Shown: piece by piece, positions 1-64,000 of the stretch
Layout of the letters: the number at the start of each line of letters is the position of its first letter
Position numbering within the stretch: position 1 is the stretch's first letter
Origin: Kordia antarctica
Lineage (GTDB): Bacteria; Bacteroidota; Bacteroidia; Flavobacteriales; Flavobacteriaceae
Direction: 5' to 3'
Assembly: GCF_009901525.1 (NCBI RefSeq)
Contig: NZ_CP019288.1
Location: forward strand, 4,679,501 to 4,743,500
DNA length: 64,000 nt
Made by a program: the position numbers and the translations under genes
The notes under the pieces: generated by a model
What the model was told of the DNA's origin: nothing
Databases searched by the model: none
What the model saw: the letters and a program-made list of their open reading frames with translations, nothing else

Positions 1-1
1 T

Positions 2-2110
2 TTACGCATTATCAAAGACCATGTTAAATCTCCATGGCTTTACCCTTTACCTATATTTATTGATTTAGGTTATTTTTCAAAAGCGGAACAAGATGGTACT
101 GCTTATGAAACTGTAATGTACTTTTTAAAAGAAAAATATAGTATTAGTTTTCTTTTTGGAGATGATTCTCTTGACGCATTAATTAAATCAGGGTTGGTTA
201 TTTTGGTTTTAGACGGGTATGATGACATGATTAAAAGAGTTGATAAAGAATCCGTAAATAAGCAACTTTGGGAAATATTTAGTATAATTAAACATGGTTC
301 TAAAGTTATTGTTTCATCTAGAGTGAATCATTTTAATTCATTTTCTAAGATATATGAACATTTTGCATTTTCTTATTTTGAAAAAAATAATTTAAAACAA
401 CGCATTACTCATCCTGGTTATACAGATATTAGACAAGATTTTAATATCTGGAGATTAGATAATATGAATGTAAAAGAGTTAGACTCTTTTACTAAAAAAA
501 GTATTGGCGAAAAGGATAATCTTGGCGAAAAAATTATCACGGAAATTCAATATAAAAAAGATAAAAACCCCGTTGAACAAATTATTACTAATTTAATTAC
601 TATACCAGCCTTTAGAAAAAATATTTCAATACTTTTAGATGAGGGTATGGATATAATTAATGTGTTAGAACAAAGTATTATAATGACCGTAATTGCTTTC
701 AATATTGAAAGCAACAAGGCAATTGAACAATACGAAGAAAAATCTTCCAATAATTTTGATTCTGCATCTTTTGATGAAAAAAGGAAACTTGAAATTCTCG
801 AAGAGCTAGCTTGGAAAATGATTGAAAATGAAACTACATACATTTCAATAAGTGATATTACTGAATTTCTAAAGTCTAATTATAATGTAGATTTTGAAAT
901 TATTATCAATGATATTAAAACCCAAACTGTATTAAAACTCAAAGAAGATGGTGATTCTGAAGACCAATTGTTTGAGTTTTTCGATGAGGGTATTCTTTCA
1001 CTATTTGTTGCATTGAATATTTTAAAAAAAATCAGTTTTGAACGATCAGACAAAGGGTTTGATATGTTAGGTAAATATGATTATTCTAAAAATAATCAAG
1101 GTAGGACATTTTTATTTATTTTAAATAAGTTAATAGATAAAGAAATGAGTAAGACTACTAAATTAGTTAACTTAAGAAATAGATTGTTGTCAGTTTTTGA
1201 AAATTCATATGCCTACAACCCAAGCACTAGATTTCTAAAGAAAAATTTGGAATTATTGGATAATAAGTACGTTGGTACAATTGATGTGCCAGATAGTTGG
1301 ACAAACGATATTGTTGATGTCGAAAAAAATTTCGTTTTAATCCCCACGTTTAAAAATAAATTAATCCCGTTTAAGGTTTCAATAACTCCTGTAACAAATG
1401 GTGAGTTTAAAGATTTTGTAAATTCTGAGTTTGGCAGTGGATGGGGAAAGCATAATAAACAGAAAAATGAATTTAGAGATATTTTAAACGTATATCACCT
1501 TCATACATGGAAAGATGAAGAATCAATTAAAAAAACACTAGACCATCCTGTCGTATATATTGGTTGGTATGCTTCAGCTTTTTATTGTAATTACCTTTCT
1601 AAAATTAAAGGATTAGACTTATTTTATAGATTTAGTATCATGAATGAGAAAATATTTGTGGAAAAGAACTTAGGTTCTGATGGTTATCGTTTGCTTACAA
1701 AGGAAGAATGGGGGTTTTTAGAAAGAGATGAAAACCCAAAAGCACTACATCCATGGGATTCTTACGAAGATGAGGAAGGTTTACTTTCAAAAGAAGGAAT
1801 GGAGTATAAGAATTATTTATTAAATCTTAACCAAGATTCTTATCCTGTTAAATCAGGAATAAGAAATAAATATGGCATGTTTTGGATGATTGGAAATGTA
1901 AAGAGTTGGGTAGATTCAAAAGAATCTAATATTAGCTTTGATGGCAATAGTATTGATATTAAGGGTATGACTGCTGCATTAGGAGAAGAAGGGTATAAAT
2001 TTACAAATAAGATGAAAATTCCAGGTCAAAACACAAATATCGACGTCGGTATGAGAGTTGCAAGGTCATTATCAATAAAGGAAATAGAATTAATGAAAAA
2101 ATATTTTTAA
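2..2110 (+). CDS. NACHT NTPase fused to FGE-sulfatase-like domain (5' end outside window)
   Basis: The reading frame is open from the first bases of the window, so the N-terminus and Walker A are missing. Near the edge is a typical NACHT strand (LPIFIDLGYF), then a Walker B strand LVILVLDGYDDM around nt 194-229 and a sensor-like VIVSSR. A helical region follows. From about nt 1325 the C-terminus is a formylglycine-generating-enzyme/C-type-lectin-like fold: ITPVTNGEF, HPVVYIGWYAS, GYRLLTKEEW, NKYGMFWMIGNV and a closing GMRVARS. In STAND proteins such C-terminal modules usually act as sensors or effectors, and NACHT proteins are common anti-phage ATPases; both points are family knowledge. The next gene, a symporter, starts 2 bases after the stop, so the two are probably translated together. 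The real ATG lies upstream of the window. FGE catalytic activity cannot be claimed, since I do not see the copper-binding cysteine pair clearly. Confidence 0.8.
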   Translation, partial: LRIIKDHVKSPWLYPLPIFIDLGYFSKAEQDGTAYETVMYFLKEKYSISFLFGDDSLDALIKSGLVILVLDGYDDMIKRVDKESVNKQLWEIFSIIKHGSKVIVSSRVNHFNSFSKIYEHFAFSYFEKNNLKQRITHPGYTDIRQDFNIWRLDNMNVKELDSFTKKSIGEKDNLGEKIITEIQYKKDKNPVEQIITNLITIPAFRKNISILLDEGMDIINVLEQSIIMTVIAFNIESNKAIEQYEEKSSNNFDSASFDEKRKLEILEELAWKMIENETTYISISDITEFLKSNYNVDFEIIINDIKTQTVLKLKEDGDSEDQLFEFFDEGILSLFVALNILKKISFERSDKGFDMLGKYDYSKNNQGRTFLFILNKLIDKEMSKTTKLVNLRNRLLSVFENSYAYNPSTRFLKKNLELLDNKYVGTIDVPDSWTNDIVDVEKNFVLIPTFKNKLIPFKVSITPVTNGEFKDFVNSEFGSGWGKHNKQKNEFRDILNVYHLHTWKDEESIKKTLDHPVVYIGWYASAFYCNYLSKIKGLDLFYRFSIMNEKIFVEKNLGSDGYRLLTKEEWGFLERDENPKALHPWDSYEDEEGLLSKEGMEYKNYLLNLNQDSYPVKSGIRNKYGMFWMIGNVKSWVDSKESNISFDGNSIDIKGMTAALGEEGYKFTNKMKIPGQNTNIDVGMRVARSLSIKEIELMKKYF

Positions 2111-2112
2111 TT

Positions 2113-3624
2113 TTGAATATTCTCACTCAACAACAAGGCTTTCTATTCTTATTTTTATTTGCCATAGTAATGATTGGTTTAACTTGGATAGTCTCAAGAA
2201 ATAAATTCTGGACAGGTTCTCAAATAGGTTTTCTAAAAGCTGGTTCTAATGTATCATGGAGTTTCGGTGCTTTTAGTATAGCAGCATCATGGATTTGGGC
2301 ACCTGCTTTATTTGTAAGTGTTCAGAAATCCTATGAATTTGGTCTAGCGGGTATGTTTTGGTTTACATTACCAAATATTCTTGCATTAGTATTATTTGCA
2401 TTTCTTGCTCCCAAAATAAGGGAAAGATTACCAGGCGGCTATACTTTACCAGATTGGATAAGATATAGATTTAAGGATGAAAGGATTCATAAAATATACC
2501 TTTCAATCTTTTTTTGGTATCAAATTATGGCAATTACAGTACAAATATATGTAGGAGGTCTTTTAATTTCTTTTTTGACAGACATACAATTAGATATTGT
2601 TATGATTTTGCTTTCAAGTATTAGCCTGTCATACGCCTTAATATCAGGATTAAGAGCCTCAATTATAACTGATTTTTTACAGATGATAATGATTTTAGGG
2701 GTGGGGATTATTATTATTCCTTGGGCTATATTTGAGGCTGGTGGACTCGAATCAGTTTCAAAGGGTTTTGGGGGGCTTCAACATATAGATAGTATTTTTA
2801 ATCCTGAAGTAGCATACTCCTTTGGTATAGTAACTTCAATTGGATTAATCGCTGGAGCAATTTCAGATCAGCAATATTGGCAAAGAAGTTTTGCAATTAA
2901 AAAAGGTGATCTTGTAAAATCATTTATTTGGGGTGGCGTATTATTTGGTATTGTTCCAATTGCGCTATCTGTATTAGGTTTTATGGGAGCAAATCCTGAT
3001 TTGAATATATCAATGCCGCAGGGAGTTGAATTACCTATGATTGGAGTAGCTGTAGTAGCCAAATTATTACCAACTTGGGCAACTTTATTATTTGTTATTA
3101 TGCTAATGAGTGGTTTGAGTTCTACCCTTGACTCTGGTTTTGCTGCGGGTGCTTCTCTATGGGCAATCGATTCTGTGAAATTCTCAAAATTTGAAAAAGA
3201 AGTTTTGAGAAAAGAGAGGCTTGGACAAAGCTTAACAAAAGAAGAAAATACAATAAAAAAGGATCTTGATAGAAAAACTCCAATACGGGCTAGGCAAGCT
3301 ATGATTGGGTTAGCAATTATAGGATTAATTGTGGCATTAATAGTTGAATATGTTCCAAGCTTTACCCTAGATGTCTTGTGGTGGATTTTTAATGCAATTG
3401 CATCTATGGTCGTTGTCCCGACAGTTTTGGGGTTGTTTTGGAACAAACTTTCTGCTAGAGGAATATTGTTTGGTTTTATAGGTTCTTTTATTGGTATTAT
3501 AGTTTTTATTTGGGGTAGTGTAGTAAGCAATACAAATATGATAGTCTTTTCTGCTGTATTTATTATACTTATAAGTCTTATAATGAACCTATCATTCCCT
3601 AGTAAAGAGAAGTTTCATGGTTAG
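2113..3624 (+). CDS. sodium:solute symporter (SSS) family membrane protein
   Basis: A 503-residue polytopic inner-membrane protein with the hydrophobic pattern and length of the sodium:solute symporter family. Characteristic stretches are GGYTLPDWIRYRF in the early loop, the GLRASIITDFLQ segment and a late LMSGLSSTLDSGFAAGAS helix, which is the conserved SSS region near the sodium site. It starts at TTG 2 bases after the stop of the NACHT-FGE gene, with no other good start nearby, so translational coupling is likely. The substrate cannot be told from sequence. The tie to a STAND ATPase is unusual for a nutrient transporter: the transporter may be a membrane effector whose opening disturbs ion balance, or simply a co-transcribed neighbour. 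The family call is firm; the role is inference. Confidence 0.9.
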   Translation: MNILTQQQGFLFLFLFAIVMIGLTWIVSRNKFWTGSQIGFLKAGSNVSWSFGAFSIAASWIWAPALFVSVQKSYEFGLAGMFWFTLPNILALVLFAFLAPKIRERLPGGYTLPDWIRYRFKDERIHKIYLSIFFWYQIMAITVQIYVGGLLISFLTDIQLDIVMILLSSISLSYALISGLRASIITDFLQMIMILGVGIIIIPWAIFEAGGLESVSKGFGGLQHIDSIFNPEVAYSFGIVTSIGLIAGAISDQQYWQRSFAIKKGDLVKSFIWGGVLFGIVPIALSVLGFMGANPDLNISMPQGVELPMIGVAVVAKLLPTWATLLFVIMLMSGLSSTLDSGFAAGASLWAIDSVKFSKFEKEVLRKERLGQSLTKEENTIKKDLDRKTPIRARQAMIGLAIIGLIVALIVEYVPSFTLDVLWWIFNAIASMVVVPTVLGLFWNKLSARGILFGFIGSFIGIIVFIWGSVVSNTNMIVFSAVFIILISLIMNLSFPSKEKFHG

Positions 3625-3744
3625 GTGTTTGATTCCTAAAATAACTTATCTAATATAAAAATGGATGAATTTAAATTATAAATAAAGCACATAGCGGTAA
3701 CAAAGGTAACTGTTGCGAGAGTCTGTCAATAAAAAGTAACAAGT

Positions 3745-3906
3745 TCATCGTACACTAAACTCTTTTAAGAGCTTTTTTAGGTTTTTAGTAGGTGTCTTGT
3801 GCTGAAAAAGATAGTCTATTATTTCTAAATCTCTATCCGTACCGCAACACAAAACTGAATAAATGATTTTCGGATTGTATCTGAAATTTTTGGGTATTAG
3901 GAAAAT
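3745..3906 (-). pseudogene. C-terminal remnant of an unidentified protein
   Basis: An open frame of about 53 codons with no start codon, ending in TGA. It contains the coding-like segment PKIIYSVLCCGTDRDL and a basic end KNLKKLLKEFSVR. It lies in the 420-base gap between the symporter and the IS1595-like element and faces the opposite way to the symporter. It is most easily read as the tail of a gene lost by insertion or deletion. I do not recognise the family. The rest of 3625-4043 shows no gene. Confidence 0.3.
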
Positions 3907-4033
3907 TTACACAGCTTTTTTTATTAACAACTACCTAACTTCACTAGTGTCCGCTAAAAGTTAAATAAATTTATGAAAAACACACAACTCTTATTGCAAC
4001 GGTATTATTTTAAGTTAGTTGATTGTCAATAAT

Positions 4034-4043
4034 ATAAATTAAT
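4034..4043. repeat. left target-site duplication of IS1595-like element
   Basis: The sequence ATAAATTAAT here is repeated exactly at 4991-5000, directly outside the two inverted-repeat ends. The IS1595 family usually makes 8-bp duplications, so 2 of the 10 matching bases may be chance. Confidence 0.7.
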
Positions 4044-4990
4044 TGAGTTACACACTTAGTGTCTGTTTAATATTTTTATGATAAACAGGATTAGCTATAA
4101 CCATTCTTTCGATAGTTTTATGAAAGATAGTCTCTTTAAATTGAGAACGATTAATTCTAAAACAAAACTCATCAAAGTATGCCTGAACGTGCCATTTACC
4201 AACATGAGTTGGAATGGCTCTTAACCAAGATTTCAATTGCATGATTACAATATGTAATTCTTACCATTGTTACTAAATTTTTGTTCAATATTATACTCTT
4301 TTTTTAAAGGTGAATATCCTCTCCATTTATCGGTCACTATTTTCGCAGTTGTACTAATATGCTCTTCAAATATAGGTGTTAATGACTTAGCAGAATAATC
4401 ATCAATAGCTCTTACATATACTCTTTTAATTTGGTGTTTTGCACTCAGTTCTACTGCTATCACTGCTTTTTTCTTTTTAGAATCATAGCTTCTACCTTGT
4501 TTACCTTCTTCTTTTCCACCTACGGTGAATTCATCTACATGCACTAATTCTGATAAAGGATACTGCTGGCTACTCTTCATTGCTTTCCTGACTTTTTGCA
4601 TAAAAAACCAAGCTGTACCTTGACGAATATTGAAGCGTTTTCCCATTTGAATACTTGAAACACTTTTGCTACTTGTTGACATTTCAAATACTACACAAAA
4701 GGCTTTTTGCAATCCAAATTTCACCTTGTGAAACAAAGTGTTAGCTGTAGCGCTTTCCACATGATTACAACCATAACAATGATATCTATAACCAGATTTT
4801 TCACAACCTTTTGTATGACCACATTTCATACATTTAAAACCATCTTGCCATTTAATTTTTGCCAAATAAGCCTTGCAGGCTTCATCATCTGGTAATTCTT
4901 TTATAAAGCTCAGTATATTTTGTCCTTTAAATGCTTCCATAAACTCCGTTTTTATTGATTACAAGATACGGAGCTTAAATGACTAACTCA
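4044..4990. mobile_element. IS1595-family insertion sequence, about 947 bp
   Basis: The element has imperfect terminal inverted repeats: the left end reads TGAGTTACACACTTAG and the right end, on the other strand, TGAGTTAGTCATTTAAG. It carries one transposase gene on the minus strand whose stop codon (4048-4050) lies inside the left inverted repeat, so the element is very compact. Exact 10-bp direct repeats flank it, which suggests a single recent insertion without later end rearrangement. Its transposase is frameshifted, so it is probably no longer autonomous. Confidence 0.8.
4048..4940 (-). pseudogene. IS1595-like (ISXO2-type) transposase, frameshifted
   Basis: The N-terminal part (4245-4940) has a zinc ribbon (CMKCGH...CYGC) and the start of the DDE fold (VHVDEFTVGGKEEG, TDKWRGYSPL). 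The C-terminal part continues in another frame: the second frame reads ELHIVIMQLKSWLRAIPTHV followed by FDEFCFRINRSQ, the usual C-terminus of this family. The two frames cross near nt 4255-4265, where the first frame runs into a stop. One small indel restores a protein of about 295 residues. Programmed frameshifting is possible but I see no slippery run of A or T at the junction, so a disabling mutation is more likely. Confidence 0.85.
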
Positions 4991-5000
4991 ATAAATTAAT
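4991..5000. repeat. right target-site duplication of IS1595-like element
   Basis: Exact second copy of ATAAATTAAT (left copy at 4034-4043), adjoining the right inverted repeat. Confidence 0.7.
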
Positions 5001-5313
5001 TTTAACTCTTGAAATTTTCCTCAAATATGAAGAAGAACCAACTTCACAGGAATATACATAGTAACCAAGCTTAAAAGAAACATTAAAAGTAACTGTGTAA
5101 CTCTTTTAATGAAACTATATCATTTAAAAAAAGACCTATTATAGCAAACTATCTTTGATCAATTACAGGATATTTTCTAGTAGAACATTCAATACACAGA
5201 AGTCTTGTTAATTATTTTATAAATATTTATAAATTTAAGATTTATGTAGGTTAAATTTTTGTTCTTTGAAAGAAAATTTTATACTTTACAATCTGAAATT
5301 TTCAATATTTTTA
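5001..5313. other. intergenic leader region upstream of the CARF/PLD/helicase operon
   Basis: About 310 AT-rich bases with no open frame of note. It holds the candidate promoter element at 5150-5157 and a TTG at 5266 in frame with the next gene. No terminator or strong palindrome is seen. Confidence 0.4.
5150..5157 (+). promoter_or_regulatory. candidate Bacteroidota -7 element for the seven-gene operon
   Basis: TATCTTTG matches the Bacteroidota sigma-A consensus TAnnTTTG and lies about 155 bases before the likely first ATG. A clear TTG -33 element is not present at the expected spacing, so this is a weak call. Confidence 0.3.
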
Positions 5314-6888
5314 ATGTGTATACGACAATTTGAAATTAAACAAGTAAAAGCTCCTTTTCTTAGTAAACCTCATTATTCTATTTCAGGTCTAGATCAATTG
5401 GGTCTGAATCTAACTAGTGAGAGGATATTCGATTTAATACTACCTGGTTTAAATAATGTTACACAGCGTATAAGATACTACTCATTTTATTGTTGGTTCT
5501 TCGATTGGTATGCTAGCGACATTGGAAATACTTCAGCAAAGGTTCAAAATACTTATTTAAGGAGAGCTGAGTTTTTAGCAGCATTGGTTGCCGCTCATAG
5601 AAATAATGGAGGAGTTCCTGGTATTACAAAAGCAAAAGCTATTTATGAAAAGTCTAGTGATGTCATCGAGTTGGTTTTAGGAACTCAAGAGGGTTCAACT
5701 AGCGAAGGTTCATACTGGAAAAACAGTCGTGGAATACTCGGTCAATACTATATAAACTCAATAAAACAATTAGGCATTCTAAGAGATCAAGGAGATAATG
5801 CAGGTTTATATGTAAGAACTCATTTTGAGCACGATTACAAGGTTTCAGGTAAGCAATTAGCAGAAGCTTTCCGCAATAACATATCTTCCAGAGAATCATT
5901 GTTTATAGATTGTGTCAAGAATAATTCAATATGTAAAGATTCTCTTGAAGAATTATCAAATTTTTTTGATTTAACACAAGTGCCAAAAAATAGTGATGAA
6001 GAAAAATTATTATGGCAACTACTTACAGGTGTAGACAAACCAAAGGAAAATGAAGAGAGTTTCTTGAGAAAGAGCACGGTAGATTTACTTTTGAGGGATA
6101 TAGATTCTTTAGAAACCGAAGAAAAGTATAATCAATTAAGTGTTCCGCTAAAGATATATAATGAAAAGCTTAATGAAGATAGCGATTCAACTTCTAAGCT
6201 ATGGTATTTTTTTATGCTAGAACAATTTTGGAGTGTAGCTTGTACAGGCTGCCTCAATGCAATCTTGTCAATTATTGAAGATAAAGCGGGTAATTCTTGG
6301 TTTGATGAGACTACTTTAATTAAACACACAGTAGAAGAAATAACTCAAATATTTAATAGTAAAAATGTAAATACAGATAACCAATTGTTCTTTGATGGAA
6401 CTATAATAGATTACAGAATTGACAAGTTAGTTGATCTTTCAAAAAAGGAGAAAAACCCTTATCTTAAAATATTATGGGCGATTTGTGCTATTCAAAAACT
6501 ATACATTGATAATAGATCAAATAGAGATGTACTTTTAAAGGTTTCTCAACAATATAAAATACATACACCGAGTAGTTTTCTAAACACTCTCACAGATTTT
6601 GATAAGAAGCAATCACTTGTAATTGAAGATTTTCTTTATTATTTTATAACAAGATACGTGTTGAATCGTCATCATTTTGTAGCTCTTAGAAAGTTGAATT
6701 CAACTCAAAACACAGCTAAGTTTTATCGCGAAGAAGGTATGATTCGATATATAAGTAGTTTCTTGTATGACTACTCATCACCTCGGATTCATACATTATA
6801 TGATTTCCTTTCTGACCTAAATGTGATTGATAAAAAAAACAAGTCTATAACATCTTCTGGTAGACAAAAATTAAAGGACTTGGTCTAG
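5314..6888 (+). CDS. uncharacterised protein, first gene of the CARF/PLD/helicase operon
   Basis: About 524 residues from the ATG at 5314; the frame also allows a TTG at 5266 (540 residues), but the 16 extra residues are hydrophobic and do not resemble the rest, so I prefer the ATG. I do not recognise the family. The N-terminal part has a conserved-looking run, SISGLDQLGLNLTSERIF then NNVTQRIRYYSFYCWFFDWY, rich in aromatic residues. The middle is helical and charged, and the C-terminus (IHTLYDFLSDLNVIDKKNKS) could be a small winged-helix-like end. There are no signal peptide or membrane segments, so it is probably cytosolic. Its stop overlaps the GTG of the next gene by one base (TAGTG), so the two products are probably made together. 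It may be a sensor or adaptor, by position only. Confidence 0.7.
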   Translation: MCIRQFEIKQVKAPFLSKPHYSISGLDQLGLNLTSERIFDLILPGLNNVTQRIRYYSFYCWFFDWYASDIGNTSAKVQNTYLRRAEFLAALVAAHRNNGGVPGITKAKAIYEKSSDVIELVLGTQEGSTSEGSYWKNSRGILGQYYINSIKQLGILRDQGDNAGLYVRTHFEHDYKVSGKQLAEAFRNNISSRESLFIDCVKNNSICKDSLEELSNFFDLTQVPKNSDEEKLLWQLLTGVDKPKENEESFLRKSTVDLLLRDIDSLETEEKYNQLSVPLKIYNEKLNEDSDSTSKLWYFFMLEQFWSVACTGCLNAILSIIEDKAGNSWFDETTLIKHTVEEITQIFNSKNVNTDNQLFFDGTIIDYRIDKLVDLSKKEKNPYLKILWAICAIQKLYIDNRSNRDVLLKVSQQYKIHTPSSFLNTLTDFDKKQSLVIEDFLYYFITRYVLNRHHFVALRKLNSTQNTAKFYREEGMIRYISSFLYDYSSPRIHTLYDFLSDLNVIDKKNKSITSSGRQKLKDLV

Positions 6889-9581
6889 TGAACATTGAAA
6901 GAACAAACATATTAGAGTTAATAGGCTCAGGTAAGAATAAATATCATAGCTGTGTAATTACTAGCTATAGTATTGATTTATGGTTTTTTGAACAAACAGT
7001 TCTGCCAAAATTACGAGCTGCAGGAGTAACCAATATCAATCTGTTTATTGACGCTAGAATGCTAGAAAAGTATTTGTCTACTCATTTGTGTTGCAGCCTA
7101 CAAAAATTTAAAGCGAACTATAGTATTACTCCAGTGAATCTCAATGGTGCATTTCATCCAAAAATGATGATGTTAATAGGAAAGGATAAAGGGTATCTAT
7201 CTATAGGTTCTGGAAATATTACCTCTTCAGGAATGCTATACAATGATGAGATCTGGTCTTCTTTTTATTATTCAACAACAAAGCAACATACAGCATCAAT
7301 TTTTAAAGATACATGGTCATTTGTCTTGCAGTTAGAAGAGAGAACTTCTGGAATAAATTCAAAAAAAATAGGATGGATTTCTCAACATGCAAGTTGGTTG
7401 AACAGTCTAAATAGTGGCTCTAGTATTATTGATGATATCTCATATCAGTGGTTTCATTCCTTTTCAGATAAATCATTGTATGATTTAGTCTTTAACTCTT
7501 TTCCTAGAAAGCCAAAGAGCATAAAAGTTATAGGCCCATATTTTAATAAAAACGGAGCTTTCATTTCACAACTGATTAGAGATTTAGAACCTAAATACAT
7601 ACACTGCATAATAGATAAAGAGAATGGAATACTTCCTTTAGGTTTTGAATCTGATATTGATTGTCAATTCTCAGACTGGTCGGATGTGATTTCATCAACC
7701 AATGGAACATCGATTCAAAGGTTACACGCTAAAGCAATTCAAGTAGAATATGAAAGTGAGACTATTTTTATTTTAGGAAGTGCCAATCCAACAATGGAAG
7801 CTTTTGGAGCAAAGAATAAGAATTCCAAAAATTCAGAAGCCATTATTGTTATCAAAAAAGAAAATTCAGATGATACTTTCAAAAGCTTAGGAATAGAAAT
7901 ACCTGAAAAAGGAACTTTAGAGTTACATCTTCTAGAACAACCTACTGGGATAGATTCTGAGGTTTTTTCAGTAAAGAAAGAAGTTACTCTTAAGCATGCA
8001 GAATTAAATGGAACAGAGTTGTTTGTGGAGGCATTTTTTAACATTGAACCTTATGGTTCTCTTTGTATTTATGATAATGATAATAATGATATAAAACGGT
8101 TTGATTTATCAGACTTGGAATCGCAAGATTTTATTTTTTCATTAGATAACGATAATGCTTTTAAGTGTGCTTTTTATGACGAGGATAAGAGGATTTCAAA
8201 TTTTGCTTTAATACAGAATAGAGAGGTTTTAGAAAAATCGAATCCTGATGAGAGATTGGCTAGACTTCTAAGTTTTGAGCATTTAGATATTTTTAATTCT
8301 TTGAATTACGAACTGGTTCTTGATTTTATGGAGAGTGAAAGAGTCTTTAGTGATTCAACTGGCAGAGCAATAGTATCTGAACCTTCGGAACCTGATGAAG
8401 ACAAAGGAGAAGTATTAAGTGAGCTTGAATACAATAGAAATGCCTCATTGTCCATCGAACAAGATGTGCCTATTAATAATGTTACATCGATGATTGAAGA
8501 GTTCTTAGATGTGCTTAAAATTAGAGATAGTTATGAAGAGGATTTTTCTGATAATTCAGAAACACTAGCATTAGAAGCTGGAGATGATGGTTTAGCAGAA
8601 GAATATGAAGTTGAGCACCAGAAAACAAATATTACAACTTCTGAAGGAGAGAGGATTCAAAGAAAAATTATTAAAACCATTCAATCTATAAACAAGCTTA
8701 TTGACGCAAGGTTTGAAAATAGTATTCCTCAAGATCAACGAACTTTAAATGCGCTATTCATTGGCTTTCATATCTTAATGCATTTTTGGAAAGAAAAGTA
8801 TAGTGAGGAAATATGTGAGATTAAATTAAAATATACAGACTTGAAGTCTCTTAAAAAGCTAGAAAAACGATTTAATTTAAAGAGGTGGGAATCTCAAATA
8901 GATTGCAAGAATAATGAGGTTGGCTATTATATTGGTATTAGTCAATTAGATAATATTCTTAGAGATTTGGATGTTGTTGAAGGTTTTAAGCTTAGCGGAA
9001 ACATTTCAGAAACCAAAGAGATCTTGCACAGTTTCATAAAAGTAAAGTATTGTCGTTCTTCTGAAGATGATAATTTATGTTTGATCTTTATTGATGATAG
9101 TTATCTGAATATACTATGTGCCATTCAGAAATCAGAACTATCTTTAAATAAGCCTCAAAAGATCAAGTTTTTTATATTAATAATGAAGCTGTTGGATGAT
9201 TTAAGGTGGAAAGATAATTTTGAATACTGGCGTGACCTTATAATTTTAAATACTTGCGAGATACTCGAAATAGAAACTTTTCTTGTTGATACTGTTCTTA
9301 AAGATGAATTGAGACAATTGAAAGGTGGTGCTACTTTTATTTTGATTTCAAAATACATAGAATATAAACAGTCTTTTAAAAGTATTGTTTTTAAAAAAAT
9401 GTCAGTCTATTTAGCAGGTTCTTTTATTTATAGTTCTACGTATGGTTTTTGTAGATTAAAGACGGTGAGGAATAATAATTTTATTGATTTAGAATCTCCT
9501 ATTGGAATGTATATAGGGCATAAAAATTATACAGGATATGATGAAGTTTTTATAGGTGAGAAAGCGAAATTTTTTATTTGA
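6888..9581 (+). CDS. large PLD-superfamily (HKD) protein
   Basis: 897 residues from a GTG that overlaps the upstream stop. The N-terminal third is a PLD-like phosphodiesterase with two HKD half-sites: FHPKMMMLIG with H90 and K92 followed by SIGSGN (about 107-110), and LHAKAIQ (H about 280) followed by LGSANPT (about 297-301). Two HKD motifs in one chain form one active site in this superfamily, whose members include non-specific nucleases and DISARM DrmC-like proteins. The remaining 550 residues are unfamiliar: an acidic linker (about 490-580), then a helical domain. With a helicase and a CARF nuclease next door, a nuclease role is more likely than a lipase role. No signal peptide is seen. 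Confidence 0.8.
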   Translation: MNIERTNILELIGSGKNKYHSCVITSYSIDLWFFEQTVLPKLRAAGVTNINLFIDARMLEKYLSTHLCCSLQKFKANYSITPVNLNGAFHPKMMMLIGKDKGYLSIGSGNITSSGMLYNDEIWSSFYYSTTKQHTASIFKDTWSFVLQLEERTSGINSKKIGWISQHASWLNSLNSGSSIIDDISYQWFHSFSDKSLYDLVFNSFPRKPKSIKVIGPYFNKNGAFISQLIRDLEPKYIHCIIDKENGILPLGFESDIDCQFSDWSDVISSTNGTSIQRLHAKAIQVEYESETIFILGSANPTMEAFGAKNKNSKNSEAIIVIKKENSDDTFKSLGIEIPEKGTLELHLLEQPTGIDSEVFSVKKEVTLKHAELNGTELFVEAFFNIEPYGSLCIYDNDNNDIKRFDLSDLESQDFIFSLDNDNAFKCAFYDEDKRISNFALIQNREVLEKSNPDERLARLLSFEHLDIFNSLNYELVLDFMESERVFSDSTGRAIVSEPSEPDEDKGEVLSELEYNRNASLSIEQDVPINNVTSMIEEFLDVLKIRDSYEEDFSDNSETLALEAGDDGLAEEYEVEHQKTNITTSEGERIQRKIIKTIQSINKLIDARFENSIPQDQRTLNALFIGFHILMHFWKEKYSEEICEIKLKYTDLKSLKKLEKRFNLKRWESQIDCKNNEVGYYIGISQLDNILRDLDVVEGFKLSGNISETKEILHSFIKVKYCRSSEDDNLCLIFIDDSYLNILCAIQKSELSLNKPQKIKFFILIMKLLDDLRWKDNFEYWRDLIILNTCEILEIETFLVDTVLKDELRQLKGGATFILISKYIEYKQSFKSIVFKKMSVYLAGSFIYSSTYGFCRLKTVRNNNFIDLESPIGMYIGHKNYTGYDEVFIGEKAKFFI

Positions 9582-9610
9582 TAGTTTGAAAACGATAGAG
9601 AATATTTAAG

Positions 9611-12600
9611 ATGAGAGGAAAAATAATCCTGAAGTATGATACACTAGGGTACATCGAATATAACGTTGATTCGAGGGTCTCTTATGTAATTGAGGAAAAC
9701 TTAAATTTCAATATAGGAGAAGAAGTAAATTTTGAAATGATTGAAAAACGTGTTACTGGTACTGACGATACTTTTGATCGTGCTATTCATTTAACACAAA
9801 TAGAAAAAAAACTTGAAACAGAAATATCCAGAGAAGAAAGAGGATCAATAATTGCCACTACAATTCTTGAAATCATCAAACCTTCCACCATTGTTTTAGA
9901 ATTTTATAAAGGTCGAAAAGCTATTCTTCCACTACAAAATATTGCTTGGAATTTACCAAGTTCTGAAAAGTTATTTGATACATATAAAGTTGGTGATAGC
10001 ACTGAAATAGTAGTTTTAGAGAACGAACCAAATAAGTCAGTTTTAGTAAGTAGAAAACACTTAGTACCAAGACCTAGCGAGGAAAAAAATTGGCAAGATT
10101 TAAAGATTGGTGATATTTTAAAAGGAACTATTGTACAAGTTCTAGAAACTCAATTAGTTTTTAGCTTTCCAAATAAATTATTTGGAACGGCAATTAAACC
10201 TAAAGATTTTTCGAAAACTATTGGTGAAGTAATGGAAGTACAAGTCCTTTCAAAATCTGTAGATCGATTTTTACTTAGTACTACTGTTTCTTTTGAGGCT
10301 ACAAAATCAAATAAAAAAACTACTCAGAAATATAATGATGATTCTCTTGTAAAATCAAAACTCACATATAAACATGGAGACGAATCATTAAAAGATGCTA
10401 ATTCCTTTTTCAATTCATTGTATTATGATTACTGTGAAGAAAGCGAAACTAATAATGAAAAAAAGTTTTTCCAAGAGGCATTTGCAGATAATCACAATTT
10501 ATTTGACTTAGCAATTTCACTAAAATTACCACTACACATACAATTTACTTCTACTAGTTGGGATGGAGATTTCAAATCAAAACTTTTACCATATTTGGCT
10601 AGTTTTTCACCAGAGTTGAATTCTGAACAGAAGGCTATTGATTATCTATGCAAACAGAAGTATTGGATGAATATAGATTCTAGAAAGGAGAACAGGTGCT
10701 ATTGGACATTATTCAACGATGAATTATACATTTCAGGTTTTGTTACTGAAGAACCAGATGAACGTTTCTTTTTTGTAAGTAAATTAGAGATAGGTAGAAA
10801 AAACAAGGATTCTTCATATTACAAAGAGAAATCACAAAAAAACGGATGTTTCTTATATGATTCTAAAATCTTCTTTTTAAAGCTTCATTCGAACATACCT
10901 GTTCTAGATAAACCATTAGCAAAAGTATTTGACGTACTCAAGACAAAATCTGATGCCTTTTTATTGTACGGAGAACTTAAAAAGAAAACGGGTGCTCTTT
11001 TAATGGAGGAGGGGGAATCCTTAAAGATTTTTGATAAGTTTTTGGAATATCAAATATACAGGGAAAAAGAAAACAATAAGCAGAAGGCGATCTCTGTTTC
11101 TGGACATATCTCAAGGATTCCGGCAATTGATTGCGAAGTATCAATAGAAACAATTGCAACGGAATCTTTACAAAACATCTATGAGTCAAGTGAATTAGAA
11201 AGAATTCTGGTATCAATAAAGACTTCAGAGGATTCAAGTAAAGAAAAGAGTAATGAAAAAGAGTTGGTCTGGTTCTGCGACGCAGAATTTGAAATTGTTG
11301 ATAATACAGCGCGTTTTCATTTTTCCGTGATGGATAAAAGCATCGAAGATTTAGAAAGTGAGTTTTATGTTGAGCCAAAGCTTTCTCTCAAACAATGGCA
11401 GGTACAAAGGAAAGTAATTCAAGATTTTTTTGATAAGCGTATCAATATTTCGCACATTGAAACCATGTTTCTAAAACCAGATAAAATCAAGGCGCCAAAA
11501 TTTGAACCTTTTAACTTTATCAATCCCTTATTAAATAAAACACGTATAGATATTCCTGATAACAATCAAGTTAAATCAGTTATCAAAGCTGTAGGAAACG
11601 AAAATATATTTCTAATTCAAGGGCCTCCAGGAACAGGTAAGACTACTGTGATTGCTGAGATTGTTCAACAACTAACAAATAAAGGTGAAAGGGTACTAGT
11701 TACTAGTCAAACTCATGTAGCAGTTGACAATGTATTAGACAAGCTTTCACAATTAGATCATTTAACCTTAGTTAGATTCGGAAATAAAAAAAGAATAATG
11801 TCTGGCTTAGAGGGTTTTCATATTGATAATCAAGTTGATGCTTTAGCAATGCATTATGGAAGTGTAGTCGAAAATAACATCAAACTAGTTTTAAAGAAAA
11901 TAGAATGTGCCAACTTATCAGATGAAGAAATAACTATAACTTTATTAGAGTATTTAAGTAGTATTACAATTAACTATCCTCCAAATTTTGATGAACGACT
12001 TACAAAGTTAAACAAGGATTTTATTTCCACACTTAGTGATTTAGCTATTGACCAATTAAACAATTTAATTAGTGTTTTGAAGACTTGGCAAAAAGAAATA
12101 GCTTCAAGTCTTCTAGATATTGCACGACCAATAATTTATGATTCTATGAATGTTGGTTTTGCTACATGTATTGGTGTTCGTGTTGACAAAGGTTTGTCAG
12201 GTAGAAACATAATATTTGATACTGTTATTATAGATGAAGCAGGTAAAGCAAATTTATCGGAATCTATTGCGGCAGTTTCTATGGCAAAGAAAGTCATTCT
12301 AGTTGGAGATCATAAACAACTTCCACCATATATTGATAGTACTTTAATTGATCTTAAAGATAAAGATAGCTTTCCAAATAGTGACCGATTTAATAGGAGT
12401 AAATTTAACAATGAAGATATAAAACATGCATTGACGACTTCACTTTTTGAATTTTTAGTGAATAAGAATAAAGCTAATTTATTTCCGCCTACTAATATTG
12501 AATTACTGAATTTTCAGCATCGAATGCATCCAGATATTGGAGAGTTTGTATCAAATGTTTTCTATGATAGTGATATCCAAATGGGTGCTTCAACTTCAAA

Positions 12601-13693
12601 TAATACATTGCCTTTGGCTTTTCCCTTCGACAAGCAAGTAATATTTATTGATACAGCTAACAGTAAAACGCCATATGAATCTAATGGAGGAACATCTTAT
12701 AAGAATAATACTGAAGCCTTCTGTATTTCAGAAATAATAATCCCAAGACTGCTTGATGAGAAGGTAGGTAAAGACAAATTTGCTGTGATAGCACCATATA
12801 AAGCTCAAGTAGCCAATATAATAAGTAAGTTAGAGCAATGTGACATAAGTGGTGTTGAAGTCTCAACATTGGATTCATTCCAAGGAATGGAATTTGACAT
12901 TATCATTTTTAGCTTTACACGCTCAAAGAGATGGGAAAAGGTAGGTTTTTTGGATGATGCACGTAGATTAAATGTAGCACTTTCAAGAGCAAAAAAGAAA
13001 TTAATTCTTGTAGGGAATAGTAAGACTCTAATGGCTAGAAGAAGTCATTATGATGAGGTGTTTAACTATACAAAAATGTATAGAAATCTTGTAAAGCTCA
13101 GTAAAAATGAGGAAAAAGGAAATTTTATAGACATCAATAACTTAAGTGCTGAAAGTAAATTTGATAAGGCAGAAAAGAAATTAAAGAAAGATGTAGCGTA
13201 TAATTGCTTATATCTGAATAGTGTGAATCTAGGAGACGACCAATTACATATATTTAATATAGAGAATTTGATTGACGGAGCTCTTTTTGATAAAGGAAAA
13301 ACAAAATCGTTTCAAGATAGTGAGAAAATTAAGTTGGTTGTTGAAAAAATAAATATAGCGAAGAAAAAGTTTTACTTAAAAGAAACTGTTACTAATTCTG
13401 CAAGAAAAAAGGCGATCCATTCGAATAAAAAAACACCAAATCATCAACTTGAAACAAAAATGTTTCAATTAAAATTCTTTAATGAACATAAAGTAGGAGA
13501 TGTTGTAAAGTGTAGATATAAATGGCATATAAAAGGATTAGGGCATTTTTTTGAAATCTTTAAAGGGCTTGATGGATTAATGTATGACTCAGATTTTAAA
13601 ATGACTACATATGTTTCTAAGCGGGAATATAATATGTTTATATCTAAAATTGATAAATACAAAAAGCAAATAACTTTAATAGGTAAGAAATAA
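9611..13693 (+). CDS. UPF1-like superfamily 1 helicase with S1-like domains
   Basis: 1360 residues. Near the N-terminus are two tandem S1/OB-like regions (about 75-140 and 158-220; for example GDILKGTIVQVLE). A middle region of unknown fold follows. The helicase core has Walker A GPPGTGKTT (about 671-679), motif Ia (TSQTHVAVDNVLDKL), Walker B as IIDEAGKA (about 872-879), motif III GDHKQLPP, motif IV HRMHPDIGEF, motif V STLDSFQGMEFD and motif VI RRLNVALSRAKK, the UPF1/Dna2 (SF1B) pattern. The C-terminus (KVGDVVKCRYKW onward) looks like another OB-type module. S1 domains usually bind RNA, so an RNA or R-loop substrate is plausible. It lies 29 bases after the PLD gene and 2 before the next. The helicase plus PLD pair recalls Mokosh, but the rest of this operon does not match it. 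Confidence 0.9.
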   Translation: MRGKIILKYDTLGYIEYNVDSRVSYVIEENLNFNIGEEVNFEMIEKRVTGTDDTFDRAIHLTQIEKKLETEISREERGSIIATTILEIIKPSTIVLEFYKGRKAILPLQNIAWNLPSSEKLFDTYKVGDSTEIVVLENEPNKSVLVSRKHLVPRPSEEKNWQDLKIGDILKGTIVQVLETQLVFSFPNKLFGTAIKPKDFSKTIGEVMEVQVLSKSVDRFLLSTTVSFEATKSNKKTTQKYNDDSLVKSKLTYKHGDESLKDANSFFNSLYYDYCEESETNNEKKFFQEAFADNHNLFDLAISLKLPLHIQFTSTSWDGDFKSKLLPYLASFSPELNSEQKAIDYLCKQKYWMNIDSRKENRCYWTLFNDELYISGFVTEEPDERFFFVSKLEIGRKNKDSSYYKEKSQKNGCFLYDSKIFFLKLHSNIPVLDKPLAKVFDVLKTKSDAFLLYGELKKKTGALLMEEGESLKIFDKFLEYQIYREKENNKQKAISVSGHISRIPAIDCEVSIETIATESLQNIYESSELERILVSIKTSEDSSKEKSNEKELVWFCDAEFEIVDNTARFHFSVMDKSIEDLESEFYVEPKLSLKQWQVQRKVIQDFFDKRINISHIETMFLKPDKIKAPKFEPFNFINPLLNKTRIDIPDNNQVKSVIKAVGNENIFLIQGPPGTGKTTVIAEIVQQLTNKGERVLVTSQTHVAVDNVLDKLSQLDHLTLVRFGNKKRIMSGLEGFHIDNQVDALAMHYGSVVENNIKLVLKKIECANLSDEEITITLLEYLSSITINYPPNFDERLTKLNKDFISTLSDLAIDQLNNLISVLKTWQKEIASSLLDIARPIIYDSMNVGFATCIGVRVDKGLSGRNIIFDTVIIDEAGKANLSESIAAVSMAKKVILVGDHKQLPPYIDSTLIDLKDKDSFPNSDRFNRSKFNNEDIKHALTTSLFEFLVNKNKANLFPPTNIELLNFQHRMHPDIGEFVSNVFYDSDIQMGASTSNNTLPLAFPFDKQVIFIDTANSKTPYESNGGTSYKNNTEAFCISEIIIPRLLDEKVGKDKFAVIAPYKAQVANIISKLEQCDISGVEVSTLDSFQGMEFDIIIFSFTRSKRWEKVGFLDDARRLNVALSRAKKKLILVGNSKTLMARRSHYDEVFNYTKMYRNLVKLSKNEEKGNFIDINNLSAESKFDKAEKKLKKDVAYNCLYLNSVNLGDDQLHIFNIENLIDGALFDKGKTKSFQDSEKIKLVVEKINIAKKKFYLKETVTNSARKKAIHSNKKTPNHQLETKMFQLKFFNEHKVGDVVKCRYKWHIKGLGHFFEIFKGLDGLMYDSDFKMTTYVSKREYNMFISKIDKYKKQITLIGKK

Positions 13694-13695
13694 GA

Positions 13696-15039
13696 ATGGC
13701 AAATTATAGATTAAATATAGCACGTTTTGTTGATTTAGAAGCTAAAGCTAATAATAGCCTAAAAGCTATTGTAAGTATTCAATATCCTATTTATTATATC
13801 CATGCTGAAATAGTTGACACCAAGCCACATGTTCTTTATGAATTAGACAAGGTTGTTGTTAATAGTTCAAAAGTTTTAAAATCGTTTGATAATGATAATA
13901 TTGCCAAACTACTTTCATTACCATCATCAGTCATAAAGAGTAGGAAAGCGTATTTGCAGCATAATGAATATATAGATAAAAATGATGTTTTAAATGGTTT
14001 GGGAGAAAATTATATAAGTACTGAAGAGGAAAAAATGGAACATCATATTTCTCAAGACTTCGTTATTGATGGCATAAGTCTCAAACCACTCCCGCAAGAA
14101 CTTTATAATTATAATTATAAGGATGAATATATTTTTGAAAGTGATTATGATCACTACACAAATAAAAATGGAGAAACAGTTTCTAGAAGACCGTTTTCTC
14201 CAGATTTGACACATCAACCTATTCAAAAAGACATTATTGAAAAAAATCTTTTGACTGTAGCAGTGAGTGAACGAGGCAACTATAATATTCCTATAGGTCT
14301 AAAAACATTATCGTCACTTTCATACAGTGTGTGTACTTTACCTATTTTTATTGGTTTATTTGAAAATAATGGAGTGTTAAAACGTAAGTTAATTAATGGT
14401 TTTGATTCCTTAGGGAGAAACGATGATCTAAAAGTATTTCTTCCAAATCTAGAAAAACGAATTACAAATTTAGAACTTAGATTAAATGAGTGGGGATTCA
14501 AAGATGGAAATTCAAGATTAAACTTTGAATCAAATTGGAGAGAGATAGATTTAAAGCGTGAAGAAGATAAATTATTCTTTTTTTCAAAAGAAGACTTAAA
14601 AAACTTTTTCAATCAAAATTATCAAATTGTAAAAAACGAAAAATCTTGGAAAGAAGATATAGAATTAGAGGATGTTTTTTATGAAGCTAATTCTTTAGGT
14701 ATAATAGTAACGTGTAGCGTATTTGAAAAAGCTAGGTTTAAAAAAGAACTACTTGCAAATGTAAAAAGGAGAAGTGATTATTATTTACAAAAAAACACTA
14801 CATCTGGCGTTTGGACTATATTTTTTGACATGATTCAAGGAGATGATTTTATAAGGGATACTATTGAGTTTTCTAGCCTTATTGATGATTTGAGAAACGA
14901 ACGCTTTCCTAAAGAAAAAATACTAGCTAAGATAATCACTTATAAAAATTACAGAAAAATTTTAGTGGCTTTAGAAGAATACAGATTATTGGAAGAAATA
15001 GATATAATGAATCATATGATAAACTTATTAAATGAATAA
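13696..15039 (+). CDS. uncharacterised protein with possible N-terminal winged helix
   Basis: 447 residues, starting 2 bases after the helicase stop and overlapping the next gene by 8 bases. The family is not recognised. Residues about 40-100 look like a small winged-helix or HTH fold (NIAKLLSLPSSVIKSRKAYL), a layout seen in other PLD-associated defence proteins where the domain acts in DNA binding or assembly. The middle is acidic and aromatic (NYNYKDEYIFESDYD) and the C-terminus is helical and charged. No catalytic motif, membrane segment or signal peptide is visible. It may be a structural subunit bridging the helicase and the second PLD protein, by position only. Confidence 0.65.
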   Translation: MANYRLNIARFVDLEAKANNSLKAIVSIQYPIYYIHAEIVDTKPHVLYELDKVVVNSSKVLKSFDNDNIAKLLSLPSSVIKSRKAYLQHNEYIDKNDVLNGLGENYISTEEEKMEHHISQDFVIDGISLKPLPQELYNYNYKDEYIFESDYDHYTNKNGETVSRRPFSPDLTHQPIQKDIIEKNLLTVAVSERGNYNIPIGLKTLSSLSYSVCTLPIFIGLFENNGVLKRKLINGFDSLGRNDDLKVFLPNLEKRITNLELRLNEWGFKDGNSRLNFESNWREIDLKREEDKLFFFSKEDLKNFFNQNYQIVKNEKSWKEDIELEDVFYEANSLGIIVTCSVFEKARFKKELLANVKRRSDYYLQKNTTSGVWTIFFDMIQGDDFIRDTIEFSSLIDDLRNERFPKEKILAKIITYKNYRKILVALEEYRLLEEIDIMNHMINLLNE

Positions 15040-16453
15040 TAGTTTGATACATAAAGAGGTTTTTGAAGGAGGTTATTTCATCTTGAATGATAACAAAACT
15101 GATGTTAACTTAGGAGAATACCCTAACTTATTATTTACCTTAGATGGATATCCTCAAATAAAAAATCATATAATTAAACTTATAAGAAATGCTGTTAAAG
15201 TAATCAAGCTATGTTCTTTTATAATAAGTGATGAAGAAATTGCATTTGAATTAATAGAGAAGTGTAAAAATACAGATATAGCTGTTTTTTTATTGACGCA
15301 ATTAGATGATAAAAAGTTTAATTTTGACTTTTTGCCTGAAGAAGTATCTACTAGACATGGTAAAGGGCATATGTCTATTATTACAAAACTGTATGGCCTT
15401 GGAGCACACGTGCGAGGAGCAACTTCAGCACATGCAAAGTTTATTATTTGCGATAATAATGACGCGCTAATTATGAGTGCCAATATTACTTCTCCATCTT
15501 TGAATACAAATCCAGAAACAGGTGTTATTCTTAAAGAAGAGAATGGTTATAAAGAGTTAGACAAGCTATTCGATATCCTTTTTCAAAAAGGAACAGGGTA
15601 TACAGGTTTTACAATATCAGGCAGAAAACAACTTATTTCATCGCGTTCCACGAAAATCACAAAAGAAATGCTCGACTTAGTTGATGAATCAAAAATAAAA
15701 TTTACTTGGGGAAAATTAAACAATTCTTTATACGAAAGCATTGTTAATTTGATTAAAAATGCTAATTCTGATATTTTTATTTCGACTTATTCAGTTGTAG
15801 GTTTAGATAAAATTTCTGAATTGATTGAAGAACTTAGAAAGGCCATTGATAGAGGTCTTGCAATAAAACTATTCTGTAGAGCAATGAATCATCGTAAGGA
15901 TCATTTAGATAGTTGTTTGAAATTAAAGCAAATCGGAATCGAAATTTATGGGGATTACTTTAATCACTCAAAAGGTATTTATTCAAATGATAAAGGCATT
16001 TTGTTTACGGCAAATATTGACGGTAACCACGGACTAATAAATGGTTTTGAAGTTGGAGCAATACTGGAAGGTAATCAACTTAATGACTTTAAGAATTTTG
16101 TAGAATGGCAAATTGAAACGGCGCCTTTCCATTTTACTATTAATCCTACTAAGCAAGCATATTATAATATGTACGATGTTTATACAGGTTTTAAAAAGAT
16201 TAGTAATCCTATTTTTCCAACGAGTTGTAAATTCTATACCAATATTGAAATCCAAAATGAGCTTTTTCAAAATCCTATATATTTGTTAACAGATGAGAAT
16301 CAGAAGGTTTTGAAAATGAATATTGGAGACCGAGAATATGATGTGAAAATGGAAGAAAACGATATCACTGTTATAAATAAATCACTAAATAAAAGCTATA
16401 ATATGCAATCGTACTTACTAAAGTATAAAGACATAGAAGTAGTAAACAATTAA
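15032..16453 (+). CDS. PLD-family nuclease-like protein with two HKD motifs
   Basis: 473 residues. The first HKD motif is SAHAKFIICDNND (H about 134, K about 136) followed by LIMSANITSP; the second is YFNHSKGIYSND (H about 312, K about 314) followed by LFTANIDG. The paired HxK...N signature is that of PLDc_2 proteins, which form one active site from two halves and often cut nucleic acids. It is a different paralogue from the larger PLD protein upstream, with little similarity outside the motifs. The ATG lies inside the previous gene (8-base overlap) and the next ATG follows its stop directly, so it is tightly embedded in the operon. C-terminal residues about 390-473 form a small extra domain of unknown fold. 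Expected to be cytosolic. Confidence 0.85.
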   Translation: MNNSLIHKEVFEGGYFILNDNKTDVNLGEYPNLLFTLDGYPQIKNHIIKLIRNAVKVIKLCSFIISDEEIAFELIEKCKNTDIAVFLLTQLDDKKFNFDFLPEEVSTRHGKGHMSIITKLYGLGAHVRGATSAHAKFIICDNNDALIMSANITSPSLNTNPETGVILKEENGYKELDKLFDILFQKGTGYTGFTISGRKQLISSRSTKITKEMLDLVDESKIKFTWGKLNNSLYESIVNLIKNANSDIFISTYSVVGLDKISELIEELRKAIDRGLAIKLFCRAMNHRKDHLDSCLKLKQIGIEIYGDYFNHSKGIYSNDKGILFTANIDGNHGLINGFEVGAILEGNQLNDFKNFVEWQIETAPFHFTINPTKQAYYNMYDVYTGFKKISNPIFPTSCKFYTNIEIQNELFQNPIYLLTDENQKVLKMNIGDREYDVKMEENDITVINKSLNKSYNMQSYLLKYKDIEVVNN

Positions 16454-17032
16454 ATGGAAAATACACTCAAATACCTAGAAGAATGGCGTGACCTAGCAAG
16501 TCATGGTAATTTTAAATTGGCTGAAAATTTATACTATGAGAAGTTGTTTCCCGAAGTAATTTCTATTTTCTGCGATAAGTACCAATCTGAGTTTTCAGAA
16601 AAAGGAGTCTTAATATCATTACTTGGGTTTTCACCAGAACCACTTATATTAACTGCTAGAGCAGTTAAGCCAATGCACCATTTTATTTTGACTACGGAAA
16701 TTCGTGAAGACATTATTGATCGAATTCACAACTATCTAGATACTGACTTTGAACTTGTTATTATTGATTCCCCAGATTTTCAATCAATTTACAAATCACT
16801 AAAAGAGATCTTGTATAAAGTAAATACAACAAACGTTACTCTTGATATTACTGGAGGTAAAAAGTCTATGGTGGCTTCTGCTGCTATTTTTGGTAAAGAC
16901 TATAGATTTAGAATTACTTATGTGGATTTTGAAGAGTACATAAAAGAACTCAGAAAACCATTACCAGGATCTGAAATATTAAAAACTGTTTATAATCCTG
17001 ACTTAGATCAACCAGAAATATTTTTAAAGTAA
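16454..17032 (+). CDS. stand-alone CARF-like domain protein
   Basis: 192 residues, beginning at the base after the previous stop. The central feature is TLDITGGKKSMVASAAIFG (about 130-148), the ligand-loop motif of CARF-type Rossmann domains (the T-G-G/K-S form seen in Card1, Can1/Can2 and Csm6-like proteins). Before it lie GVLISLLGFSPEPLILTARA, a strand-loop typical of CARF N-termini, and an aspartate-rich strand FELVIIDSPD. No nuclease or HTH domain is attached. In type III CRISPR systems single-domain CARF proteins can be ring nucleases that degrade cyclic oligoadenylate; here no Cas10 is present, so either a sensor or a ring nuclease is possible. Its last base overlaps the next ATG (TAATG), so a complex with the CARF nuclease is likely. 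Confidence 0.75.
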   Translation: MENTLKYLEEWRDLASHGNFKLAENLYYEKLFPEVISIFCDKYQSEFSEKGVLISLLGFSPEPLILTARAVKPMHHFILTTEIREDIIDRIHNYLDTDFELVIIDSPDFQSIYKSLKEILYKVNTTNVTLDITGGKKSMVASAAIFGKDYRFRITYVDFEEYIKELRKPLPGSEILKTVYNPDLDQPEIFLK

Positions 17033-18126
17033 TGACGCATCAAATCGTATTATTAGGAGGTCAGTTACTGCCTGTGTATATAGGTGTTTTAGAAAGGAAA
17101 CCACAAGTTGTTCATATTCTATATACTAAAGAAACAGTTAGGCTTAGAACTCGATTGGTTAAGCAATTTAATGGAATTCAAATATTTGATTATCAAATCA
17201 ATCCTTATGATTATGACTCGATACAAGAAACTGTCACTAATATAATATGTAATAATGAGGGTGCTACTTTTGAATTGAATTTAACTAGTGGTACTAAGTT
17301 GATGGCATTAGCGAGTCAACAAGTTATTAATACTTTGGATTGCTTTAGTTTTTATATCGATCAAAAACAAAATATGATTGATTTATCTAACGGAACCAAA
17401 ACCAAAATAAATTCTTTAATTTCGACCAGAACATTTCTCTCTTTATCTAATCATAATACGTTTACATCAACTACTTTGAAATCATTCAATAAGGAGGAGT
17501 TAGCATTGGCAAATTCAATTTTTGTGTTGAGAAAAAATAAATCTGGTATAGCAAAACTATTTAAGTTGTTTAGAACATTAAAAGCTGATTCTGAATCAAA
17601 GAGTTTTTCTTACTCTAATTCTAAATACAAAATTTCTTGGAGGAATAATATTCTTTCGGTAAAAGCACCAAGATTTAGTCTTAACGCTAAAGGAAAAAAT
17701 GCTTTTAAAATATTGACAACAGGATTATGGTGGGAATTAATTATTAGTATCGTTGTAAATGATTGGAAGTCCGCAAAAGAAATTCTTATGAGTGTGGCAA
17801 TCAAATCCAATAAGGGTGGTAATATTGATAAAAATGAAATAGATATTCTCATCAATACTGGGCAAAATGTTTTTTTTATTGAGTGTAAATCAGGAATTAT
17901 ATTACAATCAGATATAAACAAAATCAAAACAGTTGGTAGATTCTATGGCGGAATAAGTTCTAAATCTATACTTGTATCGTTCTATAAACCTCAGAATTAT
18001 ATTATTGAAAAGTGTCTTGATTTAGGTATTGAACTGTTTTATTTAGTAGAAAATTCTTCAAAGCGTTATGAATTAAAGACACTTATTAATAAGTTAGATA
18101 GGTTATTAAACCGGATTGAATTATAA
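17032..18126 (+). CDS. Card1/DUF1887-like CARF plus PD-(D/E)xK nuclease
   Basis: 364 residues. The N-terminal CARF domain begins HQIVLLGGQLLPVYIG and has the ligand-loop signature ELNLTSGTKLMALAS (about 80-95). The C-terminal domain is a PD-(D/E)xK nuclease with GLWWELIIS (a candidate metal glutamate), DKNEIDILI with D271, and FFIECKSG with E284 and K286. This order and length match Card1/Can2-type proteins, which cut nucleic acids when cyclic oligoadenylate binds the CARF dimer; that comes from characterised type III CRISPR members. No type III locus or array lies in the window, so the activating ligand is unknown. It is the last gene of the operon. An alternative reading is a ligand-gated nuclease answering a signal made by a synthase elsewhere in the genome. 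Confidence 0.85.
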   Translation: MTHQIVLLGGQLLPVYIGVLERKPQVVHILYTKETVRLRTRLVKQFNGIQIFDYQINPYDYDSIQETVTNIICNNEGATFELNLTSGTKLMALASQQVINTLDCFSFYIDQKQNMIDLSNGTKTKINSLISTRTFLSLSNHNTFTSTTLKSFNKEELALANSIFVLRKNKSGIAKLFKLFRTLKADSESKSFSYSNSKYKISWRNNILSVKAPRFSLNAKGKNAFKILTTGLWWELIISIVVNDWKSAKEILMSVAIKSNKGGNIDKNEIDILINTGQNVFFIECKSGIILQSDINKIKTVGRFYGGISSKSILVSFYKPQNYIIEKCLDLGIELFYLVENSSKRYELKTLINKLDRLLNRIEL

Positions 18127-18229
18127 ATCTGCTAATTAGTTTTTAAAGCACGGAAGCGTATTGTTTATTGTCTTGAAAAGGGTATATAATTCAACAGTAG
18201 TCTTTAAAATTAATATTTAGCAGATTTAT
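18123..18229. repeat. 13-bp inverted repeat just after the CARF nuclease gene
   Basis: ATAAATCTGCTAA at 18123-18135 overlaps the stop codon, and its exact reverse complement TTAGCAGATTTAT lies at 18217-18229, 81 bases further. The two arms could form a long-range hairpin in the transcript end or mark the end of an inserted module. No T-tract follows, so a simple terminator is not supported. Confidence 0.5.
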
Positions 18230-18776
18230 ACTTGGCAATGAGAATTTTTTTATTCAATGCTGAAACCTTATTCAATAAAGGTTTCATATTTGTTAAAAAC
18301 AGAAGCAGAAAATACTGGTACTCCGAAAAGGCACTCTTTTAATGTCTGTGAATTTGTGTTTTTTCTTTGATTTTTGAGCTCTTTAAAAAAACATATCTTT
18401 CCAAAACTATGCTTTTTATTACCATAGAATCCCATTAAAATGATAAGGAATAAACAAACACTTTGGTAACCTATGTATATCAATTCGATTCTGTTCCAAA
18501 ATTATTAGTCAGAGAGATATTAAAATTTTATGTCATAGTGTAGTTATAAGAAGAGCAATATTTATTATTTCAAAAAGAATTTACAGCAAATTCACATATC
18601 ATTTCTTTAATTTTTAAGACATCACAACTGCAATTTGTTCAATTGTATATCTACTCACTCATTTCGCTATTGTCGTTCATGCTATATTTTATGTATTTCA
18701 TGTTTTTAGCGGCTTATTTGTTTGATAATTAGGTAGATGTGTCAGTAGTTTTAACCTAAACAAAAACTACATACTT
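18127..18776. other. 650-base gene-free spacer between two operons
   Basis: This spacer holds the right arm of the 13-bp inverted repeat and the hairpin at 18262-18285. A minus-strand open frame of 71 codons at 18268-18483 has no detectable family and no partner gene. The rest is AT-rich with no clear promoter. The spacer separates the CARF/PLD/helicase operon from the caspase operon. Confidence 0.5.
18262..18285. terminator. hairpin, possible terminator
   Basis: GAAACCTT (18262-18269) pairs with AAGGTTTC (18278-18285) around an 8-base loop. It lacks a run of T directly after it on the plus strand; on the minus strand the 3' flank is A/T-mixed. A weak terminator call. Confidence 0.35.
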
Positions 18777-19121
18777 ATGAAAATTAAAGGTATTGATTTT
18801 AACCAAGCAATGCAAATCCCAGAACTTAAACAAAAGTATGATGAAAATCCTAAAAAGTTTATGAAGGAGTACTCATCTAATCCTATGAAAAATATAGGTG
18901 TTTTTAAAATAGTAATTAGGTTTATAGGAATCACCTTGATCATATGTGTTATTTCTGGTGTAATAATAAATCTATGGCCTCCTGATGAGATAACTAACAA
19001 CGAATACCATTTTAGAGAGATTCCTGATCTGCTAAAAATGGTTGCATCTGCTGCAATTGGTGCTATAACTGGTTTATTAGTTTCTACTCCTCCTCAAAAT
19101 CAAAATAATAAAAGTGATTAA
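18777..19121 (+). CDS. small membrane protein, first gene of the caspase operon
   Basis: 114 residues with two hydrophobic segments (about 42-66 and 86-104) joined by a short loop with WPPDE. The N-terminus is soluble and basic; the C-terminus is a short polar tail. No known domain is recognised. It starts the run of eight co-oriented genes and is 38 bases from the lipoprotein gene. By analogy with other caspase-containing defence operons, two-helix proteins can be pore-forming or membrane-anchoring partners, but that is inference from position only. Confidence 0.65.
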   Translation: MKIKGIDFNQAMQIPELKQKYDENPKKFMKEYSSNPMKNIGVFKIVIRFIGITLIICVISGVIINLWPPDEITNNEYHFREIPDLLKMVASAAIGAITGLLVSTPPQNQNNKSD

Positions 19122-19159
19122 TATCAAAAAATTTATTAAATAACTTAAAATTAGTAACA

Positions 19160-19624
19160 ATGAAACACATTAAAAATATCTCAAAAAATCAATACCAAGT
19201 ATTCTTAATAATATGTATTCTATTACTTCAAAGCTGTGCTGTAAGATTGATAAGTGATTATGATAATATTACTGATAAAACAGTAACTGAATTGCAAGAA
19301 AAGGTTTCAAATTATTTTGTAAAGATTGAACGAGCTATTGAATCTGAAGAAGCTAAATATGAAAATTTTATTAAACAGTTTGATGAAATAAAAGTAGACT
19401 TAAATACTCTAGAAGTTAGAGCAGCAGCTATTGACAAAAATAGAATTATACAGCAACAAGTTAAAGAGTTGCAGAAGATGTTTAAGAATCTCGAATCTTT
19501 ACACAAATTGGGTTTTAATGACTATGAACAAATAAGACCTTTAAAAGCCAGCTTTAACTCAGCATTCACAGCAATAATAAAATTACAGCTTGCCTTAAAA
19601 AGAGGAGAAAATCAAAATAATTAA
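19160..19624 (+). CDS. small coiled-coil lipoprotein
   Basis: 154 residues with a hydrophobic signal (FLIICILLLQSC) ending in a lipobox LLQSC, so it is probably lipidated at the cysteine around residue 23. The mature part is almost wholly helical with heptad-like charged repeats, suggesting a coiled coil in the periplasm. No known family. It follows the two-TM protein by 38 bases and precedes the next gene by 16, so it is part of the caspase operon. Confidence 0.65.
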   Translation: MKHIKNISKNQYQVFLIICILLLQSCAVRLISDYDNITDKTVTELQEKVSNYFVKIERAIESEEAKYENFIKQFDEIKVDLNTLEVRAAAIDKNRIIQQQVKELQKMFKNLESLHKLGFNDYEQIRPLKASFNSAFTAIIKLQLALKRGENQNN

Positions 19625-19640
19625 TTTAAACTTTAAGAAA

Positions 19641-19973
19641 ATGGCAGAAATAAATATACAAGAGATCCTGGAACAAATGCTAGATGCTGCAAGAGCAGTA
19701 CTAGAAAACCATTGGGAAGAAGCAAAACCATTTGCGAAACAAGAATTTAAATCTTTAGCTGAAAATCTTCAATTGATCAATCAATTAACAACAGAGGGGA
19801 AGATTTCAGAAGAACAAGCCAAATATTATTTAGAAATTCATAAAAGCAGTGTTCGAATTGTGCTTTTAACAATTGAAGGTTTAGGGGTTTTGGCAGTAGA
19901 GGCAGCTATAAATGCAGCTTTGGATATAATTAAATCAACTGTAAATACAGCGATAGGTTGGTCGATACTTTAA
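19641..19973 (+). CDS. small helical protein of the caspase operon
   Basis: 110 residues, predicted helical, with an amphipathic N-terminal half and a hydrophobic stretch near the C-terminus (LGVLAVEAAINAALDII) that could be a peripheral membrane or packing helix. The family is not recognised. It starts 16 bases after the lipoprotein gene and ends 31 before the first caspase-like gene. It could be a caspase substrate or effector, since small helical proteins fill those roles in some systems, but no cleavage site can be named from the sequence. Confidence 0.6.
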   Translation: MAEINIQEILEQMLDAARAVLENHWEEAKPFAKQEFKSLAENLQLINQLTTEGKISEEQAKYYLEIHKSSVRIVLLTIEGLGVLAVEAAINAALDIIKSTVNTAIGWSIL

Positions 19974-20004
19974 AAAATAAATAAAAAATTTAAAAAATAT
20001 ACTT

Positions 20005-21246
20005 ATGAATTTAAATAATGCACACGCACTTTTAATAGGAGTTGGCGGAGATGATATTAGTATCACTGTAGATGATGCTACAGCTATTACAAATGTTTTA
20101 ACCGATCCTAACAAAGCAGCTTATAAAGAAAAAAATGTATGCTTACTTACTGAGGAAAAAGCTACTAGACCTAATATTCTAAATGCACTACACGACTTGG
20201 TAGAAATAACAAAAAATGAACCTGAATCAACAGTTTTGATTTATTATTCGGGACATGGAGGTCAAGATCGAAATACTAATAAATATTACCTCTTGCCACA
20301 CGGTTACAATATGAATAATAAGATTGATACCATGATTGATGGGCAGGAGTTTTCTAAATTAATTAACCAAATTAAAGCGGAACGGTTATTATTGATTTTA
20401 GATTGTTGCCATGCAGCTGGTATTTTGGTTAATGGAAAATCTGTAGTATCTAAGAATCAGAATACCGAAATTACTAGTTCTAATATAAATCTAATAAATC
20501 ATCTGAATTCGGGAGAAGGTAGAGTCTTTATTACTTCATGTGATGATAACGAGCAATCATATATAGTTTCAGATGCAAAGAATAGCTTGTTTACAGAAGT
20601 GTTTTTAGAAGCTTTAGAAGGGAAAGTAAGCACAGATGAATATGTAAAACTAACAGATGTTATTTATCATACGTCCAATGAAGTTCCTAAAAGAATTAAA
20701 AAAGCAAATTCAAACTACGTTCAGCGTCCTATTTATAAATATATAGAAAATTTATCTCCTGACTATTTTATATGTAAAGCAACAGTTTCAGAAGAAGAAA
20801 ATATTAAAAACTATTTATACTCTGAAAAAAAGTTACAAACGCTGTTGGAAGAACAGGGTGTTTTGGGTAGTAACTATACTTCTCATTTTTTACATCAGTT
20901 TCCAAAGGGGCCACTTGTAGATCAGCATTTAATTGATGATTCTATCATAGAAGCCTATGCTAGAGCCATACCTGCTACTAGAGCGCATTTATATATTAAA
21001 AAAGCGAATAAGTTACGATTGAAAGTCAATCCTGAAGATCATAATTATATTATAAATACAGCTTTCATCATTCCGTCACAACATGCTGCACCTATTGATG
21101 CTTGGTTAAATATCATTGACATAGCTAGATTGAATGGACCTAGAATGTTAGCAGCTTTATTACTAACAATTCCAAATTACAATTTGAAAGAGGAAGTTAG
21201 GGAAGAAATAAGAGAGTTAATTGAAAAATTGAAAACGTTTAAATAA
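20005..21246 (+). CDS. caspase-like (peptidase C14) protein with C-terminal helical domain
   Basis: 413 residues. The N-terminal 220 residues form a caspase/metacaspase fold: start strand HALLIGVGGDD, the catalytic histidine in YYSGHGGQD (H84), and the catalytic cysteine in LILDCCHAAG (second cysteine, C135). Both members of the His-Cys dyad are present, so activity is likely. The C-terminal part (about 255-410) is an independent all-helical domain of a kind often used as an effector-associated or death-like adaptor; its exact family is not recognised. It is cytosolic by sequence. A second, divergent caspase-like gene lies two genes downstream, making the pair the core of this operon. Prokaryotic caspases in defence act as suicide proteases or activate other toxins; which applies here is unknown. 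Confidence 0.88.
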   Translation: MNLNNAHALLIGVGGDDISITVDDATAITNVLTDPNKAAYKEKNVCLLTEEKATRPNILNALHDLVEITKNEPESTVLIYYSGHGGQDRNTNKYYLLPHGYNMNNKIDTMIDGQEFSKLINQIKAERLLLILDCCHAAGILVNGKSVVSKNQNTEITSSNINLINHLNSGEGRVFITSCDDNEQSYIVSDAKNSLFTEVFLEALEGKVSTDEYVKLTDVIYHTSNEVPKRIKKANSNYVQRPIYKYIENLSPDYFICKATVSEEENIKNYLYSEKKLQTLLEEQGVLGSNYTSHFLHQFPKGPLVDQHLIDDSIIEAYARAIPATRAHLYIKKANKLRLKVNPEDHNYIINTAFIIPSQHAAPIDAWLNIIDIARLNGPRMLAALLLTIPNYNLKEEVREEIRELIEKLKTFK

Positions 21247-21254
21247 AATAAACT

Positions 21255-22919
21255 ATGAATGCAAAAACAATACTTAAAAAAAAACTCTTGCTTTTTACAC
21301 TCTTTATAGGATTATTACTTGTAAATACGGGGAATGTACTAAGTCAAAATATCTTATGTGAGCCTTGTACTGAATTGTCTAAGTACATATCACCGAATAG
21401 GGCTGATTATTTTATACTGAAATCAGAGTATCAACCTCCAAAACACTTAACAAAGGAATGGAAAAAATTCCCTACCGTTAGAAAAATTGAAATGGCGTAT
21501 GCGGCATTCGAAAGAAAAGGTAATGGAGAAAAGTTTTTAGCTAAATTAAGTACTGATATAAGAAAGGAAATTGGAGCTATAGGTCATGAAGAGATCCTTC
21601 AACCTTTATTTGAGGTAGAAATAAAAAAGAAATTAAAGTTTAGATACCCAAAAAAGTACTCGCAAATTGAATTAGATAAGCCAATACAGAAACAAATTTT
21701 AACTATAAGTAAATATACAGAGACAGGTGCATTAGGTGGCATAAGAGGAGTTCTAAGAAGAATGGATCTCTCAGAAGATTTAGTCTATAAAATTCTTAGA
21801 AAGAGTAATTCGTTTATAGATGCTTTTGAACAAGGTTTGGCTAGGGCTAAAATACCACCTTCACAACAAGAACGTATTAGAAGATTAGTTCAAGATTTAA
21901 TGAAAAAACATCCAGCTGCTAAACATGACAAAAAACTAGTCCAATTTATAGAAAGACATAAAAAAATGCGTGACCAAATAACTAAAATTGTAATTGATGA
22001 ACTATTGTCTCAGAATGATATCGTTGCAATTTTTGATATTGAGGACAAAAAGAAATCTATAATTGGGAGTAAAAAATATCAAGATTTTCTAAAAGTAGCT
22101 CCAGATGATGAAGTCAAGAAATTGACTCTGAGTTCTTTGAAAAAAACAGCTGCCTCTAAAACAGTTTGTAAAGAAGCCTTATTCGAAGTTTTAAAAGGCA
22201 ATAGTTCTATTTCGGATCTTTCCACTCATAACACTATAGATAAATTTATTACGAGTAAAACAGAAGAAATTCTTGTAAGTTCTTTTAATGTAACAGAGGA
22301 AAAAATAAGTCAAGATTTAAAAACCAGTAAAAAAGAATTTAGACAGTTATTCAGTCATCAAACTCAAAACAATGAAAAGCTAAAATTATTAATGACTGAA
22401 TTGGCTAATACCAGAATGGATAATATTTCGAATAATACATTTGCTGAAATTGACTTATATTATAACAAAGTAGATGAGCATCTTAATTCCATTAGTTCAG
22501 ATAGTCGTTGGGAGAAAATTAGAAAAGATTTTCGTGAAAGAATTAAATATGATGATATGAGGTTTAATAAAAATCAAATAGGAGTTTTTGAATCTGTATT
22601 AGAGCATTGGGATCGCCATAAAAGTAAAAATAAGTTCAAATGGTACAACAATAAAATTTTCAATCTTGAAAAACAGTTTTATAATTTTTCCAAACCTAGT
22701 GGTAAAATAAAAGCTTGTTGGGGATTTATTTTACAACAGCAAGATTGGGATGGTGCAGCTTATCATTATTTATATATAGCAAGAGACTCTAAAGCTACGG
22801 GACAGCCATATTATCTACTTAAATATTATTATAATAGCATTTGGGAAGGAGATAATCTTAATAGTCTATATAATAAAAATACAGATATATGGGTTGGGAA
22901 ACTCTGTCCACCTCACTAG
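21255..22919 (+). CDS. secreted charged helical protein of the caspase operon
   Basis: 554 residues with a clear N-terminal signal peptide (basic start, hydrophobic FTLFIGLLLVNTGNVLSQ core and end). The mature part is lysine- and glutamate-rich, mostly helical, with a short aromatic end (QQQDWDGAAYHYLYIARDS, GQPYYLLKYYY) that may be a folded domain. No catalytic motif is seen. It starts 8 bases after the first caspase-like gene, so the two are co-expressed. A secreted partner beside a cytosolic caspase is odd: it may be a periplasmic sensor or an envelope-acting effector. The family is not recognised. Confidence 0.65.
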   Translation: MNAKTILKKKLLLFTLFIGLLLVNTGNVLSQNILCEPCTELSKYISPNRADYFILKSEYQPPKHLTKEWKKFPTVRKIEMAYAAFERKGNGEKFLAKLSTDIRKEIGAIGHEEILQPLFEVEIKKKLKFRYPKKYSQIELDKPIQKQILTISKYTETGALGGIRGVLRRMDLSEDLVYKILRKSNSFIDAFEQGLARAKIPPSQQERIRRLVQDLMKKHPAAKHDKKLVQFIERHKKMRDQITKIVIDELLSQNDIVAIFDIEDKKKSIIGSKKYQDFLKVAPDDEVKKLTLSSLKKTAASKTVCKEALFEVLKGNSSISDLSTHNTIDKFITSKTEEILVSSFNVTEEKISQDLKTSKKEFRQLFSHQTQNNEKLKLLMTELANTRMDNISNNTFAEIDLYYNKVDEHLNSISSDSRWEKIRKDFRERIKYDDMRFNKNQIGVFESVLEHWDRHKSKNKFKWYNNKIFNLEKQFYNFSKPSGKIKACWGFILQQQDWDGAAYHYLYIARDSKATGQPYYLLKYYYNSIWEGDNLNSLYNKNTDIWVGKLCPPH

Positions 22920-22963
22920 GTTAAATAGCTACTGTAAATATTATAAATTAACTATTGAATTTT

Positions 22964-24094
22964 ATGAAAAAAAAATGGCTGGGTGTCGCTATCGATACAT
23001 ATGATGAAACAGACAATGGCAGAGATTTAGTTGCTAGTAAAAAAGCGATAAACTACTGGAAAAATCTATTAGAAAATGAGTTCAATTTTGAGCATATGAC
23101 TATCAACAATAGCTTTCCTTTAACCGACAACAACGCAACTAAAGATAATGTGATATTTGCATTGAATAAAATGGTTTTGGATGCAACTGATAATGATATT
23201 CATCTTTTTGTATTTGTTGGTCATGGAGATTTCCAAGAAGATAAATATTCTATTGTAAGAGATGAGATATTATTTAATAGTAATGATTATCATGATGAGA
23301 AAATTTTATTATTTGGACATGACGAAGTAACCGATGATGAATTTAGAGTAGTATTAAGTAAAAATAATAACAAAGGTCTATTCATTTTCATTTTTGATTG
23401 TTGTTATTCAGGTAATATTAGACCTATTAATGTATCTCAAGAAGAATATGATAAAATAGAACAAGTTAAAGCCGCTGAGATTATAAATAAATGCATTCAA
23501 ACACAATCAACTAAAAGAGAGAAAGACAATCTGCAACAAGATTTAGTTTTAGCAGAAAATACTAGCCCAAATATCATAAGTAAAAAGAATCCTTTCGCAG
23601 ATAAACTAGAGAGTACTGGTGAGGAGTTTCAAAACATAAGCAATGCAAAGCAAAATATAAAAAAATCAATAAATGCATTAATTAAAACACATCCATCATT
23701 TTGCTCTAATAAAAACTCAAATATAATAGTTTCAAAAGACTTTTATGCTTCAGCAGATATTAGTGCTATACAAAAAAATATTATAGACTTACATTCCAAT
23801 TTATTTATGAGGAATAATCCTTTAGAAATAAGTTTGAATCAAAATGAAATATTATTATGTGCATCTTCTGCTTATAAAAAAACATATCAACCAAAAATAG
23901 ACGGAGACTATCAAAGCGCATTTAGTTATTTTTTAATAAAAACTATTAAAGAATATTTAGAAAAAGGTATTTTATTAAGCTACAATACACTTATAGAATC
24001 GACAACTGAGAAGCTAAAAAAAGAAAATATTTATAACAACCCGCAGTTGATCTTTTCAAAAATAGAATTTTTAACAAAACAAATATTCACATAA
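22964..24094 (+). CDS. second caspase-like protein, divergent
   Basis: About 376 residues from the ATG at 22964 (a TTG at 22955 is in frame, but the ATG fits the start strand KKWLGVAIDTYDE better). Caspase-type signatures are FVFVGHGDFQED with H87 and FIFDCCYSGNI with the dyad cysteine as the second of the pair (C147). The region between and after (about 170-290) is longer and more polar than in the first caspase-like protein. Near the C-terminus LCASSAYKKTYQP and SAFSYFLIKTIKEYL match the end of a C14 p10-like part. Both catalytic residues are kept. Two caspases of different subfamily in one operon suggests a cascade or a regulator-executioner pair, which is inference. Confidence 0.82.
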   Translation: MKKKWLGVAIDTYDETDNGRDLVASKKAINYWKNLLENEFNFEHMTINNSFPLTDNNATKDNVIFALNKMVLDATDNDIHLFVFVGHGDFQEDKYSIVRDEILFNSNDYHDEKILLFGHDEVTDDEFRVVLSKNNNKGLFIFIFDCCYSGNIRPINVSQEEYDKIEQVKAAEIINKCIQTQSTKREKDNLQQDLVLAENTSPNIISKKNPFADKLESTGEEFQNISNAKQNIKKSINALIKTHPSFCSNKNSNIIVSKDFYASADISAIQKNIIDLHSNLFMRNNPLEISLNQNEILLCASSAYKKTYQPKIDGDYQSAFSYFLIKTIKEYLEKGILLSYNTLIESTTEKLKKENIYNNPQLIFSKIEFLTKQIFT

Positions 24095-24110
24095 CCAAAA
24101 AAGTAAAATT

Positions 24111-24674
24111 ATGAGTACAACTATCCCTTATCCAAGAAACCCAAAAGAATTAAATAAAAATATTTTATTAAATTTAGTTTTAAATGATTCCGAAAACTTT
24201 CAAATAATCCATAATGAAATTTCAAAAGAACATGGATATTGTGTATTAGTGAGAATAAAAGAGGTTTCTAAAATTGAAATTAATAATGAATCATGCTACG
24301 AAATTGCATCAATGGAATTTCATGTAGTGCCAATATTTAACGTAGTACCAGGAGCAAACCCATTTAGAATAAATGCGGAGAGGAGTAATGGATTTGTTAG
24401 TTCTTCTTCAGCTGAAGATATTGAAGAACATCACAAATATCATACAAACTTTGGGAATATGTTATGTTTAGATGTTCATCTAACAGATAATGCTAACACA
24501 ACAGTATTAGAGCCACAATTATATGAGCCTGTAGAAAAACTCATTTTACAAAAAAATCAAGTGCTTCATTTTTCTATATTTGTTAATGATATTCCAGTAG
24601 ATATATCTAATCCAATGGCTGCTGGAGGAAAACAATGTAGTACTCGTAATATATGGATTGATGAAAATTATTAG
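24111..24674 (+). CDS. uncharacterised soluble protein of the caspase operon
   Basis: 187 residues without signal peptide or membrane segment. The sequence looks beta-rich, with a central NVVPGANPFRIN stretch and histidine-rich IEEHHKYH. The family is not recognised. It sits 16 bases after the second caspase-like gene and 17 before the regulator gene. By position it may be a caspase adaptor or inhibitor. Confidence 0.55.
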   Translation: MSTTIPYPRNPKELNKNILLNLVLNDSENFQIIHNEISKEHGYCVLVRIKEVSKIEINNESCYEIASMEFHVVPIFNVVPGANPFRINAERSNGFVSSSSAEDIEEHHKYHTNFGNMLCLDVHLTDNANTTVLEPQLYEPVEKLILQKNQVLHFSIFVNDIPVDISNPMAAGGKQCSTRNIWIDENY

Positions 24675-24691
24675 TTTAATACTCTATAAGC

Positions 24692-26443
24692 ATGAAATAC
24701 ATATTTCTTTTTATTTCTTTTTTTTATTTAAAGAGCTATTCTCAAAACTATGAAGAGGCACTAATGTCTCTTAGGAATTTTGAGCCTAAAAAGACTTTGA
24801 ATATATTAAAGAATTTGGATAGTTCTTTTGGTAAAAAGTTGATAGAAATTGAAGTTATTTATTTAATAGAAGGATACCAAGATTCTCTTCTTTTTTTTAA
24901 CAAGCCAAAAACAATAAATAATGTCAAAGAGAAGATTTTATATAATTTGTACTTTGGTGACTATTTGAGGAGAAATTCTAAGACAACTGGTTCACTAGAT
25001 CAGGATCAAACATTTAAATTTAAACTAAAGGCTCATAATTTATACTTTGAAGCACTGAATTTAGCGCAAGGACTAGATGAGATTTATGAAAAAGAAGCTC
25101 TATGGAGAATATTAGATTACTACACAAAAAACTCTACAAAAAATGAACCTAACTTAAAAAATTTTAAAAAATATTTAGATAGATTTTCAACTAGAAATAA
25201 TTCAGTTTATGACTTTTGGTATCATTATTTTAAACTTACTTATAAAATAATTTCGATAGATGAAGGCAAAGAAAGATCTACTATAGATAAATCAGAATTT
25301 ATCAAACTGAAAAGCTTAGCAGATCAAAATAATTATCTTAAGGGGCGAGCTTTGCAGTTGGAAGCTTTGTGTTACGATCTTTACTTTAAAGATATTGAGA
25401 CCTCATATAAAACTAACCTTTTGGCTTTGGAGCAATATTTAAAAACTCCTTATTATTTTAGTCTATATAGGAGTGAAACTGTTCAGCTAAATATTGCAGT
25501 AGACTTAAAAAACCTAAAGAATTTTAAAGATTCTAAAAAGAAACTTTTATCAATTCTATCAGATTCTATTTTTGAAAAAACTGAAAAGCTTCATAAGTCA
25601 GATATTTATAATTGGCTTAGTGAAATATATGTAGAGGAAGGAAAGAGTGATAGTGCACTTTACTTCAAAAACTTATATATCGAAAATGAAGAAGATATTA
25701 AAAGACACGCAAATGCTATTGCAATGCATGTAATAAGTGAAGAGTTCCAATTTGAAAAATTAAAACAAAATATTATTAAATACCGTTGGTATTATATCTC
25801 AGCTTTAATAATAGTTTTTATGATTGCTCTTTATTCTTTTTTAAGATGGAAAAAAGCAGATAGAAAAGAAAAACAAGTAAGATTAAAACTCAATGATCTA
25901 ATAGAAACCGAAAAACAAGCAAGAAATAGGGTAATTGTGATTGAAACTCAAAAGCGAAAAAAAGATGAAGAACTAGAATTACTAAAGGAAGAAATCGAGA
26001 AACAAGCAAGAGATAAAATAATCGTGATTGAAACTCAAAAACGAAAAAAAGATAAAGAACTTGAATTGCTGAAAGAAGAAATTGAACAAACGTTACAAGA
26101 AATTGAGCGGTTGAAGAAAATAACAGTATTGGAACATATTGTTCTAATTAATGGAGTTAGATTACCATTGTCAGAACTTATGTATATCAAGGCAGATGGT
26201 CATTTTTTACATTTCTTTACTGAAAAAAGTAGAGAATTTGTTTCTGGCACTCTTAAAAGTATTTTAAATGATTTACCTCCCAATTTTATTCAAACTCACA
26301 AATCTTATGTAGTGAATTTTAATTTCATTCATTATTCCGATAGTATGCGTTTAAGATTAAAGGATAATACAGAAATTCGAATAGGGAGGATTTATAAAGA
26401 AAAAGTGAAAAAAATGATAGAATTATCAAATGCTTTAAAATAA
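24692..26443 (+). CDS. membrane LytTR-type regulator with periplasmic TPR-like region
   Basis: 583 residues. A signal peptide (FLFISFFYLKSYSQ) is followed by a helical TPR-like region (about 20-355). A transmembrane segment (YYISALIIVFMIALYSF, about 365-382) leads into a cytosolic coiled coil, then a LytTR DNA-binding domain (about 480-583): VLINGVRLPLSELMYIKADG, FIQTHKSYVVNFNFI and the closing RIGRIYKEKVKK. The domain order is that of Bacteroidota one-component sensors that read an envelope signal and bind DNA directly. The coiled coil contains a near-perfect 29-residue tandem duplication. It is the last gene of the operon, so it probably controls the operon or its own amount. Confidence 0.88.
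   Translation: MKYIFLFISFFYLKSYSQNYEEALMSLRNFEPKKTLNILKNLDSSFGKKLIEIEVIYLIEGYQDSLLFFNKPKTINNVKEKILYNLYFGDYLRRNSKTTGSLDQDQTFKFKLKAHNLYFEALNLAQGLDEIYEKEALWRILDYYTKNSTKNEPNLKNFKKYLDRFSTRNNSVYDFWYHYFKLTYKIISIDEGKERSTIDKSEFIKLKSLADQNNYLKGRALQLEALCYDLYFKDIETSYKTNLLALEQYLKTPYYFSLYRSETVQLNIAVDLKNLKNFKDSKKKLLSILSDSIFEKTEKLHKSDIYNWLSEIYVEEGKSDSALYFKNLYIENEEDIKRHANAIAMHVISEEFQFEKLKQNIIKYRWYYISALIIVFMIALYSFLRWKKADRKEKQVRLKLNDLIETEKQARNRVIVIETQKRKKDEELELLKEEIEKQARDKIIVIETQKRKKDKELELLKEEIEQTLQEIERLKKITVLEHIVLINGVRLPLSELMYIKADGHFLHFFTEKSREFVSGTLKSILNDLPPNFIQTHKSYVVNFNFIHYSDSMRLRLKDNTEIRIGRIYKEKVKKMIELSNALK
25915..26088 (+). repeat. tandem duplication of 87 bases inside the regulator's coiled coil
   Basis: Two adjacent copies encode 29-residue units beginning KQAR and sharing VIVIETQKRKKD and ELELLKEEIE, with only a few substitutions. 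Most differences are synonymous or conservative, which suggests a fairly old duplication kept under selection. Extra heptads would change the length and register of the helix between membrane and DNA-binding domain. Coordinates are approximate to a few bases. Confidence 0.7.
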
Positions 26444-26466
26444 ATACTTTGTATCAAATGACTTTA

Positions 26467-29121
26467 TTAGTTTTTTTGTCCAAGAGCAATTTTAAGCTGT
26501 TCAATAAACACATCTATACTTGGCAGTTGATTTCTCTTGAAACGTTCCCAGAGGTCATAAAATGAACCAATCACATCGGCTAGGTGTGGTTGGTTTTCTT
26601 TTGTTGGCGTATTGTATGACGGTTTTATTTTTCGACCATCAATTAAAATCAACATTTTCTTCTGTTTCTTGTTTTCATCTTTTGTGATGATGGAAGTATC
26701 TAGGTTAATGATGTCACGAATAGTGTAATGCATGTAAAGCCAATTTAAAAATTCTCTTTTATGTTTTATTCTCCCTTTTTCATCAAATACAATATGTGTA
26801 TTTACAACAAGAACAGCTTTTCCATCATCTTTCATCGTTAATAGTGCAAGTGCAGAAATTAACCTTTGTACTTGGAAAGTATCTGCCATAAAATATGCAT
26901 TGTCCAAATGCTGTTCAATAATATCTAATTTTTCATTTTTGGTCTTCGTTGATTTTATAAATGGTGGATTGCAAACCACTACATCAAAAGATTTGTGCAT
27001 TTCTTTAGGATATGGCGAAGTAGGATCGTAATTAGTTATTTCATTGAAATTTGAAAATTTGAGAGACTTTCTTTTTAACTTACACAATTCGTTTGCATGA
27101 GTAACACGCTGATTTGCTCCGACCAATAAATTACCACTACCTGCGGTTGGATCGAAAATAGAAGTAGCTTCATTCATTTGTAAATATCTAGCAATCATCA
27201 TGGCAATAGGTAAAGGCAGAATTTGACAATGCTCGAAACGTTCTTTATCATTGGTAAAGCTTCTGTCGAATTGTAAATTTTCCCAAAAATGTCGCATGCC
27301 ATCTATCCAAACGTAATTTTCATTCGCATGACGATAAACACTTCTAAAATGATCGATGGCGCTTAATTCGATTGCTTCTCCTAGTGCTTCCTTATTTGGA
27401 ACTTTCTTTAGTGTACTTAAACTTTCAATTTGTGAAAGCGTAGGCTTTTTATGTTTATAGTATAGGAGACTCATTCCAGCAGCAAAGCTATCGAAGTAAA
27501 ATTTAGGAATTTTCGGTTCGTTAGTTGCAACGTCAGTATCAATAAATTCACTTTGTTCAAGTTGTTTAGAAAGCATATTTTCAATGTAAATTTCAATACA
27601 TTTTTTTGATTCAAACAAAGCATTTATTTTTTCTTGGGTATTTTTACGTTTTTTGACAAGTTCGGTATATGAAATATCCAGTAAGCTTTTCCCTTTTTTG
27701 AAATCAGCTAATTTTTCAGCTAGTTTCTTTATTTTTCTATCAATGATATCAATTCCTTTGGCAAGATCAGCAATTGGTCTAAAGTTCTGAATCAGATATA
27801 GCCAACGATACGATTGTTTGTTATCATCTAAAATTTGTTCAAGTGTTTTCACAGAAACATATCCTTTAATTAAACTTACATAAGGGTACTGTAAATCAGT
27901 TGAATACCCTAATTTTTCAAGATTATCAAAACCATTAATCTGCCAATATCTGTTGAGGTCACGACAATTGATATTGATACCCAAATCACTATAATTTTTA
28001 AGCTGTGATAGTTCAAAAAGTTCAAATTCAGACAACTTATGAAGCGTTTCAATAGTTACCTTAAATAGATACGGAAATTCAATTTTTAGTTTTGGTATGT
28101 GTTGCAATGGAATTGAACCCTTTTGAAAACATTCATGCACATATAGTGGAACAAGTACATTATCCACTTGATACTTGCTAAAGACAAGATTGGTAGCAAA
28201 AGACTTTATTTCAAAACTTTCATTTGTAAACACTATCAATGGACGAATTGCAATTGCTACACTTGCTTTAAAACAATTTGGGAAATCTTCAAACCATTCT
28301 TTATACAAACGAATAATATGTTTGAGTTTATCAAGGCGAAGTTCATTCAACATAATGGTTGAAGCTTCTTCAATTTCAGTGATTAACGTTTGAATAAGTC
28401 GTGTGTCTGTAACTTTGGTTGTCTGTTCAATAGATACTAATTCGTCGATGACTTCTAAAATCAGTAATTTGTCAAAATCAGGTTGATTTTCCAAAATACC
28501 TGTGTTATTAAATTTATGTGTTTTGTCAACAGTAATAACTTCAGTTGAATCTTCATTGATGCTCTCATCTTCATGATCCGTAGTATATTCCCATAAAGAA
28601 TGCGGGAGTTCGACAGGCAAAAACTGACCTTTGGCATCTAAACCTATAATTGCACCCAGATCAAATAAATCTTTTGCTTTTGTTTTATAGTTACGAGGGT
28701 ATATAGTAATGGAGTCAAAACGAGTCCCAAAATGCTTTAAAGCAAAACGTTCTGCAATGATTGTAGCAATTCGTTTATAGTTTTCAAAAACTAGATACCC
28801 ATCTTTTATAAAATACTCTTTCTTTTTGAAGCGAATTTCTACAATACAAAACTTTAATTTTTCAATAAAAAGTTCGGATGCTTCAAAAGATGGGACAATT
28901 GGAATAGCGCTCCAATCAGTATCACTTTCTATTGCTTTTTTAAGATCATTAGCAAAACGTACATAGGCAAGATGATAATCGGCATACCACTTTGTTTCAT
29001 CTTTAAAGAAGTTTTTAAATCCTAGTTTTTGCAAGAACGCAATCAATTGTTTTTCAATAGGATTAGAGAATACTATTTCGATTCCGTTTTTAGCTGTGTT
29101 GTGTATTACGTGTACATTCAT
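26467..29121 (-). CDS. large N6-adenine DNA methyltransferase-like protein
   Basis: 884 residues. Near the C-terminus are the marks of an adenine-N6 methyltransferase: motif I DPTAGSGNLL (about 655-664) and motif IV NPPF (about 718-721), with KAVLVVNTHIVFDEKG beyond. The N-terminus (IEKQLIAFLQKLGF with KWYAD) resembles the small domains seen in polyvalent proteins of conjugative elements and phages. The long middle is helical and charged. No restriction partner or specificity subunit adjoins it, so a solitary element-borne methyltransferase (self-protection or anti-restriction) is the best reading. Upstream is a perfect 19-bp palindrome only 12 bases from the start codon, a likely operator. 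Convergent with the caspase operon (24-base gap). Confidence 0.75.
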   Translation of the reverse strand: MNVHVIHNTAKNGIEIVFSNPIEKQLIAFLQKLGFKNFFKDETKWYADYHLAYVRFANDLKKAIESDTDWSAIPIVPSFEASELFIEKLKFCIVEIRFKKKEYFIKDGYLVFENYKRIATIIAERFALKHFGTRFDSITIYPRNYKTKAKDLFDLGAIIGLDAKGQFLPVELPHSLWEYTTDHEDESINEDSTEVITVDKTHKFNNTGILENQPDFDKLLILEVIDELVSIEQTTKVTDTRLIQTLITEIEEASTIMLNELRLDKLKHIIRLYKEWFEDFPNCFKASVAIAIRPLIVFTNESFEIKSFATNLVFSKYQVDNVLVPLYVHECFQKGSIPLQHIPKLKIEFPYLFKVTIETLHKLSEFELFELSQLKNYSDLGININCRDLNRYWQINGFDNLEKLGYSTDLQYPYVSLIKGYVSVKTLEQILDDNKQSYRWLYLIQNFRPIADLAKGIDIIDRKIKKLAEKLADFKKGKSLLDISYTELVKKRKNTQEKINALFESKKCIEIYIENMLSKQLEQSEFIDTDVATNEPKIPKFYFDSFAAGMSLLYYKHKKPTLSQIESLSTLKKVPNKEALGEAIELSAIDHFRSVYRHANENYVWIDGMRHFWENLQFDRSFTNDKERFEHCQILPLPIAMMIARYLQMNEATSIFDPTAGSGNLLVGANQRVTHANELCKLKRKSLKFSNFNEITNYDPTSPYPKEMHKSFDVVVCNPPFIKSTKTKNEKLDIIEQHLDNAYFMADTFQVQRLISALALLTMKDDGKAVLVVNTHIVFDEKGRIKHKREFLNWLYMHYTIRDIINLDTSIITKDENKKQKKMLILIDGRKIKPSYNTPTKENQPHLADVIGSFYDLWERFKRNQLPSIDVFIEQLKIALGQKN

Positions 29122-29132
29122 ATTTTAACCCA

Positions 29133-29151
29133 TTAGTGTTTGAAACACTAA
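29133..29151. promoter_or_regulatory. 19-bp perfect palindrome, probable operator of the methyltransferase gene
   Basis: TTAGTGTTTGAAACACTAA, a perfect palindrome around a central G, lies 12 bases from the methyltransferase start. It fits a dimeric repressor site. Confidence 0.5.
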
Positions 29152-29380
29152 GCTAAAAAGCACGATTGAAAAATCATTTGTTCACCTTTGTAACTTGGTA
29201 CAATAAGTTTAGTTCTATTTTTTAATTTGGCATTAAAAAAATAGCCAAAATGACAGGTAAACATTGAATTCTTTACATTTTTATTGATAAAAATGAAATT
29301 GTTTTTAACGACAAAAAACACATTCCAAATTCCATTTTTTCTGTAATTTATATCAATACAAAATCTATGCTTTTTTCTCC

Positions 29381-29399
29381 TTAGTGTTTAAAACACTAA
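29381..29399. promoter_or_regulatory. second 19-bp palindrome
   Basis: TTAGTGTTTAAAACACTAA, identical to the 29133 site except for the centre base. No gene starts next to it, so it may act with the first site by looping or as part of an origin. Confidence 0.45.
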
Positions 29400-29602
29400 G
29401 CTACGAAGCGAAATTGGAATATCATTTGTAAGCTTTTGGTACGATACCACGGATTGTAAGAGGAAATTGTAGGAAATTTAAAAAACACGGGGGGTTTTTA
29501 TAAAATGAAAGTAAAATCTAGGTTTTGATAGATGCAAATGACGAATATTTTAAGAATTATTTATCTTTTAACATATATTTTCTGATTTGTATTTTTGACT
29601 TG

Positions 29603-29902
29603 CTCATTACTGAGTGATTATCTGTGAAATCTAACTCATTGCTAACTGATAAGCTGAAAAAGAAAAAATTATTGATCTCTTTGTAAAAAGTACGCGAACT
29701 TCTTTCCAAAAATGTACTTATTACTTAGTGATTAACTGAAAAATACAACTCATCACTTAACGATAAGTTGAAAATGAAAACGAAAAAAATTGATTGATCT
29801 GTTTATAAAAAGTATGCAAACCACTTTCTTAAAATACACTCATCACTAAATGATTAAGCGAAAAATACAACTCACTGCTAAACGATAAGCTGAAAAAGAA
29901 AA
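29603..29902. repeat. array of six ~32-bp imperfect repeats in three paired units
   Basis: Copies start at 29603, 29635, 29717, 29749, 29839 and 29871. Each begins CTCAT or close to it, carries a GATAAGCTG/GATTAACTG-type core and ends in an A-rich stretch. Pairs are exactly 32 bases apart; pair starts are 114 and 122 bases apart. Between pairs is a shared spacer with TTGATCTGTTTATAAAAAGT or close to it. The alternation of two repeat types gives a higher-order unit. This resembles iterons or a maintenance site more than CRISPR, because spacers between pairs are related. Confidence 0.65.
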
Positions 29903-30153
29903 TAAAAATTTAATCAACCTATTACAATTCTTTGTAACAATAAAAAACTCCAGTCATTACAATTGAAGCTTTCAGAATTTAGCTAGTACGGTATATTAAA
30001 AAATTGGATTATTCTGTAATTGTAAATGTTTTTATTATTTTATATCATACTGAACCAATAAGCGTTTTTCTGTAAAGTATTCTTAGTAATACACGACTCA
30101 CTCAAATATCTTTACAAATGAGTTTATTACAACTATATAAACTCATTTATATG

Positions 30154-30169
30154 TTACGGGAAACCGTAA
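30154..30169. promoter_or_regulatory. TTACGG-N4-CCGTAA palindrome
   Basis: TTACGG and CCGTAA arms around GAAA. The same arms recur at 30229 and 48130, so this is a candidate binding site for one regulator. Confidence 0.4.
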
Positions 30170-30228
30170 GTTTAAAACATTTTTTCTTTGTATATAATAA
30201 ACTTCACTATTGCAAAACTGTACTTATT

Positions 30229-30245
30229 TTACGGTTATTCCGTAA
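30229..30245. promoter_or_regulatory. TTACGG-N5-CCGTAA palindrome
   Basis: The same arms as at 30154, with a 5-base centre (TTATT). It lies about 20 bases before a TATCTTTG element, where a -33 site would be expected. Confidence 0.4.
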
Positions 30246-30265
30246 TGACTTAACTTTCATAATTT

Positions 30266-30273
30266 TATCTTTG
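30266..30273 (+). promoter_or_regulatory. candidate Bacteroidota -7 element
   Basis: TATCTTTG matches TAnnTTTG and lies about 140 bases upstream of the small lipoprotein gene at 30413, just after a TTACGG/CCGTAA palindrome. Confidence 0.35.
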
Positions 30274-30412
30274 TGAGACAATTTTCCTTAATTTTAGAAA
30301 ATAAGGAAAAACATAATTCATATATAAAATATAGTAGCTACTTGCTGTTATACTTTCTGTTTTATTAGTAATTTACTTTTTTAAAAAGTCACTAATTTAA
30401 ACTTAAAGTATT

Positions 30413-30580
30413 ATGAAAAAAGTATTTCTAACAGCAGTATTTACATTTTTATTTTCAGTAATGTACACAAGTTGTACGCCCGAAACTTTAACTAACGAGG
30501 ATGAAACAGAAATTACAACCGTTGATCCCATTGATGATGGATCAGTAGATGAAGAAGACAATAGAGACTATGACGACTAA
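30413..30580 (+). CDS. small acidic lipoprotein (55 residues)
   Basis: The frame starts MKKVFLTAVFTFLFSVMYTSC, whose hydrophobic core ends in a YTSC lipobox-like site. The mature peptide is short and very acidic, ending in a run of D, E and N residues. Its stop overlaps the next ATG (30570), so it is coupled to the membrane protein gene. The family is not recognised, but the signal sequence makes it a likely real gene. Confidence 0.6.
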   Translation: MKKVFLTAVFTFLFSVMYTSCTPETLTNEDETEITTVDPIDDGSVDEEDNRDYDD

Positions 30581-31364
30581 TTTAGTTCAAATATTTAAAG
30601 GCATGATATTATTCTCAATAATTATCATGTCTTTAACCCATGTGTATTTTAGTAGTAAACCAGATGGTACTAGAGAAAATTATTTAGAATATAAATCTAT
30701 TACAAAAGAACGTGATAGTGTACAAAACTTACTATTACTTCAATTAAGTAATGGCATCATAAACAAAGAAGAATTTATAAAGATCTTTCATAACAAGTCT
30801 GATATATATATTGATAAGATAAAAAAGTGTAACAAAGAAAAAAGAATAATCATTAATAATTTTAAATTCAACGGAAGAAAAAGCTTTCATTATTGGTTAT
30901 TTATCTTCGGTTTATCTTTTTCGTTCTTCTTTTTAGCAATGCGATATTCATATCGTATTGTTATCGATCATAAGAATAAATATCTAAAAAAATCGCTTGC
31001 ATTAGAAGCGTCTGCTTGGATGGCGGTTTCGCTATTTTGGGTTGCACATTCCGTATTTGTAAAAAATGCTGACTTACCAACACCAATGTATGCTAGTGTA
31101 ATGTTTGGTATTTGTTTACTTCTTGGTTTGTCAATTTTTTATTTCATCAAATTTTTAACTAACAGAAAAGAGCATACTTTAAAAAGTTATAAGACTTCAA
31201 TTGTTAACCTTATTCAGCTTATAGGAGAAATTAGGGTAGACCATTACTTTAAAATGTCGGCAAAAGCTATGACAAAAGAAAACAAGGAAATAATTTCTAA
31301 AGACTCAGAAGTTATGGATAAAAAGATTTTTTCAACCCTAGAAAAAGTAGCTGATGGAAAATAA
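30570..31364 (+). CDS. membrane protein with four predicted TM segments
   Basis: About 264 residues from the ATG at 30570, which overlaps the lipoprotein stop; an in-frame ATG at 30549 would add 7 residues. Hydrophobic segments are near FKGMILFSIIIMSL, WLFIFGLSFSFFFLAM, SAWMAVSLFWVAHSVFV and FGICLLLGLSIFYFIKFL. A polar loop of about 80 residues lies between the first two, and the C-terminal 70 residues are soluble. No family is recognised. It overlaps the next small gene by 11 bases. Confidence 0.65.
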   Translation: MTTNLVQIFKGMILFSIIIMSLTHVYFSSKPDGTRENYLEYKSITKERDSVQNLLLLQLSNGIINKEEFIKIFHNKSDIYIDKIKKCNKEKRIIINNFKFNGRKSFHYWLFIFGLSFSFFFLAMRYSYRIVIDHKNKYLKKSLALEASAWMAVSLFWVAHSVFVKNADLPTPMYASVMFGICLLLGLSIFYFIKFLTNRKEHTLKSYKTSIVNLIQLIGEIRVDHYFKMSAKAMTKENKEIISKDSEVMDKKIFSTLEKVADGK

Positions 31365-31596
31365 TAATAAAGAGATATTAGAACGCCTAAAAAGATTAGG
31401 TTTTATAGTTGATGATTCTGTTACTCATAACCTTACAATTACATTAACTGATGTTGTAAATTTTCTTTTAGATGATGAAATTAAATTGTTAGATGAATTT
31501 GAAAGTTTACACAAGAAAAAAATTAGTGGAGGAAATTTGTCTTATTTAGAAGAATCATTTTACAATCAAGTTGCTAAAAGCTATGTGAAAAAATAG
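31354..31596 (+). CDS. small acidic protein (80 residues)
   Basis: 80 residues with strong helical character (EILERLKRLGFIVDD) and no signal or membrane segment. It overlaps the preceding membrane protein gene by 11 bases and ends 2 bases before the convergent repressor gene, so it is probably translated with the membrane protein. The function is not known. Confidence 0.5.
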   Translation: MENNNKEILERLKRLGFIVDDSVTHNLTITLTDVVNFLLDDEIKLLDEFESLHKKKISGGNLSYLEESFYNQVAKSYVKK

Positions 31597-31597
31597 T

Positions 31598-31990
31598 TTA
31601 TTTCTTATTAATAATATGACTTATACGTTCTGAGGTTTTTAGTTTATCCACAAACGAATTAAACGAAGATAATTTTAAAAAATCTTCTTCTCTTAGCAGT
31701 AGGTACGCCACTATTTTGTCTTTATCTACACTTTCCAAAGCTTTAAGTAAATCATTGTCAAAAAACGATTTTAATGTCTCTACTTTGTCAATCAAAACAG
31801 GTTTAATACCATCTTTCAACCATTTTCTTGAGATGCCACAGTTTTGTTGTATCAATATCAAATATCCATCGTTAATACTTTCCCTGCTGACAGCTTTTCG
31901 AAGTGTATTTGCCTTTAATCCAATAGATTCGGCAACGATTTTCGTAGTCAAGTTTCCTTCTTTTAAGGCTATATCAAATCTTTCATTCAT
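31598..31990 (-). CDS. phage CI-like HTH repressor
   Basis: 130 residues. The N-terminal 60 residues have a helix-turn-helix (LTTKIVAESIGLKANTLRKA) followed by a recognition-like helix and GISRKWLKDG, the pattern of phage and mobile-element CI-type repressors in Bacteroidota. The C-terminus (about 65-130) is a helical oligomerisation-type domain with no protease dyad visible. It faces the membrane protein operon tail-to-tail and is preceded by two copies of a 12-bp direct repeat, so autoregulation is plausible. It supports a mobile-element origin for the 26-32 kb region. Confidence 0.65.
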   Translation of the reverse strand: MNERFDIALKEGNLTTKIVAESIGLKANTLRKAVSRESINDGYLILIQQNCGISRKWLKDGIKPVLIDKVETLKSFFDNDLLKALESVDKDKIVAYLLLREEDFLKLSSFNSFVDKLKTSERISHIINKK

Positions 31991-31998
31991 AAATTAAC

Positions 31999-32039
31999 AG
32001 GAAATTTGTCGTTATATTTTGTTTTTAAGGAAATTTGTC
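31999..32039. promoter_or_regulatory. paired 12-bp direct repeats, candidate repressor operator
   Basis: AGGAAATTTGTC occurs at 31999-32010 and 32028-32039, 29 bases apart, in the region where the promoter of the CI-like repressor gene should lie. Direct repeats at near-helical spacing fit cooperative binding by a repressor. Confidence 0.4.
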
Positions 32040-32135
32040 TTTTATTTGTTTAAGTCTTAAAACAAATGTAATAAAAACGTTTTGTTTAGTCTTTGCTACC
32101 ATGAATGGTTTTTTCATAATAGTAAGTTTTATTGG

Positions 32136-32190
32136 TTAAGTACCGTATAGAGAACCCCTATTTCTCTAAAGCTGGATTGCATACTTATAA
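32136..32190. repeat. first copy of a ~55-bp upstream repeat
   Basis: Contains GGTTAAGTACCGTATAGAGA followed by CCCCTATTTCTCTAAAG and GATTGCA. A related block lies at 32813-32865. This copy includes a TAGAGA...TCTCTA inverted repeat. Confidence 0.4.
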
Positions 32191-32403
32191 CTAATTTAAA
32201 ACAAATAGCACGTTGACAATGGATTCATTTTTTAAGTTAACTTTTTTTTTCATTAGCACTTTTTCGAATATGAGTGCTACATTCAAAACGTGTTATTTAC
32301 GCAAGGTTATATTCTAATCTTGTTGTTTAAGGCAAGGCGATTGATGGTAAAAGCATCACTATCATCGTCTTGCTTACCAAACAAATATAAACTACAAATA
32401 GGT

Positions 32404-32664
32404 ATGATACACAAAGAACAGCGTAAAGAACTCAAAAAAATCTTAGGATATCACTATACAGCAGGTGTACTAAAGATTTTAAAAGAGAAAAAAATAACTA
32501 ACAGGAAAGGAAAAGCCTATGGCTCATCAATGATTCGGAATGTATTTACTGGTCTTAACCAAAATGAAGCAATTGAAGAAGCAATTATGGAGTTGTGTAT
32601 CCTAACCCAAGAAAAAACTAAAAAAAAGGTTGAAACAAGAAATCAAATATTAGGCATATCATAG
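32404..32664 (+). CDS. small basic protein, possible DNA-binding
   Basis: 86 residues from the ATG at 32404; the frame is open further upstream, but the added sequence is not protein-like. The sequence has LKKILGYHYTAGVLKILKEK, GKAYGSSMIRNVFTGLNQ and a helical C-terminus, a pattern common to small basic Bacteroidota proteins with a helix-turn-helix-like centre. It may be a small regulator. It lies between the two copies of the upstream repeat and before the RiPP cluster; whether it controls that cluster is not known. Confidence 0.5.
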   Translation: MIHKEQRKELKKILGYHYTAGVLKILKEKKITNRKGKAYGSSMIRNVFTGLNQNEAIEEAIMELCILTQEKTKKKVETRNQILGIS

Positions 32665-32761
32665 ATCACTTTTTAGGATGCCTTTTTGATAAAGTTAAGT
32701 TTAATAATTCAAAACAAACTATCATGATAAAATAGATTAATCTAATTAATTACCTAAATTT

Positions 32762-32777
32762 AGGGGAATATTCCCCT
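32762..32777. promoter_or_regulatory. perfect 16-bp palindrome before the RiPP cluster
   Basis: AGGGGAATATTCCCCT is a perfect palindrome directly before a TTACTTTG segment that resembles a -7 element. It is a candidate operator for the precursor genes that begin at 32933. Confidence 0.45.
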
Positions 32778-32812
32778 TACTTTGTGTGCAATTTTTTAGT
32801 TTATTTGTAGTT

Positions 32813-32865
32813 AAGTACTGTGTAAAGATTTCCCTTTGTCTCTAAAATTGTGTTGCAACTAAATT
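32813..32865. repeat. second copy of the ~55-bp upstream repeat
   Basis: AAGTACTGTGTAAAGA, then TTTGTCTCTAAA and GTTGCA, aligns with the block at 32136 across most positions. It ends about 70 bases before the first precursor ATG. The shared block may be a common regulatory leader. Confidence 0.4.
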
Positions 32866-32932
32866 TTTTAAACAAGGAAGTAGCTGAAAATCCTATATAA
32901 TAGAGTAAGCATTCATTTAATTTTTACAGATT

Positions 32933-33115
32933 ATGAAAACAAACAATTTTAAACAAATCGGAAAGGTTGAACTTTCTAATGTTTACGGAGGAACTAAAGT
33001 CTATAAGACGCATGTGGGCGACCCCGAGAAACCCTTGTATACAGATACTCATTTAGATAATGACGAAGACGGTATTTGGAGTAGTGGCGATGAATTTGTA
33101 GTAACCATGAGTTAA
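32933..33115 (+). CDS. RiPP precursor peptide 1 (grasp-with-spasm system)
   Basis: 60 residues. A leader with QIGKVELSNVYGG ends in the double glycine typical of Bacteroidota natural-product precursors; the core that follows has THVGDPEKP and an EF-hand-like loop DNDEDGIWSSGD (D, D, D, G and a final acid at loop positions 1, 3, 5, 6 and 12). Threonine, serine and many acidic residues are present, as needed for ester or amide links made by ATP-grasp maturases. It is the first of three precursors in the cluster. Confidence 0.7.
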   Translation: MKTNNFKQIGKVELSNVYGGTKVYKTHVGDPEKPLYTDTHLDNDEDGIWSSGDEFVVTMS

Positions 33116-33174
33116 CTATCTACAAAGAGATGATATATATAAACTGAATATTTAAAACTTTAACTTAAAACACT

Positions 33175-33390
33175 ATGAAATTAAAAAATATAAAAAAACT
33201 AGTAACTCTAAAAATTGATACTGCCAATGTTTATGGTGGATGGGATGGAATTCTTGCTACGGGTTCGGGTAGTATAAGCGGTATGGACTATGAAAGTGAT
33301 ATACACGTAGATTCGAATGGAGATGGCAAATGGAGTTCGGGAGAGTCAGTACATTTTTATCATACAACACCCTCCATTGACAGAATATAA
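33175..33390 (+). CDS. RiPP precursor peptide 2 (grasp-with-spasm system)
   Basis: 71 residues. The leader ends TANVYGG, matching precursor 1 (SNVYGG). The core contains SGMDYESDIHVDSNGDGKW and then SSGESVHF; the 12-residue loop DSNGDGKWSSGE is close to a canonical EF-hand (positions 1, 3, 5, 6, 12 = D, N, D, G, E). The conserved tail WSSG(D/E) is shared with precursor 1 and partly with precursor 3. It lies 60 bases after precursor 1. Confidence 0.7.
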   Translation: MKLKNIKKLVTLKIDTANVYGGWDGILATGSGSISGMDYESDIHVDSNGDGKWSSGESVHFYHTTPSIDRI

Positions 33391-33447
33391 AGTCACATCA
33401 TCTGCTTGTGAACGTTTTTTATTCATGAGCAGATTTAAAATTTCTCT

Positions 33448-33939
33448 ATGAAAAAAATTATTTATATACTGTTTTTTTTATCTCTTAATGTTCACTGTCA
33501 AGAAGCAAAAAAGCAAAAAATACTTGACCCTGTTTTAGTTGAAGAAATACACCTTATTTGTGAAAGAGATCAGTTACTTCGAGGTTATATATTAACAGAT
33601 AAAGAATATTTGCTAACCAAAGAAGAAAAAAAAGTATTGTGGAAACTTCAAAATGATATTGACGACTATAATACTAGACGATTTATTCAAATTGTTAAGG
33701 AGCATGGTTATGTAGACTCTAGTAATTCTAATATAGAATCATTTGCAACTTACGCAATATTTATGCATTCATCAGAAAAATATTGGGAAGAAATAAGACT
33801 GCTAATTGATGAAGAAAAGAAAAAAGGAAACCTAGATAAATCATCACATGGTATTATTACTTGGCATATAACAGGACGACCAGAACCAACTATCAATTAT
33901 ATTCCTAATAAAGAAAATGATTCTCTTAATAAGCAGTAA
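33448..33939 (+). CDS. exported protein of the RiPP cluster, DUF6624-like (tentative)
   Basis: 163 residues. A hydrophobic N-terminus (IIYILFFLSLNVHC) suggests export. The mature part is helical, with ERDQLLRGYIL and a C-terminal WHITGRPEP. The pair of motifs (DQ.xRG and WHI.GR) recurs in the paralogue at 36417, so the two form a family; I relate it to DUF6624-type proteins with low certainty. It overlaps the maturase gene by 23 bases, so it is part of the cluster and may handle the peptide outside the cell or give immunity. Confidence 0.6.
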   Translation: MKKIIYILFFLSLNVHCQEAKKQKILDPVLVEEIHLICERDQLLRGYILTDKEYLLTKEEKKVLWKLQNDIDDYNTRRFIQIVKEHGYVDSSNSNIESFATYAIFMHSSEKYWEEIRLLIDEEKKKGNLDKSSHGIITWHITGRPEPTINYIPNKENDSLNKQ

Positions 33940-34867
33940 ATATGATGTTTCAACGAATATCGTAATTCAATGGTTGAATTATTATGATGTAGATTTTTTG
34001 AGATTACATACAGAAGAATTTTGTATGCTGAATCACTTTTCTGTAAGTAATCAATCAATAAGTTTAACCATAAATGACGTAAACTTAGAAGCTATTACAG
34101 GAGTTTGGCATAGACGAGGAAGATTAAGAAATTTACCCAATTCATTAAACGATTTAGGTAAAGTAACTTCATATCTCAAAAAAGAAGAAGATAGTCTTGT
34201 TAAGTCGATAGAAACGAATCTAAAGGCGACTAAAAAATATATTGGTTCATATATAAGCGAAATAGAAAATTATAAGTTAGATCACTTAATAGCCGCTAAA
34301 GAATGTAATTTAAACATTCCCGATTCAATAGTAACAACAAGCAAGAAAGACTTATTTGATTTTCATACTAAGTACGATCAAATTATATCTAAAGATTTAC
34401 GCTATGCTATCAATATCAAAACGGATGATATAAGTATTAATTCAACAGGAACTTTCAAAGTAACGCATGAATTAATTGCTGAATTAGAAGACCATTTTGC
34501 GCCTATTTATGCGCAAAGATATATTGAAAAAGAATTTGAGATACGAATATTTTTTATTGAAGATACGTTTTTTTCAATGGGGATTTTTTCTCAACAAGAT
34601 GAACAAACAAAAGTTGATTATAGAAATTACAATGATGAAGTTCCTAACAGGTGTGTTCCAATAAATTTACCCAACGATCTAAAAAAACAATTATTAGATT
34701 TTACCCGAAAAGTAAAACTAAATACAGGTTCAATAGATATGATATACTCAATTGATGGGCGTTATGTTTTTTTAGAAGTGAATCCAATGGGTCAATTTGA
34801 TTGGCTATCAAAGAATTGTAATTATTATATAGAAGAAGCAATTGCAAAAGAATTTATGGAAATATGA
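33917..34867 (+). CDS. gwsG: grasp-with-spasm ATP-grasp peptide maturase
   Basis: 316 residues. The start MILLISSKYDVSTN and the ATP-grasp features (VWHRRGRLR, YAQRYIEKEFEIRIFFI, LEVNPMGQFDWL with the metal-binding E and N) match GwsG, the ATP-grasp member of the grasp-with-spasm pair. These enzymes activate acidic side chains and join them to other residues of a precursor peptide, giving macrocycles. It starts inside the preceding gene and its stop overlaps the next small gene by 4 bases. The three precursors around it are the likely substrates. Cytosolic. Confidence 0.93.
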   Translation: MILLISSKYDVSTNIVIQWLNYYDVDFLRLHTEEFCMLNHFSVSNQSISLTINDVNLEAITGVWHRRGRLRNLPNSLNDLGKVTSYLKKEEDSLVKSIETNLKATKKYIGSYISEIENYKLDHLIAAKECNLNIPDSIVTTSKKDLFDFHTKYDQIISKDLRYAINIKTDDISINSTGTFKVTHELIAELEDHFAPIYAQRYIEKEFEIRIFFIEDTFFSMGIFSQQDEQTKVDYRNYNDEVPNRCVPINLPNDLKKQLLDFTRKVKLNTGSIDMIYSIDGRYVFLEVNPMGQFDWLSKNCNYYIEEAIAKEFMEI

Positions 34868-35049
34868 AACTCTTAAAAAAAGAACAATTGCCTTTAACCT
34901 TACATAAGGCTACGATCACAGAAAAATCACAAATAAAACAATCAAAAAAAGAACAGTTTATCACGATCAAGAAAATAGTATCTGATAAAATTCAAACCGA
35001 AAAATTTTATAAACCAATATCAAAAATATTCTCATTTGATGAAACTTGA
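34864..35049 (+). CDS. small basic protein between the two maturases
   Basis: 61 residues, lysine-rich, with a repeated QSKKEQ-like pattern. It overlaps gwsG by 4 bases and gwsS by 11, so it is translationally embedded. There is no leader-type GG site, so it is not an obvious precursor; a small partner of the maturases is possible. The tight overlap on both sides supports a real gene. Confidence 0.5.
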   Translation: MKLLKKEQLPLTLHKATITEKSQIKQSKKEQFITIKKIVSDKIQTEKFYKPISKIFSFDET

Positions 35050-36130
35050 TACACCTTTTAAATTATTTGCAAACTGCGTTATTGTTAAAGGTCACAATAG
35101 AAGCACTATTTGCGATTTGCAACGAAATGATGTTCGGACAATACCAAATGATTTGTATGATATATTAACAGATCAAGAAGGTAAAACGATCAATGAAATC
35201 AAAAAAGAGTATAACAATGAGTTTGATGAAATCATTGACGAGTATTTTCAATTTCTGTTTGATAATGAGTTTATATTCTTTACAAAACAGATAGCTATTT
35301 TTCCACCATTATCTTTAAAGTGGTCTGATCCTGCGATCATCAATAATAGCATTATCGATATTGATAAAAATTCTAGTTATGATGTACTAAAAGTTTTAAA
35401 ACAACTTGATGATTTGCATTGCAGACATTTAGAAATAAGAAATTTTAATGTAGCTAGAATTGATATATTAGAAAACATACTTGCTTTCCTTAAAGAAAAC
35501 GAATCATCAATACAATCAGTAGAATTACTGTTACCTTTTTTCAAAGGCGTTGAAAAGTGGATCACTTCCATAACACATAATTTTTTACGTTTAGATTTTA
35601 TAAGAGTATTTAATTGTCCATCTCATCAAAACATAGCACCAAGCACTAACAGTAAAGCGCATATAATGTACACAAAACAGCATTATGAAAGTGAACTATG
35701 CTGTGGGAAAATTAGTCAAACATTTTTTGCTGCAAACATGAAAGCTTTTACGGAAAGTATAAATCACAATTCCTGTTTAAATAAGAAATTATCAATTGAT
35801 AAAAATGGAAATATCAAAAATTGCCCATCTATGCAGAATGGATTTGGTTCAGTCCATGATACTAAATTAAAAGATGTTGTAAATGATAAAAAGTTCACGA
35901 ATGTTTGGAGCATTACAAAAGATCAAATTTCAGTATGTAAAGACTGTGAATTTCGCCATATCTGTACAGATTGTAGAGCATACAAAGAAAATCCAACAGA
36001 TGAATTTTCTAAACCGTTAAAGTGCGGTTATAGTCCATATACGAATGATTGGGAAGATTGGAGTACAAATCCATTAAAAAAAGAAGCTATCACATATTAT
36101 AAATTACAGGCGGATACTGAAAAGCCTTAA
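35039..36130 (+). CDS. gwsS: grasp-with-spasm SPASM-domain peptide maturase
   Basis: 363 residues from the ATG at 35039 (a TTG three bases before is in frame). The N-terminus FKLFANCVIVKGHNRSTICDL and the middle match GwsS. The C-terminal SPASM domain has the cysteine set ...IKNCPSMQNGFG, ICKDCEFRHICTDCRA and KCGYSPY, which would bind auxiliary Fe-S clusters. I do not see the CxxxCxxC of classical radical-SAM enzymes near the start, as is usual for this family. The enzyme acts with GwsG on the precursor peptides. It ends 29 bases before the third precursor. Confidence 0.93.
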   Translation: MKLDTPFKLFANCVIVKGHNRSTICDLQRNDVRTIPNDLYDILTDQEGKTINEIKKEYNNEFDEIIDEYFQFLFDNEFIFFTKQIAIFPPLSLKWSDPAIINNSIIDIDKNSSYDVLKVLKQLDDLHCRHLEIRNFNVARIDILENILAFLKENESSIQSVELLLPFFKGVEKWITSITHNFLRLDFIRVFNCPSHQNIAPSTNSKAHIMYTKQHYESELCCGKISQTFFAANMKAFTESINHNSCLNKKLSIDKNGNIKNCPSMQNGFGSVHDTKLKDVVNDKKFTNVWSITKDQISVCKDCEFRHICTDCRAYKENPTDEFSKPLKCGYSPYTNDWEDWSTNPLKKEAITYYKLQADTEKP

Positions 36131-36159
36131 AAGAGTAAGTCAAACTAATATTTATTACC

Positions 36160-36369
36160 ATGCAAAAATTAAATTCAAAAAAACTAACGTTAAAAGAAGC
36201 ACACAACGTACTTGGAAGTGGATGCACAACCACTTGGACATCATCAAGTGGTACAGGAAAGGACACTTATTTTGATGATAATGATAACGGAAAACTTGAT
36301 AATGGAGATACCATATATTTCGACAACGGAAAAGTTGGAACAATGGGACAACCGATGCTTGTTGCGTAA
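36160..36369 (+). CDS. RiPP precursor peptide 3 (grasp-with-spasm system)
   Basis: 69 residues. The leader (LTLKEAHNVLGSG) is followed by a core starting CTTTWTSSSGTGKD and a DDNDNGKLDNGD loop: positions 1, 3, 5, 6 and 12 are D, N, N, G and D, close to an EF-hand. Threonine and acidic residues fit ester-type crosslinks by GwsG. It lies on the far side of the maturases from precursors 1 and 2 and is followed directly by a hairpin terminator. Confidence 0.7.
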   Translation: MQKLNSKKLTLKEAHNVLGSGCTTTWTSSSGTGKDTYFDDNDNGKLDNGDTIYFDNGKVGTMGQPMLVA

Positions 36370-36376
36370 ACTTAAA

Positions 36377-36404
36377 AAAGGGAATTTTTTATTAAATTCC
36401 CTTT
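36377..36404. terminator. rho-independent-like terminator after precursor 3
   Basis: AAAGGGAATTT (36377-36387) pairs with AAATTCCCTTT (36394-36404) around a 6-base loop. The stem is perfect, 11 bp. It could end most transcripts after precursor 3 while letting some read on into the downstream gene. Confidence 0.65.
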
Positions 36405-36416
36405 AAAATTAAAACT

Positions 36417-37001
36417 ATGAAAAAAATTATACTATTAATATTAGTTTTAGCTTCTTGTAAAACAGGGGAAAAACTCAATAATTCTGAATTATGTGGTGTT
36501 TTATCAAACTTACACTTACAAGATCAATTTTATAGAGGTATGCAAGAATTGGAAGATCCATTTTTTATGGTGCTTGATTCTTTGATGGATGTAAATAATT
36601 TGAGCCGTTCTGAATATGCAAAACTGTCTGAAAAAGAACAATTAGCGTTTGGGAAAATTGCAAGAAAAATTGCTGACACTAAACCGAAAATATCTAAAGT
36701 TGAAGAAGATTCTTTGATGGTTCTACAAAAAGAACTTGATTACAAAACAACTGAAAAACTATTGGAAATTGTAAAAAAATATGGTTTTCCAGACACGGAA
36801 AAATTAAAATGTGAAAACTATGCTGCTCCTTTTTTAATTTTTGGTCATGCTCCTAAAAAATATTGGAAAGAAATTGATAAGGTTATAGAAAAAGAAAAAT
36901 TAGCAAATCGCATAGGCGAGGGAGATTACAAATATATTAAGTGGCACATTGGCGGAAGAAAAGACAATGAAATAGATCAAATACAGATACAAGTAAATTA
37001 A
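36417..37001 (+). CDS. lipoprotein paralogue of the RiPP-cluster exported protein
   Basis: 194 residues. The signal LLILVLASC ends in a good lipobox (LASC), so it is a lipoprotein. It shares LHLQDQFYRGM and KWHIGGR with the protein at 33448 and is longer in the middle. It comes after the terminator behind precursor 3, mirroring the precursor-then-exported-protein order at 33175/33448, so each precursor set has its own partner. An immunity or surface-anchoring role is a guess. Confidence 0.65.
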   Translation: MKKIILLILVLASCKTGEKLNNSELCGVLSNLHLQDQFYRGMQELEDPFFMVLDSLMDVNNLSRSEYAKLSEKEQLAFGKIARKIADTKPKISKVEEDSLMVLQKELDYKTTEKLLEIVKKYGFPDTEKLKCENYAAPFLIFGHAPKKYWKEIDKVIEKEKLANRIGEGDYKYIKWHIGGRKDNEIDQIQIQVN

Positions 37002-37521
37002 TTCTAGTTCTGCTATTTCGTGAAAGAGACAATTTATAACGATAATCTTTTTTCTATATCAAAAAGAAACAATAAATAAGATCACTTTTTTTTTATGACT
37101 ACTTTAAAAAAAAGCTATTTCATACGGTACACAGCCTGTTATACGCATGGCTTTTTTAAACCTAATTTATTGTTGTCATAATAATAAATAATCAAATTTC
37201 ACTTAATGATGCACGTATAAATTACAAGTGTATTATCATAAGTAAAGACAAGTATTTGTAATTTTTAACAAAGAAAATGACATATTTTTCACTAACATAT
37301 AATTAAAAACAATTGATTTACATTTATTATGTTAACACGACTTTGAATATATTCATTTGATACAATTCTTTGAAGTGCGCTTAGTTGCTGAGAGTCAATT
37401 TCTTGTTTCTAATCCTACAATTTTTGTTTTGTTGCAAACTGTTATAGATTGCCCTATTAAGTTGGCGTTTTAGTTAGTAGTAAATCTTCCAGTCAATTAG
37501 CTTTATTAAATATGGATGATT
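37002..37521. other. gene-free spacer after the RiPP cluster
   Basis: 520 AT-rich bases. The only structure I see is a weak AGCC...GGCT stem followed by TTTTTT near 37131-37157, a possible terminator. No gene is supported. Confidence 0.4.
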
Positions 37522-38226
37522 TTAAACCAAAATACGTTCGAGCCTATCTTTTGTAGTTTTCCAGTCTGGATATTCTTTATTGAGTAAGTTATAGAAAGAG
37601 CTGCTATGATTTAAGTATTTTAAATGACATATCTCGTGTATGATAACGTATTCAATACATTTTTTTGGAGCTTTAATTAATTCCAAATTAAGAATGATTT
37701 TTCCATCCTTGTTGCAAGAACCCCATCTTTTTTTCATCCATCTATAGGTTAATTGAGGTTCTTTCTTGTGTAAGCTTTTTGCAAAAGCAAGATTTTCTTG
37801 AAACAATTGTTGGAAATGATGATTTGCTTTCTCTTTGTACCAATTGTTTAATAATTTTTCAATTCTTGATTTATCTTCAATGTTATCAATACAAACGTTA
37901 ATAAATCCACCAGCCAGCTTGACTGAAGAATTAGAATCTGCATGTAATTTTAGCCTGTATTGTTTTCCAAGGTAGAGATGAGTTTCTCCACTAATAAATT
38001 TTCTAGCAGGAGTTAATGGATGAAAAGACAAGAAAAAATCTTGTTGTCTTACTATCCAAGATGCTTTTTTTCTAACCTTTTCTCTAATTTTTTCAATATT
38101 ACTTCCTTTAGGAGCAATGACATTTACGCTCTTGTCAGGATGTACTTTTATAGCTAGAGATTTACGCTTTACAAATTCAAGTTGGTAATTAATAAGCGTA
38201 TTTCCATATTTAATTTGGTCTTTCAT
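37522..38226 (-). CDS. DUF45/SprT-like metallopeptidase of the type I R-M operon
   Basis: 234 residues. A zinc-peptidase motif HEICH (197-201) is followed by a third histidine at H207 in LNHSSSF, preceded by RWGSCNKDGKI, the conserved signature of DUF45/YgjP-type proteins. Proteins of this family are often the last gene of type I R-M operons. It lies 5 bases after hsdR in the same direction. Its substrate is not known; a role in processing or control of restriction is inference from gene position. Confidence 0.85.
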   Translation of the reverse strand: MKDQIKYGNTLINYQLEFVKRKSLAIKVHPDKSVNVIAPKGSNIEKIREKVRKKASWIVRQQDFFLSFHPLTPARKFISGETHLYLGKQYRLKLHADSNSSVKLAGGFINVCIDNIEDKSRIEKLLNNWYKEKANHHFQQLFQENLAFAKSLHKKEPQLTYRWMKKRWGSCNKDGKIILNLELIKAPKKCIEYVIIHEICHLKYLNHSSSFYNLLNKEYPDWKTTKDRLERILV

Positions 38227-38231
38227 ATTGA

Positions 38232-41200
38232 TTACTTGTATTTAAGAATAGCTACTTTCATACACTCTTCTATGAGGTTATCAATTTTATCCCAATTAGT
38301 ATCAATATTGAATTTTTTTAAAAGCTCATAAAGAGCATCACCTAATTCAATGTTGATTTTACCAGTGATATCTTCATTCCTATGCCACTCAATAATTTTA
38401 TTCCCATTTAAATAAATGTTATCCATTACAGTCTTGTCTATTGCTAAACTGGTTTCGATGTGAAACGTAGTTTTTAATAATTCTGAATTATCATATACGG
38501 ATTTACTGAAATTGTAAAAAGCGAGCGCAGCATCATTATTTGCTAATTCAGGTGGAGCATCATTTGATCTACCATTAAGGAAACTATCTTCGTGAGCTTT
38601 GGCTCTTTTAAGAAATTCAGCTTCTGTAATACGCTTCAGATAATATAATTCAATCGTTTCTTTGATTAGATCAGCAAGCTTTTTGTAGTATACTGGGTCT
38701 TCTTGCATTTTAACGTTTATAGCCTTAATGGTTCTACTAGCTATATGGTCAGCTTGTGCTGCTTTACCTGTTATTTTTTCTATTTCAGCTTCACGCTCTT
38801 CCTTATCAAAAATGTTTACTAATTCTGTAACTTTCATTATCTCTCCTTCGGTTGAGATATGCTTATTGATTAGTTTTTGGATTTGCGGTTCAAACTCTTG
38901 ATAAGACAAGTCATCATTATACCTTCTTTTAACATCTACACGGAGTTTTAAAAAGAATTTAGCGTCTCTTTTATACATGTTTACTTTTTTCTCCTCAGTT
39001 TTGGTAATAAACTCAAGAGATGATAGTGCCATCTTTAATAGACGAGCAAAATGACTCAGTTTTTCGTAAAATTTATTCCTAACATCTTCTGGAGATAATA
39101 ACTCTTCATAAGCCGTAGGCTCTAGATTTTTATCTTTAAGTGTTTTGAAAATATCCCAAAGTTCAGAGTGAGCTTGAGGAAGTTTTTTAACTTCATCATT
39201 TATTTTTATAAGTGATGATTCTATATCTTCTTCATTAAAATCTGCAAGACCTGAATATGTGCTTAATGCATCATCTAGATTTTCAAGGTTACCATAGTAG
39301 TCAATGATATATCCATAATCCTTACTAGGATAAACTCTGTTTACTCTAGCGACTGCTTGCAGTAATGTGTGTTCTTTTAGAGACCTACACAAATATAATA
39401 CGGTGTTATTTGGAGCATCAAAACCTGTTAATAGTTTAGCGACAACAATAAGTATTTCTGGATGTTCCCGCTTTTTAAATTGAGTAATAATGCTTTTTTC
39501 AAAACGTTTTAAATCCCCATACTTATCAATCATCGCTTGAAAATAAACGTCCTCTCTTTCTTTTTCTTCATTTACATTATAAAACCCATCTTCGGTTCCT
39601 TCTCTTGGGTCAGATTGGGTTACAACTACCTCAGAAGTAACTATTCCCACTTCATCAAGAAACTGTTTATAGAGAAGTGCAGTCTTAATTGTCGGTGCAA
39701 CTAATTGCGCTTTTGGCTTGTATTTGTCTTGATATGTTTGAAAAAAATCTCTGTAGTGTTCTGAAATGTCCCAAGCTCTTTCATACACCACTTTTTCAGC
39801 TTTATTTAACTCATTAATCGTATTAAATTTCCTTTTTAAATTTGCTCTCCCATAATCGGATAATGGCTCTGAAACTTTATCAAAGAAACGATTTATAGGT
39901 TTTTCGTCAACTGTAATTAAATTATGTCTTCCTTCATAAAGTAAAGGAACTACAGCCCCATCATCAACTGCGTTTTTTACTGTGTATGGGATGCCTATAT
40001 AGCCTCCAAACTTATTTGCGGTACTCTTTTCTTTTTTCATTAATGGAGTCCCTGTAAACGCAAGAAAACATGCATTAGGAAACACTCGTCTCATACTAAC
40101 ATTAAAAGTACCATATTGTGTTCTATGTCCTTCATCAATCATCACAAATATATCAGGAGACAAAAAAGGAGTTTTACACTGTTTTACAGCTGCTTCAAAT
40201 TTGTTGATTATCGTAGTAATAATAGCATCACTTTTATCGACTAAAAGGTCAGAAAGATGAGCTCCAGTCTTTGCTTGCACAACTTCTTTCTGGCATTTTT
40301 TAAAAGTATCTGATATCTGGTCATCCAAATCAATCCTATCTGTAACTAATAAGATTTTTGGGTTTTTTATGCTATCACTTGATGCTAACATTTGCGCAAG
40401 CATCACCATTGTTAAAGATTTTCCACTTCCTTGTGTATGCCATATAACGCCACCTTGTCTTTTACCAGTATTATCAAAATGTGAGACACGGTTTAACGTA
40501 TCATTCACAGCAAAAAACTGTTGGTATCTCGCTACTTTTTTTATTCCTTCATCATAAAGTGTAAAATTTCTAATTATATCAAGTATACGTTCTGGTCTAC
40601 ATAGACTATATAATAATTCGTCCTGCTTGGTAAGTACTCTATCTTCTTTTTCTATACCATCAAAATAACGTCTTGCATAGTTGAAACCGTAGTTTCTCTC
40701 TGCAAACAATTTGTCCTTTTGCGCTTCAGAAAGCGGTGTGTTTTTTAAAGTAGCTAGCGTGCTATAATATTCATCCTCATCTTTTTTAGTAGGGAATTGC
40801 TCTTTCCATTTAGCCCAAAACTCTTTGCTTGTACCTGTAGTTGCATAGCTTCCATCATTTGTAGCGATGCTCATTAATAATTGCGAATAAACATATAATG
40901 AGCGTATACCTGTTTTGCTGAAGTTTCTAATGTTTTGTTCTATTGCAAGTTCAGTTGGGGATTTTATACCACCTAAGGATGGACTTTTACACTCTATGAT
41001 GACCGTTGGTATACCATTTATAAAAAGTACAACGTCAGGTCTATAGGTATCTGCACGTCCTGTGCGTAGCACACTAAACTCTTCACTAACGTGAAAAACA
41101 TTGTTTTCTGGTGTTTCCCAGTCAATATATTGAAGCGTATGGCTCTTTTTATCGCCATCAATACTTTGTTCCATAGCTTTCCCTAAAGTAATAAGGTCAT

Positions 41201-41492
41201 ATAAAGCTGCGTTTGCATTTAAAAAGCCTTCATTTGTAGGTAAATCCTTTAATGTAATAATTGCTGCATTAATGTTAGAGTCTGAAAACTCATATTCCTT
41301 ACCTTTTCTACTAATAGTGTTAATAGATTTAAGTTGCTTTCTTACTATCGATTCTAATAATACATGAGACTTTTTGTCTCCTCTTAATGCTAAAGCTTCC
41401 TCTGGAGATATGTAATTATATCCTAACCTTATGAGCAATTGAATTGCGGGAATTTGCGATATATGGTCTTCTAAAAATGATGGTGTGCTCAT
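38232..41492 (-). CDS. hsdR: type I restriction enzyme R (HsdR) subunit
   Basis: 1086 residues. The N-terminal nuclease has D153 and E167-C-K169 (RPDVVLF...VIIECKSP), the PD-(D/E)xK site. The motor follows: Walker A HTQGSGKS (about 352-359), MIDEGHRTQYG (DEAD/H box), FTGTPL and LLTGFDAP. The C-terminus is helical and binds the methyltransferase in this family. The complex with HsdM2S cuts DNA away from unmethylated sites after translocation. The gene follows the Pycsar membrane effector by 5 bases and is followed by the peptidase gene. Confidence 0.97.
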   Translation of the reverse strand: MSTPSFLEDHISQIPAIQLLIRLGYNYISPEEALALRGDKKSHVLLESIVRKQLKSINTISRKGKEYEFSDSNINAAIITLKDLPTNEGFLNANAALYDLITLGKAMEQSIDGDKKSHTLQYIDWETPENNVFHVSEEFSVLRTGRADTYRPDVVLFINGIPTVIIECKSPSLGGIKSPTELAIEQNIRNFSKTGIRSLYVYSQLLMSIATNDGSYATTGTSKEFWAKWKEQFPTKKDEDEYYSTLATLKNTPLSEAQKDKLFAERNYGFNYARRYFDGIEKEDRVLTKQDELLYSLCRPERILDIIRNFTLYDEGIKKVARYQQFFAVNDTLNRVSHFDNTGKRQGGVIWHTQGSGKSLTMVMLAQMLASSDSIKNPKILLVTDRIDLDDQISDTFKKCQKEVVQAKTGAHLSDLLVDKSDAIITTIINKFEAAVKQCKTPFLSPDIFVMIDEGHRTQYGTFNVSMRRVFPNACFLAFTGTPLMKKEKSTANKFGGYIGIPYTVKNAVDDGAVVPLLYEGRHNLITVDEKPINRFFDKVSEPLSDYGRANLKRKFNTINELNKAEKVVYERAWDISEHYRDFFQTYQDKYKPKAQLVAPTIKTALLYKQFLDEVGIVTSEVVVTQSDPREGTEDGFYNVNEEKEREDVYFQAMIDKYGDLKRFEKSIITQFKKREHPEILIVVAKLLTGFDAPNNTVLYLCRSLKEHTLLQAVARVNRVYPSKDYGYIIDYYGNLENLDDALSTYSGLADFNEEDIESSLIKINDEVKKLPQAHSELWDIFKTLKDKNLEPTAYEELLSPEDVRNKFYEKLSHFARLLKMALSSLEFITKTEEKKVNMYKRDAKFFLKLRVDVKRRYNDDLSYQEFEPQIQKLINKHISTEGEIMKVTELVNIFDKEEREAEIEKITGKAAQADHIASRTIKAINVKMQEDPVYYKKLADLIKETIELYYLKRITEAEFLKRAKAHEDSFLNGRSNDAPPELANNDAALAFYNFSKSVYDNSELLKTTFHIETSLAIDKTVMDNIYLNGNKIIEWHRNEDITGKINIELGDALYELLKKFNIDTNWDKIDNLIEECMKVAILKYK

Positions 41493-41497
41493 AATGT

Positions 41498-42037
41498 CTA
41501 TTTAAAATAATTATATAACCAGAAAATGCCAGCTAAAGGAACGGTTACATAAGCAGTTACAGTTATCCATACAGCAATTGTAAACAAACTGTATTTATTG
41601 CTTGTCACTTTTGAAAGAGAATGTATTTGGCTAGCTATATCCTCATCAATTTTTGAAAATTCTTCTTTCACACCTTTTTCTTTTAATGATTTTAGAATCT
41701 GCTTTGGAGTGCTTTTCCGTAGATGTTCAAAGAAAAAAATATTACTTTCTTGATTAATATTCGTAATACTTATATGTATAAAATTAAGACGAGGAACAAA
41801 TGAAATTAAACAGGTAACTGTAGATATAATTAATAGAATTATAACAAATGAAAAATAACCATCAAAAAAACTGAATTCTGTTCTATTCAAAAAGGGAAGC
41901 TTGGCAACTCCATAAATAGAAGCAGCATTAAAAGCTATTAGCATAGCGTTCTTAGCTTCTGCAAACTTTAACCATTCTTTTGTGTTATTTAGTATTTCTA
42001 TTAGTTCCTTATTCATATCTTTTAATCTATTTTCCAC
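41498..42037 (-). CDS. pycTM: Pycsar-type membrane effector (PycTM-like)
   Basis: 179 residues. Helices at about FNAASIYGVAKLPF, FSFVIILLIISTVTCLISF and FTIAVWITVTAYVTVPLAGIFW give a membrane protein with a central soluble loop, and the soluble N-terminus has EWLKFAEAKNAML, the pattern of PycTM-type effectors. In Pycsar systems these sense cyclic CMP or UMP and damage the membrane. A GTG at 42037 is 16 bases inside the cyclase gene; an ATG at 42016 would begin 6 bases after it. It is next to the cyclase, as expected, and before hsdR. Confidence 0.85.
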   Translation of the reverse strand: MENRLKDMNKELIEILNNTKEWLKFAEAKNAMLIAFNAASIYGVAKLPFLNRTEFSFFDGYFSFVIILLIISTVTCLISFVPRLNFIHISITNINQESNIFFFEHLRKSTPKQILKSLKEKGVKEEFSKIDEDIASQIHSLSKVTSNKYSLFTIAVWITVTAYVTVPLAGIFWLYNYFK

Positions 42038-43023
42038 GTTAAACCAGATCCATATACCTCGTCAGTTACGTCCTCAACGTTATATTTTTTATTTTCCCAC
42101 CATTTATTTATAATGTCGTTTCCTGTTGAATTCTCATTTTTATATCCATTATAAATTGCTTTTGAAATTAGTATAGCAGGATAATCTGTTTTCCTGGTCT
42201 TCTTTTGAAAACTAATAAATTTACCTCCCGATACGTAAACACTGCCTGTTGGTGAAGTTTTTATAGAGTCAGCAAATTTCTCTGGTGTCATTTCTACTGT
42301 TTCAATTGTGGTTAGGTACTCAGGCTCATCACCTCTTTTTATAGGTGTTCCCCCAAATGGACTTAAACCAATTAATCCCATTCCTCCAAATAATCTAGCG
42401 AAATTGGAAGGATTTCTCTTTACTTCGTAATAGTCTTCTTTTACTACTTTATTTGCAGTATCTGTAAGTCTAGATGCAAGATTTGCTGGATATCCTGTCC
42501 AAACAAGACCTCTATTTTCATTGGCTTCTACACCCAGTTTTGGAGTTCCTACTTTAATGACTTTTAGCTCTCCATAATCTATGCCGATACCGCACTTAAA
42601 ATCTATTCCAGTAAATTGGTTATCTATAACTTTACTGCATATATGATTAATTGTGATTGCGCATTTTACAGCATTTACATAACAATTATGTGATGGAAAA
42701 ACAACCATAACACGGTCACCTATAATATTCCTTACATAGCCGCTATGATGATGCGCTGCTTTTATTACACCTTTCGCAAACGCCGAATACAACCTCCCCA
42801 TTGTTTTTGTGTGATGTTTTTTAGTCAAAGAAACTGAACCTCTAATATCCACAAACAGGACACAGGTGTTTATGACTTTGGCTTTCTTTTCTTTGGCATT
42901 ACCAAACGTTAGTGCACTATCATCTAGATTAGGAACAGCCTGAGTACTAGTATATGAAAAGTCTGTGCTCAAAATATCTTTGATATCTCTTTCTATTTCT
43001 TCTATGATTTTCTTCACTGCCAT
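42022..43023 (-). CDS. pycC: Pycsar-type nucleotide cyclase (adenylate/guanylate-cyclase fold)
   Basis: 333 residues. The class III cyclase-like domain has LFVDIRGSV with the metal aspartate at D59 and NIIGDRVMVVF with D103, followed by the cyclase beta-sheet (CGIGIDYGEL) and LASRLTDTANK. With a PycTM-like gene after it this is a Pycsar pair, which makes a cyclic pyrimidine nucleotide upon phage infection in characterised systems. Its ATG overlaps the hsdS stop by one base (TAATG), so it is part of the R-M operon. The C-terminal extension (from about 230) is probably regulatory. Confidence 0.88.
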   Translation of the reverse strand: MAVKKIIEEIERDIKDILSTDFSYTSTQAVPNLDDSALTFGNAKEKKAKVINTCVLFVDIRGSVSLTKKHHTKTMGRLYSAFAKGVIKAAHHHSGYVRNIIGDRVMVVFPSHNCYVNAVKCAITINHICSKVIDNQFTGIDFKCGIGIDYGELKVIKVGTPKLGVEANENRGLVWTGYPANLASRLTDTANKVVKEDYYEVKRNPSNFARLFGGMGLIGLSPFGGTPIKRGDEPEYLTTIETVEMTPEKFADSIKTSPTGSVYVSGGKFISFQKKTRKTDYPAILISKAIYNGYKNENSTGNDIINKWWENKKYNVEDVTDEVYGSGLTWKID

Positions 43024-44261
43024 TATAATTTTACTCTAATCTGTCCAGTTAACAACTGCTGCATTAATCCTTTTTTCTGAGTTTGTAGTTGTTCTAAATA
43101 ATTCTGATGATTTACTATACCCTTATCTATCGAATCTAAGACAGAGCTAATTGCTTTCTGTTCTTTGAAGGATGGTATTTTTACAACTAGTTTAGGAAAA
43201 TCCTTTTTACTCATAACACGGTTACGTCCTGCTCCTCCTGGAGATATTACATTTAACAAATATTTGAATCGCGGTTGTAATACATAGTATCTAAAAAATA
43301 ATGAGTCTGAAATACCATCAATAAAAGTATAGGTGGGAAACCTGTGTGAGACTAATCCTCCTTCATCAATTTTATTAGCTATTGCAATTGCGTGTTCCCA
43401 TGCAAAAGTGATATTAACTACTAAATCATTTTCTTTAACCTCATAAAGCGTTTCCATAGCTATAGAATTAGGGTCAAAATTTTCTTTGTGGAATATACCT
43501 TTTCCGTGGCTTCTTAATCCTAATGCTAAATACAAATCATTTGGTTTGTTCTTAGGACGTAATGTTTGTTTTATAAAATTACCTAATTCTTTTTCCTCCC
43601 ATTTATCTAAAAACCCATCAAGCCTCAACTTTCCTGTCAACAATTGTTGCATCAAACCCTTTTTACGAGCTTGTAATTTCTCAATAAGGGTTTGAGTAGT
43701 TTCAATAGCTGTGTCCCAAGATGAGAGGATAGAAGCTATTTTTTGTTGTTCATTGAATGGAGGTGTAGGGACTTTTATACTTTTGACATCAGATGAATTT
43801 ATTGCAGGATAATTAGACCCAACGACTAAAGCATAAATTTGACTTTCATAGTTAGCACTAAATAAGAATTGATATAAATAACCACTTTCCGTATTTTCTT
43901 TAGTATTAATTACAGCAAAACCTGTTGAAGCTATAGTGTCTTTGACCTCCTCGTTAATAAAACAAAATGACTTTAGATTTGGTCTAACAGTTGCCATTAA
44001 AATACTATGCTTTTTTACAATTCTTCTAGCTCTAGAAGGAGCGTTTTTATATTTATAAACATCTAGTTTGACACTAAGGATACCCTTATTCACATCAGAC
44101 AAGGAAATATATTCAAACTTGTAGTCAGCATCAGTTGACGATTTTAAAGAATCCTTGTCAACTTCTGCTAATTGAGAAATTGTCTTAATTTTCCAATCTT
44201 CGGGTATCCACCCAAGTTTAGTTTTCTTATACCCTACTTTATTTTCTTTCTCTAAAATCAT
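43023..44261 (-). CDS. hsdS: type I restriction specificity (HsdS) subunit
   Basis: About 412 residues from the ATG at 44261, which overlaps the preceding stop as ATGA; the frame is open 12 bases further to a TTG. Two target-recognition domains are separated by helical spacers with PFNEQQKIASIL and SFKEQKAISSVL, and LMQQLLTGKLR and LMQQLLTGQIR mark the two conserved repeats. This is the full-length, two-TRD architecture, so the complex should recognise a bipartite site. It lies between the small Cys-rich gene and the cyclase. Confidence 0.95.
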   Translation of the reverse strand: MILEKENKVGYKKTKLGWIPEDWKIKTISQLAEVDKDSLKSSTDADYKFEYISLSDVNKGILSVKLDVYKYKNAPSRARRIVKKHSILMATVRPNLKSFCFINEEVKDTIASTGFAVINTKENTESGYLYQFLFSANYESQIYALVVGSNYPAINSSDVKSIKVPTPPFNEQQKIASILSSWDTAIETTQTLIEKLQARKKGLMQQLLTGKLRLDGFLDKWEEKELGNFIKQTLRPKNKPNDLYLALGLRSHGKGIFHKENFDPNSIAMETLYEVKENDLVVNITFAWEHAIAIANKIDEGGLVSHRFPTYTFIDGISDSLFFRYYVLQPRFKYLLNVISPGGAGRNRVMSKKDFPKLVVKIPSFKEQKAISSVLDSIDKGIVNHQNYLEQLQTQKKGLMQQLLTGQIRVKL

Positions 44262-44524
44262 AAACATCCACAATCAGGTTCACTATCAACAACTAGTTTA
44301 AAAGGTAAGTCACAAGAGTCCGTAAAATCTTTGAGCTTACAGGTTTCTAAATAATCGCCTTTATCATCGTATAGGTCTAATTCAATATAACCCGAGCCGT
44401 TGTTGCAATAGTTTGCATTAATTCTATATTTCTTTCCGTTTTCATCTTTGGCATAGACTACACAGCCTTTACACTCTTCACAAATGTTTTCTTTTACCTC
44501 CTCAATGATTGATTTGTTTTCCAT
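44258..44524 (-). CDS. small cysteine-rich protein between hsdM and hsdS
   Basis: 88 residues with eight cysteines: ICEECKGC near the start, single cysteines in the middle and PDCGCL at the end. It has no signal peptide. It ends overlapping the hsdS ATG and starts 1 base after the hsdM stop, so it is translationally coupled on both sides. It may bind metal. The function is not known; insertion inside an hsdM-hsdS pair is unusual. Confidence 0.6.
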   Translation of the reverse strand: MENKSIIEEVKENICEECKGCVVYAKDENGKKYRINANYCNNGSGYIELDLYDDKGDYLETCKLKDFTDSCDLPFKLVVDSEPDCGCL

Positions 44525-44525
44525 A

Positions 44526-46028
44526 TTAAAAGCCTAATTCAGCTAAATGTTGCGCTAGCTCATTTTCTACCTCATCAATTTGTTGCTTCAAGGTTTTAAT
44601 ATCTTCTTGGGTTGCTTTGATATCTATAGGCTCTTCTTCTTCAAAAGTATCTACGTAACGTGGTATGTTGAGGTTATAGTCATTCTCTTCTATATCACTG
44701 AGTTTTGCAACGTAGCTATACTTATCTATGGTTTTCCAACCTATATAGGTTTCTAGTATTTTTTTTATATGAGTCTCTTCATCTAACTTATTCTGATTTT
44801 TCGCACTATCAAACTCATTACTCGCATCAATGAAAAGGACTTCTTTTTCTTTTTCTGTTTTTGGGTTTTGTCTGCTTTTGTCAAAAATTAAAATGGTTGC
44901 AGGAATACCTGTTCCAAAAAATAAGTTAGGTGGTAATCCTATGACTGCTTTTAAAAGGTTTTCTTTAATAAGTTGGGTTCTAATTTTCCCCTCACTACTA
45001 CCCCTAAACAATACACCGTGAGGTAAAACCACACCAGCTTTTCCCGTTTCGTTTAAAGTTTCTAACATATGCGTTATAAATGCATAATCACCTTTACTCT
45101 TAGGAGGTACACCTCTGTGAAAACGATTGTATCTGTCTGCGCCAGCATTGTCTGCTCCCCATTTATCTAAAGAGAACGGAGGATTTGCAACGACAATATC
45201 AAACTTCATTAAAGCATCATTTTCCTTTAATAATGGATTGTTTAATGTGTCGCCCCATTCTATAGTAGCATTGTCCATCTCGTGTAGAAACATGTTCATA
45301 CGTGCTAAAGCCCACGTACTACCATTTACTTCTTGACCATTAAGCGATACATTTTTACTACCTATTTCATTTGCAACCTTTAATAGCAATGAGCCAGAAC
45401 CACAAGTTGGGTCGCATACACGGTCACCAGCTTTTGCTTCTACTAACTTAGCAAGTAGTACAGATACATTTTTAGGAGTATAAAATTCTCCTGCCTTTTT
45501 ACCAGCGTCTGAAGCAAATCTATCTATTAAGAATTCATAAGCATCACCAATTATATCATTACCTTCTAAATTAGACGGTCGCATATCAAGATCTACAAAA
45601 TCTCCTAAAAGATTCTTTAATCTGCGATTACGGTCTTTGGTTTGTCCTAAATTAGGTTCTGAGTTATAATCAATGTTTCTAAATACCTTTTCTAGCTTAG
45701 AACGGTTGGCATCTTCAATGTTTTCTAAAGCAATATTTATAAGCTCTCCTAAATTGTCGGCATTTCGCTTTTCATATAGAAATTCAAAAGCACTTTCTTT
45801 AGGGATTTTAAAACGTTCATGCTTCATAGCGCGATCTACACGCTCTTGGTCTCCATCATACTTAGCTAAATAACCTTCTCGCTTCTCTTTATTTACATCG
45901 CTTATGTATTTAATAAAGAGCATTGTAAGAATGTAGTCTTTGTATTGTGTGGCATCTATTGTCCCTCTAAAAGTGTCGCAAGCTGCCCAGACTTTATTGT
46001 TAATTTCTTCTTGTGTTAGTTTACTCAT
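44526..46028 (-). CDS. hsdM: type I restriction methyltransferase (HsdM) subunit
   Basis: 500 residues. The N-terminal helical HsdM_N domain leads to the methyltransferase with motif I DPTCGSGSLL (206-215) and motif IV NPPF (282-285) of an N6-adenine enzyme. The C-terminus is a helical region with LKQQIDEVENELAQHL, which binds HsdS. It is the first gene of the operon hsdM, small Cys-rich gene, hsdS, pycC, pycTM, hsdR, peptidase. A terminator hairpin lies just upstream, isolating the operon from the DUF2188 gene. Confidence 0.96.
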   Translation of the reverse strand: MSKLTQEEINNKVWAACDTFRGTIDATQYKDYILTMLFIKYISDVNKEKREGYLAKYDGDQERVDRAMKHERFKIPKESAFEFLYEKRNADNLGELINIALENIEDANRSKLEKVFRNIDYNSEPNLGQTKDRNRRLKNLLGDFVDLDMRPSNLEGNDIIGDAYEFLIDRFASDAGKKAGEFYTPKNVSVLLAKLVEAKAGDRVCDPTCGSGSLLLKVANEIGSKNVSLNGQEVNGSTWALARMNMFLHEMDNATIEWGDTLNNPLLKENDALMKFDIVVANPPFSLDKWGADNAGADRYNRFHRGVPPKSKGDYAFITHMLETLNETGKAGVVLPHGVLFRGSSEGKIRTQLIKENLLKAVIGLPPNLFFGTGIPATILIFDKSRQNPKTEKEKEVLFIDASNEFDSAKNQNKLDEETHIKKILETYIGWKTIDKYSYVAKLSDIEENDYNLNIPRYVDTFEEEEPIDIKATQEDIKTLKQQIDEVENELAQHLAELGF

Positions 46029-46042
46029 TAGTATTTTTTTTT

Positions 46043-46082
46043 AAAAAGGAAGAGTAAGACGTTAGTATCACTCTTCCTTTTT
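46043..46082. terminator. rho-independent terminator before hsdM
   Basis: AAAAAGGAAGAGT (46043-46055) pairs with ACTCTTCCTTTTT (46070-46082) around a 14-base loop, with A and T tracts giving terminator form on both strands. On the minus strand it ends the DUF2188 transcript. Confidence 0.8.
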
Positions 46083-46092
46083 TAATTAATAG

Positions 46093-46317
46093 TTAACCAA
46101 TTGGAGGATAAGGGTCATTTCCATGTGAATCCTTTCTTTGAATTTTACCATCTTTACCGTGGATGAATAATTCTGAACCTTCATTTCTTGATAAATTCCT
46201 GCTGTACTTTTCAGCCTCAGCTTTGGTGTCAAAATGTTTTGAAGCTCTACTAGCTCCTCCTTTTTTTGAGTCCCAACCACCTTCTGAGTTTGGAACTACG
46301 TGTCTTGTATCTGCCAT
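46093..46317 (-). CDS. DUF2188 protein
   Basis: 74 residues. HVVPNSEGGWDSKKGGASRA followed by a helix with AEAEKYSRNLSR and a closing GKDGKIQRKDSHGNDP is the compact fold of DUF2188 proteins. Their function is unknown, but they recur beside restriction systems and mobile elements. It lies alone between two hairpins, in the same orientation as the R-M operon. Confidence 0.8.
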   Translation of the reverse strand: MADTRHVVPNSEGGWDSKKGGASRASKHFDTKAEAEKYSRNLSRNEGSELFIHGKDGKIQRKDSHGNDPYPPIG

Positions 46318-46496
46318 TGCGTATACTTTTTTTTAAAAAAATGTTCAATCTTTTTACGGAGTAGAACAGGCTTGCCGAGTCTAAACAAATCGGTGTTTTG
46401 ATTTGTCAATTGTAAAGTATACTTTTGTTTTATCACAAACATTGTTAACATCAGTTCGGTGACAAGCCACTGAGATAAACGATACTTACATTGAGT

Positions 46497-46521
46497 CTTA
46501 AAAAGGGACTAACTTTTTAAG
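46497..46521. terminator. hairpin between DUF2188 and half-hsdS
   Basis: CTTAAAAAG (46497-46505) pairs with CTTTTTAAG (46513-46521) around a 7-base loop and is followed on the plus strand by GCTTTTTTTT. It may serve as a terminator on either strand; on the minus strand it would end the half-HsdS transcript. Confidence 0.6.
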
Positions 46522-46536
46522 GCTTTTTTTTATGTC

Positions 46537-47109
46537 TTAAATTTTCATTTGATTATTAATTAATTTGTTGACCACACCTTGCTTTAAGGCTGTTCGTTTC
46601 TTTAAAAGTTCTTGTGTTAATCTCACTTCCTTATCCATAAGTTCTATGAGGTTCACTATGCGTTGTTGTTCTTCTATTGAAGGAATAGCAATTGTTATTT
46701 GTTCTAACTCTTTTTTTGGAATAGAGGTTATAGTAGCGCCAGCACCTATGAGCTTTAAATTATATTGTACTTTTTCTGAATTGAGATAATGCGCTAAATA
46801 TGAGCTTAAAACCTCTTTGGAGTTTGCTTTGATAATAAAGAATAGGGAAGAAGGAACAGCCTTGCCAAAAGCAGAATCATAAGCCCAAGCAAATGTACGA
46901 TGACCTTTACCAGCTAAGATAACATCACTTTCCTCTAATAAGAATTTTTCATTCTTATCATCAAGTTCAATAAAACTATCCTCAAACTTAGTTGGCTTTA
47001 GGAGCTTGTCAAAATGACCAGCATGCAGATATTTTACAGCACCTTCTCTTGTTGGCTTATCGTATGAGCCAAACTGAATGTCTGCAATATTTCCGAGTTT
47101 TTTATTCAT
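46537..47109 (-). CDS. half-size HsdS-like specificity protein
   Basis: 190 residues, with a single target-recognition domain followed by the conserved helix: GNIADIQFGSYDKP, ILAGKGHRTFAW, IPSIEEQQRIVNLI and LKKRTALKQGVVNKLIN. HsdS subunits normally have two such domains; natural half-subunits can dimerise or exchange halves to change the recognised site. It lies upstream of the R-M operon, separated by the DUF2188 gene. It may be a specificity variant used by the same HsdM/HsdR, or a remnant of a former R-M system next to the IS66 remnant. Confidence 0.85.
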   Translation of the reverse strand: MNKKLGNIADIQFGSYDKPTREGAVKYLHAGHFDKLLKPTKFEDSFIELDDKNEKFLLEESDVILAGKGHRTFAWAYDSAFGKAVPSSLFFIIKANSKEVLSSYLAHYLNSEKVQYNLKLIGAGATITSIPKKELEQITIAIPSIEEQQRIVNLIELMDKEVRLTQELLKKRTALKQGVVNKLINNQMKI

Positions 47110-47140
47110 AAATGTGTATCAAGTTGTTATTTCTTGAGCA

Positions 47141-47148
47141 CAAATATA
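47141..47148 (-). promoter_or_regulatory. candidate Bacteroidota -7 element for half-hsdS
   Basis: On the minus strand this reads TATATTTG (matching TAnnTTTG), 32 bases before the ATG at 47109. The -33 element is not clear. Confidence 0.4.
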
Positions 47149-47174
47149 CAATAAAATTTTATTGTAGAGTATTT

Positions 47175-47713
47175 CTAATTAATATTTTTAATTGTAGAGC
47201 ATTTCGTATTTTTTACTTTATCACGTGATTTGTTGATAAATATATACGCAGTTCCATCCAGAGCAGAGCCGTTGAGTTCTTTTTGGATAATACCTGCTAG
47301 GCTATCAAAACTCTTACGCATATCCGTAGGATGACAATATAAATGATAACGGTTTGAAATTCCTAGTCCAAACATAATATAAGTTGAGTTAATGAGCAAA
47401 GAGTCTTTTGATTTAATAAACAGGTATCTAAATGTAGACGAACACCGTTTGGATATTCAATTCTAATTGATGAACCAGAAGTAGTCATAGGCATATCAAC
47501 TTCAATAGGAATGAATTTACTCCAAGATGGTTCTTCTCTAGGATGAATTTCCGCTTGATCTAATTTCTTTTCAAGATGAAAGTGTTTCAGCCAATATTTT
47601 AAAGTAGCCAGCTTGATATCTTCACGCTCACAAAAATATTTCTGATCGATATCTTCTAAGTACATCATCTCTATCAAGGCAAACATACACTCTTGTTTCT
47701 TGGAGTTTTTCAT
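47175..47713 (-). mobile_element. remnant of an IS66-family element (TnpA-like and TnpB-like parts)
   Basis: 47363-47713 encodes 116 residues resembling IS66 TnpA (FCEREDIKLATLKYWLKHF, then IRIEYPNGVRLHLD). 47175-47399 encodes a TnpB-like start (ISNRYHLYCHPTDMRKSFDS, then NGSALDGTAYIFINKSRDK) that stops early. TnpC, the transposase, is absent. The two frames overlap, as in intact IS66, but the second is cut short. No terminal inverted repeat pair was found, so only a fragment remains. Confidence 0.75.
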
Positions 47714-47889
47714 CTAACTAAAATAATCCACTCAAAGATTCTCTGCAATATTCAGTTTACCGAAGGCTTACCTTTTTTAGATTGGTTAAAAAGTTACCAA
47801 AGCTTCTGTGCCTAGAATGCTCTATCAGGCATACATTTTTAAGTTCATCATTAACAGTTTCTATATTCTTAAATCAAAAACTTATAATA

Positions 47890-48010
47890 CTGTCATTTCA
47901 GGTATAAAAACAAAAACCTGTAATCTTTTAAATTACAGGCTTTTACAATTTATGTGACCACGAACCTTCAAAGTTCGAACTTTTTGATGGAGGATTTGAA
48001 GGCTATTAAC
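47890..48010. repeat. first copy of a ~120-bp repeat flanking the envelope cassette
   Basis: It begins CTGTC and GGTATAAAAAC, continues through a CTGTAAT...ATTACAG hairpin and TGACCACGAACCTTCAAAGT, and ends in GAGGATTTGAAGG. The second copy (50189-50310) matches for most of its length. The hairpin could end transcription. The last part keeps an open frame in both copies (VT.NLQSS), so this may be the tail of a once-coding unit. Confidence 0.65.
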
Positions 48011-48129
48011 TTGTTTTTAAAAGAGTATACTTCACTTTTAATAGCTTCATAATGATTATTAGCCTTAATAACACCAAACTACAGAAGGCAAATAAAGTTT
48101 GGGTATAATAGAAGTAGTAGGAATTCATT

Positions 48130-48145
48130 TTACGGAAAACCGTAA
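48130..48145. promoter_or_regulatory. TTACGG-N4-CCGTAA palindrome upstream of the secreted protein gene
   Basis: TTACGG AAAA CCGTAA, 33 bases before the ATG at 48179. The same arms occur at 30154 and 30229. Position suggests an operator. Confidence 0.4.
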
Positions 48146-48178
48146 TCAACTCTAAATCATTATACTTAACTTTAGAAA

Positions 48179-49180
48179 ATGAGAACAATTCAAATTTTTA
48201 TTTATTGTTTCATTTCATTTATGTTTTTGGGATATTCACAAACAAATGATATAAACGATATACAATATGGAGTTGCTATAAAAGCAACGATAGATTTTAA
48301 TGGATTTGCTAATAGCTTTAAATATACCAATTACAATATTGCTGTAGTTGGGGGCGCAGGAGCACATCCGTTCGATTATACTGATGCTTATCCATCAATA
48401 CATGCTGGTTTACTTCTCTATAATAGAGGCGATTTAATTAGCTCGTATGAGAAAGGTTTTCTTAATAGTACTACAATAGATTTTATTTTAGATTTTAGTG
48501 TAACTGTTGGTTATTACACAGGAAACGTAAATTTTGACAAACGTTTTGTCCCTTTATATCATTTTTCTGATTTCACACCTAATCCACTTCAAAATCCTTT
48601 TCAACATTCCTTAACAGTAGGAACTAATTTTATTTGGTTTATAGATAAATACAAACGAGATACTAAAGAACTTCCGCAACGAGTTGGCTTTACTGGAATA
48701 ATGATAGATAGAAGATTTCAGTTAAACACATATAATGACGGTTCAATATGGGCTAAAATTGGGTTGACTGATCGGTTAGACCGTTACTATACAGGTGGTG
48801 GAGTCATTGCCTATCATATTAACAATCAACACAGTTTTAATAATATTGAATTAAGCTTTCATAAATTTACAGGGCATGAAAAATATGCTTTCGATACTGC
48901 AAACTTGCTTCAACTTGACTTTATACCCTTTAAAAATCCTAAAACATATTATTATAGTAAAAGTCGTTTTAGGGTATCACTAACGAGTTTTCGAAATAAC
49001 TTTGGGCTTCATGTAACGCTTCATAATACAGATTCAGATCCGCAAGATTATATCCACTTTACTGGACAATCTGCATATCATCCAGATATTTTTCCAAATA
49101 AAGGAAAGTTTTGGAACGATTTAAAACGTCTTGGATTAGGTGGGTTTTGGCTGAATACAAATTCTAATTTCACAAATTGA
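48179..49180 (+). CDS. exported protein, possibly polymorphic-toxin type 23-like
   Basis: 333 residues with a signal peptide (IQIFIYCFISFMFLGYSQ). The mature protein is beta-rich, with YNIAVVGGAGAHPFDYTDAY, RYYTGGGVIAYHINNQHSF and a C-terminal FTGQSAYHPDIFPNKG. The YYTGGG and FHKFTGH pattern reminds me of Bacteroidota 'toxin 23'-type C-terminal domains, but I am not sure. The next gene, a lipoprotein, starts 2 bases after its stop. A secreted or outer-surface toxin-immunity pair is one reading; an outer-membrane protein pair is another. Confidence 0.6.
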   Translation: MRTIQIFIYCFISFMFLGYSQTNDINDIQYGVAIKATIDFNGFANSFKYTNYNIAVVGGAGAHPFDYTDAYPSIHAGLLLYNRGDLISSYEKGFLNSTTIDFILDFSVTVGYYTGNVNFDKRFVPLYHFSDFTPNPLQNPFQHSLTVGTNFIWFIDKYKRDTKELPQRVGFTGIMIDRRFQLNTYNDGSIWAKIGLTDRLDRYYTGGGVIAYHINNQHSFNNIELSFHKFTGHEKYAFDTANLLQLDFIPFKNPKTYYYSKSRFRVSLTSFRNNFGLHVTLHNTDSDPQDYIHFTGQSAYHPDIFPNKGKFWNDLKRLGLGGFWLNTNSNFTN

Positions 49181-49182
49181 TT

Positions 49183-49929
49183 ATGAGAAAAATATACTAT
49201 TTAGCACTAATTGCAGTATTGTTTTTGGGATGTAAATCGATACCAATCAATCAAATTATTGAACAAAGTGAAAAGATCAATTTAAATCATTATGACATCT
49301 ATACATTTAAATTAAGGTTACAAAATGAAATATCTGATCGTAACCCAAACGCACTAATTTTTGCAAACGGAGTCGATGCCGATAGAGGTTTAATTCATGA
49401 AATGCTCTATATATTAAGGAATCAGAATAATGATAGTATTATCTATTTTACAACAAGATCACATAAATATATTTATGACGGCGGCGTTTTTAATGATTCA
49501 ATATATAAAAAATATATGGTCATGAACGATTTAGATTATATCTATATTGGAAAAGAAGAAGGTAATAAATTTAGTTTTTATGATCCGCATGGGCGTACTT
49601 ATGCTCACAATCCGACATTCTATTTTACAGAAAAAGATGATGTGATAACGATAGATAGTTTAACGAATAACTATGCGAAAGAAAAAAGTCGACAACAAAA
49701 GAGAAATTTGACGATTTTAGATGATGTTTTTAGTGTTTCGTTAAAATTCAAAAAAGAAAATAAATCGTATGTTTTTGCTTATCCAGTTGGAAGTTTTCCC
49801 AGAAATGGGCAAGTCGTCCGATGTTCTACTATATATATACGTGACAATGATGTTTATTTAGAAGTTGAAGGATTTGAAAAGACTTGGTATGATCCTCACA
49901 TAGATAAAGTCAAAATGTTCAGAAATTAA
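49183..49929 (+). CDS. lipoprotein paired with the exported protein
   Basis: About 248 residues from the ATG at 49183 (a TTG two codons before is in frame). The signal ALIAVLFLGC ends in an FLGC lipobox. The mature part has NALIFANGVDADRGLIHEML and a C-terminal VYLEVEGFEKTWYDPHID; the family is not recognised. It starts 2 bases after the upstream gene, so the two form a pair bounded by the ~120-bp repeats. If the partner is a toxin this could be its immunity lipoprotein, which is inference. Confidence 0.6.
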   Translation: MRKIYYLALIAVLFLGCKSIPINQIIEQSEKINLNHYDIYTFKLRLQNEISDRNPNALIFANGVDADRGLIHEMLYILRNQNNDSIIYFTTRSHKYIYDGGVFNDSIYKKYMVMNDLDYIYIGKEEGNKFSFYDPHGRTYAHNPTFYFTEKDDVITIDSLTNNYAKEKSRQQKRNLTILDDVFSVSLKFKKENKSYVFAYPVGSFPRNGQVVRCSTIYIRDNDVYLEVEGFEKTWYDPHIDKVKMFRN

Positions 49930-50032
49930 ATATCTATATCATTCCATTATGAATCAACATTTACTTTAAGCCTAATTGTCTCAATAATTAGGGGTTTAAC
50001 TTTGCCATACTCGTATGTTATCAAAACAGCTA

Positions 50033-50162
50033 CTACATAAAATATACTTACGATGAAAATGGTCAAGAAATATATGACAATTCAGGAGCTAGAGGAATCT
50101 TTGATAGAACACTTTATGAAGAGAATGAAACAATAAAAGATGTAAACTTACTAGACCAATGA
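50033..50162 (+). pseudogene. C-terminal remnant of a toxin-like or RHS-type protein
   Basis: About 42 codons without a start, reading YYIKYTYDENGQEIYDNSG near its beginning and ending at a stop at 50160-50162. The YTYDENGQ pattern resembles RHS/YD repeats. It may be the displaced tail of a former toxin gene. Confidence 0.35.
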
Positions 50163-50188
50163 TTAAAAATTAAAAAATCATAAGTATG

Positions 50189-50310
50189 CTGTCCGCTCGG
50201 GTATAAAAATAAAAATATGTAATCTATTAAATTACAGGTTTTTACATTTTTTGTGACCGCGAACCTTCAAAGTTCAAGCTTTTTTATTGAGGATTTAAAA
50301 AAGTTAATGC
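50189..50310. repeat. second copy of the ~120-bp repeat
   Basis: Begins CTGTCCGCTCGGGTATAAAAA, contains the ATGTAAT...ATTACAG hairpin and GAACCTTCAAAGTTCAAG, and ends GAGGATTTAAAAAAG. It aligns with 47890-48010. The two copies flank the two-gene cassette in direct orientation, so homologous recombination between them could delete or swap it. Confidence 0.65.
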
Positions 50311-50610
50311 ATCTTTTGAGAAGCATTCTTATTCTTTAGATACTTTTTAGATTCACATCATTTTTAAAATAAAGCTTCCAGTTATTCCTGCAGATAGGCA
50401 AAAAATGAAGAATTTTCATGATAAAACGTAAATTTTAGCTATTAAACTTCAATACTTTAAATAAAAATACTTAAATTAAATAAAGATTAGTATTACATGT
50501 GTAAAATAATAAGAATTCCGTATACGCATATATTACCAAACGTAAGAGAAATAAAAACAACATTAAATTAACTTTAGAATTAATAATACTTATTTAATTT
50601 CTATAAATAA

Positions 50611-53600
50611 ATGTCAAATAACTCTAATAAAGAAGAAAAATCCAAAGGTATACAGCAGCCTTCATTAGTTCCAAAGCTAGAACTTCCTAAATCTGGTGGA
50701 GCAATTCAAGGTATCGGTGAAAAATATACCGCTAACCCAGCAACGGGTACAGGTAACTTCTCAGTTCCTATTGGTGTTACTGCTGGACGTGGTGCGCCAC
50801 AACCTTCACTATCTTATAGTTCTGGCTCAGGGAATAGTCCTTTCGGGTTGGGTTGGAGTATGGCAGTTCCATCTATCAGTAGAAAAACAGAAAGAAACTT
50901 GCCATTATATAATGACATCCAAGATTCAGACACATTTATTCTATCGAGTGTCGAAGATTTAGTTAAGAAGTTCAATTATAATAAGGATACTGAAGAATGG
51001 GAACAAGAAAAGTATACTAGTAATAATAACAAGTATGAAATTGTTAGATATCGTCCAAGAACAGAAGGCTTATTTGCAAGAATAGAAAAATGGACACATA
51101 AAACTACAGGTGATGTTTACTGGAAATCAATTAGTGGGGAAAATATAACTAGTATATATGGAGAAACTCCCGAAAGCAGAATAACAAATCCGAAAAATCC
51201 TAAACGAATTTTCTCATGGCTATTATGTAAAACATTCGACAACAAAGGAAATATCACTTTGTACGAATACAAACAAGAAGATAATGACAATGTAACCAAT
51301 ACTTTGTCCGAAGTTCAACGAAAAAACAATACGCAGCCACAGAAATATCTAAAACGCATTCTTTATGGAAATAAAGAAATGTACCCCAAAATACAACCTG
51401 ACTTATCAAAATTAGAATTCTTATTCAAAGTAGTATTTGATTATGGAGAACACAATTGGGATAATCCTAAAATAGCTGAACAAAATACCTGGCCTCATCG
51501 CTTAGATGCATTCTCAAAATACCGTGCAGGATTTGAAATTCGGACACGAAGACTTTGTCGAAGAGTATTAATGTTTCACACATTTCAAGGTGAAAATGTA
51601 ACCGTAGATAAATATGGCATTGGAAAAGAACGACTTATTCAAAGTACCGATATTAATTATGATGAAAATCAAAATATTACACAAGTAAATTCAATTTCTA
51701 AGGTCGCTTATGAATATGACAAAGTAGTAAAGGTTTATATCAAGAATGAGATGCCACCTTTGGAATTCACCTATTCTAAAGCTAATGTAAACGATACACC
51801 AAAAGAAATAGATGCTGCTAACGCTAGAAATACGCCACAAGGTTTAAGTGGTAATTATCAGTTCACCGACTTAAATGCTGAAGGCTTAAATGGTGTGCTA
51901 ATAGAAACGGCTGGAGCTTGGCATTATAGAAGGAATTTAGGTGAAGGTAAATTTGATAGACTAAAAACAGTAAGCGAAAAACCCAACTGGAGCAATCTTT
52001 CTGGCGGAACGCAACTGAGCAATATAGAATCTAACGGGCAATTACACCTAAGTCGTCAAGGAAGCAATGGCGGTTATAGCAAAAGAGACGATGACGGTTC
52101 TTGGTCACCATTTAGAAATTATGACCAACGCGTGAATATAGATTTATCCGATCCCGATATTCGTTATGTAGATTTAAATGGTGACGGTCGTCCTGAAATA
52201 CTCATTCTTCGTGACGAGCTTTTAAAATGGTATCCCAATAATGGCGAAAAAGGTTTCGATCAAGAACAACGAAACTATACAGGAACAGATGAAAATTTAG
52301 GGCCTGCAAGATTGTTTCAAAATGATTTAGAAGGCATTTTCTTAAATGATATGACGGGCGATGGCTTAAGTGATATTGTACGTATTCGTTGTACTGAAAT
52401 TTGCTATTGGCCCAACCTTGGTTATGGAAACTTTGGTGAAAAAGTAATCATGGATAACGCTCCATATTTTGAAGCTCCTGATGTTTTTCATCCACAAAAC
52501 TTACGCTTAGCAGATATTGATGGCTCAGGAACAACAGATATTTTGTACCTAGCGGGACACAATACCTACTATTGGCTCAACCATTCTGGTAATGGTTTTT
52601 CAGATGCTATTGAAATCAAAAACTTTCCATCAACTCATAAGCAAACTACGGTTAGTCTAATCGATTTATTAGGAAATGGCACCGCCTGTTTGGTATGGTC
52701 TAGTCCACTAGCTTCAGATGCGCTTTCACCTTGGAAGTACATAGATATAATGAACAGCACGAAGCCATATTTGCTTACCGAGATTCGGAATAATATGGGA
52801 AGTGTAACGCGTTCAGAATATAAACCTTCCACCTATTTCTATCTAAAAGATGAACGAGAAGGCAACCCTTGGATTACCAAACTCCCTTTTCCTGTTCATG
52901 TAGTGCATAAAACAGAAGTTGAAGATTTAATTACAAAACACAGATTTGTAACAGAATATGCCTATCACCACGGATACTATGACAGAGCTGAAAGAGAATT
53001 TAGAGGTTTTGGTTTTGTAGAACAATGGGATGATGAGTCTTTCAAAAATCCTGACAAAATGAATCCAGATGTTATTTATGATAAGCCACGCATTTGCACC
53101 AAATCTTGGTTTCATACAGGAGCTTGGGAAAAAGAAATTGATTTAGAAGAACAATACAAAAGTGAATATTGGAAACAAGAAAACAAAGAAACTTTTTTAG
53201 CTGATTCTGAATTGCTGAATGATGATAATTGGACAGCTCAAGAAATACAAGAAGCCAAAAGAGCATTGCGCGGGCAATTATTAAGATCAGAAGTTTTTAC
53301 AGAAGATGATTCAGATTTAAAAGACAATCCTTATGTAGTAACAGAAGCACGTTTTCAGGTAAAACAATTGCAACCGATAAAACTCAATGACATATCAAAC
53401 AGATACGCTGTTTATATCAGTTTACCTTTAGAAAAAGTAACGGCTACGTATGACCGAAACCCAAAAGATCCTCGATTAGCTCATGAATTGACTTTAGAGA
53501 TTGATGATTTTGGCAATGTTATAAAATCGGCTTCCATTGCTTATCCAAGACTTTATGGTGTCGAAACTGATCCTGACCATTGTTCAGAACAATATCAACT

Positions 53601-56600
53601 CAAAATAATTTACACCGAAAATGAAGTATTCAATCAAAAAGATACGTATTCCAATTGGTATGTAAAAGGCGTTCCGCTTTCTGCAAAAGCCTATGAAATA
53701 GAATCTCTAACGCAAAGCCAAGCCTATCCTCCATTTTTTGATAGAGATGATTTAAGAAGAGATATTCCAACAGCCACTAAAAAACTGCTTTCGGCTCAAG
53801 TAAATTATTATCGTGACGATGATGATACACAAGTCCAAAGTCTATCGCCAGATAAATTAACTTTTGGAGAAGTTCAACCTCTTATATTGCCTTACGGAAC
53901 TTATCAACTCATATTTACAGAGAAAATTCTTGACCAAGCTTATGATGGTCTTTTTCCAAATCCAACCGATTTTAATAATGAAGTCACAGGTACTCTTGGA
54001 TTCTTGCAGAGAGAAAACTATTTAGAAGAAACTCACCCAACTAAAGTAGATAATGATCCACTGAAAACAGAATCAATTTCTGGCTGGTGGGTTACAGGAG
54101 GCTTTGCACAATACGACCCAACTAATTTTTATACCACAACCAAAGTAAAAGACACTTGGGGAAATATAAGTGAAGTCACTTTTGATGACATAGGTTTATT
54201 ACCCATTAAAGTAAAAGACCCTTTAGATAATGAAATAACAGCCGAATACGATTATAGAATTCTTCAACCCTTACTTATTACCGATCCTAATGGCAATAGA
54301 CAAAAAGTTGCGTATGATGGTTTTGGTAGAGTGATCCGAACTGCCGTAATGGGAAAAGTGAATGATAATGTAGGAGATGTTCTTGACAGAGAAAATGCAC
54401 GGAATATTCATTCGCCAAGCGATACGGAAACAAGTATCATTGAATATCACCATGACAGATTTTATAAAGAAGGCAAACCAAATTTTATACATTCTTATTC
54501 TAGAGAAACACATCACAACGATTTAACATCTGGAGATGAAAGCCGATGGATGGAAGCAAGAGTATACAGCGATGGCTTCGGACAAGAGTTACAAACAAAA
54601 GCAAAAGTGGCTCCAGGTGAAGCCAAGTATGTTGATACAAATGGTAATTTACAAACCATAGTGCTTTCAGATCCACGTTGGCTTGGAAGCGGTAGAACCA
54701 TTTACGATAATAAAGGACAAGCCGTAAAACAATACGAACCCTATTTTAGTACTAACCGTGAATATGAAAATGAAGACGAACTAGTCCTTTGGGGAGTTTC
54801 TCCATTTATTCATTACGATGCCATAGGCAGAGTGTATCAAACAGATATGCCAGATGGTACTTTTACTAAAGTAGAATTTACGCCTTGGCAGTCAAAAACC
54901 TATGATGCAAATGATACGATATTCATAACAAATAAATGGTACATAAACATGGTAAATGGAACGGTAGCTGAGGAAAGAGCTGCCCAACTTTCTTTGCTTC
55001 ATGCAGAAACTCCAAGCATTCAGATTATAGATGTACTAGGCAGACCCGTACTAACAAAAACCAATAATTTGGGTAGTATTGACACAACCAAAGTAATATT
55101 AGATACGGTAGGCAATCAACTTCAAGTAATCGATGCCAATGGAAATACTGCTTCCGAAGTGGTTTATGATTTAGTAGGTAGACCACTCAAAAGTATAAGT
55201 AATGATGCAGGTACTAGCTATGCCATCATGACCATAGATAATCAACCAGCTATTACTTGGATTCCTAATGAGCATAGAACCCGAATGGAATACGACCAAT
55301 TTCGAAGACCTAAATACTTGTGGTTACTAGAAGCCAATACGCCCGATGAAATCATAAAAGAAGCCACCGTTTACGGAGAAAATTTTTCTGCAACTCCTGA
55401 AACTCACAATATGCGTGGGCAAGTTTGGAAAAGCTACGACCAAGCTGGCATTACAGAAGTCAACGAATATGATTTTAAAGGTGCGCCTCTAAAAAGCACA
55501 CGCTATATTTTTGAGGATTATTTGGAAGAGGGAAATTGGACAGGTTTGGATGATAGACCTTCTGTACTACGACCATTAAAAGCTTTACCTGTTTTATCTC
55601 TAAATCCAGAAGATATTTTCACTACGTCTATACAATATGATGCGCTGGGCAGACCTACCAAAAGTACAGCCCCAGACGAAAGCATTACAGAAAACATCTA
55701 TGATGAAGGCGGCGCTTTATACTCAGTAAAAAGCAAAATAGTAGATCAAAATGAAACCACTCAAGTTGAAAAAATAGCCTACAACGAAAAAGGACAACGC
55801 CTTGGTATAAAGTATGGAAATAAGATTCGTACAAAATATACTTACGACATATTGAGCTATCGCTTAACTAATATCCATTCTCAGAAAGATGCGCACTTGA
55901 ATGGCGAAGTAATTCAAAATATAGATTACACCTACGATGCCATTGGTAATATTGTAGAAATAAATGATACTGCCCAACAAACTATTTTTTTTACAAATCA
56001 AGTGGTTGAACCCAAACAACAATTTGTATACGATGGTTTAAATCGACTAATTGAAGCTACAGGACGAGAACATATAGGGCAAAATACAGGAGAACAACTA
56101 AGAATTCCTGAAGCTAAAAACGGTGCAATTCCATACAACAATGCAGCACCTAACGATACTAATGCGTTACAAACATACAAACAATCATACACCTATGATT
56201 CGGTAGGGAATATTCTAAAATGGGAGCATAAAGGAGAAACTCCATATACAAGAGATTACATTTATCAAACTGGAAATAATCGTCTAGTTACTACAAAAAT
56301 TGGGAGTACCACAACTACTTACACTTACGATATAGCAGGAAACATTGAACAACTCTCAAATCACATTTTCCCCATAGAATGGAACTTTGAAAACCAACCT
56401 ACCAAAATGGTTTTTGCTGATAGTAAAATAGCCCATTATCGTTACGATGCAGGAGGTGAACGCTTAAGAAAAGTTGTAATAACTGGAATAAACACGACAA
56501 AAGAACGCATTTACCTTGGTAACTATGAAGTATATAGAGAATATAAAAACAACCAAATAGATAAAGAACGAACCACATTACATATAGCAGATGACACAGG

Positions 56601-57978
56601 AAGAATATGCATCGTAGAAACCTTGACGAAAGGCACTTCACTAAATTCTACACTAAATAAACCAGTATATAGATACCAATTAAGTAACCACCTTGGCTCT
56701 GTGGGTATAGAATTAGATAGCGATGGCAATATCATAAGCTACGAAGAATATCACCCGTATGGCACTACAGCCTACTATTGGAAAAGCACTACCATAAGCC
56801 AAAAACGCTACCGTTATACAGGCAAAGAACGAGATGAAGAAAGCGGACTCTCGTACCACTCTGCTCGCTACTATATGCCTTGGCTAGGAAGGTGGCTCTC
56901 CGTTGACCCAGCAGGTATGGTGGATGGTCCTTGTTTGTACCAATATAGTTTGAGTAATCCGGTGATGTTGAGGGATGAGAATGGGATGCAAAGTTCAAGT
57001 GAGATTGAAGGATTAGAAAAGTTAGATAGGCAATCTCCAGGATTAATGGGTGATAGAATACCCGTTGAGAATGAAGAAATTGATGCAGAAGATGTGAGGC
57101 CCGCAGGAAAAAGTTTTCTTAATAAAATAACTGGAATTTTGGGTAAGATTTGGTCTAGCCCAAATACAATTATTGGTTTAACATATGGTTTAATAGGTCA
57201 CGTAATTAGTAAAATTGCAGGTGGTGATTCAGAAATCAAGATAAGCAAGGAAAGAAATGCTATTGAATTTACCAATAATCCATTGATGTCAAAATATGGA
57301 GCATTAACTTTTGGCAATACAATTGTATATGGGAAATATTTAGGTCCAGGAGCAGAATATGATGAATCCGAACATGAAGAACAGCATACATATCAAGGTG
57401 AAGTATTAGGACCGTTTTATTTTCCACTTCATATTCTTTTTGGAATAGCTTCGATTTTTCAAGGTATTATTGGCAAAGGAGATGGCCCTGATTTTTGGCA
57501 TAATTCAGCTAATCTTTTGGAAAAAGGGCCAGAAATGAATCCACCACAACCATGGCCATTTATAAGGTCAAATGGGTACCCTATTACTTTACCAAAGTCA
57601 AACCTCGAAACGAGATATGAAGGAAATACCTCTAAGAATATAGATTTACATTTAGATAATTTAAATAAAAAAAATCCTTATGCAGGTATTCTAAAACCAC
57701 TTTCCGTCTTTAATATGGATTTAAGCAGTAATGAATCATATAAAAAAACAAAACAGTATTTAAAACTTCAAGCTGAAAAGAAAAAAAACCCTTTAGTATT
57801 CTCATTAAGTCAATCTCCAGTAACTAATATTTTTACTGCTAGGGCTCAAAAAAATTTATCAATAGGTATAGGATTTATAAATACAAATCCATTAAAACAA
57901 AATAATTTACCTGAAACAAACTTAATTCCATTTAAGCCTTATGGAGCACCCGTAATTATTATAAATTTTAAATTTTAA
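50611..57978 (+). CDS. fused TcB-TcC toxin component with variable C-terminus
   Basis: 2455 residues. The N-terminus (GIGEKYTANPATGTGNFSVP, SPFGLGWSM) is the SpvB/TcdB type. FG-GAP-like calcium loops follow (DLNGDGRPEI, DMTGDGLSDI, DIDGSGTTDI; about 520-690), then the TcdB middle parts and many RHS/YD repeats. The RHS core ends with RYRYTGKERDEESGLSYHSA and GRWLSVDPAG (about 2091-2102), where TcC-type proteins cut off the toxic tail. Beyond about 2125 is a tail of about 330 residues with HEEQH (2255-2259), an HExxH-type zinc-peptidase motif, and membrane-like stretches. Tc B and C are separate in Photorhabdus but can be fused elsewhere. The cocoon should encapsulate the tail and pass it through TcA, the next gene, 81 bases downstream. 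Confidence 0.93.
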   Translation: MSNNSNKEEKSKGIQQPSLVPKLELPKSGGAIQGIGEKYTANPATGTGNFSVPIGVTAGRGAPQPSLSYSSGSGNSPFGLGWSMAVPSISRKTERNLPLYNDIQDSDTFILSSVEDLVKKFNYNKDTEEWEQEKYTSNNNKYEIVRYRPRTEGLFARIEKWTHKTTGDVYWKSISGENITSIYGETPESRITNPKNPKRIFSWLLCKTFDNKGNITLYEYKQEDNDNVTNTLSEVQRKNNTQPQKYLKRILYGNKEMYPKIQPDLSKLEFLFKVVFDYGEHNWDNPKIAEQNTWPHRLDAFSKYRAGFEIRTRRLCRRVLMFHTFQGENVTVDKYGIGKERLIQSTDINYDENQNITQVNSISKVAYEYDKVVKVYIKNEMPPLEFTYSKANVNDTPKEIDAANARNTPQGLSGNYQFTDLNAEGLNGVLIETAGAWHYRRNLGEGKFDRLKTVSEKPNWSNLSGGTQLSNIESNGQLHLSRQGSNGGYSKRDDDGSWSPFRNYDQRVNIDLSDPDIRYVDLNGDGRPEILILRDELLKWYPNNGEKGFDQEQRNYTGTDENLGPARLFQNDLEGIFLNDMTGDGLSDIVRIRCTEICYWPNLGYGNFGEKVIMDNAPYFEAPDVFHPQNLRLADIDGSGTTDILYLAGHNTYYWLNHSGNGFSDAIEIKNFPSTHKQTTVSLIDLLGNGTACLVWSSPLASDALSPWKYIDIMNSTKPYLLTEIRNNMGSVTRSEYKPSTYFYLKDEREGNPWITKLPFPVHVVHKTEVEDLITKHRFVTEYAYHHGYYDRAEREFRGFGFVEQWDDESFKNPDKMNPDVIYDKPRICTKSWFHTGAWEKEIDLEEQYKSEYWKQENKETFLADSELLNDDNWTAQEIQEAKRALRGQLLRSEVFTEDDSDLKDNPYVVTEARFQVKQLQPIKLNDISNRYAVYISLPLEKVTATYDRNPKDPRLAHELTLEIDDFGNVIKSASIAYPRLYGVETDPDHCSEQYQLKIIYTENEVFNQKDTYSNWYVKGVPLSAKAYEIESLTQSQAYPPFFDRDDLRRDIPTATKKLLSAQVNYYRDDDDTQVQSLSPDKLTFGEVQPLILPYGTYQLIFTEKILDQAYDGLFPNPTDFNNEVTGTLGFLQRENYLEETHPTKVDNDPLKTESISGWWVTGGFAQYDPTNFYTTTKVKDTWGNISEVTFDDIGLLPIKVKDPLDNEITAEYDYRILQPLLITDPNGNRQKVAYDGFGRVIRTAVMGKVNDNVGDVLDRENARNIHSPSDTETSIIEYHHDRFYKEGKPNFIHSYSRETHHNDLTSGDESRWMEARVYSDGFGQELQTKAKVAPGEAKYVDTNGNLQTIVLSDPRWLGSGRTIYDNKGQAVKQYEPYFSTNREYENEDELVLWGVSPFIHYDAIGRVYQTDMPDGTFTKVEFTPWQSKTYDANDTIFITNKWYINMVNGTVAEERAAQLSLLHAETPSIQIIDVLGRPVLTKTNNLGSIDTTKVILDTVGNQLQVIDANGNTASEVVYDLVGRPLKSISNDAGTSYAIMTIDNQPAITWIPNEHRTRMEYDQFRRPKYLWLLEANTPDEIIKEATVYGENFSATPETHNMRGQVWKSYDQAGITEVNEYDFKGAPLKSTRYIFEDYLEEGNWTGLDDRPSVLRPLKALPVLSLNPEDIFTTSIQYDALGRPTKSTAPDESITENIYDEGGALYSVKSKIVDQNETTQVEKIAYNEKGQRLGIKYGNKIRTKYTYDILSYRLTNIHSQKDAHLNGEVIQNIDYTYDAIGNIVEINDTAQQTIFFTNQVVEPKQQFVYDGLNRLIEATGREHIGQNTGEQLRIPEAKNGAIPYNNAAPNDTNALQTYKQSYTYDSVGNILKWEHKGETPYTRDYIYQTGNNRLVTTKIGSTTTTYTYDIAGNIEQLSNHIFPIEWNFENQPTKMVFADSKIAHYRYDAGGERLRKVVITGINTTKERIYLGNYEVYREYKNNQIDKERTTLHIADDTGRICIVETLTKGTSLNSTLNKPVYRYQLSNHLGSVGIELDSDGNIISYEEYHPYGTTAYYWKSTTISQKRYRYTGKERDEESGLSYHSARYYMPWLGRWLSVDPAGMVDGPCLYQYSLSNPVMLRDENGMQSSSEIEGLEKLDRQSPGLMGDRIPVENEEIDAEDVRPAGKSFLNKITGILGKIWSSPNTIIGLTYGLIGHVISKIAGGDSEIKISKERNAIEFTNNPLMSKYGALTFGNTIVYGKYLGPGAEYDESEHEEQHTYQGEVLGPFYFPLHILFGIASIFQGIIGKGDGPDFWHNSANLLEKGPEMNPPQPWPFIRSNGYPITLPKSNLETRYEGNTSKNIDLHLDNLNKKNPYAGILKPLSVFNMDLSSNESYKKTKQYLKLQAEKKKNPLVFSLSQSPVTNIFTARAQKNLSIGIGFINTNPLKQNNLPETNLIPFKPYGAPVIIINFKF

Positions 57979-58059
57979 ATCGATGCTAACTGTATCATAC
58001 ATAAATCTTGCACATTTATCTTTATTATCAACAAGCTATACAAACAAAAATTTAAAACC

Positions 58060-61000
58060 ATGAAAACAATAATCCAAGGAATAATAAACCATCCAAGCAA
58101 TACAGATTTAACAAAGTACCTTAAATTCTTATGCTTAGAATTATATGCATGTACGTTAAGTGCAGCCCAAAAAATTAAAGATATTCCTTTTGATACAAAA
58201 GGCAATTTTAAAATAGAGCTAGAAGAAGGAGATATCGCAGTGCAATATCTTGTAAAACTGGTGTATAAAGCAGGCAATAAAAAAGAACTCATAAACGCCA
58301 GTGCTAAACTCTTTGCTGGGAAAACCCATGATTTAAGTTTTTATTTTGATCCTAAAAAATACGAAATATTGCTTCCTTATTTGCAAGCCCAAGTACAACC
58401 ACATTTAGGTGATTTATATATAATAAATTTAAATGAGGAGCAACTGCAACAACTATCTTCCTTATCTAAGCAAGATATAACAGATTTACGTGCATTACAA
58501 TTAGCAATGGTTTGGCATGAAGAATGGAAGGTTGTCGTAAAAAAATATTTAATAATCTATGAAGGAAAAAAAGATGCAGACAAAGATTATTTTCAAAAAG
58601 CTTTTCACAAACTCGAAAATCTTTTAGATGAATTTAAAACATGTCAATCCATATTATTTGCTCTAGCAAAAGAGGGCGTCTCTCATTGGAAACAAGGCAT
58701 TAGTCTTTCTATAAATCAACTTGCTGAAAAGATAGAGAATGTACTTGCTAAAAAGTGGGTTGCAATTCCTATAAGTAGCCAACGTGTGCTGTTAGATGGA
58801 TTGGGCTATTTACGAGACGCTATTTTACTACAAGCAGCGTATGATGATTTATATTACGATGCCAAACTGATATATTTAAGCTCATACGATGCGCAGACAA
58901 AAAGCAATCTGCTCAATTTGAGCCTAGAACAGAATGGTTTAAGTAATTTATTAAATAGTGAGTCAAATTCAAATGAAACCATTATTAAGGAGTTAAAAAA
59001 AAATGCTCAAGATTTCAAAAAAAAATACTCTGTCAAATTTGATATCACTGACTTAAAACATGTAGTTGATTGGGATAATCGAATACGAAATTTTACGCCA
59101 TTATTAGCTTTAATTATTCCTAATCTTAGAGAAAATGAGTGGGACAAAACTACCTTATTAAAATACACACAAGACCATTGGGCAGCGCTTATTCAAGCTG
59201 TACCTAGTTCCATAAAACACCCAACTGAATACGACGATAACAAAGAACCAATTCGTAGTTACGCCTATGATCTTTTTAGTACATTAACCAATCTGTTTCC
59301 AACAGAAAAATTAGTTACTCAGCTCAACCAAAGTAACCTACCTAATAAGGATGATTTTTATCGTATTTTAAGAAGAAACCCTAATTTCGATATTCAAAAT
59401 CAGGCAGTTAGTCGGCATTTCTCTATCAAAGCTAATGATCGTTCTCCAGAAAAAGTATCAGAGAAAGATTATAAAAATCTTCAAGAATTGCAACGAACCA
59501 TCAAACTAGCCGATGGTGTAGAAAATTTACATATTGTTGAAGCCTTATTTAAAGAAAATTTGTCTTCTGGAATGAAAATCAGCCGATTCGGTAAATTTGA
59601 ATTTACCAAAGTTATGCAAGAATATCACTTTCATGAATGGGAAATTAGAGGAGTTTGGTGTAGAGCTCAAGCGTTTTATGATACTGCCAAAGAATTTGTG
59701 CGTCAATATTTACAATACGACAGAGTAGGTTCTTTTATGCCTGCTATACTACAAAACAATATAAACACTCAAGAAGCGTTAAGTGGTTTGCCAGATATGG
59801 AAACCCTTTTTGGCAGCTTAGATAAATGCAGCTGCAAACATTGCCAATCGGTTTACAGTCCTGCAGCCTATCTTACCGATATGTTGCAATGGCTTAAAAG
59901 TGACATAAGTTGCCAACAATCATCCATTAGTGGTTTTACGGAATTAGACAGAAGAAGACCCGATATAAAATATATTCAACTCAACTGTAAAAACTCGAAT
60001 ACCGTTTTGCCCTATATAGATTTAGTGAATGAGGTATTGCTTTCTCATTTGGATAGTATACCAGACGCTACGCTATTAAAAGATTTGCAAACTACTTGGG
60101 AAACTGACAGGTTGTTAATGGAGCCAGAGCATATTAACCACATTAGTTTTAATAACGCTAAGGCTAAACTCAAAAACACACTCTGCCCAATTAACTTGCC
60201 TTATGATATTAATTGGACAGAGAGTCGGTCGTACTTAAACGAGTTGGGTACATCTCAAGCTGAGCTTATAAAAATTTTTAGCACAAATCAGTATGCTAAT
60301 CATCATACAGTAGCGTGGAGCAAAGCATTTTTAGGGATTGATACTACCACGTATGAATTTTTAAAACAAGTGAGCCCTACAACCAACTTTTGGGAGATCC
60401 ATTTTAATAAAAACAATTCAGAAAAAAACTTAGATTACTTCCTTCGATTCTTCGAAATAGAGAAAGAAGATTTTCAACAAATATATGAAACCAAATTTGT
60501 ATCCAATAAAACAACGCTTTTACCATTAGATGTAGATTTTGAAGGCTGCGACTGGGATGAATTTGAAATAAGTTCTACTTGGGAAGATGATGATGCCTTA
60601 GTGCATCGCTTTGTTCGTTTTCTGCGATTACGAAATTTAAGTGGTCTTACTACCGAGCAACTAGATAGAGCGATCTATACGTACAATAGCACGGATATTA
60701 ATGAAGCTTCTCTTATTAATCTAACAAGCATAATTGACCTTTCACAAAAATATGTACTTAACCTAGATGAAATATTAGTCTGGTTTAGCCTTGATCCTTT
60801 CGCTCCTACTTCGTCTTTCGATTGGAGCACTTATTACAATAATGTCTATAGAAAGCCAAGTTTCTCAGCCAATCGAATAGCATTTTTTGATCCAGTTTTC
60901 TTAAATAGTTCCGCAAATACGACAACAGTTAAAGCTTTGAGCAATGAGCAAAAAGAATGGATCAATCAAAGTTTAGGACTTCAAGATGGTGATATCTATT

Positions 61001-64000
61001 TATTAAATACCTATTGGTATGGCGCAGGAGATCCCAAACTTAAAACAACAGAATTACAATTCTATCACATACATGCATCACTAGCTAAAACTCTTAAATT
61101 AAGTATTCAGGAATTGTTAGCTAGTTTTAAATTATTTGGGAGTCCATTTGATGGTTTTCCAAATGCTCCAGCAGAAGTATTTTATTATGTATCACAACTT
61201 AATGATACTAGAAACATTGGTTTATCTATAGAAAAATTGGCAGATTCTTATACTGGAACTGCTTTCTTTGAATTGCAAAATGATAAAGCAACGAATGTAA
61301 TTTTTGAAGAAATATGTAAAACAGTTTGGGAGAACCTAGCATCAAAAATAAGTGCTATTTATACGGAACATTCAAAAGCGTATGATACCCTAGCAAATGA
61401 CTTTGCCACTTTACCTACCTATGTCGGTAATGTTCCAAACCTAAAAGATGAATTATACCAACTACTCGCACACGAGTTGGAAATTGAATATAAACTCTTT
61501 GAAGATATATTGGATTATGAAGATAATAAATGGTATGTGTCTTGTCTTGCCAATAGTATCGCTAAAACAGATTGGATTAGTGGAAGCGATATAGTGTTTA
61601 CTCCTATATTCAGGTATTTATATCGAATTGGCTTATACACTAAAGGTTTTGAATTAGGTGATAACGGACTTCACGCGCTATTTGATAGCTACGCCAATAA
61701 CAGCTATTCATTACCTGTAACTGATGCTTTATTTTGGTTAGGAAATGACTTTTCTACTCACAATTTCTTCCATATACTATGGCTTAAAAAGCTAACAGCT
61801 ATCAAAAATACTTTTAGTATTGATTATCAAAGCCTGTTTACTCAAATAGAAGCGCTAAACATACTTACAGGAATACCAAGTGCGGCAAATTTGAATATTA
61901 TTCTTGATACTTGTTATACCGACTTATCATTACTTGACAATTTAGAAGTCACAAATCAACAATTCAAAGATGCTTATTTGCGAGCGCAATGTTTGGCAAT
62001 AAACCCAAAAGATTTAATTGAAACTTTGACTTCAACATTCAAGCTTTTAAAATTTGAAAATGAAATAGCAATCTCTATACCAACAATATGGTCTTGGGTT
62101 TGGGATGATTTTAAAGTGAGTGGCAATAACCCAATAACTATTGGAGATGAAAAAGCAGAAATATATACCTTATTAAAGTCTAAATATACCGATGAGCAAT
62201 GGCCTAAAATAATAACGCCTATCCATAATAAATTCCGCACCAAGTTGCGTGATGCATTAGTTGCATATTACATTCATAATAAGTCTTATGATAATGAAAA
62301 TGATATTTATGGACACTTTCTATTAGATCCAGAGATGGAAGCTTGTATGAAGACTTCACGAATCAAATTAGCTATTTCAGGAGTACAATTACTAATACAC
62401 AAAGCATTGATGGGGCTAGAACCTGAAGTTTGCCCAAATGAGGACAATAAACAAGAATGGAAATGGCGTAAAAATTATCGCGTATGGGAAGCCAATAGAA
62501 AAGTATTTCTCTATCCTGAAAATTGGATAGAACCCGAATTACGTTTAGATAAAAGTGAATTCTTCGAAGAGTTGGAAGATCTTTTGTTACAAAATGAAAT
62601 TAATGACGAGAATGCCGAAAAAGCAATGCAACGCTATTTAACTAACCTTAATAAAGTAGCTCGTTTAGACATTAGAGGCACGTATTTAGAAGTAGATTAT
62701 AATGGCGATCCAGATCCAGGTGCGTTGCACGTAGTTGGCAGAACATTTAGTACTCCCCATGAATATTATTACAGAAAAAGAGATTCCGATAAATATTGGA
62801 CAGCTTGGGAAAAATTAGAGATAGATATAGATGGAGACCATATTATACTTGTATTTCATAATAGAAAGCTGCACCTGTACTGGCCTATGTTCATTGAAAA
62901 AGAGCATAGAAAAATTAAAATAGGCGAAGATAACGCCCCTTATTTCGAAATAAGAATGTGTTACTCTAAACTAGAATTTGGTAAATGGAGTTCGAAGAGA
63001 ATTTTAGAAGGTCATGTTTTGGCAGGTCATCTTGCGGGTAAAGGATGTTTCAATAACCTTAGATATAAACTAGGTCAAGATGTAGGTTCAAACGAAATCC
63101 ATAACGGCTCTCTTGTATGGGGTAATGATACTTTTTTTGATTATGCGCCAGTAAGTATGAATAAGAATAAATTCTTCTTCTGGGCAGAAAACAGAAAGGA
63201 TTCTGGTGAATTAATAATTCATATCAGAAGAGATTTTGATGATCGTTTTGATGATTATCACGATGGATATACAGAACTCGCCTATGAAGATTCGTTTAAA
63301 ATTAGTGCCTGTGATGATCGCTTAGAAATAATTCCGCCTGTAATAGAGGAAGTCATATTTGATGATTTAACAAATGGCAAACGATTTTTGGCGCGCCCTT
63401 ATAACACATTGCCAGATGGTCAATTAATGATTGAAGGTAAGGATAACGAAGAAGATATGTACCCAGTAGGAGGACTTTATGTGAAAAAGGAAATTACGCA
63501 CAGTCATGGAAGCATTAAAATATTACATAAAACAAATAGCATCTACCATTTAACGTACCCGCATCAATTTAAACACGCAACTTTCGAAATGCCTTTTTTT
63601 CTAAAAGATAATATACACACCTTATTTTTTGAGAAAAGAATTGAACAGAAGTGTGTTAAAATTCCTGTTTTTAGTAACGGAGCAACTACATGGTATACGA
63701 CTGAACAAAGAAATGTGCTTTCAAAATATTATGTACAACCACATGAGCATCCTTATGCTTGTTTAATGTTGGGTGAGTTTAATCAATATGGAATAAAAGG
63801 CTTACTGTCCTCACGCAATCCAAATAACCAACTAAGAAGACAGGCTCAGCATAACAACTATTTTATACATCAATACCTGCCAATTCTACAACAGATAAAT
63901 TACCCTTTCCCTATTGATGAATTTGACTTTAGTTATTTTGGAGCTTACCAAAAATACAATTGGGAAATATTTTTTCATGCCCCATCACTTATTGCAAAGC
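58060..64000 (+). CDS. TcA subunit of the Tc toxin complex (3' end outside window)
   Basis: The frame is open from the ATG at 58060 to the last base of the window: at least 1980 residues, with no stop. Diagnostic parts are KCSCKHCQSVYSPAAYLTDM (about 589-608), the conserved TcA signature; WEANRKVFLYPENWIEPELR (about 1483-1502); a neuraminidase-like region (RLDIRGTYLEVDYNG near 1535); and YNWEIFFHAPSL close to the edge. TcA forms the pentameric injection channel and its neuraminidase-like and receptor-binding parts contact the host cell. The rest of the protein lies beyond the window. With the upstream fused TcB-TcC this makes a complete-looking Tc locus. Confidence 0.93.
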   Translation, partial: MKTIIQGIINHPSNTDLTKYLKFLCLELYACTLSAAQKIKDIPFDTKGNFKIELEEGDIAVQYLVKLVYKAGNKKELINASAKLFAGKTHDLSFYFDPKKYEILLPYLQAQVQPHLGDLYIINLNEEQLQQLSSLSKQDITDLRALQLAMVWHEEWKVVVKKYLIIYEGKKDADKDYFQKAFHKLENLLDEFKTCQSILFALAKEGVSHWKQGISLSINQLAEKIENVLAKKWVAIPISSQRVLLDGLGYLRDAILLQAAYDDLYYDAKLIYLSSYDAQTKSNLLNLSLEQNGLSNLLNSESNSNETIIKELKKNAQDFKKKYSVKFDITDLKHVVDWDNRIRNFTPLLALIIPNLRENEWDKTTLLKYTQDHWAALIQAVPSSIKHPTEYDDNKEPIRSYAYDLFSTLTNLFPTEKLVTQLNQSNLPNKDDFYRILRRNPNFDIQNQAVSRHFSIKANDRSPEKVSEKDYKNLQELQRTIKLADGVENLHIVEALFKENLSSGMKISRFGKFEFTKVMQEYHFHEWEIRGVWCRAQAFYDTAKEFVRQYLQYDRVGSFMPAILQNNINTQEALSGLPDMETLFGSLDKCSCKHCQSVYSPAAYLTDMLQWLKSDISCQQSSISGFTELDRRRPDIKYIQLNCKNSNTVLPYIDLVNEVLLSHLDSIPDATLLKDLQTTWETDRLLMEPEHINHISFNNAKAKLKNTLCPINLPYDINWTESRSYLNELGTSQAELIKIFSTNQYANHHTVAWSKAFLGIDTTTYEFLKQVSPTTNFWEIHFNKNNSEKNLDYFLRFFEIEKEDFQQIYETKFVSNKTTLLPLDVDFEGCDWDEFEISSTWEDDDALVHRFVRFLRLRNLSGLTTEQLDRAIYTYNSTDINEASLINLTSIIDLSQKYVLNLDEILVWFSLDPFAPTSSFDWSTYYNNVYRKPSFSANRIAFFDPVFLNSSANTTTVKALSNEQKEWINQSLGLQDGDIYLLNTYWYGAGDPKLKTTELQFYHIHASLAKTLKLSIQELLASFKLFGSPFDGFPNAPAEVFYYVSQLNDTRNIGLSIEKLADSYTGTAFFELQNDKATNVIFEEICKTVWENLASKISAIYTEHSKAYDTLANDFATLPTYVGNVPNLKDELYQLLAHELEIEYKLFEDILDYEDNKWYVSCLANSIAKTDWISGSDIVFTPIFRYLYRIGLYTKGFELGDNGLHALFDSYANNSYSLPVTDALFWLGNDFSTHNFFHILWLKKLTAIKNTFSIDYQSLFTQIEALNILTGIPSAANLNIILDTCYTDLSLLDNLEVTNQQFKDAYLRAQCLAINPKDLIETLTSTFKLLKFENEIAISIPTIWSWVWDDFKVSGNNPITIGDEKAEIYTLLKSKYTDEQWPKIITPIHNKFRTKLRDALVAYYIHNKSYDNENDIYGHFLLDPEMEACMKTSRIKLAISGVQLLIHKALMGLEPEVCPNEDNKQEWKWRKNYRVWEANRKVFLYPENWIEPELRLDKSEFFEELEDLLLQNEINDENAEKAMQRYLTNLNKVARLDIRGTYLEVDYNGDPDPGALHVVGRTFSTPHEYYYRKRDSDKYWTAWEKLEIDIDGDHIILVFHNRKLHLYWPMFIEKEHRKIKIGEDNAPYFEIRMCYSKLEFGKWSSKRILEGHVLAGHLAGKGCFNNLRYKLGQDVGSNEIHNGSLVWGNDTFFDYAPVSMNKNKFFFWAENRKDSGELIIHIRRDFDDRFDDYHDGYTELAYEDSFKISACDDRLEIIPPVIEEVIFDDLTNGKRFLARPYNTLPDGQLMIEGKDNEEDMYPVGGLYVKKEITHSHGSIKILHKTNSIYHLTYPHQFKHATFEMPFFLKDNIHTLFFEKRIEQKCVKIPVFSNGATTWYTTEQRNVLSKYYVQPHEHPYACLMLGEFNQYGIKGLLSSRNPNNQLRRQAQHNNYFIHQYLPILQQINYPFPIDEFDFSYFGAYQKYNWEIFFHAPSLIAK

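Follow-up and report, generated by a model that had tools for sequence, protein, structure and literature searches.

A mobile five-gene cassette of helicase, winged-helix, PLD and CARF genes in Kordia antarctica and its probable role in defence

Two modules in a run of seven genes

Seven tightly packed genes of Kordia antarctica, encoding among others a UPF1-like helicase, PLD proteins and CARF proteins, raise the question of whether they form one defence system. Coordinates refer to the window, the whole 64,000-nt stretch of contig NZ_CP019288.1 that was analysed, and all features given below lie on its + strand. The open reading frames (genes 1 to 7) span 5314 (or 5266)-6888, 6888-9581, 9611-13693, 13696-15039, 15032-16453, 16454-17032 and 17032-18126, and the successive junctions of -1, 29, 2, -8, 0 and -1 bases bore out the initial annotation, which had described seven same-strand genes with gaps or overlaps of 29 bases or less. 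The locus had also been described as free of CRISPR genes, and no gene of the Cas1 or Cas10 type appeared among the family matches listed for the seven genes. The seven genes are thus real, but they are two modules, genes 1 and 2 (5314-9581) and genes 3 to 7 (9611-18126), and the 29-base spacing between genes 2 and 3, the sole junction of more than 2 bases, is the border between them. A scan with a Bacteroidota promoter pattern gave 10 matches in the window and none between 5 and 18 kb, a count that 9 out of 100 shuffles equalled.

Gene 1 (5314..6888, 524 aa) is a distant relative of ZacA/DUF6361 (PADLOC ZacA E 5e-4; Pfam DUF6361 E 0.11, under the cut-off). Its partner, gene 2 (6888..9581, 897 aa), belongs to the PLD family and is a distant relative of ZacB (PLDc_2 2.6e-12 in two stretches; ZacB 3.7e-11). 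The two were paired in all eight relatives examined, which were found on plasmids and viral contigs (4 out of 16 plasmid records and 4 out of 4 viral loci), while no relative of gene 2 was detected in phage records at E 1e-3. Genes 4 to 7 were absent from all seven relatives with DNA behind the pair; the eighth (L104), where the pair stops at the contig end, was left out of this count. Conversely, genes 1 and 2 were missing from eight other places carrying genes 3 to 7 with at least 2.7 kb of upstream DNA (seven distinct sequences), the upstream DNA of three further cassettes being too short to judge (268, 583 and 99 bases in L090, L091 and L095). Since the pair occurs without genes 4 to 7, and genes 3 to 7 without the pair, genes 1 and 2 are an independent pair. 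The first reading of all seven genes as one system, for which the common strand, the tight spacing and the presence of two PLD proteins speak, is therefore very improbable.

Distribution and mobility of the five-gene cassette

Conserved co-occurrence, proposed as a check when the locus was first annotated, was strong for genes 3 to 7. They were present in identical order in 12 out of 12 places, comprising the window, one viral contig and all 10 genome loci. The latter were found through the CARF gene 6 alone by scanning 84,980 genomes with two short stretches of this gene, so that the number of loci is a lower bound (at least 10). One MAG locus and the viral contig carried the same sequence, leaving 11 distinct sequences out of 12, of which eight remained at less than 90% gene 3 identity. 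Being identical to L087 across 19,989 bases, L093 was not included in the alignments. The identity matrices of the five proteins agreed with each other (r 0.88-0.997), and none of 2000 permutations was as high for any of the 10 protein pairs. The dN/dS ratios between the window and Gelidibacter ranged from 0.05 to 0.19, with dS of genes 3 and 7 above 1, and revealed purifying selection; gene 6 gave the lowest value and is the most constrained of the five proteins. The ratio of gene 4 between L092 and L094 was 0.47, on few changes. In addition, the checked residues of the Walker A, first HKD and PD-(D/E)xK motifs and the CARF lysines were invariant in 11 out of 11 copies. Genes 3 to 7 are therefore a single rare and well conserved five-gene cassette that travels between genomes.

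Used as single-protein queries, genes 4 and 3 found no relative in viral scans, and gene 4 had none on plasmids at E 0.01. In genome samples, gene 4 matched 2 out of 296 genomes, at full length only in its own, and the N-terminal 640 residues of gene 3 matched 27 out of 395, all but its own being partial (residues 35-264) with E values of 1e-6 or weaker.

Near-identical cassettes (96-99.6%) from records of different hosts had flanks that differed. In five loci, none of them the window, the cassette ended in an attC-like hairpin, and GTT breaks were present on both sides in four of these five. The attC-like hairpins (10 sites) contained 19 pairs, 13 of them with changes on both sides. These features are as would be expected of an integron-type cassette of approximately 9 kb. 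A covariance model built from the 10 sites recovered only its own training sites in 22 sources including the window, and an attC finder of our own gave nothing even at loci where this model found sites, so its criteria were overly strict and its negative results are uninformative. The integron integrase TIGR02249 scored over the cut-off in 1 out of 11 genomes, that of L095.

The proposal of a defence neighbourhood also gained support, as defence genes adjoined several copies of the cassette. Defence families were recognised in 6 out of 10 flank proteins, hand-picked from eight loci, and included Avs2, encoded behind the Cecembia cassette, a type IIG enzyme at the Parapedobacter locus and AbiEii next to the viral copy. 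Two of these six matches were not specific (HerA and a type II enzyme at 1e-13), and the other four proteins had no defence-family match at E 1e-5.

A Mokosh-like core, a CARF arm and the source of its ligand

Gene 3 (9611..13693, 1360 aa) encodes a UPF1/COG1112-type SF1 helicase with S1-like ends. It matched AAA_11/AAA_12 and, over residues 469-1162, MkoA (1.3e-119), and its Walker A motif GPPGTGKT (11621..11644) was invariant in 11 out of 11 aligned copies. The helicase had been correctly recognised as UPF1-like. The S1-like domains attributed to it were weak in the window copy (E 0.085 for the N-terminal part; no S1 match at E 0.5 for the C-terminal part), whereas the two relatives that were inspected had a clear S1 match at the C-terminus (5e-13 and 5e-12). 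No Pkinase match was found in residues 1-640 at E 0.5, whereas MkoA in L082, used as control, gave 2.6e-39. Gene 4 (13696..15039, 447 aa) was one of two genes assigned to unknown families, which needed correction, as it bears a winged helix and is probably the N-terminal part of MkoB. Seven out of 11 copies matched the MkoB model PDLC03923 (best 3.9e-6), winged-helix PDB chains were matched at E 0.008, and an hhalign comparison with a Mokosh I MkoB, covering the winged helix, gave E 6.5e-5 and a probability of 64%. The possibility that gene 4 is a hidden synthase was rejected, since its Pfam, PADLOC and PDB profile matches comprised only winged helices and scattered weak matches, with no polymerase or cyclase. 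Gene 5 (15032..16453, 473 aa) encodes a double-HKD PLD nuclease that corresponds to the C-terminal part of MkoB (PLDc_2 3.3e-20 in two stretches; DrmC 2.8e-19; MkoB 8.4e-7). Its first HKD motif (H134-x-K136-x4-D141; 15431..15454) kept H, K and D in 11 out of 11 copies, and the second (H312-x-K314; 15965..15973) kept H and K in all 11 but not D. Hence, of the two double-HKD proteins claimed previously, genes 2 and 5 both showed PLDc_2 in two stretches, with the second motif of gene 5 incomplete. Taken together, these matches, weak for gene 4, suggest that genes 3, 4 and 5 represent MkoA and an MkoB split over two genes, a helicase and nuclease machinery known from antiviral defence in bacteria. 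The predicted fold of gene 4 and the predicted formation of a complex come from weak profile matches.

The two remaining genes had been annotated as a CARF-only protein and a CARF nuclease, and both assignments were confirmed. Gene 6 (16454..17032, 192 aa) encodes a Csm6-type CARF without effector, identified by PADLOC (CARF1--CARF_HEPN, 2e-28) although below the Pfam cut-off, and matched Csm6 PDB chains such as 5fsh at 5e-14, the match covering profile positions 24-188 of 192. Gene 7 (17032..18126, 364 aa) encodes a CARF plus PD-(D/E)xK nuclease of the Can2/Card1 kind (PADLOC CARF4--CARF_PDDEXK, 8.8e-101), which exceeded the cut-offs of CARF_Card1 and Card1_endonuc and matched the PDB profiles 8bao (2e-54), Can2 7bdv (1e-25) and Card1 6wxw (1e-13). 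The strand-4 motif DITGGKK of gene 6 (16844..16864) and the nuclease motif D271...E284-C-K286 of gene 7 (17842..17889) were invariant in 11 out of 11 copies, and gene 7 copies carried TGGTK or TSGTK in the pocket. Judged from these motifs, both ligand pockets look canonical.

We consider it somewhat better than an even chance (roughly 55%) that genes 3 to 7 constitute a mobile defence system directed against phages or other elements and built from two coupled arms, and a role in defence of some kind is probable. In the first arm, the helicase, the putative winged-helix adaptor and the PLD nuclease would assemble into a Mokosh-like complex, which would engage and cut foreign or aberrant RNA or nucleic acid under transcription. 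The second arm, made up of the CARF proteins of genes 6 and 7, would be turned on by a small oligonucleotide, leading to broad nucleic-acid degradation that stops the infected cell; the effector-less gene 6 product might remove or tune the ligand, or link it to the core. An RNA repair or stress-response operon with no defence role would fit a helicase with S1 domains and the RtcR-like cousin operon described below, but the set is rare, mobile, nuclease-rich, of Mokosh kin and beside defence genes in several loci, which makes this explanation highly unlikely.

CARF sensors normally respond to the alarm molecules of CRISPR systems. No gene making a CARF alarm molecule was found with the cassette, so ligand gating of genes 6 and 7 is predicted by homology only. 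One unlikely solution is that the CARF arm serves as an outsourced effector and answers cyclic oligoadenylate from elsewhere, the maker being a type III CRISPR or CBASS system, in the host or on another element, or else the phage. The canonical-looking pockets and the membership of gene 7 in the Can2/Card1 family agree with this, as does the presence of several of its relatives in gene sets resembling type III loci, an assessment based solely on gene size and order. However, the Cas10 palm PF22335 scored at the cut-off in 1 out of 11 host genomes and was not detected in the window genome; SMODS was detected in one, the same MAG; and TIGR02577 was detected in none of the 11, the window genome included. 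This near-absence is not proof, given that the host genomes are mostly drafts or MAGs and that TIGR02577 detected only 4 out of 14 controls. Moreover, cas1 of the window genome adjoins a 1478-aa gene that is, by eye, a putative cas9, and the CARF genes stayed with genes 3 to 5 in 12 out of 12 places.

A second solution, still doubtful although somewhat less so, is that the CARF arm reads RNA ends, with fragments made during infection by the PLD core or other RNases binding genes 6 and 7 directly, so that no nucleotide polymerase would be needed. The nearly blank Cas10 models favour this, together with a cousin operon on Vibrio and Pontibrevibacter plasmids (helicase-hypothetical-PLD-RtcR_PspF1). 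As in the cassette, this operon unites an MkoA-like helicase, a homologous PLD (hhalign E 1e-20 with gene 5) and a CARF protein; its CARF, which forms part of a fusion with a sigma-54 activator, takes the place of genes 6 and 7. The middle gene of the Vibrio operon was also considered as a gene 4 homologue, which was not supported (hhalign probability 0.2 and 4.6%), and a viral scan that used the cousin PLD as query returned no relative. RtcR binds tRNA halves with cyclic phosphate, whereas PLD nucleases leave 3'-OH ends and not cyclic phosphate, which speaks against this reading. In addition, both cousin CARFs read carry NVSPGTPAMHA at strand 4 and lack the pocket lysine, while genes 6 and 7 keep DITGGKK and TGGTK/TSGTK; a statement in PMC4012209 holds that RtcR is mostly without this positive CARF residue and might bind distinct ligands.

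A third and more speculative route, which we regard as improbable, is polymerase-free signalling in which the helicase-PLD core would excise short oligo(A)-type RNA pieces as the alarm and gene 6 would act as a ring-opening off switch. PLD enzymes form a covalent phospho-histidine intermediate that either water or a hydroxyl can attack, so the core could close such pieces into rings that fit the pockets of genes 6 and 7. To our knowledge, nearly all understanding of CARF effectors has come through Cas10. Canonical-looking pockets beside a Mokosh-like core, in hosts where Cas10 models are nearly blank, thus make the cassette a testable case for another alarm route. If the cassettes of roughly 9 kb are truly of integron type, arrays would carry whole multi-gene immune systems across bacterial groups.

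Comparison with known systems

No named system compared here fits genes 3 to 7 as a whole, a conclusion that the initial annotation had drawn for all seven genes together. The set was undescribed in the literature searched, where COG1112 together with CARF gave no match, although the supplement of the 2020 CARF classification could already list this neighbourhood. The Azaca gene set consists of ZacA, ZacB and ZacC; genes 1 and 2 are distantly like the first two, but no ZacC was among the matches listed for genes 1 to 7, and relatives of the pair stand alone or adjoin R-M genes. DISARM consists of DrmA and DrmB with DrmC, of which only a DrmC-like PLD was among the same matches. Gene 7 shares with Can2/Card1 the CARF plus PD-(D/E)xK architecture and the kept catalytic residues, but differs from these type III CRISPR proteins in lying outside a type III locus, in a genome without a Cas10 match.

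The likeness to type I Mokosh goes beyond the single shared part noted previously, extending to the COG1112 helicase (gene 3, MkoA 1.3e-119) and to the winged helix and PLD of MkoB, with counterparts in genes 4 (weak) and 5. Type I Mokosh nevertheless has two genes with the PLD in MkoB, whereas the winged-helix and PLD genes of the cassette were separate in 12 out of 12 places and two CARF genes are extra. Its definition, as given in PMC11672841, includes a serine-threonine kinase domain, while gene 3 has S1-like domains and no kinase was found in it. A table in PMC10952713 lists a NERD domain for type I, which was not among the matches listed for genes 3 to 5 and was weak in gene 7 only (E 0.0098). 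CoCoNuT types II and III, as outlined in PMC11090510, combine the CnuH helicase with a winged-helix effector and often an RtcR-like CARF. They share with the cassette a UPF1-like helicase with OB-type domains, a winged-helix partner, a PLD effector (type III-C) and CARF proteins nearby, but have the McrB-type GTPase CnuB and McrC, neither of which was among the matches listed for genes 1 to 7. Altogether, the cassette would tie Mokosh, CoCoNuT and the RtcR-associated operons together as variants of a common core made of helicase, winged-helix protein and nuclease.

Gene content and cohesion of the five-gene cassette

The seven same-strand ORFs at 5314-18126 (g1-g7) were present as first described. 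Pfam and PADLOC matched g1 weakly to ZacA/DUF6361, g2 to a ZacB-like PLD, g3 to a UPF1-like helicase (MkoA, 1.3e-119), g4 weakly to MkoB, g5 to a DrmC/MkoB-like PLD, g6 to CARF and g7 to CARF plus a Card1-type nuclease, while among the matches listed NCBIfam named none of them above its cut-offs. Upstream of g1, a gene on the other strand (4245-4940) was judged transposase-like by eye, and the protein encoded at 116-2110 carried a C-terminal FGE-sulfatase domain (Pfam 5.7e-20).

The initial annotation proposed looking for conserved co-occurrence in other genomes, and this was found for g3-g7 (9611-18126). A viral scan using the PLD alignment yielded one locus, L087, carrying g3-g4-g5-g6-g7 in order; compared with the window proteins, these were 37, 32, 37, 55 and 34% identical, respectively. 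When 84,980 species genomes were scanned with the g6 alignment, 147 pattern matches led to 10 confirmed loci, all with the five genes in the same order; one of them (L093) was the same sequence as L087. The hosts were Gelidibacter pelagius, Cecembia rubra, Parapedobacter indicus and MAGs labelled Crocinitomix, Bacteroidota, Flavobacteriia, Bacteroidia, Flavobacteriaceae, Ignavibacteriaceae and Rhizobium, of which the Ignavibacteriaceae and Rhizobium copies could be misbinned. With the start codons chosen, inner junctions ranged from -8 to +2 bases in all 11 distinct copies, and the g2-g3 gap measured 29 bases. The identity matrices of the five proteins across the 11 copies correlated pairwise at 0.88-0.997, an agreement reached by none of 2000 permutations for each of the 10 protein pairs. 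The most conserved protein was g6 (mean identity 0.65 versus 0.42-0.51 for the others in eight non-redundant copies), and its dN/dS between the window and Gelidibacter was 0.05, compared with 0.13-0.19 for the other cassette genes.

The view that all seven genes formed a single system was not supported, since g1-g2 recurred in relatives as a pair lacking g4-g7 matches. No g1 or g2 match was found at the 11 other cassette loci, where the available upstream sequence was at least 2.7 kb in eight and under 600 bases in L090, L091 and L095. A plasmid protein search with g1 returned 16 records, and in the four examined (Myroides, Polaromonas, Roseovarius and Prevotella) a g2-like gene lay directly 3′ of the g1 relative, with no g4-g7 match at E 1e-4. 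The Polaromonas record contained a distant UPF1-type helicase on the opposite strand (27% identity over 321 residues). A further viral scan added four g1-g2 loci with no g3-g7 match at E 1e-3; the contig of one, L104, stops at g2, so that genes beyond the pair cannot be judged there. In Myroides the pair sits between hsdS and a subunit-R gene, which makes g1-g2 look like a guest of R-M loci. This ZacA-like and PLD pair (5314-9581 in the window; L034-L037 and L102-L105 elsewhere) recurs alone, several copies being next to or inside R-M loci, and is itself a candidate defence unit.

Protein domains and the source of a ligand

The g3 protein has an SF1 UPF1-like core with invariant motifs; a C-terminal S1 domain was clear in two scanned relatives and unclear in the window copy. 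No kinase domain was found in g3, unlike the Mokosh I control from a Pseudanabaena plasmid, which combines kinase and helicase and whose MkoB has a winged helix and a PLD. A winged helix occupies approximately profile positions 46-110 of g4, which matched the MkoB model PDLC03923 in 7/11 copies and WH_III-A in 7/11, and aligned with the control MkoB over this domain (hhalign E 6.5e-5, probability 64%). In g5, HKD1 is complete and HKD2 lacks the D. The top solved relatives of g6, a Csm6-type CARF, were Csm6 chains (profile 24-188 of 192), its match to the ring nuclease Sso2081 reaching only 0.009, and those of g7 were 8bao, followed by Can2 and Card1.

Among the 11 host genomes, the Cas10 palm domain (PF22335) was matched in one, at the cut-off, and SMODS in the same MAG alone. 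TIGR02577 matched none of these genomes, mostly drafts or MAGs; as a Cmr2 model that recognised 4 of 14 controls, it says little about Cas10 of other types. The single cas1 match in the window genome adjoins a 1478-aa gene, by eye a putative cas9, which would make this a type II locus. The strongest PDLC01890 match in the phylum sample was a CARF-nuclease gene at 453-1628 of L039, whose fetched contig held no g3-g6 match.

Genomic neighbours, mobility and attC-like hairpins

Ten flank proteins, picked by size from eight loci, were searched against PADLOC at E 1e-5. Six matched defence families (Avs2, a type IIG enzyme, AbiEii, PDC-M62A, HerA and a type II enzyme fragment) and four matched none. 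In L087, AbiEii (2e-100) and a small partner (2358-3966) precede the cassette, and a 418-aa putative tyrosine recombinase (15110-16366), judged by eye, follows it, which suggests an integrative element.

L091, L092 and L094 shared 97-99.6% identity over ~9.06 kb, from ~333 bases before g3 to ~368 after g7, and matching stopped outside. L096 was 78% identical over the same span. For L095 the figure was 96-97%, across 8.7 kb that began at its contig start, 99 bases ahead of g3, and ended ~280 after g7. Both breaks fell at GTT in L091, L092, L094 and L096, the left end in L095 lying beyond the contig start. All five loci carried a 130-base hairpin 3′ of g7, that of L095 being a differing version of the same kind. 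The attC-like hairpins were located at 129-258 and 9179-9308 in L091, 11919-12048 and 17968-18098 in L092, 11919-12048 in L094, 8702-8830 and 13463-13591 in L095, and 11898-12028, 13661-13789 and 15532-15660 in L096. Across these ten sites 19 pairs were kept, with both-side changes at 13, although three sites are near-identical and the ten are not independent cases. The additional sites were found ahead of the cassette in L091, after an Avs2 unit in Cecembia, after a later unit in L095 and after two more units in L096. The units closed by hairpins are large and multi-gene, among them the five-gene set and, in Cecembia, the ~6 kb Avs2 unit. Because the hairpins are attC-like, the five-gene set in these loci looks like an integron-type cassette, and the arrays look to be of integron type, with complete defence systems as cargo. 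Only the L095 genome (1/11 searched) had an integron integrase above the cut-off, and the window copy had no attC-like site.

A cousin operon and kinship with known systems

Plasmids of Vibrio aerogenes, V. rumoiensis and Pontibrevibacter carried a four-gene operon (L085 546-7371; L106 512-7340; L084 5244-11807) annotated as helicase, hypothetical gene of 365-369 aa, PLD and sigma-54 regulator. Profiles of the V. aerogenes and Pontibrevibacter copies identified an MkoA-like helicase, a DrmC/MkoB-like PLD homologous to g5 and an RtcR_PspF1 CARF regulator; the V. rumoiensis copy gave matches of 76% for the middle gene and 92% for the regulator. This operon is apparently a further defence variant. 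A copy on a Klebsiella pneumoniae plasmid (L086 5178-11840) was interrupted by insertion sequences, the PLD and regulator frames persisting. The CARF strand-4 lysine was kept in g6 and g7 and absent from the two cousin CARFs read; in PMC4012209, its absence from most RtcR is taken to suggest a distinct ligand. As the cousin joins a g5-homologous PLD and an MkoA-like helicase to a differing CARF protein, one core seems to be wired to two CARF outputs, a transcription activator and a nuclease.

From its kinship, neighbours and mobility, we infer a probable role in defence for the five-gene cassette. Its core resembles Mokosh and its CARF arm resembles that of type III CRISPR, and no description of their union was found in the literature searched, mostly without subscription papers.
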